Below, piece by piece: positions 1 to 36,174 of a stretch of 36,174 nucleotides of DNA. Location: contig JAIQEV010000039.1 in assembly GCA_020073585.1 (NCBI GenBank), positions 1-36,174 on the forward strand, written 5' to 3'. The DNA comes from Terriglobia bacterium (GTDB lineage: Bacteria; Acidobacteriota; Terriglobia; Acidiferrales; UBA7541). The position numbers were made by a program, and so were the translations under genes. A model generated the notes under the pieces. That model was given only the letters and a program-made list of their open reading frames with translations, did no database searches and was not told where the DNA came from. Position 1 is the stretch's first letter. Every line of letters starts with the position of its first letter.

Positions 1-106
1 AGCCAAGTCCCCAAAGGGTTTCGCGTTGTTCCCGGCGCGGCGCCCCGGCCTGCGGCCCCCAAGGTCCCGGTTACACGATTCCTACTTTCCTCTTCCGAGG
101 TGTGAA

Positions 107-1228
107 ATGGCAGACGAGAAATCGAAAATGCTGGACGCGGCGATCGCGCAGATCGAAAAGTCCTTCGGCAAGGGCTCGATCATGCGCCTTGGCAGCCGCG
201 ATGTACTGGTGCCCGTGAGCGTCATCCCCACCGGATGCCTCTCGCTGGACGCCGCGCTGGGCGTGGGCGGCTTTCCCCGCGGCCGGGTCATCGAGGTCTA
301 CGGCCCGGAATCCGGCGGTAAGACCACCATGACCCTGCACGTCATCGCCGAAGCGCAGCGCCTCGGCGGGCAGGCGGCCTTCATCGACGCCGAGCACGCG
401 CTGGACCCGGTGTATGCCCGCAAGCTGGGCGTGGACGTGGACAACCTGCTGGTGTCCCAGCCGGATAACGGCGAGCAGGCCCTGGAAATCGCCGAGACCT
501 TGATCCGCTCCGGCGGCGTGGATGTCGTCGTCGTGGACTCCGTCGCCGCGCTCGTTCCCAAGGCCGAACTCGAAGGCGAAATGGGCGATCCGCAGATGGG
601 CTTGCAGGCCCGCCTGATGTCCCAGGCCCTGCGCAAGCTCACCGGCATCGTTTCCAAGTCCAAGACCTGCCTGATCTTCATCAACCAGATCCGCGAAAAG
701 ATCGGCGTCATGTTCGGCAATCCGGAAACCACCACCGGCGGCCGCGCGCTCAAATTTTACGCCTCCATCCGTCTGGATATTCGCCGCATCCAGGCCATCA
801 AGGAAGGGGACAAGGTCGTCGGCTCGCGCACCCGCGGCAAGGTGGTGAAGAACAAGGTCGCCGCGCCGTTCCGCGAAGCCGAATTCGACATCCTCTACGG
901 CGAAGGCATCTCCCGCGAGGGCGACTTGCTCGACCTCGGCGTGGATAAGGGCCTCGTCGAGAAGAGCGGCACGTGGCTCAGCTACGGCAGCGAGCGCATG
1001 GGACAGGGCCGCGAGAATGCCCGCATCTTCCTCAAGGAAAATCCGGACATTCGCGGCAAGCTGGAAAGCGCCCTGCGCAAGAAGATGGAAATCCCCACCC
1101 CGGGCCTCGTGAACGGGGCTGCGGCTCCCGCGGCAACTCCGGCCGCAACGCCGGCGCCCAACGATCGGGCCATGGGCGCGGTGGCGGCCGCGGCGAAGGG
1201 CCGGCCGGTGAACGGGCCAACGCGCTAA
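107..1228 (+). CDS. recA: Recombinase RecA
   Basis: RecA forms ATP-dependent filaments on single-stranded DNA, drives strand exchange, and acts as co-protease for LexA self-cleavage. The 373-residue product shows Walker [10 protein letters not shown] at residues 66-74, the Walker B strand VVVDS at about 141-145, the [14 protein letters not shown] helix (about 164-177), and the [10 protein letters not shown] and [15 protein letters not shown] segments that form the DNA-binding loop area. The C-terminal tail after about residue 335 is Ala/Pro-rich and low in complexity, as is common in RecA. The ATG at 107 is chosen because homology starts there ([10 protein letters not shown]) and a purine-rich CGAGG lies just upstream. 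The frame stays open upstream to 26, but that part does not resemble RecA. lexA lies 6.4 kb downstream. Identification is certain. Confidence 0.98.
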
Positions 1229-1249
1229 GTGGAGACGTTGAAAAGGTAA

Positions 1250-1321
1250 AGAGTTGAAAGGCCGGGGGAGAGCCGCGCGGCGGTGCCTCGGACCCTTTCC
1301 CCTTTCAACTCTCTGCTTTTT
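1250..1321 (+). terminator. Probable recA terminator hairpin
   Basis: AGAGTTGAAAGG (1250-1261) is perfectly complementary to CCTTTCAACTCT (1301-1312), giving a 12-bp outer stem. A GC-rich inner palindrome (GCCGCGCGGC, about 1272-1281) sits in the loop, and a T-run (1316-1321) follows. This fits a factor-independent terminator, although the loop is long. Confidence 0.65.
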
Positions 1322-1399
1322 ACTCTTTTCAGCGCTTCCACCTTTCCACCCTTGAACTTTCTTCGCCTCTGCGTACCTGCCCCTTTGGACAGAGTTGAT

Positions 1400-1427
1400 T
1401 TCACAGCACATGTCCTCGTACTAGAAT
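1400..1427 (+). promoter_or_regulatory. Candidate promoter of the transpeptidase gene
   Basis: TTCACA (1400-1405) and TAGAAT (1422-1427) are separated by 16 nt, each one base from the sigma-70 consensus. They lie about 107 nt upstream of the chosen start. Predicted by eye only. Confidence 0.4.
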
Positions 1428-1533
1428 CTGCGGGCTATTGCCTATCCCCGTCCGCTTCCCTACAATCGCTGTTGCCTTGGTCGCGGGCATGCCATGCGGC
1501 AGGGGCCTTTCCGGGGGCGTGGAAGTGGGGACT

Positions 1534-2652
1534 ATGAAGCGGGCAGCCAGGATGTCGCGAAACGTGTTGGCCATTGTGCTGGCCTGGGCCTGTGCTGTTC
1601 CGGCAGTCGCCGCCCCGCCGGCGGCCGGCGGCAAGGCCAGCATGCGCGCGTCGCGGCATGGCAAGGGCCATGCGCCGTCGCGGTTCCGCGGCGTGCCCAC
1701 CTTTGCCGATTCCACCAGCGAAGACAACGCCGCATTCGACGAGCCGGTCATCCGCGAGGCGGCCGTCGAGGCCCTGGGCCGCTACAACGGCACGGTCGTG
1801 GCCGTGGATCCCAATACCGGGCGCATCCTGAGCATCGTCAACCAGAAGCTGGCCTTCTCCAATGGCACCATTCCGTGCTCGACCATCAAGCCCACGATTG
1901 CCGTCGCCGCCCTCGAAGAGGACGTCATCACCCGCGACACCATGCTCAAGGTCGGGCGCCGCAAGTACATGAACCTCACCGAGGCCATGGCCCATTCCAA
2001 TAACCAATTTTTCGAAGAGCTGGGCCGGCGCATGGGCTTCGCGACCGTCTCGCGCTACGCCAAGCTGCTGGGACTCGGCGAGCTCTCCGGCTACAACTTG
2101 CCCGAGGAGCATCCCGGACTTTTCCCGGCGATCGCGCCGGCGCGCGGCGGCGTGGCGCGCATGTCCAGCTTCGGCGAAGGCATCCAGATGACGCCCCTGC
2201 AACTGGCCTCGCTGGCCTCCGCGGTGGCCAACGGCGGAACGCTCTACTATCTGCAGTATCCCCGCACGGCGGAAGAACGCGCGAATTTCGCGCCCCGCGT
2301 GAAGCGCCAGCTCGATATCGCCCCGCTGCTGCCCCCGGTCCGCGAAGGCATGCTCGCGGCGGTCCTCTACGGTACCGGCAAAGCCAGCTTCGACCAGGGC
2401 GGCGACGAACTGGCCCTGGGCAAGACCGGCACCTGCTCGGACGACAAGTCCCGCGTGGGCTGGTTTGTTTCCTACGCCGACGAAGCCCGCCCCAAGATCG
2501 CCCTGGTGGTTCTCCTGCGCGGTAGCAGTCACCGCGTCATGGGCCCCACGGCCGCCGTGGTCGCCGGCCGCATCTACCGCAAGCTGCGCGAGCAGAACTA
2601 TTTTGCCGAGGTGCCGCACCGCAGCGAATGGATTGGCGCGTCCGGCAACTGA
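1534..2652 (+). CDS. Penicillin-binding transpeptidase-domain protein (minimal)
   Basis: A penicillin-binding transpeptidase (serine DD-transpeptidase) that would cross-link peptidoglycan outside the membrane. All three active-site motifs are present in order: S116-T-I-K119, S155-N-N157 and K297-T-G299. The sequence TVVAVDPNTGRILSIVNQ (about 88-105) is the usual first strand region of this fold. Residues 1-27 form a signal peptide or signal anchor (VLAIVLAWACAVPAVAA). At 372 residues it has no transglycosylase domain and no room for the class B pedestal domain, so it is far shorter than division or elongation PBPs (about 550-700). The start at 1534 is preferred because a purine run (GTGGGG) precedes it and the signal peptide begins there; the frame is open up to 1438. 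An M23 peptidase follows 230 nt downstream. It could alternatively be an inactive regulator or a carboxypeptidase, but the intact catalytic residues argue for activity. Confidence 0.85.
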   Translation: MKRAARMSRNVLAIVLAWACAVPAVAAPPAAGGKASMRASRHGKGHAPSRFRGVPTFADSTSEDNAAFDEPVIREAAVEALGRYNGTVVAVDPNTGRILSIVNQKLAFSNGTIPCSTIKPTIAVAALEEDVITRDTMLKVGRRKYMNLTEAMAHSNNQFFEELGRRMGFATVSRYAKLLGLGELSGYNLPEEHPGLFPAIAPARGGVARMSSFGEGIQMTPLQLASLASAVANGGTLYYLQYPRTAEERANFAPRVKRQLDIAPLLPPVREGMLAAVLYGTGKASFDQGGDELALGKTGTCSDDKSRVGWFVSYADEARPKIALVVLLRGSSHRVMGPTAAVVAGRIYRKLREQNYFAEVPHRSEWIGASGN

Positions 2653-2894
2653 GCCGGCTTTCCTTGCCGCTTTCCCTCCCGGGCCTCTTTCTCGCGGCTT
2701 CTCTGGCGTATCTTTCTCCGCACCGGCCCCGCGATCTTTCTTTGACTGCCGCTTCTGCTTGAGACAAAAGAGGTGTGCGGAGTAAGCTAGGAGGCTCTTT
2801 GTCCGGGGGCTCTCCGCGGGAAGCATCGGGGATCGGGCAAATGCCGAAGTGATGCGGAAAATTTCCGGGGGCGGAGTGTGACTTGGGGACCATC

Positions 2895-4187
2895 GTGAAT
2901 CGTCGTTTTGCCGTGGTGCTTCTGGCGCTCTTCTGCGCCGGGGCGGGGGTGCTCGGCTACGTGTTCCGCTCGCGGCTGGCGGCCACCGAGGCCTTTCAGC
3001 ACGAAGTCCAGTTGGCGCAGGAAGAAGCCGCGTGGGCCCGGCAGCAGAGCGTGCTGCCGGCGGAGAAGAAAATTCCCGCGGGTGAGAATTTCATGGCCGC
3101 GCTCGAGAAGTTCGGGCTGAGCGCCGAAGAGGCGGCTGGCGCTTCGGCGGCCGCGCAGCGGGCCTTCAACCTGCGCCAGATACGCGCGGGCAACATGCTC
3201 ACCGTCGGCCGTTCCGTGGACGGCGGCCTGCGCACCATCGAATATCGCATCGACCCCGAGCGGCTGCTGCGCATCGTGCCCGCGCCGGCGGACGGCAGCT
3301 TTTCCGCGGAAGTGCGCACGCTCGCCGCCAAGACCGAGATCGTCGTGGTGAGCGGGCAGGTGGACGATTCGCTGTTCAACGCCGTCGAGCGTGCCGGCGA
3401 ATCCGCGGAGCTGGCCATGCGCCTCGCGGAAATCTTCGGTTACGACCTCGATTTCTACACCGACCCCCGGCGCGGCGACACCTTCCGCGTGGTCCTCGAG
3501 AAAAAGAAATACGCCGGGGGGCAGGGCGCGAGCTACGGAAAGATTTTCGTGGCCGAATACAACAACGGCGGCCATCCCTACCAGGCCTTGCTGTTCCACG
3601 ACTCCGGCGGCCGGCCCGCGTATTACGCGGCCAACGGCAACTCCCTGCAGAAGGCCTTTCTGCGCTCCCCGCTGAAGTTCGGCGCGCGCATCACCTCGCA
3701 TTTCAGCAACGCGCGCCTGCATCCCATCCTGAAGACCCGCCGCCCGCACCTGGGCGTGGACTACGGCGCGCCGGTGGGCACCCCCGTGCAGACCATCGGC
3801 AGCGGGCGCGTGCTCTTTGCCGGGCGCAAGGGCGGCGAAGGCAACCTGGTGCAGATCGCCCACGCCAACGGCTACGAAACCATGTACCTGCACCTCTCGC
3901 GCATGTTCGTGCGCCCCGGCGAGCACGTGGACATCGGCAAGGTCATCGGCCTGGTCGGCAGCACCGGCCTTTCCACCGGGCCGCATCTCGATTTCCGCTT
4001 TCTGCAGCGCGGCAAATACAAAAACTTCGAGCACCTCGGCCTGCCGCCCGCCGACCCCGTCTCCAAGCGCGACCGGCCCGAATTTGAGACCGTCCGCGAC
4101 AAATGGCTGCCCTTGCTGAAAAATCCCGCGCTGCTCCAGGCCAGTGCGCTCCCGGCTGGCCCGCCGCCGGCCTCCCGCGGCAAATAA
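2895..4187 (+). CDS. M23 family peptidoglycan endopeptidase (LytM domain)
   Basis: A secreted or membrane-anchored murein hydrolase of the M23/LytM family, predicted to cut peptide cross-bridges in the periplasm. An N-terminal membrane segment (AVVLLALFCAGAGVLGYVF) is followed by a short alpha-helical part and an OapA/Csd3-like middle region (about residues 60-250, including IRAGNMLTVGRSVDGGLRTIEY). The LytM domain occupies about 260-385, with HxxxD (H285...D289), YLHLS (H333) and GPHLDFRF (H364). In canonical M23 enzymes the last motif is HxH; here its second His is Asp366. GTG at 2895 is chosen because GGGG lies 6 nt upstream; TTG at 2883 with GGCGGAG upstream is an equally possible start, 4 residues longer. 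It lies 230 nt behind the transpeptidase gene and convergent with korB. Confidence 0.88.
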   Translation: MNRRFAVVLLALFCAGAGVLGYVFRSRLAATEAFQHEVQLAQEEAAWARQQSVLPAEKKIPAGENFMAALEKFGLSAEEAAGASAAAQRAFNLRQIRAGNMLTVGRSVDGGLRTIEYRIDPERLLRIVPAPADGSFSAEVRTLAAKTEIVVVSGQVDDSLFNAVERAGESAELAMRLAEIFGYDLDFYTDPRRGDTFRVVLEKKKYAGGQGASYGKIFVAEYNNGGHPYQALLFHDSGGRPAYYAANGNSLQKAFLRSPLKFGARITSHFSNARLHPILKTRRPHLGVDYGAPVGTPVQTIGSGRVLFAGRKGGEGNLVQIAHANGYETMYLHLSRMFVRPGEHVDIGKVIGLVGSTGLSTGPHLDFRFLQRGKYKNFEHLGLPPADPVSKRDRPEFETVRDKWLPLLKNPALLQASALPAGPPPASRGK

Positions 4188-4225
4188 CCGGGACAGTTAA
4201 GAACGGGCCGTCGAAAGTCTGGGCA

Positions 4226-4268
4226 ACAAATAAAACGGGCGCCGAAACCTTTATGGTCGCGGCGCCCG
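4226..4268 (-). terminator. Terminator of the korAB operon
   Basis: Read on the minus strand, CGGGCGCCG (4260-4268) pairs with CGGCGCCCG (4236-4244), a 9-bp stem with a 15-nt loop, followed by TTTTATTTG. This fits a factor-independent terminator downstream of korB. Being in a convergent spacer it may also slow transcription from the M23 gene. Confidence 0.6.
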
Positions 4269-4282
4269 CAGTATTCTCGGAT

Positions 4283-4300
4283 GCCGGGCAAAAGCCCGGC
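4283..4300. repeat. Short palindromic hairpin
   Basis: GCCGGGC-AAAA-GCCCGGC forms a perfect 7-bp stem with a tetraloop, in the convergent spacer between the M23 gene and korB. No T-run follows on either strand, so it is more like a REP-type element than a terminator. Confidence 0.5.
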
Positions 4301-4315
4301 TCTGCACGGTCTGCC

Positions 4316-5344
4316 CTACTTCACTTCCCAGGTGTCGCCCGCGCGGAAGAGCTTCGCGAGGTCGCCGCGGCCCTTCTTGGCCGTGACTTCCTTGAGTTGG
4401 TCGTTCATCACGTCTTCATAGCGCGGCAGGTCGTCCCAGGCGCGCAGCACCCCGATGGGCGTGGGGAAGCCGGGGCGGTGCTCCATGTGCGAGAGCAGGA
4501 AGGCGTAGGACGCGCGGGGATGATGGGCATCGTGGACGATGAGGTCCTTCTCCGTGTACTTGTCCCCCAGCGGCACGACTTCGATGTCCCCGTCGGCCAG
4601 GCGCCGGATGCCCTTGTCGCGGTTCTTGCCGAAGACCAGCGGCTTGCCGTGCTCCAACTGGATGACGTGCTCGCTGCGCGCATCCTTCTCGGTGATGCCT
4701 TCCCAGGCCCCGTTATTGAAGATGTTGCAGTTCTGCAGGATCTCGATGAACGCCGACCCGCGATGCACCGCCGCGTGCTTCAGGGTGTCCTTCAGGTGCG
4801 CCTGGAAAACGTCCACGGAGCGCGCCACGAACGTGGCTTCCGAGCCGATGGCCAGCGAAATCGGATTGAAGGGCCGGTCGGGCGAGCCGTAGGGCGTGGA
4901 CTTGGTCACCTTGTGGTATTCCGAGGTCGGCGAATACTGGCCTTTGGTCAGGCCGTAGATGCGGTTGTTGAAGAGCAGCACCTTGATGCCCACGTTGCGC
5001 CGCAGCATGTGGATCGTGTGATTGCCGCCGATGGCCAGCGCGTCGCCGTCCCCCGTGGCCACCCACACGTCCAGGTCCGGGCGCACGGCCTTGATCCCCG
5101 TGGCCACCGCCGGCGCGCGCCCGTGGATCGAATGGAACCCGTAGGTGTTCATGTAGTACGGGAATCGGCTGGAGCAGCCGATGCCGCTCACCACCACGAA
5201 CTTTTCCCGCGGGATGCCCAGCTCCGGGAACACCGACTGCACCGCGGAAAGTATCGCGTAATCCCCGCAGCCGGGGCACCAGCGCACTTCCTGGTCGGTC
5301 TGAAAATCTTTTTTCGTGAGTTGCGGTAGCGCGGCCGTGGTCAT
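4316..5344 (-). CDS. korB: 2-oxoacid:ferredoxin oxidoreductase, beta subunit
   Basis: TPP- and Fe-S-containing beta subunit of a 2-oxoacid:ferredoxin oxidoreductase, most likely the 2-oxoglutarate enzyme, which oxidatively decarboxylates 2-oxoglutarate to succinyl-CoA and reduces ferredoxin. The 342-residue product has the N-terminal CPGCGDY motif (C23, C26), GIGCSSR (C57) and a later Cys in LQNCNIFNNG (C206), matching the four [4Fe-4S] ligands of this family. The TPP-Mg motif is GDGDALAIGGNH (98-109) followed by NNRIYGLTKGQ (127-137). The ATG at 5344 is preferred over an upstream ATG at 5383 because an AGGGAGAG ribosome-binding site precedes it and homologs start with this MTT segment. It lies 110 nt downstream of korA on the same strand. 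Substrate choice (2-oxoglutarate versus another 2-oxoacid) is inferred from the overall match to KorB. Confidence 0.92.
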   Translation of the reverse strand: MTTAALPQLTKKDFQTDQEVRWCPGCGDYAILSAVQSVFPELGIPREKFVVVSGIGCSSRFPYYMNTYGFHSIHGRAPAVATGIKAVRPDLDVWVATGDGDALAIGGNHTIHMLRRNVGIKVLLFNNRIYGLTKGQYSPTSEYHKVTKSTPYGSPDRPFNPISLAIGSEATFVARSVDVFQAHLKDTLKHAAVHRGSAFIEILQNCNIFNNGAWEGITEKDARSEHVIQLEHGKPLVFGKNRDKGIRRLADGDIEVVPLGDKYTEKDLIVHDAHHPRASYAFLLSHMEHRPGFPTPIGVLRAWDDLPRYEDVMNDQLKEVTAKKGRGDLAKLFRAGDTWEVK

Positions 5345-5398
5345 GTTCGACTCTCCCTGATTCCTTCCGGTTGCTGCTGCCATTCCCGGGCGAAGAGC

Positions 5399-5444
5399 GA
5401 TTCCTCGCGGAGTTTACCCCGCCCCTGACGGGGCCCGGAATGAC
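5399..5444. repeat. Degenerate palindromic element between korA and korB
   Basis: ATTCCTCGCGG and CGGAATGAC flank a GCCCC-TGAC-GGGGC hairpin (5421-5434). The outer parts resemble the two ends of the repeat that is abundant at 30.0-31.2 kb (ATTCCTCACTTCG...CGGAATGACA), so this is probably a divergent member carrying an extra hairpin. Confidence 0.4.
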
Positions 5445-5454
5445 GAAACTGTTT

Positions 5455-7314
5455 TCAGACGCCCAGCAGTTCTTCGATTTTCACTTCCAGCTCGTTCTGC
5501 TTGAACGGCCGCCCCTGAATCTTGTTCAGCCCGATGGCGTCCACCAGATACTTGGCGCGCAGCACCCACAGCAGCTGGCCCATGTTCAGCTCGGGGACGA
5601 GCACTTTCTTGTAGCGCTTCATCACCTCCCCGAGGTTCTTCGGCAGCGGGTTCAGGTGCCGCAGATGCACGTGCCCGATGCGCCGCCCCTTGGCCCGCTG
5701 CGGCTTCACCGCCGCGGTGATCGAGCCGCAGGTCGAGCCCCAGCCGATGATCAGCAGGTCGCCCTCCGCGTCGCCCTCGGGCACCGCGTCCGGAATGTCC
5801 TGCGCGATGCCCGCGACTTTGGCGGCGCGGATGCGCACCATGTTTTCGTGGTTCAGCGGCTCGTAGTTGATGTTCCCGCTGCCGTCCTTCTTCTCCAGGC
5901 CCCCGATGCGATGCTCCAGCCCGGGCGTCCCGGGCACGGCCCAGGGCCGCGCCAGCGTTTGCGGGTCGCGCTTGTAAGGTTCATACGTTGCGGGATCCGT
6001 GGCGAAGCTCACCGGAATGGCCGGAATGTCCTCGATCTCCGGGATGCGCCAGGGCCCGGAGCCGTTGGCCAGGTAGCCGTCGGTGAGCACAATCACCGGC
6101 ACCATGTATTTGAGCGCGATGCGGCACGCTTCCACCGCGACCCAGAAGCAGTCCGCCGGCGTGGACGCCGCCAGAACCGGGATGGGCGCCTCGGAATTGC
6201 GTCCGAACAGCGCCTGCAGCAGGTCCGCCTGCTCGGTCTTGGTCGGCAGCCCGGTGGACGGCCCGCCGCGCTGCACGTCCACGATGACCATGGGCAGTTC
6301 GGTCATCACTGCCAGCCCCATCGCTTCGGTCTTGAGCGCCATGCCCGGGCCCGAAGTCGTGGTGAGGGCCAGCGCGCCGGCGTACGACGCGCCGATCGTC
6401 GAAGTCATGGCCGCGATTTCGTCTTCCGCCTGGAACGTCATCACCCCGAAATTCTTGTACTGCGAAAGCTCGTGCAGGATATCCGACGCCGGGGTGATCG
6501 GATAGGAGCCCAGAAACAGCGTCAGCCCGGATTTTTGCGCCGCGGTGACGAAGCCCAGCGCCAGCGCCTGGTTGCCGCTCAGGCTGCGGTAGAAGCCCTT
6601 TTCCAGCTTGGCCGGGGGAATTTCGTAGCTCACCTGGAACGCTTCGGTGGCTTCGCAGTAGCTGTAGCCCGCCTTCAGCGCCAGCTTGTTGGCTTCCGCC
6701 ACCAGCGGCTTCTTGCTGAACTTCTCGTCGATCCACCGGAAAGTGGGGTCCATCGAGCGGTTGTAGAGCCAGTAGCACATGCCCAGCGCGAAGAAGTTCT
6801 TGCAGCGGTCCATGGCCTTGGCGTCGATGCCCAGGTGCTGCAGCGCGGCGCGCGTCAGCCGCTGCGCCTCCACCGAGAACAGCCGGTACTTGTCCAGGGA
6901 ATGGTCCTCCAGCGGATTGCTGGTCATCTGCGCCTTGCGCAGGTCCCCTTCCTTGAAGGCGTCGCTGTTCACGATCAGGATGCCGTTGGCCTTCAGGTCC
7001 GCCAGGTTCATCTTCAGCGCCGCCGGATTCATGGCGATCAACACGTCCACCGCGTCGCCCGGCGTGTACACCTCGCTCGAGGAAAAATGCAGTTGGTAGC
7101 CGCTGACCCCGGGCAGCGTGCCCGCGGGCGCGCGGATCTCCGCGGGGTAGTCCGGAAAGGTGGCGATGTCGTTGCCGTACAGCGCGACGGTGTTGGTGAA
7201 CTGGCTGCCGGTAATCTGCATGCCGTCGCCGGAGTCCCCGGCGAAGCGGATGACCGCCTGTTCGATGACTTCGCGCTTGCTTTTTGCGAGAGGTGTTTCC
7301 GCGAGAGTGGACAT
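5455..7314 (-). CDS. korA: 2-oxoacid:ferredoxin oxidoreductase, fused gamma-alpha subunit
   Basis: Partner of KorB. The 619-residue protein is a natural fusion: an N-terminal gamma domain (about residues 18-205, beginning RFAGDSGDGMQITGSQFTN) followed by the alpha (pyrimidine-binding and transketolase C-terminal) domains (about 230-619) with the signature GSYPITPASDILHEL. The length matches the usual KorA of soil bacteria. Together KorAB would feed succinyl-CoA and reduced ferredoxin into central metabolism. ATG at 7314 is chosen because the preceding in-frame region (to 7446) is unlike the family and the gamma domain begins shortly after MSTLAETPLAKSKREV. It is first gene of the korAB operon, divergent from lexA. 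A candidate extended -10 lies about 125 nt upstream. Confidence 0.93.
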   Translation of the reverse strand: MSTLAETPLAKSKREVIEQAVIRFAGDSGDGMQITGSQFTNTVALYGNDIATFPDYPAEIRAPAGTLPGVSGYQLHFSSSEVYTPGDAVDVLIAMNPAALKMNLADLKANGILIVNSDAFKEGDLRKAQMTSNPLEDHSLDKYRLFSVEAQRLTRAALQHLGIDAKAMDRCKNFFALGMCYWLYNRSMDPTFRWIDEKFSKKPLVAEANKLALKAGYSYCEATEAFQVSYEIPPAKLEKGFYRSLSGNQALALGFVTAAQKSGLTLFLGSYPITPASDILHELSQYKNFGVMTFQAEDEIAAMTSTIGASYAGALALTTTSGPGMALKTEAMGLAVMTELPMVIVDVQRGGPSTGLPTKTEQADLLQALFGRNSEAPIPVLAASTPADCFWVAVEACRIALKYMVPVIVLTDGYLANGSGPWRIPEIEDIPAIPVSFATDPATYEPYKRDPQTLARPWAVPGTPGLEHRIGGLEKKDGSGNINYEPLNHENMVRIRAAKVAGIAQDIPDAVPEGDAEGDLLIIGWGSTCGSITAAVKPQRAKGRRIGHVHLRHLNPLPKNLGEVMKRYKKVLVPELNMGQLLWVLRAKYLVDAIGLNKIQGRPFKQNELEVKIEELLGV

Positions 7315-7436
7315 GGTGACGCGTGACCCCGATGGTTGCTGATGTCTCCCCGCATACGGCGCGAGGAGTTGCGGCGCCCGGGCTTCGCGGCGAGCAGGTT
7401 CTTCGAGGACGAAGTACCGGGAGCCCGCAAACAGAA

Positions 7437-7445
7437 ATATTAGCA
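7437..7445 (-). promoter_or_regulatory. Candidate extended -10 of korAB
   Basis: On the minus strand TGCTAATAT fits the extended -10 pattern TGnTATAAT with one mismatch in the hexamer. No convincing -35 was found 16-18 nt upstream, which is common for extended -10 promoters. It implies a leader of roughly 115 nt. Confidence 0.35.
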
Positions 7446-7532
7446 CAACCGGGCGCCGTGGCGCGGCGCTGTGTCCAAAACGGGAAGCCGCGCGAAAAAA
7501 ACGGACCCGCGAACGGCCCGCAAACTCTTTGC

Positions 7533-7561
7533 TTGACGTTCGCTTTGTGTTCGCCTAGAGT
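7533..7561 (+). promoter_or_regulatory. lexA promoter with embedded SOS box
   Basis: TTGACG (7533-7538) and TAGAGT (7556-7561) are separated by exactly 17 nt and form a good sigma-70 promoter. Overlapping the end of the -35 and filling the spacer is GTTC-N7-GTTC (7538-7552), the direct-repeat LexA operator best known from Alphaproteobacteria. LexA bound there would block RNA polymerase, giving autorepression. Confidence 0.75.
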
Positions 7562-7625
7562 AAAAGGCGAAACTGTGCCGCGCCCTGTTTCCGCAGCGGG
7601 CGCCCCGGCACAGAGGAGGCGCGCG

Positions 7626-8249
7626 ATGGCTCTGACCAAGCGGCAGAAGGAAGTCCTCGATTTTCTGGTGTCCTTCGAAACCAAGCACGGCTACGCGCCG
7701 AGTTTCGAGGAGATCGGCAAGGGCCTGAAGCTGACCTCCCTCGCCACCGTGCACAAGCACATCACCACTCTCGAGAAGAAGGGCTTCATCCGCCGCGGCT
7801 ACAACCAGAGCCGCTCCATCGAGATCGTGCAGCTCCCCAAGCCCGTGAAGGAGCAGGTGCTGGACCGCCGCGTCCAAGAACTGCCCCTGGTCGGGCGCAT
7901 CGCCGCTGGCCGGCCGCTGGAAGCGGTCGAGGATCGCGAGACCATCTCCCTCGGCGATTTTGCGCGCGGCGCCACCACCTTTGTGCTGCAGGTCAAGGGC
8001 AGCTCCATGATCGAGGACCACATCCTGGACGGCGATTACGTGGTCTGCGAGCAGACCCAGGTGGCCAATGCCGGCGATATCGTGGTGGCCCTGGTGGGCG
8101 GGGAAGAGGCCACGCTGAAGCGCTTCTACCGCGAAGGCGCGGGGAAGATCCGCCTGCAGCCGGCGAATTCGGAGATGGCCCCGATCGTGGTGCCGGCCGG
8201 CGACGTCAAGATTCAGGGCCGCGTCGTCAGCGTGCTGCGTAAGTACTGA
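7626..8249 (+). CDS. lexA: SOS repressor LexA
   Basis: Transcriptional repressor of the DNA-damage regulon, inactivated by RecA-stimulated self-cleavage. The 207-residue product has an N-terminal winged helix (MALTKRQKEVLDFL, GKGLKLTSLATVHKHITTLEKKG cut into helices at about 31-53) and a C-terminal S24 peptidase domain. Cleavage is predicted between A94 and G95 (RIAAGRP). The catalytic dyad is S127 in GSSM and K165 in ATLKR. The usual Asp of GDSM is Ser here. The start at 7626 is clear: GAGGAGG lies 6 nt upstream and the family begins at this point, while the frame stays open to 7323. The promoter carries its own operator. The pyruvate carboxylase gene follows after 211 nt. Confidence 0.97.
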   Translation: MALTKRQKEVLDFLVSFETKHGYAPSFEEIGKGLKLTSLATVHKHITTLEKKGFIRRGYNQSRSIEIVQLPKPVKEQVLDRRVQELPLVGRIAAGRPLEAVEDRETISLGDFARGATTFVLQVKGSSMIEDHILDGDYVVCEQTQVANAGDIVVALVGGEEATLKRFYREGAGKIRLQPANSEMAPIVVPAGDVKIQGRVVSVLRKY

Positions 8250-8460
8250 AGAAAGTAAAAAAGTTAAAAACTTTCCTCCTTTCCTGGAATCACTCTCCGT
8301 ATTCTCCTGTCTGGATTCTTCTGCTTTCTTTCCTCCTGCCGCCATGCCGGATTGAATTTCCTGCTGCATTGGATTGAAAAAACTGCATTGGGCGCGCCGG
8401 GCATTCGTGAAACAATGTAGAATTCTGCGCCAAGCCGTTTTTCTCGCCGGGGTCATGCGA

Positions 8461-11400
8461 ATGAAGAAGACCAAGCCGATCCATAAACTCCTGGCTGCCA
8501 ACCGCAGCGAAATCGCCATCCGCATCTTCCGCGCCGCCAACGAGCTGGGGCTGCGCACCGTGGGCATCTATTCGCAGGAAGACCGCCTGGGCCTGCACCG
8601 CATGAAGGCCGACGAGGCCTACCAGGTGGGCGCTGGCAAGGGCCCCGTGGAAGCCTACCTGGACATCGCCGGGATCGTGGCCCTGGCCAAGGACAAGGGC
8701 GTTGACGCCATTCATCCGGGCTACGGATTTCTGGCCGAGAACCCGGCCTTCGCGCGCGCCTGCGAAAAGGCCGGCATCACCTTCATCGGGCCCACGCCGC
8801 AGCTCTTGGAGCTGCTGGGGGACAAGACCGCGGCGCGGCGCCTGGCGATTTCCGCCGGCGTGCCGGTGCTGCCGGGAACGGAAAAGCCCGTGGAATCGGG
8901 CGCCGAGGCGCTGCGCATCGCCGCGGAGATCGGCTACCCGGTGATCGTCAAGGCGGCCATGGGCGGCGGCGGGCGCGGAATGCGCGTGGTGCACGACGCG
9001 GCGCAGTTGGAAGCCCGCTTGGAGGAAGCGCGGTTGGAAGCGCGCTCGGCGTTCGGCGATGCCTCGGTGTTCCTGGAAAAATATCTGCCCCGGGCGCGCC
9101 ACATCGAAGTGCAGATCCTGGCGGACCACCACGGAAACCTCTTGCATCTCTACGAGCGCGACTGCTCCGTGCAGCGCCGCCACCAGAAGGTCGTGGAAGT
9201 GGCCCCGGCGCCCAACCTCCCGGCGCGCGTGCGCGCGGAACTTTGCGCGGCGGCGGTGCGCCTGGCGCGCAAGGCCCAATACCGCAACGCCGGCACGGTC
9301 GAGTTCCTCTACGACGTGGACTCCGGCAAGTGGTACTTCATCGAGGTCAATCCGCGCATCCAGGTCGAGCATACGGTGACGGAGATGGTCACCGGCATCG
9401 ACTTGGTCCGCGCCCAGATCCTGGTGGCCCAGGGTCATGCCCTCCACGAAGCCCCGCTCTCCCTGCCCAAGCAGGAGCACGTGCCCTTGCACGGTTCGGC
9501 GCTGCAATGCCGCGTGACCACCGAAGACCCGGAAAAAAATTTCGCGCCCGACTACGGCAAAATTTCCACCTACCGTTCCCCCGCGGGCTTCGGCATTCGC
9601 CTCGACGGCGGCACGGCCTATGCCGGAGCGGTCCTCGCCGCGCATTATGACTCCCTGCTGGTGAAGGTCACCGCCTGGGGCTCGAATCTCCCGGAAGCCT
9701 GCCAGCGCATGGACCGCGCCCTGCGCGAATTCCGCATTCGCGGGGTGAAGACCAACATCCTGTTCGTGGAAAACGTGGTCAACCATCCCCGCTTCCGCGC
9801 CGGCGAGGTCACCACTTCCTTTCTGGACGAATCCCCGGAACTCTTCCGCCTGCCCAACCGCGGCGACCGCGCCACCAAGCTCCTGCTCTATCTCGGCGAC
9901 GTCATTCTCAACGGCAATCCCGAAGTGAAGGGCAAGAAGCCCGCCGAACTATTGGAAACCGCGGTGCTCCCCGCGGTGCCGGGAATCGCTCCGCCGCCCG
10001 GGACGCGCCAGCTCCTGCTCAAGCTGGGCCCGGAAAAATTCGCGGCCTGGGCGCGCAAGGAAAAGCGCCTGCTCGTGACGGACACCACCCTTCGCGACGC
10101 CCACCAGTCGCTGCTGGCCACCCGCGTGCGCACCTACGACCTGCTGGCCACCGCCGGCGCCGTGGCCCAGCGCCTCCCCAATCTTTTCAGCCTGGAGATG
10201 TGGGGGGGGGCGACCTTCGACACTTCGCTGCGCTTCCTGCACGAGGATCCCTGGCAGCGTCTGCGCGAGTTGCGCCGCCGCGTCCCCAACATCTGCTTTC
10301 AGATGCTGCTGCGCGGCGCCAACGCCGTGGGCTACGCCTCCTACCCCGACAACCTGATCGTCGAGTTCGTGCGCGAGGCTCACGCCCAGGGCATCGACAT
10401 CTTCCGCATCTTCGATTCCCTCAACTCCATCGACAACATGCGCGTGGCCATCGACGCCGTGCTGGAGACCGGCGCGGTCTGCGAGCCCGCCATCTGCTAC
10501 ACCGGCGACATCCTGGACGCCGCGCGCCCCAAGTATTCCCTGAAGTATTACGTGACCATGGCCAAGCAGCTCGAAAAGCTCGGCGCCCATTTCCTGGCCA
10601 TCAAGGACATGGCCGGCCTGTGCAAGCCCTATGCCGCCTTTCAACTGGTGAAGGCCCTGCGCGAAGAGACCGGCCTGCCCGTGCATTTCCACACCCACGA
10701 CACCAGCGGCCTGAACGCCGCCTCGGTGCTCAAAGCCGCGGAGGGCGGCGTGGACGTGGCGGACGCCGCGCTGGCCGCGGTCAGCGGCGGCACCAGCCAG
10801 CCCAATCTCAATTCCATCGCGGAAGCTCTGCGCCACACCCCGCGCGACACCCGCCTGGACATGGAGACGCTGAACGAGTGCTCGGACTTCTGGGAAACGG
10901 TGCGCACCTACTACGCGCCGTTCGACTCCGGCCCCAAGGCCGGCTCGGCGCGCCTCTATCAGCACGAAATTCCCGGCGGCCAGTACACCAACCTGCGCGA
11001 GCAGGCCGTGGCCATGGGCCTCGGGCACCGCTGGCGCGAAGTCGAGAAGACCTACGCGGAAGTGAACCAGCTTTTCGGGGACATCGTGAAGGTCACCCCC
11101 TCGAGCAAGGTCGTGGGCGACATGACCCTCTTTCTCATGGCCAAGGAGATGCGCCCCCAGGACGTCCTGCGCCTCGAGGAGAAGCACGACCTGGCCCTGC
11201 CCAACTCCGTGGTCGAGATGTTCTCCGGCGTGCTGGGCGTGCCGCCGGGCGGCTGGCCCAAAAAATTGCAGAAGATCATCCTGCGCGGCGCGCCGCCCAT
11301 TGCCGGGCGGCCCAGCGCCAGCTTGCCGGCGCTGCAACTGGACGCGGAGCAGAGCGCCCTGGTGAAAAAGACCGGCCACGCCGTCCGCCGCGACGACCTC

Positions 11401-11919
11401 CTGAGCTATCTCCTGTATCCCGAAGTCTTTCTCAAGTACGACAAATTTCGCGAGACCTACGCGGACGTCAGCGTCCTGCCCACACCGGCGTTTTTCTACG
11501 GCCTGCAGCCCGGCCAGGAAATCACCGTGGAGATCGAGCCGGGGAAGACGCTCATCGTGAAATACCTGACCGCCGGCGACGCCCATCCCGACGGCACGCG
11601 CACCCTCTTCTTCGAGATGAACGGGCAGCCCCGCGAGGTGCAGGTCCGCGACCGCGCCCTGCGCGTGGCCGAGCGCGCGCACCCCAAGGCCGACCCCGCC
11701 GAGCCCGGCCAGGTGGCCGCGCCCACCGCCGGGGTCATCAGCGGGATCGTGGTGCAGGCCAATCAGACCGTCGAGCGCGGCGCCAAGCTGCTCACCCTGG
11801 AAGCCATGAAAATGCAATCCAACCTCTATGCCCCCATCGCCGGGCGCATCGTGAAGCTGCTGGTCGCTCCGGGGCAGCAGGTCGAAGCCAAGGATCTTCT
11901 GCTGATCATCGCCCCCTGA
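8461..11919 (+). CDS. pyc: Pyruvate carboxylase
   Basis: Biotin-dependent enzyme that carboxylates pyruvate to oxaloacetate using ATP and bicarbonate, replenishing the TCA cycle. The 1152-residue single chain has the complete order of domains: biotin carboxylase (about 1-450, with LAANRSEIAIRIFRAA, the glycine-rich ATP loop KAAMGGGGRGMRVV near 165 and EVNPRIQVEHTVTE near 300), carboxyltransferase (about 535-800, starting VTDTTLRDAHQSLLATR, with the metal-site FHTHDTSG), the PYC central region, and a C-terminal biotinyl domain whose EAMKM motif places biotin on K1117. Length is normal for the family. ATG at 8461 is chosen for its spacing of about 8 nt from GGGG; ATG at 8455 is a near-equal alternative. 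No strong promoter was seen in the 211 nt behind lexA. Confidence 0.96.
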   Translation: MKKTKPIHKLLAANRSEIAIRIFRAANELGLRTVGIYSQEDRLGLHRMKADEAYQVGAGKGPVEAYLDIAGIVALAKDKGVDAIHPGYGFLAENPAFARACEKAGITFIGPTPQLLELLGDKTAARRLAISAGVPVLPGTEKPVESGAEALRIAAEIGYPVIVKAAMGGGGRGMRVVHDAAQLEARLEEARLEARSAFGDASVFLEKYLPRARHIEVQILADHHGNLLHLYERDCSVQRRHQKVVEVAPAPNLPARVRAELCAAAVRLARKAQYRNAGTVEFLYDVDSGKWYFIEVNPRIQVEHTVTEMVTGIDLVRAQILVAQGHALHEAPLSLPKQEHVPLHGSALQCRVTTEDPEKNFAPDYGKISTYRSPAGFGIRLDGGTAYAGAVLAAHYDSLLVKVTAWGSNLPEACQRMDRALREFRIRGVKTNILFVENVVNHPRFRAGEVTTSFLDESPELFRLPNRGDRATKLLLYLGDVILNGNPEVKGKKPAELLETAVLPAVPGIAPPPGTRQLLLKLGPEKFAAWARKEKRLLVTDTTLRDAHQSLLATRVRTYDLLATAGAVAQRLPNLFSLEMWGGATFDTSLRFLHEDPWQRLRELRRRVPNICFQMLLRGANAVGYASYPDNLIVEFVREAHAQGIDIFRIFDSLNSIDNMRVAIDAVLETGAVCEPAICYTGDILDAARPKYSLKYYVTMAKQLEKLGAHFLAIKDMAGLCKPYAAFQLVKALREETGLPVHFHTHDTSGLNAASVLKAAEGGVDVADAALAAVSGGTSQPNLNSIAEALRHTPRDTRLDMETLNECSDFWETVRTYYAPFDSGPKAGSARLYQHEIPGGQYTNLREQAVAMGLGHRWREVEKTYAEVNQLFGDIVKVTPSSKVVGDMTLFLMAKEMRPQDVLRLEEKHDLALPNSVVEMFSGVLGVPPGGWPKKLQKIILRGAPPIAGRPSASLPALQLDAEQSALVKKTGHAVRRDDLLSYLLYPEVFLKYDKFRETYADVSVLPTPAFFYGLQPGQEITVEIEPGKTLIVKYLTAGDAHPDGTRTLFFEMNGQPREVQVRDRALRVAERAHPKADPAEPGQVAAPTAGVISGIVVQANQTVERGAKLLTLEAMKMQSNLYAPIAGRIVKLLVAPGQQVEAKDLLLIIAP

Positions 11920-12029
11920 GAACCGTGCTCCGCGCAACGTCCTGGTCGGGGGACAGCGCCAGAACTGGCCCTTTGGGTAGTAACTCACAGGAACGTCGCG
12001 TGATAACCTCCTTTGCGGTGCGCCCTTCG

Positions 12030-12076
12030 GGGGCATAGAGTTCATTACGCCCCAGCCGGAATCCTGTTTGGGGCGT
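12030..12076 (+). promoter_or_regulatory. Structured leader of the bactofilin gene
   Basis: Two hairpins lie directly upstream of the ribosome-binding site: GCCC-TTCG-GGGC (about 12032-12043, UUCG-type loop) and ACGCCCCA...TGGGGCGT (12047-12054 with 12069-12076, 14-nt loop). There is no T-run. They may modulate translation or be a repeat element; function is unknown. Confidence 0.35.
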
Positions 12077-12095
12077 GCTATCTCTGGGAGGATCG

Positions 12096-12653
12096 ATGTG
12101 GGGCAATAAGAAGCCGGATACGCCGCACGCGGCGCAGCCGGCGGCACGAATTCCGCAGACTCAACAGACACCGCCGAAACCCGACCCGGCGGCTTGGGAG
12201 GATACAAAGGCGATGAGTACAGATGCGATGCGTCCAACGGGCGCGACTCCGGACCGTGCCACCGCGCGGCTCGGCGCCGGCCTGCACGTGAAAGGTGAAA
12301 TCAGCGGTAACGAGGATCTGCATATCGACGGCACGGTGGAAGGTTTGATCCATCTCGAGGAGCGCAAGCTCACCGTGGGGGCTTCCGCCAAGCTGACCGC
12401 CGACATTATTGCCCGCGAGGTGGTGGTCTACGGCAGCGTCAAGGGCAATCTGCAGGCCAAGGACCGCATCGAGATCAAGAAGGACGGCTCGGTGAACGGC
12501 GACCTGACCACCGCGCGCATCATGATCGAGGATGGCGCCTACTTCAAAGGCTCGATCGAAATCGACAAGAGCGCGGACAAAGAAGCGGACAAGAACGTTT
12601 TCTCCCGTGCGGTCGCAGCTCCTTCCGCGGCCATCGCGCCGAAGAGCCTCTAA
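12096..12653 (+). CDS. Bactofilin (polymer-forming cytoskeletal protein)
   Basis: A bactofilin: a small protein whose right-handed beta-helix polymerises without nucleotide into filaments used in cell-shape and polarity functions. The 185-residue product has a disordered Pro/Gln-rich N-terminus (about 1-55), then the beta-helical core with regularly spaced turns (GLHVKGEISGNEDLHIDGTV, SAKLTADIIAREVVVYGSVKGN, IEIKKDGSVNGDL, GAYFKGSIEID; about 65-165), then a short charged/Ala tail. No membrane segment is visible. The ATG at 12096 follows GGGAGG by 4 nt. It stands alone between pyc and a strong terminator. The cell-wall genes at 1.5-4.2 kb are not adjacent, so any functional link to them is only inference. 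Confidence 0.9.
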   Translation: MWGNKKPDTPHAAQPAARIPQTQQTPPKPDPAAWEDTKAMSTDAMRPTGATPDRATARLGAGLHVKGEISGNEDLHIDGTVEGLIHLEERKLTVGASAKLTADIIAREVVVYGSVKGNLQAKDRIEIKKDGSVNGDLTTARIMIEDGAYFKGSIEIDKSADKEADKNVFSRAVAAPSAAIAPKSL

Positions 12654-12664
12654 CCTTTTCCGGG

Positions 12665-12698
12665 AACGGCGCGGAGATCCTCTCCGCGCCGTTTTTCT
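12665..12698 (+). terminator. Bactofilin gene terminator
   Basis: AACGGCGCGGAGA (12665-12677) and TCTCCGCGCCGTT (12681-12693) form a perfect 13-bp stem with a 3-nt loop, running into TTTTTCTTT. This is a textbook factor-independent terminator, 12 nt behind the stop codon. Confidence 0.95.
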
Positions 12699-12738
12699 TT
12701 TCGCTTTGCTTTCTCTCTTGACCGATATGTTACCCATC

Positions 12739-12767
12739 TTGACAAGTGCTTCTATTTCCGCTATTTC
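12739..12767 (+). promoter_or_regulatory. Candidate promoter of the lipoprotein gene
   Basis: A perfect TTGACA (12739-12744) is followed after 17 nt by TATTTC (12762-12767), a weak -10. It lies about 95 nt upstream of the start codon. Confidence 0.4.
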
Positions 12768-12860
12768 TCCTGTCGCTTTCCTCTCGGATTAGAGTTCGTT
12801 GCGCGGCTGGCCGGGCGTCCTCTTCCGGCGCAGCGTCGCCAGCAGGCGCGGGGTTGTCCC

Positions 12861-15800
12861 ATGGGGCGTGTTCGGAGTTGCGTCCCAATATTTTTCTTCC
12901 TGGTTACCTTCGGCGGAAGCATGGGCTGCGGCGGTGGGAGTAGCTCGCCCGGCCAGCGTATTGTGCCTCCCCCTCCTCCGGATTTCTCGCTGACCATCTC
13001 GCCAGGTTCTCTGACCCTGACCGCCGGCACCACCAGTGCTCCCGCCACACTATCCCTCAGTGCGCTCAACGGCTTTTCCGGAAACGTGCAGGTGACGCTG
13101 AGCGGCTTGCCGGCGGGGCTGCCCTCGAATCCGGTCAGCCCCTTCAGCGTGCCTGGCGGGGGCTCGCAATCCGTGGTCTTCGGTGCCGTGCCCTCCCTGG
13201 CTGCGGGGAACTACACCGTGACCGCGCAGGCCTCCAATGGTTCGCTCTCCCATTCCGCCACCCTCAGCATTTCCGTGCAGGCCGCTCCTCCGCCCCCCTC
13301 GCTGCCGCGCACCAACTTTGCGCGCACCGACTCTGTTCCTTCCGCCGACGATCCCCCGGGGGAGCCGCACCGCCGGCGCATCGTCTACGACGCCGCCCGC
13401 CAGCACATTTTTGTCGCCAATCCCGCCATGAATCGCGTGGAAATTCTCTCCAGCACGGACGCCTCGCGGCTCGCCCAGATCGCCGTGCCGCAGGCGAGCA
13501 GCGTGGACCTCTCCGCCGACGGCGCCACCCTCTGGGCCGGCGCCCGCGTGCAGCAAATCACCGCGCTGGATGCCGCCACGCTGGCGGTGACCGCGCGCTA
13601 CCCGGTGCCCGGCCTGGCCGGAGCCTCCAATGCCATTTTCAATCTCCCGGTGGAAGTCGTGGCCCTGGCCGGCGGCAAGGGGTGGGTGCGCTTGCGCCGT
13701 TCGGACGGCCCGGCAACGCTGCCGGCCCTGTGGGATCCGGCCTCCAACAGCTTTACCGATTTGACCAGCCGCGCCCCGGCGCTTTTTCAGAATGGCGTCG
13801 GCGTGCTGGCGCGCACCGGGGATCACTCCAGGGTGCTGGCCGCGGCCAACGACAGCAGCGGCCTGGTGGCGCTCTTCGATGCCAGCGCCAATCTGCTTGT
13901 GGCGCCCGTGACCCTGGGGACCGGCAACATCCCGCTGGCCGCTGCCAATGGCAACGGTACTGGCTTTGCCGTCGTCCTGGCCTCGCCAAACGCGGCCCAG
14001 GTTTTCCTTTTGAACGCCGCGCTCTCGATCGTGGCCTCGCGCAACGTCGCCAATCCCCACGGCCTGCTTTTTTCCCGCGACGGCAGCGCCCTCTACCTCA
14101 GCGAGAACGCCGATCTCCCGCCGGTGATCACCGTGCTCTCCAGCCAGGACCTGCACGTGCTCGGGCAGGTACCGGACATCCGCATCGGCGGCGAACGTTC
14201 GGAGATCGAAGAGGCGGACGAGACGGCGCAGCTCTTTGGCGTCGCCAGCCGCGGCGTCAGCTTTCTCGATGCCGCCAGCCCCGCGACGCTCCCCACTACC
14301 GCGCCGGTCCTTGCCGCGGTGCCCTCTCTCTCTCCCGCCGAAGGGCCGGCGGCGGGCGGCACGGCAACCGCTCTCGCCGGGCAAAACTTCGAGGCCTCCG
14401 CGCAGATGCGTTTCGCCGCGCAGGCCGTGTCCAGCGTGAGCGTCACCGCCGCGACGCAGATCCAGGCCACTTCGCCGCCCAGCGCGGCAAGCGGCCCGGT
14501 AAACGTCACCGCCTATTTTCCGAGCGGCTGGCTGGCGCTGGCCCCCGCGGCGTTCAGCTACGGCCCGCAGATTCTCGAGGTGCTGCCCAACGCCGGAAAA
14601 AAGCAGGGCGGCGACCCCGTGCAGCTCTACGGCCACGGATTTGGCCGCGATGCCGCCGCCATCAGCGTGACCTTCGGAGGAGCGATCGCCGCGGTGCAGA
14701 AGGTCGAGGACGTCACCGCCCTTATCTCGTCCGGCAGCGTGGGCGCGGACTACGCGTTTCCCATCGAGCGCCTCACCGTGACCACCCCGGCGGGAACGCC
14801 GGGGAAAGCCGACGTGGTGGTGCGCGCGCCGGCGGGCAACGTAACCGCGGCCAAGGCCTGGCAGTTTCTGCAGGACGTGCAGATCTATGCCAAGGGCGGC
14901 CTGTACAAGTTCCTTCTCTACGACCGCCCGCGGCAATTCGTCTATCTCAGCAATAACGACCATGTGGACGTCTTCGATCTGGCGGCCAAGCAGTTTCGCG
15001 CCGCCGCGCTCGCGCCGTCGTGCGGGCCGCCGCCCACGGCGGTCCTGCGCGGTCTGGCGCTCACCCCCGACGGCGCGAAACTCGTGGTCGCCGATTTCGG
15101 CTCCCAGGCCGTGGATCTCCTGAATATCGATGCCCCGGGCAGTTGCGCCCAGGTGACCAGCACGGTGGTTCCTGTCGGCGGCGTCGCGGGATTTTCCAGT
15201 GGCCCAGCGCGCGTGGCGGCGACGAGCGCGCAGACCGTGTTTGTGGGCTCCAGCGTGGAAGGAGGATTCTCGGGGGCCTGCACGGCCTGCTTGAAGATGA
15301 TCGATCTGACCGCCAACCCGCCGGCGGTCCTGGCGGCGCCGCAGCCGGCGGCCAGCATCCCGCCCGGGGCCCCGCTAGTGCAGGCCGCGAAGAACGGCGA
15401 CCGCGTCCTTCTCGCGTTCGGTGCGCTGCCCGGCGGGCCGGTGGCGTTGTGGGACGCCGCCGCCCCCGGCCAGTTTACGGCCGCGCCGGGAAATGAGCTG
15501 GCCGTGGATCTGGCCGCCGCCTCGGACGGCACGCTCTTCGCCACGCGCGCCGCCGCCGCAGCGGAAATTCGCGCCGCGGATCTCGCCGTGCGCGCCGTTC
15601 CTTCCGCTGCGGAACTCCAACAGTTGCCGGGGCGCCTGCTGGTGCCCGGCCTGGCCCTGCATCCCAGCGGCGCGCTCCTCTACCAGCCTTTTCTCACCGG
15701 CGCGGCGGGCAGCGCGGGCGTGCGCGGGGGCGTGGACATCTTCGACGCACACAGCGGACAGCTCCGCCTGCGCGTCTTCCTTCCCAACCCTTTGCTGACG

Positions 15801-16178
15801 GATAGCGATGGATTGCACGGCGAATTTTTTACCACCGACGAGAACGGGCAGAGACTCTTTGCCCTCACCTCGCTGGACAACACCGCGCAGAACGCCGGCT
15901 TAACCGTGGTCCAGCTTGCCAGCGTGCCCCTGGGGATCGGTTCGCTGGCGCCCGTGGCGGGTCCCGCAGCGGGCGGGACCCAGATCACGCTGCGCGGCAG
16001 CGGCTTTCAGAACGGGGTGAAAGTAACCATCGGCGGCGTAACGGCCAGCGTCACCCTGGTGGACATGAACACGCTCACCGTGACCGCCCCCGCGCTGCAT
16101 CCCGGTCCGCGGCAGCTCGTGGTCACCAATGCCGACGGCGAAAGCGCATCGCTCGACGCGGCCTTCACCGCCAATTGA
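12861..16178 (+). CDS. Large surface lipoprotein with Ig-like, propeller and IPT/TIG domains
   Basis: Function unknown; predicted to be exported and lipid-anchored. A signal sequence (VPIFFFLVTFGGSMG) precedes C23, followed by a glycine/serine linker (GGGSSS), the usual look of lipoproteins in this phylum, although the lipobox SMG-C is not ideal. Then come an Ig-like domain (about residues 40-145), a YncE-like beta-propeller region (about 165-470), two IPT/TIG domains (about 476-570 and 570-665), a second propeller-like part (about 675-1020) and a C-terminal IPT/TIG domain (about 1022-1105, GPAAGGTQITLRGSGF). The repeated GPAAGGT...L.G..F pattern marks the IPT units. It would fit an adhesin or a polymer-binding surface protein. 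At 1105 residues it is typical of large secreted proteins of Acidobacteriota. It is transcribed alone and convergent with the next gene. Confidence 0.8.
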   Translation: MGRVRSCVPIFFFLVTFGGSMGCGGGSSSPGQRIVPPPPPDFSLTISPGSLTLTAGTTSAPATLSLSALNGFSGNVQVTLSGLPAGLPSNPVSPFSVPGGGSQSVVFGAVPSLAAGNYTVTAQASNGSLSHSATLSISVQAAPPPPSLPRTNFARTDSVPSADDPPGEPHRRRIVYDAARQHIFVANPAMNRVEILSSTDASRLAQIAVPQASSVDLSADGATLWAGARVQQITALDAATLAVTARYPVPGLAGASNAIFNLPVEVVALAGGKGWVRLRRSDGPATLPALWDPASNSFTDLTSRAPALFQNGVGVLARTGDHSRVLAAANDSSGLVALFDASANLLVAPVTLGTGNIPLAAANGNGTGFAVVLASPNAAQVFLLNAALSIVASRNVANPHGLLFSRDGSALYLSENADLPPVITVLSSQDLHVLGQVPDIRIGGERSEIEEADETAQLFGVASRGVSFLDAASPATLPTTAPVLAAVPSLSPAEGPAAGGTATALAGQNFEASAQMRFAAQAVSSVSVTAATQIQATSPPSAASGPVNVTAYFPSGWLALAPAAFSYGPQILEVLPNAGKKQGGDPVQLYGHGFGRDAAAISVTFGGAIAAVQKVEDVTALISSGSVGADYAFPIERLTVTTPAGTPGKADVVVRAPAGNVTAAKAWQFLQDVQIYAKGGLYKFLLYDRPRQFVYLSNNDHVDVFDLAAKQFRAAALAPSCGPPPTAVLRGLALTPDGAKLVVADFGSQAVDLLNIDAPGSCAQVTSTVVPVGGVAGFSSGPARVAATSAQTVFVGSSVEGGFSGACTACLKMIDLTANPPAVLAAPQPAASIPPGAPLVQAAKNGDRVLLAFGALPGGPVALWDAAAPGQFTAAPGNELAVDLAAASDGTLFATRAAAAAEIRAADLAVRAVPSAAELQQLPGRLLVPGLALHPSGALLYQPFLTGAAGSAGVRGGVDIFDAHSGQLRLRVFLPNPLLTDSDGLHGEFFTTDENGQRLFALTSLDNTAQNAGLTVVQLASVPLGIGSLAPVAGPAAGGTQITLRGSGFQNGVKVTIGGVTASVTLVDMNTLTVTAPALHPGPRQLVVTNADGESASLDAAFTAN

Positions 16179-16200
16179 CACCCTTCTCCAACTCTCCCGT

Positions 16201-16634
16201 TCAGGCTCTCAGGTGGTCGGCCTTCCAGCTCTTGATGAGCCGCTTGATGCTCTTGCGGTCGCTCAGTTTTTCGTCAAGCACCTTGCGCGCCAGCCCGGGA
16301 AGCTCGCCGTCGCTGGCAAAGCGCAGGGACACGTACTGGTCGCGCGTGAATTCGCCGATGCGCCCCTGCAGATCGGCGGGAGCAGCCGCTCGTAGCGCAG
16401 CCGCTCCTCCAGCCGGATCACGCGGTCCTGCACCGTAAGGGCGAACAGCCGCGCGCAGAAGAACAGCACCACGAGCGCCGCGGCTACCAGCACTCGCATC
16501 ACGCTCTCGAAGGAGATGCCGCTCTTCACCAGGTGATGGACGGCCCACCCCAGATTCACCGTGAAAACGGGCATCGCAAAATAGTGGAACGCCGGAACCA
16601 TCTTGGCGTGATTGGCGAAATTCTGTTCGCTCAT
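16201..16634 (-). pseudogene. DUF6526-like small membrane protein, frameshifted
   Basis: Starts MSEQNFANHAKMVPAFHYF at 16634 with a strong GAGAGGAGAG ribosome-binding site. It has two hydrophobic stretches (MPVFTVNLGWAVHHLV and VMRVLVAAALVVLFFCARLF), then VQDRVIRLEERLRYERLLP. Right after that the reading frame is lost: the family-like continuation ADLQGRIGEFTRDQYVSLRF up to SIKRLIKSWKADHLRA and stop at 16201 lies in another frame. One extra base near 16376-16382 (a C/G run) would restore a protein of about 144 residues. This is either a true disruption or a sequencing/assembly error in a homopolymer. Family assignment to DUF6526 (unknown function) is from memory of the motif pattern. It is last in the minus-strand cluster, 29 nt behind the amidohydrolase gene. 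Confidence 0.72.
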
Positions 16635-16663
16635 GAACTCTCCTCTCGAATTTGAAATTCTCT

Positions 16664-17980
16664 CTATTTCCCGAAATCGTTCTTGAACACTTCGCCGTTC
16701 TTCATCACGAACCCTACTTTTTGCAGCTCCCCGATCTCCCGCAGCGGGTCCCCGGACACGGCGATGACGTCGGCGTACGCCCCGGCGGCCAGCACCCCGA
16801 GCTCCCCCTTGCTGTCCAGCATTTCCGCCGCCCGCGACGTGGCCGCTTTGATCGCCTCCATGGGGGACATCCCCAGCTTCACCATGTACTCGAATTCCCG
16901 GGCCATGGGCTCGCTCCACGCCAGCCCGCCCATGTCCGTGCCGAAGACGATCTTCAGATTGGCCTTCAGCGCCTTGCGGAAGGATATTTCGTGCAGCGCC
17001 ACGCGCGCGCGGTCGCGCACCCCGGCGGCGCTATTCGCCGCGGCCCACTCGGTGTAGTAGACCCACAGCGTGGGGCAATACCACGTGCCCTGGCGGGCCA
17101 TCTGCGCGATCTGCGCGTCGCTGATTTCCAGTCCGTGTTCCAGCGAATCGCAGCCGCCATCCAGCGCGCGCTGCAGCCCGATGCCGTTGTACGCGTGGCA
17201 GGCCACTTTCTTGCCCCAGCCGTGCGTTTCCTCCACGATCGCCTTCAGTTCCTCGAGCGTCAGCGTGGGCTGCGCCACCAGATGCCCCTCCTTGTCCGCC
17301 CACGAGCGGTGCGTCATGTACACCTTGATCCAGTCGGCGCCGTGCTCCAGTTGCTGCCGCGCGGCCTTGCGCGCCTCCACGGGGCCGTCGATGAGCTGCG
17401 CGCCCTTGGGCATCTCCAGCTCCGGCGCATAGCCTTCCAGGTTGTAGCCCCCGGTGGTCGAGATGGCGCGCGTCGAGACGAACAGCCGCGGCCCCGGAAT
17501 GTACCCCGCTTCGATGGCCTGCTTGATGCCCACGTCGCCGTAGCCCGCGCCTTCCGTTTCCACGTCGCGCAGCGCCGTAAAGCCCTGCTCCAGCGCGCGC
17601 CGCACGGAGACCGTGGCCCGCGCGGCGCGCAGTGCCAGGCCCTGGCGGAGGATGTTGGCGTCGTAGCCGCCCTGCGCGGGATCTTCCCCCTGCAGGAAAA
17701 TGTGCGTGTGCGCATCGATCATCCCCGGGAGAACGGTGGCCGCGGAAAGGTCGATGATTTTCGCGCCCGGCGGAATGCCCGCGCCGCCGTCCGTGATTTT
17801 TTCGATGCGCTGGCCGCGCACGAACACCAGCTGGTTCTTGCGCGGCGCGTCGCTCGTGCCGTCAATCAGCGTGCCCGCGCGGATGATGATCAGCGGCGGC
17901 GCCGCGCTGGACTGGGCCCGGGCCAGGCTGGCCCAGCAGAGCATGGCGGTGAGCAGAAGTGTGTAGCGTGTGCGAGACAT
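16664..17980 (-). CDS. Secreted metal-dependent amidohydrolase
   Basis: An amidohydrolase-superfamily enzyme of the imidazolonepropionase-like/Xaa-Pro-dipeptidase group, predicted to hydrolyse an amide or cyclic amide bond in the periplasm. Residues 1-22 are a signal peptide (TLLLTAMLCWASLARA). Metal-site residues are all visible: H91 and H93 in DAHTH, K219 in ADWIKVY (carboxylated Lys position), H262 in ACHAY, H282 in LEHG and D349 in GTDMGG. Length (438) is normal. The ATG at 17980 follows GGAGG at proper spacing; an upstream ATG at 18001 lacks the signal-peptide start. Substrate cannot be told from the sequence. It lies between the CoA-transferase gene (108 nt upstream) and the small membrane protein gene (29 nt downstream). 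Confidence 0.88.
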   Translation of the reverse strand: MSRTRYTLLLTAMLCWASLARAQSSAAPPLIIIRAGTLIDGTSDAPRKNQLVFVRGQRIEKITDGGAGIPPGAKIIDLSAATVLPGMIDAHTHIFLQGEDPAQGGYDANILRQGLALRAARATVSVRRALEQGFTALRDVETEGAGYGDVGIKQAIEAGYIPGPRLFVSTRAISTTGGYNLEGYAPELEMPKGAQLIDGPVEARKAARQQLEHGADWIKVYMTHRSWADKEGHLVAQPTLTLEELKAIVEETHGWGKKVACHAYNGIGLQRALDGGCDSLEHGLEISDAQIAQMARQGTWYCPTLWVYYTEWAAANSAAGVRDRARVALHEISFRKALKANLKIVFGTDMGGLAWSEPMAREFEYMVKLGMSPMEAIKAATSRAAEMLDSKGELGVLAAGAYADVIAVSGDPLREIGELQKVGFVMKNGEVFKNDFGK

Positions 17981-18010
17981 GCGATCCTCCGCGAGGGGCA
18001 ATTGCGTGTG

Positions 18011-18033
18011 AGCACACTTGTACCGTGTGTGCT
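18011..18033. repeat. Inverted repeat upstream of the amidohydrolase gene
   Basis: AGCACAC (18011-18017) and GTGTGCT (18027-18033) are perfect inverted copies with a 9-nt spacer, 31 nt upstream of the amidohydrolase start on the minus strand. There is no T-run. It could be an operator or a weak transcript hairpin. Confidence 0.35.
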
Positions 18034-18088
18034 TAAGGATTGCAAGGCAGGACGCCCGCCCCTGCCCGCGCGCCAGCCTCGCGACTCG

Positions 18089-19411
18089 CTAGATCAGATT
18101 TATGCGCTTGGCGTGCGCGGTCAGCTCCTCGCGGAAGTTGGGGTGCGCGACGCTGATGAGCGCCAGCGCGCGGTCCCGCGTCGAGCGCCCGCGCAGGTTC
18201 ACGCAGCCGTATTCGGTGACGATGTGCTCCACGTCCATGCGCGTGTCGGTGGCCATCTGCACGTGCGGCACGATGCACGAAATCGTCCCGTTCTTGGCCG
18301 CGGACTTCAGCGCGATGAACGATTTGCCCCCGCGCGACAGCGAAGCCCCCTTCACGAAATCGAACTGGCCCCCGGCCCCGCTGTACTGGTGCCCCTTGAT
18401 GAATTCCGCGTTGACCTGCCCGTAGAGGTCGATCTCGATGGCCGTGTTGACGGAGATCAGATTGTCGTGCGCGGCGATGATCCGCAGATCGTTCACGTAG
18501 GACACCGCGTAGCTCTCCATCGCCGGGTTGTCGTTCATGAACTCGTACATCTCGGCATTGCCCAGGGCGATGGTGAAGACGTGCTTGCGCGGATGCAGCG
18601 TCTTTTTCCGCCCGTTGATCACCCCGCGCCGGATCAGCTCCACGAACGGCGGGCTGAACAGCTCGCTGTGGATGCCCAGATCGTTGTGGTTGCCGAGGAA
18701 GTGCGCCACGGCCGTGGGCAGATTGCCGATGCCGAACTGCAGCGTGCCGCCGTTGGGGATCATGGCGGCGATGCTCTTGCCGATGGTCAGGGAATCTTCG
18801 TCGGGCGCGCGCAGCGGAAAGTCCGGCAGCGGCACGTGGTTCTCGACGATGGCCTGAACCTCGGAGACGTGCACCGCGGAATCCCCGAACACCCGCGGCA
18901 TGAAGCGGTTGACCTCCACAATCACGCGGTCGCAGTGCCGGATGACCGTCGAGGCGTAGTCGTTGTTGGTCCCCAGGCTGAAATGCCCGGAGGCGTCCAT
19001 GGGCGAGACGGTGATGACGAACGTGTTCACGTGGATGGCTTCGGTGAGCGCCCGCGGAATCTGGCTGAAGTTGCACGGAATGTAGGAGATGTACTTGCGG
19101 CCTTCGGCGATGCCGCGATTGATGATTTCCCGGTCGGGCTCCCCGATGAAGAAGTTGCGGGCGTCGACTTTGTCCAGGATGTCGGGCTGGATCAGCGTGT
19201 CCGCCAGCGGCTTCAGGGCCTGCTGGTAGACCAGGTGCAGCTCCTTCAGCGCGCCGCAGCGCACGCGGTCGGCGACCGCGCGCGCCATGGCCGCCGGCGC
19301 GCCGATGCCCAGGGCCACGCACAACACGCTGCCGTCGGCGATCAACGCGGCCGCGGCTTCCGGGCTGGTGAGTTTATGAACGTATTGCGACTGCGGGGTT
19401 GCGGCGGACAT
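18089..19411 (-). CDS. Acetyl-CoA hydrolase/transferase family CoA-transferase
   Basis: A class I CoA-transferase of the acetyl-CoA hydrolase/4-hydroxybutyrate CoA-transferase family, which moves CoA between acyl donors through a glutamyl-CoA intermediate. The 440-residue chain has both halves of the fold. The predicted catalytic Glu is E250 in GIHSELFSPPF. The glycine-rich CoA-site motif GAGGQFDFVKGA (345-356) and SRGGKSFIAL follow, and the C-terminal GCVNLRGRSTRDRALALI is typical. The acceptor (acetate, butyrate, succinate or 4-hydroxybutyrate) cannot be decided by eye. The start is supported by AGAAGGTG upstream. It begins 36 nt after the stop of the FHA-GAF-PP2C gene on the same strand, so co-transcription is likely. 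Confidence 0.88.
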   Translation of the reverse strand: MSAATPQSQYVHKLTSPEAAAALIADGSVLCVALGIGAPAAMARAVADRVRCGALKELHLVYQQALKPLADTLIQPDILDKVDARNFFIGEPDREIINRGIAEGRKYISYIPCNFSQIPRALTEAIHVNTFVITVSPMDASGHFSLGTNNDYASTVIRHCDRVIVEVNRFMPRVFGDSAVHVSEVQAIVENHVPLPDFPLRAPDEDSLTIGKSIAAMIPNGGTLQFGIGNLPTAVAHFLGNHNDLGIHSELFSPPFVELIRRGVINGRKKTLHPRKHVFTIALGNAEMYEFMNDNPAMESYAVSYVNDLRIIAAHDNLISVNTAIEIDLYGQVNAEFIKGHQYSGAGGQFDFVKGASLSRGGKSFIALKSAAKNGTISCIVPHVQMATDTRMDVEHIVTEYGCVNLRGRSTRDRALALISVAHPNFREELTAHAKRINLI

Positions 19412-19447
19412 GCGGCACCTTCTCTCTCTCTTTGCGGCCGGAGTTTC

Positions 19448-21163
19448 TCAAGCCGCGGCGGACTGCACGCCCTGGTCGTCGCTCAGGGCGTGTGCGGCGC
19501 GGTAACGAACCAGGAGAAGGGTCAGGTCGTCGGCTTGCCGCGCGCCCCGCGAGAAATTTTCCACGGATTCCAGAACGGCCTTTTGCATCTGCTCCAGCGG
19601 AGCATCCTGCTGGCCGGCGAGAACTTCCTGGAGGCGCGGGACGCCGTACATGTTGTCCTCGGGATCCATGGCCTCGGTTACGCCGTCGCTGAAGAGCACC
19701 AGCGTGTCGTTGGGCTCGAGCTTGACGCGGGCGGTGAAATATTCGGCTTCGGGTATCAGGCCCACGGGGAAGGATCCTTCGGTGAACGGGGCTTCCGCGC
19801 GGCCCTCGCGGATGAGGATGGGGGAGGGGTGGCCCGCGTTGATGAATTCGAGATTGCCCTCGTGGTCCAGGATGGCGAAGAACAGCGTGGCGTAGCGGCC
19901 GACCTCCGCGTGTTCGCAGAGGAACCGGTTGAGGTGATTGAAAACGCGCGCCGGATCGGTGCCCAGACTCATGCCGCACAGCGCGCCCTGCAGCATGGTG
20001 GTGAGCAGCGCCGCGCCGAGCCCTTTGCCGGAAACGTCGGCGATGAGAAAGGCGGTGCGCTCCTCGCCGAGGGGAAAAACGTCGAAGTAGTCGCCGCCCA
20101 CCGCGAGGCATGGAAAATTGCAGCCGGTGACCGCGAAATGCGGATGATGCGGGAAGTTGCGCGGCAGCAGCGCCTGCTGGATGTCGCGGGCGATGTTGAT
20201 CTCCTGCTCCATGCGCTGGCGTTCCCGCTCGCGCTCCACCAGCCGCGCGTTGTCCAGTATGCTGGCGGCCTCCAGCGAGAGCGCATCCAGGATCTGGCGG
20301 TCGAGTTTGGAGAACGCCGCGGGGCGCCGGGAGTCCAGATAGAGCACGCCGAGAAAGGTGTCGTGGCGCGGCGTGACCCCGGATTCCGCGCCATTGCGGC
20401 GGATCGCGGCGTACAGCGGGATGACTACGACGGAGCGCAGGCCCTGCGCCACGATGCTCTGCGCCGCCTGCAGATCGATGGTGGCCTGGGCCAGATCCTC
20501 GGTGATCACCGCCGCCCGCTGCTCTAACGCCATGTGCAACGCGGTCTGGCTGGGCGTGATGCCCTCCGGAGAAAGCCGGCTGCCGCCGTTGCGGCGGGCC
20601 AGCCGCACGCGCAGCGCGCCGCCTTCCTCGGCCATCAGGAGCACGCCGCGGTCGGCCTTGGTGATGGAGACGGCGTGATCCACCATGCTGCCCAGTACGG
20701 AATCCAGGGGCAGTTGCGAGTGCAGCAGGGAAGTCGCTTCCAGAAGCAGATTGAGCTTGCGCAGCCCGCCGCCGGACGTGTCGCTCGAGGAGATCCGTTC
20801 GATGCGCGTCAGCAGCGCGGGCAGCTCTTCCTCGCCCGCGGAAGAGCGGAAGAAAAGCTGGTAGGAGTCGTCGAGACCGAAGGTGATCGCGTCCCCGGCG
20901 GTCAGCGGGCGGCTCTCGATTTTTTTCCCGTTGACGAACAAGCCGCGGCGCTGTCCGCGATCCTCGAGGTGGAAGCGTCCGCCTTCGAAGACGATCGCCG
21001 CGCACTGCCGCGAAATGCGCCGGTCGGAAAGCTGCAGATGATTTCCGGTTTCGCCGCCGCGCCCGATGAGGAAGGGCGACTGGGTGACGCGCACGAAACG
21101 CCGCGCCCCGTCCGGGGAAATCACCTCCAGAGCCGCTTCGGGAATAATCTGCGTGTCGGCCAT
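19448..21163 (-). CDS. FHA-GAF-PP2C (RsbU-type) serine phosphatase
   Basis: A signalling phosphatase predicted to dephosphorylate an anti-sigma-factor antagonist or similar partner. Domains in order: FHA (about residues 12-105; G34-R35, S51-R52, N79-G80), GAF (about 135-305) and a SpoIIE/RsbU PP2C domain (about 325-555). The PP2C metal-binding residues are present: D358 in GGDYFD, D376 in ADVSGKG, D493 in FSDGVTE and D546 in ADDLTLL. In the FHA domain the usual SRxHA is SRQCA, so the conserved His is Cys54. A coiled-coil-like linker (RLVERERERQRMEQEINIAR is split around 308-326) joins GAF and PP2C. Length 571. No sigma factor or antagonist gene is adjacent. It is first in the minus-strand cluster, divergent from the TonB receptor. 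Confidence 0.92.
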   Translation of the reverse strand: MADTQIIPEAALEVISPDGARRFVRVTQSPFLIGRGGETGNHLQLSDRRISRQCAAIVFEGGRFHLEDRGQRRGLFVNGKKIESRPLTAGDAITFGLDDSYQLFFRSSAGEEELPALLTRIERISSSDTSGGGLRKLNLLLEATSLLHSQLPLDSVLGSMVDHAVSITKADRGVLLMAEEGGALRVRLARRNGGSRLSPEGITPSQTALHMALEQRAAVITEDLAQATIDLQAAQSIVAQGLRSVVVIPLYAAIRRNGAESGVTPRHDTFLGVLYLDSRRPAAFSKLDRQILDALSLEAASILDNARLVERERERQRMEQEINIARDIQQALLPRNFPHHPHFAVTGCNFPCLAVGGDYFDVFPLGEERTAFLIADVSGKGLGAALLTTMLQGALCGMSLGTDPARVFNHLNRFLCEHAEVGRYATLFFAILDHEGNLEFINAGHPSPILIREGRAEAPFTEGSFPVGLIPEAEYFTARVKLEPNDTLVLFSDGVTEAMDPEDNMYGVPRLQEVLAGQQDAPLEQMQKAVLESVENFSRGARQADDLTLLLVRYRAAHALSDDQGVQSAAA

Positions 21164-21244
21164 GAGCGCGCCTAACGGGTGGAGTTTAGCATGCGCGGGG
21201 AGGGCAGGTCTCGGGGTTGCCTGCGAAAAGAAGAGGAAAATGTC

Positions 21245-21274
21245 TTGACTTCAAAAAGACGCGATGTTTATCAT
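21245..21274 (+). promoter_or_regulatory. Promoter of the TonB-dependent receptor gene
   Basis: TTGACT (21245-21250) and TATCAT (21269-21274) with an 18-nt spacer form a good sigma-70 promoter. The 5' leader would be about 100 nt. The surrounding 217-nt divergent spacer also serves the phosphatase gene on the other strand. Confidence 0.55.
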
Positions 21275-21381
21275 CGTGCCACTGTGGGTTGGGCCTAACG
21301 AAATCCGCACAACTGTGAAGTTCGGTAGCGGCAAGGGGTTTTTCCTGTGTCGCGAACGATTTTTTGGATCAAGGGGGAATC

Positions 21382-24300
21382 ATGCGTACGATGCGAATCC
21401 TGGCATTTTTGGGCTTTCTTGCCGCTGGTCTGTTTGCGGGCGCGGCAAGCCGCGCCCAGAGCGTGAACGCCACGATTTCGGGAGTGGTGCAGGACGCCAA
21501 GGGCGGAGCGGTGGCCAAGGCCTCCGTGGCGCTGCAGGATACCGACAAGAATATCGTGGTCCGAACGGTGGAGACCGATGAGGGCGGGCGTTATGTGCTG
21601 CCCCTGCTGCCCATCGGCCACTACGTCCTGTCCGTGGAGAGCGCTGGTTTCCGCAAGGCCGTGCGCACCAACATTGTCCTCAACGTGAACGACAATATCG
21701 CCGTGAACTTCACGCTCGAGGTGGGCGCGGCCAAGGAGACCGTGTCGGTCACCGCCAACCTCCTGGACGTCGAAACGCAAACGGCGGCCTCCGCGGGATT
21801 GATCACCGGCGAGGAAGTGCGCGAAATCCCCCTCAGTAGCCGCAATTACGAGCAGCTCGTTTCCCTGATGCCCGGGGTCTCCTCCAACACCGCGGACCAG
21901 GTCTACCTGGGGACGACGAATCCCTCGGGGCAGACCAACGTCGTGAGCTTTGCCATCGGCGGGCAGCGCAACAGCGCCAACAACTGGACCGTGGACGGTG
22001 CGGACAACGTGGACCGCGGCTCCAACCTCACCCTGCTGACCTATCCCAGCGTGGACGCCATCGCCGAGTTCAAGGTTCTGCGCGGCCTCTACGACGCGGA
22101 ATTCGGCCGTGGCGCGGGCGGGCAGATCAACGTCGTCACCAAGTCCGGGAGCAGCGGTTTCCACGGCGACGCTTACGAATTTTTCCGCAACGACGTCCTC
22201 GCCGCGAATACCTTCTTTAACAACGCCGCCGGCATCAAAAAGCCGCCCTTGCGCTACAACGATTTCGGCTATACCTTCGGCGGGCCGCTCTTCATTCCCA
22301 ATCACTACAATTCCAATAGGGACAAGACCTTTTTCTTCTTTTCCCAGGAATTCCGCCGCGTCATCACCTACGGCACCGTCAACGGCACGGTGCCCACCCC
22401 GCAAATGCTGCAGGGCACATTTGCGCATACTGTCTGCGTCAACCGGAACTCCTCCGGCGGCTGTCTGGCCACCTCGACCCAGGTCAGCGCCATCGACCCG
22501 GTTGCCCAGGAGTACATCAATGATATCTTCTCGAAGTTGCCCGCTGCGAATTTCGGCACTTACACGCTGATCAGTGCGTTACGCAACGTGTTCAACGCCC
22601 GCCAGGAATTTTTCCGCGTGGATCAGGTCTTCGGCCCCAAGCTGAATCTGACCGTCCGCTACATCCATGACGCCATCCCCACCACCGAGCCCGGCGGCCT
22701 CTTCACAGGGGCCTTGCTGCCCGGCGTTTCTATCACCAACACCAACTCTCCCGGCTATAGCTGGCTGGCGCGGGCCACCTCCTCGTTTTCCTCCACCCTG
22801 CTCAACGAGGGCGGCTTCATCTTTTCCTACGGCGCCATCGTCAGCAGCCCCGCGGGAAGCATCCTGGCCGCGAACTCGCCGGACATCCAGGTGACACTGC
22901 CCTACGCCTCTACGCTGGGCCGCGTTCCCGCGCTGGTCTTCAACCAGGGCTCCTCGGTCACCGGCTTTGGTCCGTACCTGGACTACAACCGCAACTATAA
23001 CGTCTTCGACAACCTGACCAAGATCGCGGGACGCCACACTTTCAAGGTCGGATTCGTCTACAACTACTACCAGAAGACGGAAAACGCGGGTGGCCTCAAC
23101 GCCGGGCAGTTCAGCTTCGCTTACACTCCCCCGGCGGGCACGTCCGCGTTCGAGCAGGCCTGGGCGGACTTCCTGACCGGCCATGCCTCCAGTTTCACCC
23201 AGGCCAAGGCGGATCTCACGCCCGACATGCGCCAGCAGCAGTTCGACGTCTATGGACAGGATCAATTCCGCGTGCGCAAGAACCTGACCCTGATGCTGGG
23301 CCTGCGCTATTCCCGCTACAACCAGCCGGTGGACAATAACCACTACCTGAGCAACTTCGATCCCGCCTTGTACAGTCCGTTCAAGGCCCCGACCATGAAT
23401 GCCAATGGCACCATCTGCACCGTCGCGCCGTGTTCGGGCGGGTTCATGCCCAATCCCAACTACGATCCCCTCAACGGCATCATCATCGCCGGGCAGACCT
23501 CGCCCTATGGCAATCAGGTGTCCAACGGCCAGCTCAAGAATTTTGCCCCGCGCGTCGGTGTGGCCTGGGATCCCTTCGGCGACGGCAAAACCTCCGTGCG
23601 CGCCGGCTACGGTATCTTCTACGACTCGACCCTGGTCGGCATCTACGAGCAGAACATTTTCACGAATCCCCCGTTCGCGCCCAACGTCCTCATCAGCAAC
23701 ACCAGGCTGGGTAATCCGGCTGGCGGCACTCTGAATGTCTCCGCGTCGCCGCTGGCCCTGCGCGGCACGGCGCTTCCCAACCGTACCCCCTATTCCCAGC
23801 AGTGGAGTCTGGGCGTGCAGCGCCAGCTCACCTCCTCCCTCCTGCTGGATGTCAGCTATGTGGGCGGGAATGGCGTGCACCTCCTGGGAATCGTGGACAT
23901 CAATCAAGTGAAGCCGGGGCTGGGCTATTCCCTGGGCCTGACGGCTCCCGGACTAACCTATTTCACCTCTTCCACCGAGCCCCGCCTCAATGTGCTGCGC
24001 CCGTACAAGGGGTACAACGCGATCAACGTCGTGGAAAGCGCTTTCAACTCCAACTACAACTCGCTGCAGGTCGCGGTGCGCAAGCGTTTCAGCGGCAACT
24101 CGCTGCTCAACGCCTACTACACCTTTTCGCACAACCTCACCAACAACCAGAGCGACCGCTCCACGGCTCCCCAGAGTACTTACAACATCGCCGGCGATTA
24201 CGGACCGACGCAATTCGACCGCCGCCACATCTTTACCCTCGACTACGTCTATCACCTGCCCTTCTACAAGAACCAGGAAGGGCTGCTCGGCCACGTGCTC

Positions 24301-24768
24301 GGCGGCTGGCAGCTCTCCGGTATCGTCAACTACTCTTCCGGCGCTCCGCTCACCGTCACCGAATCCGGTTACGATCCCGCGGGCCTGGGCTTCCTGGGGC
24401 CCAGCGCGGCGGGCGGACGGCCCAACATCACCGGCAACCCCAACACCAACGCGCCGCACACCGTGGCCCAGTATTTCAATACCAGCGTGTTCGTCGTGGC
24501 CGGCCCCGATGGCGTCGTGGCCCCGGGAAGTTCCGGACGCGGCGTGGTCACCGGCCCCGGAATCGAGCGCTGGGACATCGCCGGAGTCAAGAACATCAAG
24601 CTTCACGGCGAGCATCTGCGGGCGCAGTTCCGCGGCGAGCTCTTCAATGTGTTCAACCATACCAACTTCAATAATATTAACACATCGGTAACGTCTTCCA
24701 CGTTCGGAGCCGTGACCAGCGCCCACGACGCGCGCATCGTGCAACTGGGTCTGAAGCTGTATTTCTAG
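21382..24768 (+). CDS. Oar-like TonB-dependent receptor
   Basis: An outer-membrane TonB-dependent transporter of the large Oar-like type, numerous in Acidobacteriota and commonly linked to carbohydrate uptake. The 1128-residue protein has a signal peptide (residues 1-25, cleavage near SRA-QS), a carboxypeptidase-regulatory/Ig-like domain (about 27-115, TISGVVQDAKGGAVAKASV...TLEVGAA), a plug domain (about 125-265, with VDGADNVDRGSN and EFGRGAGGQINVVTKSGS), and a long beta-barrel ending in the aromatic terminus GLKLYF. The ATG at 21382 is preceded by AAGGGGG; the frame extends 6 codons further to a TTG. It has its own promoter and terminator, so it is monocistronic. The substrate is unknown and no polysaccharide-degradation genes are adjacent. 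Confidence 0.93.
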   Translation: MRTMRILAFLGFLAAGLFAGAASRAQSVNATISGVVQDAKGGAVAKASVALQDTDKNIVVRTVETDEGGRYVLPLLPIGHYVLSVESAGFRKAVRTNIVLNVNDNIAVNFTLEVGAAKETVSVTANLLDVETQTAASAGLITGEEVREIPLSSRNYEQLVSLMPGVSSNTADQVYLGTTNPSGQTNVVSFAIGGQRNSANNWTVDGADNVDRGSNLTLLTYPSVDAIAEFKVLRGLYDAEFGRGAGGQINVVTKSGSSGFHGDAYEFFRNDVLAANTFFNNAAGIKKPPLRYNDFGYTFGGPLFIPNHYNSNRDKTFFFFSQEFRRVITYGTVNGTVPTPQMLQGTFAHTVCVNRNSSGGCLATSTQVSAIDPVAQEYINDIFSKLPAANFGTYTLISALRNVFNARQEFFRVDQVFGPKLNLTVRYIHDAIPTTEPGGLFTGALLPGVSITNTNSPGYSWLARATSSFSSTLLNEGGFIFSYGAIVSSPAGSILAANSPDIQVTLPYASTLGRVPALVFNQGSSVTGFGPYLDYNRNYNVFDNLTKIAGRHTFKVGFVYNYYQKTENAGGLNAGQFSFAYTPPAGTSAFEQAWADFLTGHASSFTQAKADLTPDMRQQQFDVYGQDQFRVRKNLTLMLGLRYSRYNQPVDNNHYLSNFDPALYSPFKAPTMNANGTICTVAPCSGGFMPNPNYDPLNGIIIAGQTSPYGNQVSNGQLKNFAPRVGVAWDPFGDGKTSVRAGYGIFYDSTLVGIYEQNIFTNPPFAPNVLISNTRLGNPAGGTLNVSASPLALRGTALPNRTPYSQQWSLGVQRQLTSSLLLDVSYVGGNGVHLLGIVDINQVKPGLGYSLGLTAPGLTYFTSSTEPRLNVLRPYKGYNAINVVESAFNSNYNSLQVAVRKRFSGNSLLNAYYTFSHNLTNNQSDRSTAPQSTYNIAGDYGPTQFDRRHIFTLDYVYHLPFYKNQEGLLGHVLGGWQLSGIVNYSSGAPLTVTESGYDPAGLGFLGPSAAGGRPNITGNPNTNAPHTVAQYFNTSVFVVAGPDGVVAPGSSGRGVVTGPGIERWDIAGVKNIKLHGEHLRAQFRGELFNVFNHTNFNNINTSVTSSTFGAVTSAHDARIVQLGLKLYF

Positions 24769-24775
24769 GCCGGAG

Positions 24776-24841
24776 AAAAATCGAAGAGCCGAGAAGCCGG
24801 AGAGCCGTTCCCCCTTGCCGGGGGGTGCTCTTCGGTTTTTT
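24776..24841. terminator. Bidirectional terminator between convergent genes
   Basis: CGAAGAGC (24782-24789) pairs with GCTCTTCG (24827-24834), with an inner CCCCC/GGGGG stem. TTTTTT follows on the plus strand (24836-24841) and, read on the minus strand, TTTTT follows the other arm (24776-24780). It can end both the TonB receptor transcript and that of the aminotransferase gene. Confidence 0.8.
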
Positions 24842-24878
24842 GCTTTTTGGATTTGTAAATTTTCGGCGCTTTCTCCTT

Positions 24879-25751
24879 TTAGCGGGCGGCGGAGGCGATG
24901 CGGCGGTTGACGTATTCCGCGACGTAGTCGTCGAAGGCCTCGCGCAGGCGGTGGGTAACCGGGCCGGGCGCGGCGGCGATGGCGTGCCCGGCGATTTCGC
25001 CGGCACCGATGAGATTGCGGTTGGTCGAGGAGATGAAAACTTCCTCGGCGGAGTAGAGATCCTCGGGGAGCAGGGCCTGCTCGACAATGGGGATGCCGGC
25101 TTCCGGCGCGATTTCAAAGAGGATGGCGCGGGTGATGCCTTCCAGGCAGCCGGAGTTCAACGGGGGCGTATAGACCTTGCCGTTGCGGACGGCGAAGATG
25201 TTGGCCGCGGTGCATTCGGCGACTTCGCCGCGCTCGTTGAGCAGCACCACTTCGTCGAAGCCTTCGCGCTGCGCTTCGGCGACGGCCCAGACGTTGTTGA
25301 GCCAGGAGATGCTCTTGACGCCGGCGAGGGGCGCGGCGGCGTGGCGGCCATGCGGGCGCAGCGCCAGGCGCACCGGCTCGCGGTATTCGGGGAGCGGCGC
25401 GGTGTAGATGATCAGGTCCACCTGGGGGGCCTTTTCGTCGCTCCGCCAGAAGCCGACTTCGTTGTAGACGAGATAGATGCGCGCGCAGCCTTCGCTGACC
25501 TTGTTGGCGCGGATCACGTCCTGGAGATGCAGGCGGACCTTGATGGAGGGGTAGGGCATGGGCAGGCGGATGAGGGCGGCGTCCTTTTCCAGGCGGCGCC
25601 AGTGGCGCTCGTAGGCGAAGGCTTCGCCGCGCACGATGCGCAGGGTGGTGAAGATGCCCCAGCCGCAGATGAGCCCCGCCTGTCCCGGCGAGAGCCGGAC
25701 TTTTTCGATGGGCAGCAGGCTTTCGTTATGAAAGATGTGGCGATGAATCAC
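24879..25751 (-). CDS. Class IV (branched-chain-type) aminotransferase
   Basis: A fold-type IV PLP enzyme: branched-chain amino-acid aminotransferase, D-amino-acid aminotransferase or aminodeoxychorismate lyase. The three cannot be separated reliably by eye. It reads HRHIFHNESLLPIEKVRLSPGQAGL near the start in shorter blocks, with the PLP-binding Lys in GVKSISWLNN (K146) and the cofactor phosphate/tail motif EVAECTAANIFAV (about 176-188), then GCLEGITR. Length is about 290 residues, normal for the family. GTG at 25751 is preferred because GAGG lies 5 nt upstream; an ATG at 25787 gives 12 more residues but has no ribosome-binding site. It is monocistronic and convergent with the receptor gene. 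Confidence 0.85.
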   Translation of the reverse strand: MIHRHIFHNESLLPIEKVRLSPGQAGLICGWGIFTTLRIVRGEAFAYERHWRRLEKDAALIRLPMPYPSIKVRLHLQDVIRANKVSEGCARIYLVYNEVGFWRSDEKAPQVDLIIYTAPLPEYREPVRLALRPHGRHAAAPLAGVKSISWLNNVWAVAEAQREGFDEVVLLNERGEVAECTAANIFAVRNGKVYTPPLNSGCLEGITRAILFEIAPEAGIPIVEQALLPEDLYSAEEVFISSTNRNLIGAGEIAGHAIAAAPGPVTHRLREAFDDYVAEYVNRRIASAAR

Positions 25752-26177
25752 GCGGACCTCGCTGAAAGAACGTCGGTTGCGCTCCATTGTATCCGAAAAG
25801 CGGGGCGGGGGAAGAAGAGGTAAGGAGATAGCGGGGTAAAGAGGTAATGAGGTAAGGAGGAACGGAAGCGGCGAGCGGGGAGTTCTGAAGGGGGAACGTA
25901 CCCCCCACCCCCCGTGTTTTTAGCAAAGAGTGCGCAAAGGATTGATTTATTGGGAGTTGCGTTGCGCTGTGTGCGAAAGAGTGCAAAAGAGTGCGCATGA
26001 GTATGAAACGAAAGGATTTTAAGTCGTGTAGATTTCCGTTGGTACGGAAGAGTGCGGAAGTGTTGATTCTGGAGGTGTTGCGGGAAGGGGAAGGAGTGTT
26101 GCGGGGCGAGCGGTGGCACGGACAAGGGGCGAGGTCCTATCTCCTCCGCGCCAGAGACGAATGAAAGTATAACCCAT

Positions 26178-26207
26178 CCGGTAAACATGGTCAATATAGT
26201 TTACTGG
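26178..26207. repeat. Operator-like inverted repeat at the island edge
   Basis: CCGGTAAAC (26178-26186) and GTTTACTGG (26199-26207) match inverted at 8 of 9 positions around an AT-rich 12-nt centre. The size and symmetry look like a binding site for a dimeric regulator, but no regulator gene is near. It could also be a recombination or insertion scar. Confidence 0.35.
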
Positions 26208-26254
26208 TATTCGAATGGTGCGGCGAAGCGGATTGGAGGGATGGGGAGGGCAGC

Positions 26255-26331
26255 TAAGAGAAAAACCTCACTCCTGCCCCGTAAACCCAACCGGGGCGCA
26301 AGAAACGCGCTTCGCAGGAATGGGGCACCCC
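26255..26331. repeat. Compound palindromic repeat
   Basis: Several short stems are nested or adjacent: GCCCCG (26276-26281) with CGGGGC (26292-26297), CCTGC (26273-26277) with GCAGG (26314-26318), and GGGG-CA-CCCC (26322-26331). It begins CTAAGAGAAAAA and ends GGAATGGGGCA, recalling the repeat at 30.0-30.7 kb (CTAAGAGAAAAGCAG...GGAATGACA), so it may be a related family. Confidence 0.4.
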
Positions 26332-26504
26332 GACCTTGCCGGTCATTAAGTTTGCGCTACTCGTCTTCCCACCCTTCCGTCCAAGCTCGACGGTTGCGGG
26401 ATCTTTCTTCTTAGGGAAAATTCAGGTGATCTAGCTCCAACTCCAACAGCAATATGCATGAACCTCGATATGACACCAAGGCCTTGTAGTACCGGCCCGA
26501 TCAC

Positions 26505-29270
26505 CTATACTGAGACCGGTTTGGTCCGACAGATTCCAACCATATCGCATGAATGACAGGCATCGCACCATTTTGCGTGTTTTGGGAGATTCAGATCACG
26601 AATCTGCTTACCAGCATCAACGACGCGGCTCAACGTGCTTTGAATAACAGACTCCTTTACTTGCTCACGGTGAATATGTCCCACCTCAAGATTATGTATT
26701 TCAACTAAGTCCGCATCTTTTCCGGTTGCCTTCTGATAACCCGCGGCGTAAACCTGAAGCTGGAGACGCGTCATCTCCTGCGGCTGCGTGTCCTCTCCGG
26801 ATTTAAAGTCAACGATCGCTATCTCATTGGTATCAGTCCTTCTAATCAAATCAATTCGGCCGCTGACCACAATGCCTTCAGCTAACTTTAGTTCAATTGT
26901 TTTTTCTGCATGTTCAAGACGCGTAAGGTGTTCACCGTGTTTTTTGAGGTACTGCCTCAGGGCCTTTTCCGCACCTCGAACTGAGTTTTTCCTGACCTCC
27001 TCGTTGGCGAAAGGGAGGTGCAGATGATTCTGTACAAGGTTGGGTACGTCAGCGATCGACGGCACATTGCCGCGGATGGACTCGGCGTGAATCTCGCAAA
27101 GGGCGTCGTGCAGGGATTTCCCAAAGCCCAACGCGCGGTTCACTGGTGAATCGAAGCCGTAGAGAAACCGTAATTTGAAATCGTAGGGGCACTGAAAGAA
27201 GTAACGGAGCTCGCTGAAGGTGATCGGAAGAGGTGAATCAGCGACTCTTGCCTGAGGCTTCAACCGGGGCGGTAATCTTGATGGATCAGTACCGAGCACG
27301 AACTCGCTCTGAGTGAGATCCGTAAAGAACTCCGAAACCCTCCTCTGCTGCTGGTTGTCTGGAATGGGTGCCCAAGAACAGAACAGATACTTTTCCGCCC
27401 GCGTCAATGCAACGTAGAACAGTCGGCGTTCATCTTCCTTCGTGCCCTTGTATCGGTCCGCGTTTGGAACAGCCTTCTCGGGAATGATGTTCCAGATAGT
27501 TCGGCCCCCTTGCCGGCGCGAGGGGAACCGATTTGCCCGTAGGCAAGGTACAAAGACAGCTGGCCACTGCATGCCTTTTGCTTGGTGGACCGTCATAACC
27601 ATGACAGCGTCAGGCCGAGCGTGTGCTGTCTCTTCGGTTTCTTCGGGGTAGTAGTCAGCAGCCTGATGCTCCAGAAATCCTGCAAAATTCGGATAGAGGC
27701 TGTCCGGGCTACTGTGGAAGTGGATACGCTCAAAGTCGGAGATCAGCTGACTGAATTTTCCGAGATTAAAGAAGATTACCTCACCAGTTCGCCCTTTAGT
27801 TCCGACTCGTTCCTCCCTGACCGAAAGTGCTTCGAGAAGATCAAGGTAGACCCGCTGCAGGAAAAGTTGGTTATCATTGCCCAGCGGTATGCGCTTCCGG
27901 ATACCTTGAAGGAATTTGAGGCCGGCGCTAATGTCCTCCTTCCTCAGCCCTGGAAATCCTTCTCCGAGTGACTTGCGGAGAGATACCGCTGAAGTCGCTG
28001 AACAGCCACTTGGAGTGTGGCTTGCCAGAAAGTAGAACACCTCGCGAATAGCCTGCACTTCAGCGGTATCAAATAGTGACTTCATGCCGCCGCCAAGATA
28101 AGGAACTTCCGCATCCCGGAGGGCCTCTACTATCGGCGCGGCATCCTTCCATGCGCGAACCAGAATAGCCATGTCTGAATATGTCAAGCCACGCGCGGGC
28201 TTGTCTTGTTGATCTCGGTACTTGGCCCCCTTGAGCCACTCAATTTTCCTTGCGATCCAGCGGGCCTCCTTATGGATATCAGCAAACTGGAGGGCCAGAA
28301 TGTCGCCTCGCTCAAAGGGCTGGGCGTCAGTGCTCTCCATTTTCTTCGAGAGCCGGTCCGGGTTCTGCTCAACAACCTGGCGTGCCGTGAAAACGATCCC
28401 CTTGCTGCTCCGAAAGTTCTCATTCAACCGTTCTGTCTTAACGCGGGGATAGCGATCAGCAAACGTAATGATGTTCTGCACGTCGCTTCCGCGCCATTGA
28501 TAAATTGTCTGATCGTCGTCCCCAACGACGCACAAGTTTGCGCCGAGGTCCGCAATTTCTCGGATTAACGCCTCCTGAAGTGGATTTACATCCTGATACT
28601 CATCCACGACAAGATACCGCACTGAATTCTTGATCTTTTCTCGCAACTTACGATTAGATTTCACTTCGGCAACGGCGCGGCTCAGCATTCCCGAATAGTC
28701 GAGATATCTCTTTTCGTCCAGTAGCCCTCGATATTTCTCCGCGGCCTCCCGGACTGCGGTTGGGACCGTCCGAGCTTTGACTCCACCCTCCTCCAGCACG
28801 CTGAGCAAAGTCTGATACACACGGGAATCCACCCAACGAGTGAGAGTTCTCCCGTCCAACAAAGGCGTCTCAGTCAGGCCACTCTTCTTGCTATTGCGGT
28901 CAATTAGCAATCTCTGCTGCACCTCGGTCAGGACAGAATATTTTAAATAGTGGTAGACCGGTGGTTGCTGCAATAGGTTCAGGCAATATGCATGGATGGT
29001 TCCGACATATAGTTCCGCAAGTCCTTCGTCCGTGCCAAGATGTTCGAAACAGAGTCGCTGAATTCGATCCTTCAGTTCACCTGCGGCTTTCTCCGTAAAC
29101 GTGAATGCCACAATATTGGCGGGCTTTATTCCAGAGTCTTTCTTCGATTCAAGAATCTTCACGATGCGTCGTGAGATTACCTGGGTCTTGCCGGAGCCTG
29201 CACACGCGATTATTTGAAGGTTCCGATCTATCGTCGCGATGGCTCGCGCTTGAGATTGAGTGTAGTCCAC
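26505..29270 (-). CDS. UvrD/RecB-type helicase fused to Fe-S PD-(D/E)XK nuclease
   Basis: A superfamily 1 DNA helicase with a C-terminal RecB/AddB-type nuclease, 921 residues. Helicase motifs: Q-motif start (DYTQSQARAI), Walker A AGSGKT (24-29), Walker B VVDEYQD (221-227), QTIYQWRG (254-261), RLNENFRS (281-288), TVHQAKGMQWP (560-570) and VALTRAE (620-626). Nuclease: H721 in GKSLHDAL, D807 in GRIDLI, D821 and K823 in IVDFKSG, and QLQVYAAGY (837-845). Likely [4Fe-4S] ligands are C694 (FFQCPYDF) and the cluster C905-x2-C908-x5-C914, as in AddB and Cas4; C902 is an extra Cys. GTG at 29270 is chosen because GGAGG lies 5 nt upstream. Base composition is clearly lower in GC than all neighbours, so horizontal acquisition is likely. 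No AddB, RecC or GajA-like partner is adjacent. Role may be repair or antiphage defence. Confidence 0.93.
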   Translation of the reverse strand: MDYTQSQARAIATIDRNLQIIACAGSGKTQVISRRIVKILESKKDSGIKPANIVAFTFTEKAAGELKDRIQRLCFEHLGTDEGLAELYVGTIHAYCLNLLQQPPVYHYLKYSVLTEVQQRLLIDRNSKKSGLTETPLLDGRTLTRWVDSRVYQTLLSVLEEGGVKARTVPTAVREAAEKYRGLLDEKRYLDYSGMLSRAVAEVKSNRKLREKIKNSVRYLVVDEYQDVNPLQEALIREIADLGANLCVVGDDDQTIYQWRGSDVQNIITFADRYPRVKTERLNENFRSSKGIVFTARQVVEQNPDRLSKKMESTDAQPFERGDILALQFADIHKEARWIARKIEWLKGAKYRDQQDKPARGLTYSDMAILVRAWKDAAPIVEALRDAEVPYLGGGMKSLFDTAEVQAIREVFYFLASHTPSGCSATSAVSLRKSLGEGFPGLRKEDISAGLKFLQGIRKRIPLGNDNQLFLQRVYLDLLEALSVREERVGTKGRTGEVIFFNLGKFSQLISDFERIHFHSSPDSLYPNFAGFLEHQAADYYPEETEETAHARPDAVMVMTVHQAKGMQWPAVFVPCLRANRFPSRRQGGRTIWNIIPEKAVPNADRYKGTKEDERRLFYVALTRAEKYLFCSWAPIPDNQQQRRVSEFFTDLTQSEFVLGTDPSRLPPRLKPQARVADSPLPITFSELRYFFQCPYDFKLRFLYGFDSPVNRALGFGKSLHDALCEIHAESIRGNVPSIADVPNLVQNHLHLPFANEEVRKNSVRGAEKALRQYLKKHGEHLTRLEHAEKTIELKLAEGIVVSGRIDLIRRTDTNEIAIVDFKSGEDTQPQEMTRLQLQVYAAGYQKATGKDADLVEIHNLEVGHIHREQVKESVIQSTLSRVVDAGKQIRDLNLPKHAKWCDACHSCDMVGICRTKPVSV

Positions 29271-29655
29271 ATCAGCCTCCGATTCGTATTACAGCAGTTG
29301 CGAGTTCTGCGTCGAAGCAATCCGGTTCCGATCGACGAGGGCTCATTTCGCACCATTCCTCAGTGCAGACGGCCAGGCTCCTACCACGAATGGAAAAACG
29401 GCCAAGTGTCGAGGCACGCCAGTTAGTGCCGCCTCCTTCTATACATGGGGGTTTATCTACGGTCAATTAGCTGAATACTGACCTGCCGTGTAGAAGTTAG
29501 CTTTTCTAATGCCCTTCCTGCTGAAAATCTGCGCCTGGACGGCCCGCTTTTTCTGTCAAGGGTCTCCCGCTTCGCTCCGATAAACGCGAAAACCACGCGC
29601 CCTTGACAGCGCGGACGGCCAGGCGCCTCGTACCCGCAAAAAGAGCATTTGCTTT
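29271..29655. other. Non-coding flank of the helicase gene
   Basis: No supportable gene. It holds the helicase promoter region (TAATAC on the minus strand about 25 nt from the start codon is a possible -10) and, in its second half, the long inverted repeat at 29531-29626. ACGGCCAGGC occurs twice as a direct repeat (29369-29378 and 29615-29624). Confidence 0.5.
29531..29626. repeat. Long imperfect inverted repeat (MITE- or hairpin-like)
   Basis: The left arm 29531-29562 begins GCGCCTGGACGG and ends CTGTCAAGGG. The right arm 29600-29626 is its inverted copy, beginning CCCTTGACAG and ending CCAGGCGC. The outer 8 and inner 10 bases match perfectly; the middle has mismatches and a small insertion. 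An inner stem TTCGC (29571-29575)/GCGAA (29586-29590) lies in the loop. It is too short to encode protein and sits beside a transposase relic. Confidence 0.6.
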
Positions 29656-29945
29656 TTATGCACCGCTAGAATCCCCCCTATGGGCAAGTGCGTAGGGAAG
29701 TCTGGGGACATCGTAACCCCCTGAGTCATTGGTGTAGTAATCGAGGAATGCGGGTGGAAGCAAGCAGAGTTCGAGCGGGGAGCGAGCCGCTCGATGATTT
29801 GCCAGGGGCTCTGATTCTCTTTGTGCGAGTTGGGTCGCACGAGGTTGAAGTAGAGTTGATAGGTGTGGACGTTGGCAAGAAAATCGCCGCGGCTTCGGAA
29901 CTCTTCCATGTTGAAGAACTCGTCCTGCTCGATGCGTTGGGCGGT
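29656..29945 (-). pseudogene. Transposase (DDE integrase core) C-terminal remnant
   Basis: On the minus strand the segment AQRIEQDEFFNMEEFRSRGD, then FLANVHTYQLYFNLVRPNSH, then KENQSPWQIIERLAP is the C-terminal part of an integrase-core (IS481/IS3-like) transposase. After LAPR the match continues in a different frame as PLELCLLPPAFLDYYTNDSG GYDVPR, so the piece carries at least one frameshift. The N-terminal DNA-binding and most of the DDE domain are missing; upstream sequence is palindromic repeat. It is inactive. Family assignment rests on remembered sequence patterns and needs a database search. Confidence 0.6.
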
Positions 29946-29973
29946 TTGCGTCGAGGAAGAGAGATTTCTCACG

Positions 29974-30020
29974 TTCGTTCGGTCCCGCAAAACCGTCCGG
30001 GATGCAAGAAGCGCAAATGA
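29974..30020. repeat. Repeat C, copy 1
   Basis: Starts TTCGTTCGGTCCCGCAAAAC, continues CGTCCGGGATGCAAGAAGCG and ends AAATGACGGGC. A nearly identical copy lies at 30241-30291, and a partial one (ATCCGGGATGCAGAAGGCG) at about 30358-30376. It is fused on the left to a degenerate end of repeat A (GAGATTTCTCACG). Confidence 0.65.
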
Positions 30021-30248
30021 CGGGCAAAGGCAAAAGACGAAACGGGGAGCCGGGCTTCCCGGCTAAGAGCGCCGGGACGCAGATGAGAGTCTAAGAGAAA
30101 AGCAGATTCCTCACTTCGTTCGGAATGACATGGGTGCCTTGCTGTCCGCCGTGCTGTCGCCCTTGCTGTCCGGGTTGAGGATGAGCTGGTCGATGAATTT
30201 GATGGCCATAAGAGTCTAAGAGAAAAGCAGATTCCTCACTTCGTTCGG
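30017..30248. repeat. Composite repeat unit 1 (D-A-B-A)
   Basis: Four blocks in order. D (30017-30085) contains the hairpin AGCCGGG-CTT-CCCGGCT. A (30086-30130) starts AGAGTCTAAGAGAAAAGCAG and ends CGGAATGACA. B (30132-30210) contains TGCTGTCCGCCGTGCTGTCG. A second A core lies at 30211-30248. The same order recurs exactly 411 nt downstream, so a block was duplicated. Block A read backwards gives the stop codon of any frame reading SFRTK. Confidence 0.8.
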
Positions 30249-30291
30249 TCCCGCAAAACCGTCCGGGATGCAAAAAACGCAAATGACGGGC
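30241..30291. repeat. Repeat C, copy 2
   Basis: Second near-identical copy of repeat C, overlapping the end of the preceding A core, so that A and C form one composite element (ATTCCTCACTTCGTTCGG running directly into TCCCGCAAAACCGTCCGGG). Confidence 0.65.
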
Positions 30292-30427
30292 GTAGGGAAG
30301 ACGCATCTTTCCCAGTCCGCACGGGCTGGGCTAACGTCTGGCGCGGCCCGCGACAGCATCCGGGATGCAGAAGGCGCACCTAGGGCGCTGGGCGGAGGTG
30401 GCTGTGCCACAGAGGCGAGGAGGGCGG

Positions 30428-30726
30428 ATGACAGGCAAAGGCAAAAGACGAGACCGGGAGCCGGGCTTCCCGGTTAAGAGCGCCGGGACGCAGATGAGAG
30501 TCTAAGAGAAAAGCAGATTCCTCACTTCGTTCGGAATGACAGGGGTGCCTTGCTGTCCGCCGTGCTGTCGCCTTTGCTGTCCGGGTTGCCGTGCGCGGTG
30601 TGACGCGCGATGCTGTCCGCCGTGCTGTCGCCCTTGCTGTCCGGGTTGAGGATGAGCTGGTCGATGGATTTGGTGGCCAGGAGAGTCTAAGAGAAAAGCA
30701 GATTCCTCACTTCGTTCGGAATGACA
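30428..30726. repeat. Composite repeat unit 2 (D-A-B-B-A)
   Basis: D (30428-30496), A (30497-30541), a B block with an internal 60-nt tandem duplication (TGCTGTCCGCCGTGCTGTCG begins at 30551 and again at 30611) and a final A (30682-30726). D and A start exactly 411 nt after the same blocks of unit 1. The final A overlaps the 3' end of the GIY-YIG gene. Confidence 0.8.
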
Positions 30727-31123
30727 CGTGCGTTTTGTCACGGAACGACACGTGTGGGTTGTTATCCCGAACATGGTCGCCGGACTTTGGCGAGCGTGGA
30801 GGGATCTGATTTTGGTGTTGAAATGATTGATAGTGGTGTGGGAGGCGTGCGGCTAGGTCCTCCCATGTGGGATTGTGCTGTTCGATCAGATGGATTTTCT
30901 TTTCGCGGCGCCAGCCTTTGATTTCCTTCTCGCGGGCGATGGCGTCATTGATGTGACCGAAAAGTTCGACGTGAACAAGCCGGAAGACGCGATAACGGGT
31001 GGTGAAGCCTGGGATAACGCCTTGGCGGTGTTCGGTCATTCGGCGCTCGAGGTCGTTGGTTACGCCGGTGTAGAGCGAGCGGGAGCGGCTGGCGAGGATG
31101 TAGACGGAAAAGGTGTGCTCCAT
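30707..31123 (-). CDS. GIY-YIG nuclease family protein
   Basis: A small single-domain GIY-YIG endonuclease of the YhbQ/UPF0213-like type, cellular role unclear. In 138 residues it shows V7-Y8-I9 and L17-Y18-T19-G20 (the GIY and YIG strands), TNDLERRMTEH with Arg27/28, and AIAREKEIKGWRREKK holding the likely catalytic Glu65. The core ends near residue 95 (NPTWEDLAARLP). The last 40 residues are low-complexity and are encoded partly by repeat A; the final SFRTK-stop comes entirely from the repeat, as does the duplicated HVSFR. The start at 31123 has GAGG 6 nt upstream. Another copy of repeat A lies directly upstream (31135-31168), so the gene is bracketed by direct copies of one repeat. Confidence 0.85.
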   Translation of the reverse strand: MEHTFSVYILASRSRSLYTGVTNDLERRMTEHRQGVIPGFTTRYRVFRLVHVELFGHINDAIAREKEIKGWRREKKIHLIEQHNPTWEDLAARLPHHYQSFQHQNQIPPRSPKSGDHVRDNNPHVSFRDKTHVSFRTK

Positions 31124-31134
31124 GTTAAAGCCTC

Positions 31135-31168
31135 AAAAGCAGATCCCTCACGTTCGTTCGGGATGACA
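31135..31168. repeat. Diverged repeat A upstream of the GIY-YIG gene
   Basis: AAAAGCAGATCCCTCACG followed by TTCGTTCGGGATGACA matches block A (AAAAGCAGATTCCTCACTTC, GTTCGGAATGACA) with a few substitutions, in the same orientation as the copy at the other end of the gene. Confidence 0.65.
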
Positions 31169-31240
31169 AACGCCGGAGGGGTGTTCGGGATGGCAAACGC
31201 CGGAAGAGTGTTTGGGATGGCAAACGCCGGAGGGGTGTTT
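31160..31240. repeat. 27-bp tandem repeat, three copies
   Basis: Units starting GGGATG(A/G)CAAACGCCGG at 31160, 31187 and 31214 follow each other with a constant 27-bp period and few differences. The first unit begins inside the diverged repeat A, suggesting that the array grew from its end. The 27-bp period keeps reading frame, but no gene covers it. Confidence 0.8.
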
Positions 31241-31428
31241 CCCGGATTTTGCGCCGGTGCGTGCTTTTGGTCGTTTGTGTTTGGCCACGAAGCGCTCCCG
31301 CGAAAGGACGGAAGTTCCGCCCGGCGAGATTCTACCCGAGCGTTATCTCCAATGCCAGTTGGCACTTGCTAAAGGGCGTCGCAGAGACAGGAGGGCCGGG
31401 TGGCGAAGGTGAGAAGGGGAAGAGAAGA

Positions 31429-31448
31429 GCACAAACTGAAGTCTGTGC
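31429..31448. repeat. Palindrome upstream of rplM
   Basis: GCACAAACT-GA-AGTCTGTGC is a 9-bp inverted repeat with one mismatch and a 2-nt centre. It is likely a dispersed palindromic element. Confidence 0.4.
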
Positions 31449-31460
31449 TACTGGTGGCGA

Positions 31461-31508
31461 AGATGGCGGCGTCCCGGGCGGGGCGGGATAAATGGCGCTG
31501 CCGCTAGC
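31461..31508. repeat. Dispersed element, copy 1 (upstream of rplM)
   Basis: AGATGGCGGC, then a GC-rich run ending GGCGGGATAAATGGCGCTGC and CGC. The same order of words occurs at 34710-34757 upstream of pyrH. Confidence 0.5.
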
Positions 31509-31563
31509 AGAGCAGCTACTCGCGCGAAAGCGCGGGCGAATGTCTGCGCGGAATGCAAGTGCG

Positions 31564-31592
31564 TTGACAGGAAGGGGTTGATACACTAAGAT
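31564..31592 (+). promoter_or_regulatory. rplM promoter
   Basis: A perfect TTGACA (31564-31569) and TAAGAT (31587-31592) with a 17-nt spacer, 40 nt upstream of the rplM start codon. This is one of the best sigma-70 promoters in the window, as expected for ribosomal-protein genes. Confidence 0.75.
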
Positions 31593-31631
31593 TGCTGTTT
31601 GTCTCTACTGGGAAAGGTGTGACTGAGCGCA

Positions 31632-32081
31632 ATGAGGACGTACGTAGCCAAGGGAGCAGAGGCGGAAGCGCTGAAAGTGGGCGCGAACTGGTTTGTGGTG
31701 GACGCCACGAACGTGGTGCTGGGGCGGCTGGCGACGAAGGTGGCGCGGCTGCTGATCGGGAAGGATAAGGCGAGCTTTACGCCGTATCTGGACTCGGGCG
31801 ACCACGTGGTGGTGATCAACGCGGACAAGATCCGCATGACCGGGAACAAGGTCGAGCAGAAGATGTATTACAGCCACAGCGGGTATCCGGGAGGGCTGAA
31901 GGAAGTGCCGGCGAAGAGGCTGCGTCCGGTGAAGGCCGACTGGATGGTGCGCGAAGCGATTCTGGGCATGCTGCCGAAGAACAAGCTGCGGGCGCGGCGG
32001 GCCAAGAAGCTGCGCGTGTACCGCGACGCGAGCGGGCTGGCGAAGCACGCCGGGCAGAAGCCGCAGCCGCTGGCGGTATAA
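31632..32081 (+). CDS. rplM: 50S ribosomal protein L13
   Basis: L13 is an early-assembly protein of the large ribosomal subunit. The 149-residue product contains the family features WFVVDATNVVLGRLATKVA (about 20-38), SGDHVVVINADKIRMTGNK (about 55-73), the YYSHSGYPGG loop (about 79-88) and AILGMLPKN (about 108-116). The N-terminus is slightly longer than in E. coli (142 residues). ATG at 31632 is the natural start, 40 nt behind the promoter. rpsI follows after a 156-nt spacer carrying duplicated hairpins, the usual L13-S9 gene pair. Confidence 0.98.
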   Translation: MRTYVAKGAEAEALKVGANWFVVDATNVVLGRLATKVARLLIGKDKASFTPYLDSGDHVVVINADKIRMTGNKVEQKMYYSHSGYPGGLKEVPAKRLRPVKADWMVREAILGMLPKNKLRARRAKKLRVYRDASGLAKHAGQKPQPLAV

Positions 32082-32154
32082 AGGGGCCGCAAGGGGCCCG
32101 CGAATTTTTCCGCACGTAGTGGTTTTCTTCCCGAGAAGGAAATCCCGCGAGCGC

Positions 32155-32209
32155 GTTGACCGCTGTGTGGTCACGGATAAAGTTGGCCGCTGTGCGGCCG
32201 CAGATTAAA
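32155..32209 (+). repeat. Tandem promoter-like hairpin repeat before rpsI
   Basis: Two tandem copies of about 27 nt: GTTGACCGCTGTGTGGTCAC (from 32155) and GTTGGCCGCTGTGCGGCCGC (from 32182), each ending in an A-rich GATAAA or GATTAAA. Each folds as a 6-bp hairpin (32158-32172, 32185-32199). The first copy also spells TTGACC-16 nt-TAAAGT (32156-32183), a plausible promoter. A third hairpin copy lies at 33700-33714. Confidence 0.6.
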
Positions 32210-32237
32210 GATGTCGTGAGGAGGAGTGGTGAGTGCA

Positions 32238-32645
32238 ATGGCAGCGCCCCTTGGGGGCGTGAAATGGTTTCTGGGCACGGGCCGCCGCAAGGAATCGGTG
32301 GCGCGCGTGTTCCTGCGTCCGGGCACCGGGAAGTTCACGGTGAACGGGAAGACGCCGGAAGTGTATTTTCCGAATCACGCGTGGAAGCACGCGGCGACGG
32401 AACCGCTGAAGTTCACCAGCCTGCAGGACCAGGTGGACGTGGTGGTGACGGCGAACGGGGGAGGCGTGGGCGGGCAGTCCGGAGCGGTGCGCATGGGGCT
32501 GTCGCGCGCGCTGATCAAGTTCAATCCGGAGCTGCAGCCGGCGCTGCGCAAGAACGGATTTTTGACGCGCGACTCGCGGATGAAGGAGCGCAAGAAGTAC
32601 GGGCAGAAGGGCGCGCGCAAGCGCTTCCAGTTCACCAAGCGCTAA
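32238..32645 (+). CDS. rpsI: 30S ribosomal protein S9
   Basis: S9 is a small-subunit protein whose C-terminal tail reaches the P-site tRNA. The 135-residue product has GTGRRKESVARVFLRPGTGK (about 14-33), VNGGGVGGQ-type region (TANGGGVGGQSGAVRMGLSR, about 73-92) and the diagnostic C-terminus ERKKYGQKGARKRFQFTKR, with the invariant terminal KR. The ATG at 32238 has GGTGAG 5 nt upstream; the GTG codons at 32226 and 32229 are alternatives adding up to four residues. It forms the usual pair with rplM. Confidence 0.97.
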   Translation: MAAPLGGVKWFLGTGRRKESVARVFLRPGTGKFTVNGKTPEVYFPNHAWKHAATEPLKFTSLQDQVDVVVTANGGGVGGQSGAVRMGLSRALIKFNPELQPALRKNGFLTRDSRMKERKKYGQKGARKRFQFTKR

Positions 32646-32663
32646 GCGGATTTTGACGAGCTC

Positions 32664-32691
32664 TGGCGGGGCGGCGCAAGCGGCCCCGCCA
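32664..32691 (+). promoter_or_regulatory. Hairpin in the rpsB leader
   Basis: TGGCGGGGC (32664-32672) and GCCCCGCCA (32683-32691) form a perfect 9-bp stem with a 10-nt loop. No T-run follows, so it is a processing, attenuation or autoregulatory structure rather than a clear terminator. A second possible stem around GCGGC/GCCGC lies at about 32736-32754. Confidence 0.45.
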
Positions 32692-32782
32692 AGATCACGG
32701 CCGGCAAGGAGCCGGCAAGAGGCCGTTCGAGCGCGGCGGAATTTGCGCCGCGGGGCAAACGGCTATCCACCAAGGAGGAACA

Positions 32783-33697
32783 TTGGCAGTTGAAATTACG
32801 ATGAAAGAGTTGCTGGAGGCCGGAGTCCATTTCGGTCACCAGACCCGGCGCTGGAACCCGAAGATGAAGGAATTCATATTCGGCGAGCGCAACGGCATCC
32901 ACATCATTGACCTGCAGAAAACCCTCAAGATGTTCCGCGAAGCGAGCCGCTTCGTGAGCGAAATGACCGGGCAAGGCCGGACCATTCTATTCGTAGGCAC
33001 CAAGCGCCAGGCCCAGGAAGCGGTCGCCGAAGAGGCGAAGCGCTGCGGAGCGTTCTTCGTGAACCACCGCTGGCTGGGCGGGACGCTGACCAACTGGGCG
33101 ACGCTGCAGAAGTCCATCAAGCGGCTGAAGCTGCTGAAGGCCATGATCGAAGACGGGCGCATGGACCAGCTGTCGAAGAAAGAGCGGGCCCGGCTGGAGC
33201 GGGAGATGAAGAGCCTGTTCCAGAATCTCGAAGGCATCGAAAACATGATGCAGATCCCCGACGCCATGTTCGTGATCGATTCCAACGCGGAAGAGATCGC
33301 GGTGAAGGAAGCGCGGCGGATGGGCGTGGCGGTGGTGTCCGTGGTGGACACCAACTGCGACCCCGACCTGGTGGACTGGATCATCCCGGGGAACGACGAC
33401 GCGCTGCGCGCGATTCGGCTGTTCACCTCGAAGATTTCCGAGTCGGTGATCGAAGGCCACGCCGCCTACCAGCAGACGCAGGTGGCGGAGCAGAAAGCCG
33501 CGGAAGACCAGGCGCTGGCGGAGCAGGTGGAATACGTGGACACGAGCGCCTACGAGGTCTACGAGAAGCAGGAAGGCGACTTCGTGGAGGGCGCCCCCGT
33601 GGAAGGGGCCGGCACAGGAGCCGCGGCGGAAGCGCCGGCGGCTGCGGAAGCCGAAGCGCCCGCCGCGGTTCCGGCCAGCGAAGAAGTAAAGAGCTAG
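32783..33697 (+). CDS. rpsB: 30S ribosomal protein S2
   Basis: S2 binds the small ribosomal subunit with S1. The N-terminus [20 protein letters not shown] and [20 protein letters not shown] are diagnostic, followed by [44 protein letters not shown] and [20 protein letters not shown]. The 304-residue protein is longer than the usual 240-260 because of a C-terminal Glu/Ala-rich tail (about 235-304), a frequent variable extension. The TTG at 32783 is the start: AGGAGG lies 4 nt upstream and the N-terminal alignment fits; ATG at 32801 would remove conserved residues. tsf follows, the standard S2-EF-Ts order. Confidence 0.97.
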
Positions 33698-33699
33698 CG

Positions 33700-33714
33700 G
33701 ACCGCTGCGCGGTC
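33700..33714. repeat. Third copy of the GACCGC hairpin
   Basis: GACCGC-TGC-GCGGTC, a perfect 6-bp hairpin followed by ACGCAGA, begins 3 nt after the rpsB stop. It matches the duplicated hairpins before rpsI (GACCGC-TGT-GTGGTC followed by ACGGATA). Confidence 0.55.
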
Positions 33715-33730
33715 ACGCAGACAGAGGTTC

Positions 33731-33796
33731 CGCGTTTTTCCCGGAAAAACCGCGAGGCCCGGCGGCGTTGCAGCGTAAAACGCGCCGGGCCGTTTG
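33731..33796 (+). terminator. Hairpin pair between rpsB and tsf
   Basis: First a near-perfect palindrome CGCGTTTTTCCCGG then AAAAACCGCG (33731-33754), then GGCCCGGCG (33756-33764) pairing with CGCCGGGCC (33783-33791) followed by GTTTGT. The second looks like a weak terminator or attenuator, which could set the S2 to EF-Ts ratio. Confidence 0.45.
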
Positions 33797-33903
33797 TATC
33801 CATCAGAATTGCGGGGCAGGAATGCCGGGCGTGAAGGCCGGGCGAACGGGCCGGCGCCCGCGGCAGGAAGTTTTCAACTCCAGAGATAAAGAGAAGAAGA
33901 GGA

Positions 33904-34545
33904 ATGAGCACTCAACCGGAAGCGACACAAATATCGGCACAACTGGTGAAAGAGCTGCGCGAGCGCACCAGCGCGGGATTCAGCGATTGCCGGGCGGCCC
34001 TGGTGGAAGCCGGGGGAGACCTCGAGAAGGCCATCAGCGTGCTGCGCAAGAAGGGGCAGGCGGCGGCGGCGAAAAAGGCGCAGCGCGAGGCCAGCGAGGG
34101 CTTGGTGGGGAGCTACATCCACGCGGGCGGGAAGATCGGCGTGCTGGTGGAAGTGAACTGCGAATCGGATTTCGTGGCGCGCACGGAAGCGTTCCAGCAC
34201 CTGTGCCACGAAGTGGCCATGCACATCGCGGCGCTCGACCCGCGCTACGTGCGGCGCGAGGAAGTGACGCCGGAGATGCTCGAGAAGGAGCGCGAGATCT
34301 ACCGCGAGCAGGCGCGGGCCACGGGCAAGCCGGAGGCCATCATCGAGAAAATCGTGTCCGGGAAGATGGAGAAGTTCTACGAAGAGAACTGCCTGTACGA
34401 GCAGCACTTCATCAAGGACGAGTCGGTGAGCATCACGGAGATGATCAACCAGGCGATCGCCAAGCTGGGGGAGAATATTTCGGTGCGGCGGTTCGTGCGC
34501 TTCAAGGTGGGCGAGGGCCCGGGGGCGGCGGCGGGCGCGGCGTAG
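33904..34545 (+). CDS. tsf: Translation elongation factor Ts
   Basis: EF-Ts is the guanine-nucleotide exchange factor for EF-Tu. The N-terminal UBA-like module is [20 protein letters not shown] (about 14-33) followed by [15 protein letters not shown], and the core has the signature [19 protein letters not shown] (about 82-100). With 213 residues it is the short form with one shortened core repeat, as in Thermus and many other phyla. The tail ends in Gly/Ala. The ATG at 33904 is preceded by a long AGAGAAGAAGAGG purine run. It follows rpsB after a 206-nt spacer containing hairpins and precedes pyrH. Confidence 0.97.
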
Positions 34546-34573
34546 TTCCGGGCTGATCATCAGAAACCATTTG

Positions 34574-34611
34574 CGAGCGCTCCGGCGAGGCCGGGGCGCT
34601 CGTTTTGTTTT
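34574..34611 (+). terminator. tsf terminator
   Basis: CGAGCGCTCCGGC (34574-34586) pairs with GCCGGGGCGCTCG (34590-34602), one G-U pair, 3-nt loop, followed by TTTTGTTTTT. A strong factor-independent terminator 28 nt behind the tsf stop, so pyrH needs its own promoter. Confidence 0.88.
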
Positions 34612-34673
34612 TGGCGGGGGAGCGAAGAAAGAAAGAACTAACGCAGAGACGCAGAGGGCGCAGAGACGCGCAG

Positions 34674-34708
34674 AGAGAAGAGAGAAGAGAGAAGAGAGAA
34701 GAGAGAAG
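34674..34708. repeat. Heptamer tandem repeat AGAGAAG, five copies
   Basis: Five uninterrupted copies of AGAGAAG. This is simple-sequence DNA, prone to slippage, between the tsf terminator and the pyrH promoter. Confidence 0.85.
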
Positions 34709-34709
34709 A

Positions 34710-34757
34710 AGATGGCGGCATAACGAGCGGGCGGGCGGGGATAAATGCTGCCGCCAC
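34710..34757. repeat. Dispersed element, copy 2 (upstream of pyrH)
   Basis: AGATGGCGGCATAACGAGCG, GGCGGGCGGGGATAAATGCT and GCCGCC share word order with 31461-31508, including GATAAATG and GCTGCCGC. Both copies precede translation genes. Confidence 0.5.
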
Positions 34758-34809
34758 AGCGGAGCCGCAGGTGGGAAGACAGCGGGTTCGTGCGGGCGGG
34801 GAGAATCTT

Positions 34810-34818
34810 TGTTACAAT
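34810..34818 (+). promoter_or_regulatory. Candidate extended -10 of pyrH-frr
   Basis: TGTTACAAT matches the extended -10 pattern TGnTATAAT with one mismatch (TACAAT). No good -35 is seen at 17 nt. It lies about 45 nt upstream of the pyrH start and after the tsf terminator. Confidence 0.5.
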
Positions 34819-34863
34819 CAACGGGATTTTGCGCGGTGCGGCCGGTCCGGGATGGGAAAAATC

Positions 34864-35622
34864 ATGAAAACAGCGACGACAGCGGCGCGCAAGGGCGCGC
34901 AGAAGGCGGCGCCGATGTACGAGCGGATCGTGCTGAAGCTCTCGGGCGAGTCGCTGCAAGGGCCGCAGGGCTACGGCATTCATGGGGAGACGGTGGCGGC
35001 GCTGGCCGGAGAGATCCGCGACGTGGTGGCGCTGGGCGTGCAGGTGGCGATCATGGTGGGCGGGGGAAATATCTTCCGCGGGGGAAGGCAGAAGTCCGTG
35101 GAGATCGACCGGGCGACGGGCGATTACATGGGGATGCTGGCGACGGTAATCAACGGGCTGGCGCTGCAGGACGCGCTGGAGAAAAAGGGCGTGGTGACAC
35201 GGCTGATGAGCGCGATCGAGATGCGCCAGGTGGCCGAGCCGTTCATCCGGCGGCGCGCGGCGCGGCACCTGGAGAAGGGCCGGGTGGTGATCTTCGCGGG
35301 GGGCACGGGGAACCCGTATTTTTCGACGGACACGGCGGCGGCGCTGCGGGCCATGGAGATCAAGGCGCAGGTGATCCTGAAGGCCACGCGGGTGGACGGG
35401 ATCTACGACGCGGATCCCGAGAAGGTGCGCGGGGCGAAATTCTTTCCAAAGATCAGCTACCGGGAAGTGCTGACGAAAGGTTTGCAGGTGATGGACTCGA
35501 CGGCGATTTCGCTGTGCATGGACAACCGCATGCCCATCGTGGTGTTCAACATGAACACGCACGGAAACATCAAGCGGGTGGTGCTGGGGGAGCGGGTAGG
35601 CTCGACGGTGACGCCGGAATAG
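34864..35622 (+). CDS. pyrH: UMP kinase
   Basis: Bacterial UMP kinase (amino-acid-kinase fold) phosphorylates UMP to UDP in pyrimidine nucleotide synthesis. The 252-residue product shows [13 protein letters not shown] (about 20-32), [10 protein letters not shown] (about 75-84), [20 protein letters not shown] (about 93-112), [14 protein letters not shown] (about 151-164) and [13 protein letters not shown] (about 178-190). The N-terminal 17 residues before MYERIVLKL are Ala/Lys-rich and variable. ATG at 34864 is chosen with GGGA a few nt upstream; ATG at 34852 is an alternative adding four residues. frr follows after 34 nt, the standard pair. Confidence 0.96.
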
Positions 35623-35656
35623 GCCGGGGAAGGTTGCGAGGACAGCGGAGAAGGCG

Positions 35657-36174
35657 ATGAGCACAATAGCCAGCACGAAAGAAGCGATGGCGCAGGCGCG
35701 CACGCGGATGGAGAAGGCGATCGAGGACTTCCGGCATGAGCTGGCCTCGATCCGCACGGGGCGCGCGAACGCGGCGCTGCTGGACAGCGTGCGGGTGGAC
35801 TATCACGGCACGCCGATGCCCATCAACCAACTGGGCACGCTGACGGCGCCGGACGCGACGATGCTGGTGATCTCGCCGTGGGACCCGGGCGCGGTACCGC
35901 TGATCGACAAGGCCATCCGCACCTCGGACTTGGGGCTGAATCCCACCAACGACGGCAAAGTGGTGCGGGTGCCGATTCCCTCGCTGACCGAAGAGCGGCG
36001 CAGGGAGTTCGTGAAGCACCTGCACAAGGTGCTGGAGAATCACCGCACGGCGGTGCGCAACATCCGGCGCGACGTCAAGGAAGCGATCGAGAAGCTGGAG
36101 AAGGACAAGAAGATCAGCGAAGACGAGAAGAAGCGCGCGCTGGACGAGCTGGAGAAGCTCTCGCACGCGGAAAC
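35657..36174 (+). CDS. frr: Ribosome recycling factor (cut by window end)
   Basis: RRF splits post-termination ribosomes together with EF-G. The visible 172 codons begin MSTIASTKEAMAQARTRMEK and contain the signature FRHELASIRTGRANAALLD (about 25-43), VDYHGTPMPINQLGTLTAPD (about 48-67), ISPWDPGAVPLIDKAIRTSD, LGLNPTNDGKVVRVPIPSLT and EERRREFVKHLHK. The family is about 185 residues long, so roughly 13 C-terminal codons lie outside the window. The ATG at 35657 has GGAGAAGG just upstream. It is co-directional with pyrH and probably co-transcribed. Confidence 0.95.
   Translation, partial: MSTIASTKEAMAQARTRMEKAIEDFRHELASIRTGRANAALLDSVRVDYHGTPMPINQLGTLTAPDATMLVISPWDPGAVPLIDKAIRTSDLGLNPTNDGKVVRVPIPSLTEERRREFVKHLHKVLENHRTAVRNIRRDVKEAIEKLEKDKKISEDEKKRALDELEKLSHAE

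What the first reader, a model, noticed from the sequence alone, without database searches (positions are those of the whole stretch)
26350..29500. Solitary low-GC helicase-nuclease with Fe-S cysteines
A single 921-residue gene combines all SF1 helicase motifs with a RecB/AddB-type nuclease (D807, D821, K823) and a Cas4/AddB-like cysteine set (C694, C905, C908, C914). Its base composition is clearly lower in GC than every neighbour, and it sits between a gene-poor junction and a repeat/transposase zone. No AddA/AddB, RecC or GajA-like partner is present. A complete helicase plus Fe-S nuclease in one chain, carried as lone cargo, could be a single-gene antiphage or plasmid-restriction system. 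Motifs are seen directly; the defence role is inference.
Basis: partly seen in the sequence, partly recalled or inferred. Interest (0 to 1): 0.66.

Follow-up and report, generated by a model that had tools for sequence, protein, structure and literature searches.

The report
Orphaned restriction-linked helicase-nuclease (UvrD-Cas4)
A lone, horizontally acquired bacterial gene encodes a DNA-unwinding motor fused to a DNA-cutting enzyme; most relatives sit beside restriction systems that attack foreign DNA, so this is a stray copy of an already described but apparently untested defence-linked protein.

Summary
ORF 26505-29270 (-, 921 aa) joins a UvrD-type SF1 helicase to a C-terminal PDDEXK_1 nuclease; D807, D821, K823 and C694, C905, C908, C914 are invariant in 30 of 30 aligned relatives. 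It is foreign: GC3 0.57 against 0.83-0.89 in six neighbouring ORFs, in a ~3.57-kb segment absent from the closest relative; 0 of 16 relatives have it there.

It is not a new kind of protein. Hudaiberdiev et al. 2017 (PMC5704561) described this UvrD-Cas4 fusion as a predicted defence component beside type III Mod/Res or Dcm genes, or stand-alone. Here 27 of 39 motif-bearing loci independent of the models have a methyltransferase within 5 kb, against 1 of 15 plain UvrD controls. The nearest relative (62%) is in such an operon; the window copy is not. A second orphan, in a same-genus genome, arose separately (AU p 5e-50). Neither shows decay at conserved sites.

Best reading: an intact restriction-accessory exonuclease motor that has left its operon and probably chews DNA ends made by other nucleases. 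Self-sufficient single-gene defence is possible but unsupported.

The parts
26505..29270 (-). UvrD-Cas4 helicase-nuclease gene, 921 aa, GTG start
   Evidence: intact frame, family-wide conservation
28449..29261 (-). UvrD-helicase domain (residues 4-274), Walker A K28
   Evidence: Pfam PF00580 E 2.2e-56; K28 invariant in 30 of 30
27369..27770 (-). UvrD_C domain (residues 501-634)
   Evidence: Pfam PF13361 E 1.2e-34
26526..27224 (-). PD-(D/E)XK nuclease domain (residues 683-915) with four conserved cysteines (Fe-S cluster inferred)
   Evidence: Pfam PF12705 E 1.3e-21; model of residues 676-921 matches AdnA nuclease Z 18.7, AddB Z 16.9, ACE1 Z 16.8; AdnA cysteines align
27189..27191 (-). Cys694, first predicted cluster ligand
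   Evidence: invariant in 36 of 36 and 30 of 30
26802..26810 (-). catalytic D821-x-K823 (D807 upstream)
   Evidence: invariant
26529..26558 (-). C905-x2-C908-x5-C914, remaining predicted cluster ligands
   Evidence: invariant in 30 of 30; 90% or more of 36
29276..29280 (-). GGAGG ribosome-binding site, 5 bases before the GTG
   Evidence: sequence
26364..29930 (.). foreign segment (GC 0.525), no counterpart in closest relative G009, which has a different ~650 bp (GC 0.43) at the same junction
   Evidence: blastn and pairwise alignment against G009:C7

Best explanation
The gene is an orphan member of the UvrD-Cas4 fusion family. Shown: sequence, domains, conserved catalytic and cysteine residues, horizontal acquisition as a single gene, and descent from a branch whose other members mostly sit in restriction-modification operons. 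Inferred: the protein is a 3'-5' ssDNA motor carrying an Fe-S-stabilised exonuclease, an arrangement like one subunit of AdnAB/AddAB/RecBCD in a single chain. In its usual setting it would load on DNA ends made by the companion restriction enzyme (or on ends of incoming linear DNA), unwind them and degrade the strand, so that cut foreign DNA cannot be repaired or religated. In this genome, which lacks the cognate Mod and Res by search but carries an unrelated type III Mod/Res pair in another defence island (contig C64), it would do the same in trans on ends made by other nucleases.
For: Domains and residues. Fold: full model pLDDT 88.4, pTM 0.89, matching UvrD (Z 44.0, 462 residues, 2.5 A) and AddA; nuclease-domain model pLDDT 92.2, best matches AdnA (Z 18.7, 231 residues, 3.0 A), AddB (16.9), ACE1 (16.8), Cas4 (14.8), Dna2 (14.2). 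RM association: 14 of 16 annotated plasmid regions fetched (of 19 records with 80% or more coverage) have a methyltransferase beside or close to it, as has phage H1; 51 of 68 motif-bearing loci by HMM; 27 of 39 independent loci against 1 of 15 controls, Fisher p 3e-5. In the threshold-based four-phylum sample (E <= 1e-70): 25 copies in 7 of 396, 7 of 395, 2 of 398 and 9 of 396 genomes (four of them the centre genomes), 15 with RM or methyltransferase neighbours, 3 at contig edges, 7 without. Tree: window sister to L041 (100/100), whose locus has Mod (in two ORFs) and Res. Own genome: no close Mod or Res; type III pair on C64 (PADLOC 2e-173 and 1.7e-115). No decay: 1 mismatch at 99 columns conserved in 90% or more, as in L041 (1 of 98).
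Against: No experiment on any member was found, so the exonuclease role and action in trans are inference. The window copy has no RM gene beside it; 12 of the 39 independent loci have none either, so RM is not obligatory. Three close relatives (L224, L262, L264) lack the C-terminal cysteine motif and one (G525) is split into two ORFs, so an Fe-S cluster or intact chain is not always kept. The genome is a 113-contig assembly (96.7% complete), so partners may be unsequenced.
Confidence: 0.6

Rival explanations
1. Self-sufficient single-gene defence: the protein senses a feature of invading DNA (free ends, ssDNA, replication intermediates) and degrades it or the host DNA without any partner, as proposed by the first reader.
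For: Intact and conserved gene without partners in two same-genus genomes from separate transfers; solo copies also form a small Actinomycetota cluster (L272, L274, L275 and edge row L273), so solo existence can last. Hna is a precedent for a single-protein helicase-nuclease defence (PMC13381803, passages), though from another superfamily.
Against: Most relatives are RM-linked. No PADLOC family matches over the full length; hits are to helicase parts of GajB and RTasHel.
Confidence: 0.2
2. Relic: the gene is the last survivor of a decaying RM operon and has no present function.
For: Mod is in two ORFs in the sister locus L041 and cut to 193 aa in L225 while helicase-nuclease and Res stay long; L262 and L224 have lost the C-terminal cysteines.
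Against: Frame intact over 921 codons, start with RBS, no excess of changes at conserved sites; in the window the insert holds no Mod or Res remnant detectable by tblastn.
Confidence: 0.12
3. General DNA repair helicase-nuclease acquired by transfer, unrelated to defence.
For: UvrD/AdnA/AddA-like architecture; RadC beside four relatives; the 2017 authors also allow partial redundancy with RecB.
Against: Patchy distribution (2-9 of about 400 genomes per phylum) and RM linkage.
Confidence: 0.08

Closest known systems
UvrD-Cas4 fusion family (Hudaiberdiev et al. 2017, PMC5704561)
   Same: Helicase-then-nuclease order, pfam12705 domain, RM or Dcm contexts in relatives, stand-alone members foreseen
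   Different: This copy has no RM gene in its contig or cognate in its genome; RadC and sacsin-like neighbours seen here in relatives are not named in that paper's main text
AdnAB (AdnA subunit), AddAB, RecBCD
   Same: Fold of motor and nuclease; four cysteines align with AdnA
   Different: Single chain without a second subunit gene; 921 aa against about 1045 for AdnA; RM-linked rather than a core repair pair
Hna
   Same: Single-protein helicase plus PD-(D/E)XK nuclease in defence
   Different: Hna is SF2 (DinG/XPD-like) and lacks the canonical Fe-S cluster (passages); this is SF1 UvrD-like with the cysteines
Gabija GajB
   Same: UvrD-like helicase core (PADLOC partial matches)
   Different: No GajA beside it; carries its own C-terminal nuclease
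Type III RM with BPTD_3080-family restriction enzyme
   Same: Operon in which the closest relatives of this gene sit
   Different: Mod and Res absent here

Membership tests
UvrD-Cas4 fusion | UvrD SF1 helicase followed by pfam12705 (PDDEXK_1) nuclease in one chain | tested here: met
UvrD-Cas4 fusion | Cas4-type cysteines plus D..DxK active site | tested here: met
   alignment with AdnA and Cas4 profiles
UvrD-Cas4 fusion | groups with fusion proteins found beside Mod/Res or Dcm | tested here: met
   sister to L041 at 100/100; starred clade of 14 rows, 10 of them RM-linked
UvrD-Cas4 fusion | RM or Dcm neighbour (usual, not obligatory; authors allow stand-alone) | tested here: not met
   no methyltransferase or Res hit within 5 kb of the window gene and no cognate in the genome
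UvrD-Cas4 fusion | helicase/nuclease activity and defence role | not testable with these tools
   needs bench work
AdnAB/AddAB/RecBCD | adjacent partner subunit gene | tested here: not met
   neighbouring genes are an aminotransferase, repeats, a GIY-YIG ORF and ribosomal genes
AdnAB/AddAB/RecBCD | equivalog score | tested here: not met
   all NCBIfam matches far below cut-off, e.g. addA 153.7 of 707.65 bits, recB 138.8 of 696.05
Hna | SF2 helicase core | tested here: not met
   core is SF1 UvrD; Hna definition from passages of PMC13381803
Gabija | GajA OLD-family nuclease beside GajB | tested here: not met
   neighbours as above
Type III RM system | Mod and Res genes adjacent | tested here: not met

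The most novel reading that the evidence does not exclude
UvrD-Cas4 is a portable, partner-independent DNA-end-degrading module: it repeatedly leaves RM operons (solo copies need at least 6 label changes on the tree), stays under selection, and boosts whatever endonuclease-based defence the host has, here the unrelated type III system and other defence genes on contig C64.
Probability: 0.25. Interest if true: 0.6.

Novelty: new member of a known kind. Interest (0 to 1): 0.36.

Why it matters
If restriction systems carry a dedicated RecBCD-like finisher that also works after leaving its operon, restriction would not end with the cut, and phages would need to block a second step. The family is widespread but rare per genome (2-9 of about 400 per phylum) and no experimental study was found in the searches listed, so the orphan copies offer a clean test: does the protein need its Mod/Res or only free DNA ends?

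Tried and rejected
Core repair helicase: rejected by the empty site and the patchy distribution. Hna: rejected after reading passages. Gabija: no GajA. Mod or Res remnants beside the gene: tblastn of 15 partner proteins from five relatives' loci gave nothing credible in window or G009 (best was E 0.005 for a stretch at 7980-8237, far from the gene). Transposase origin of the insert: ORF 29556-29990 looks by eye like the end of a DDE transposase, but Pfam, tblastn in plasmids and the own-genome DNA search (only short repeat matches at its right end) did not confirm it. Promoter and terminator scan: no better than shuffles. Nuclease domain as a single query against PDB sequences: only a chance hit; the profile worked. 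Are solo copies one lineage? Tested and rejected for window plus G009. The tree has long branches and weak deep forks, so only the shallow groupings are used. Context counts: the search HMMs were built from partner proteins of 13 loci; those loci and near-copies (18 ids) were left out of the independent count, 5 duplicates were dropped, loci with under 3 kb on either side were dropped, and 12 family-like rows without the Cys motif were taken out of the control set before counting; without these cuts the counts are 51 of 68 and 2 of 32 (one of those 2, L264, is a family member). The 25-copy tally is assembled by hand. No taxon name is known for the window genome.

Full report
What is there. The ORF 26505-29270 (-) encodes 921 residues from a GTG preceded by GGAGG at five bases. 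Pfam gives UvrD-helicase 4-274, UvrD_C 501-634 and PDDEXK_1 683-915. Three close relatives fail the C-terminal cysteine test (L224, L262, L264). That the cysteines bind an Fe-S cluster is inferred from homology.

Fold. An AlphaFold2 model on a 30-row alignment has mean pLDDT 88.4 and pTM 0.89. Its motor matches solved UvrD (Z 44.0, 462 residues, 2.5 A) and it also matches AddA, AdnA and RecB over longer, looser alignments. The nuclease domain alone (residues 676-921, pLDDT 92.2) matches AdnA best (Z 18.7, 231 residues, 3.0 A), then AddB 16.9, the Argonaute-associated Cas4-family protein ACE1 16.8, Cas4 14.8 and Dna2 14.2. A profile of the domain finds AdnA at 4e-12, with the four cysteines in register. 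So the protein is built like an AdnA-type subunit in one chain.

It is foreign. GC3 is 0.566 against 0.832-0.887 in six neighbouring ORFs of the window, two of them (labelled tsf and C3 in the script, and pyrH by position) chosen by frame and place; rpsB, tsf and the aminotransferase are Pfam-confirmed. The closest relative, G009 (rpsB 98%, aminotransferase 92%), is collinear on both sides: window 24883-26363 and from about 29930 on align at 88-95%, while 26364 to about 29930 has no counterpart; G009 has a different ~650 bp there. In 16 relatives whose aminotransferase-to-rpsB interval was fetched, tblastn finds no copy at E <= 0.01 (one interval, L248, lacks about 350 bp next to the aminotransferase). 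Among 36 genomes of the genus, only G000 and G009 have a full-length match at E <= 1e-40. G009's copy is 47% identical, on another contig, also without RM neighbours.

The family lives with restriction systems. All five first full-length homologues examined (four plasmid, one phage) had a methyltransferase close by. Of 16 plasmid regions fetched out of 19 records with at least 80% coverage, 14 do; the exceptions are H30 (Annamia) and H31 (a Fusobacterium record without annotation). The commonest order is helicase-nuclease, methyltransferase, SF2 or TnsA-N restriction gene. The relatives nearest to the window copy (L041, L043, L044, L122) have a type III-type methyltransferase (PADLOC MTase_III, 6e-109 for L044, 2e-140 for L043) and a restriction gene of the BPTD_3080 family (NCBIfam 1078 bits, above the cut-off of 800, for L043; 576, below it, for L044). 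By HMM, 51 of 68 loci with the cysteine motif have such a gene within 5 kb, and 2 of 32 without it. After leaving out the loci from which the HMMs were made, duplicates, short flanks and family-like rows in the control, it is 27 of 39 against 1 of 15, Fisher p 3.2e-5.

A sample by threshold. Searching about 400 genomes in each of four phyla at E <= 1e-70 gave 7 of 396 (own), 7 of 395 (phylum of L041), 2 of 398 (of L043) and 9 of 396 (of L042) genomes; four of the 25 are the centre genomes. By my reading of their neighbourhoods 15 have RM or methyltransferase genes, 3 lie at contig edges (G175, G1646, G1375) and 7 have none in view: the window, G699, G525, G1483, G1293, G1514 and G1353. G525 is split into two ORFs near a contig end, G1514 shows only 1.5 kb downstream, and G1483 has a 192-aa Mod-like fragment about 5 kb upstream, so some of the seven are unsure.

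Orphaning happened more than once. In a maximum-likelihood tree of 39 rows the window copy is sister to L041 (100/100), which is RM-linked, and the G009 copy to L263 (87/99), also RM-linked; the 'solo' label needs 6 changes. Holding window and G009 together is rejected (delta lnL 355.6, p 5e-50). Neither orphan shows decay: 1 mismatch of 99 columns conserved at 90% or more for the window, 1 of 98 for G009, 1 of 98 for L041.

Possible partners here. The own genome has no close relative of the L044-type Mod or Res; best hits are short and fall on contig C64, an island with an unrelated type III Mod/Res pair, a DrmD-like helicase and a TIR short-Argonaute-type protein. These could supply DNA ends in trans; that is inference.

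What is known. Hudaiberdiev et al. 2017 (PMC5704561; passages and the whole of section 8 read) described UvrD-Cas4 fusions as monophyletic, found with type III Mod/Res or with Dcm (and Vsr), or stand-alone, and predicted an ancillary role in several defence systems. It is the only paper in the library with the term 'UvrD-Cas4'. Searches listed no experimental study of the fusion; a 2020 paper mentions such fusions near EVE-domain genes (PMC7641849, passage). Hna differs (SF2, no canonical Fe-S; PMC13381803, passages). Subscription papers are mostly not in the library.

Verdict. A real, foreign, intact, solitary UvrD-Cas4 gene: a new member of a known kind. The likely job is degradation of DNA from ends, as an accessory to restriction; whether it works alone is open.

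Noticed in passing
L261 358-1068, L262 11411-12127, L268 112-828; L266 10418-11011: RadC-like JAB-domain gene directly beside UvrD-Cas4 in four relatives (Pfam PF04002 confirmed for three, the fourth by eye). The word RadC does not occur in the main text of the 2017 paper.
   Followed up: partly
L044 13378-16713, L121 11129-14302, L267 5185-8418: Sacsin-type ATPase with NO VEIN C-terminal domain next to UvrD-Cas4 or its RM operon in three relatives.
   Followed up: no
L263 2036-5224: AAA_11/AAA_12 helicase with a PLD nuclease domain lies between UvrD-Cas4 and Mod.
   Followed up: no
L041 11056-13660; L225 5220-5801: Mod is in two ORFs (L041) or cut to 193 aa (L225) while UvrD-Cas4 and Res stay long, a possible route to orphaning or an assembly fault.
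   Followed up: no
window 26364 junction; G009 counterpart in L234: The same junction carries a different low-GC (0.43) ~650-bp piece in G009, and the aminotransferase-rplM interval varies from under 1 kb to well over 10 kb in the genus: a variable spot.
   Followed up: partly
window 29974-30774: Repeated 109-177-bp units and a 32-60-bp element, with a weak copy at 26268-26327 on the other side of the insert; short copies occur on other contigs.
   Followed up: partly
G000 contig C64 (L230): Defence island with type III Mod/Res, DrmD-like helicase, PDC-S02- and HEC-05-like genes and a TIR short-Argonaute-type protein.
   Followed up: partly
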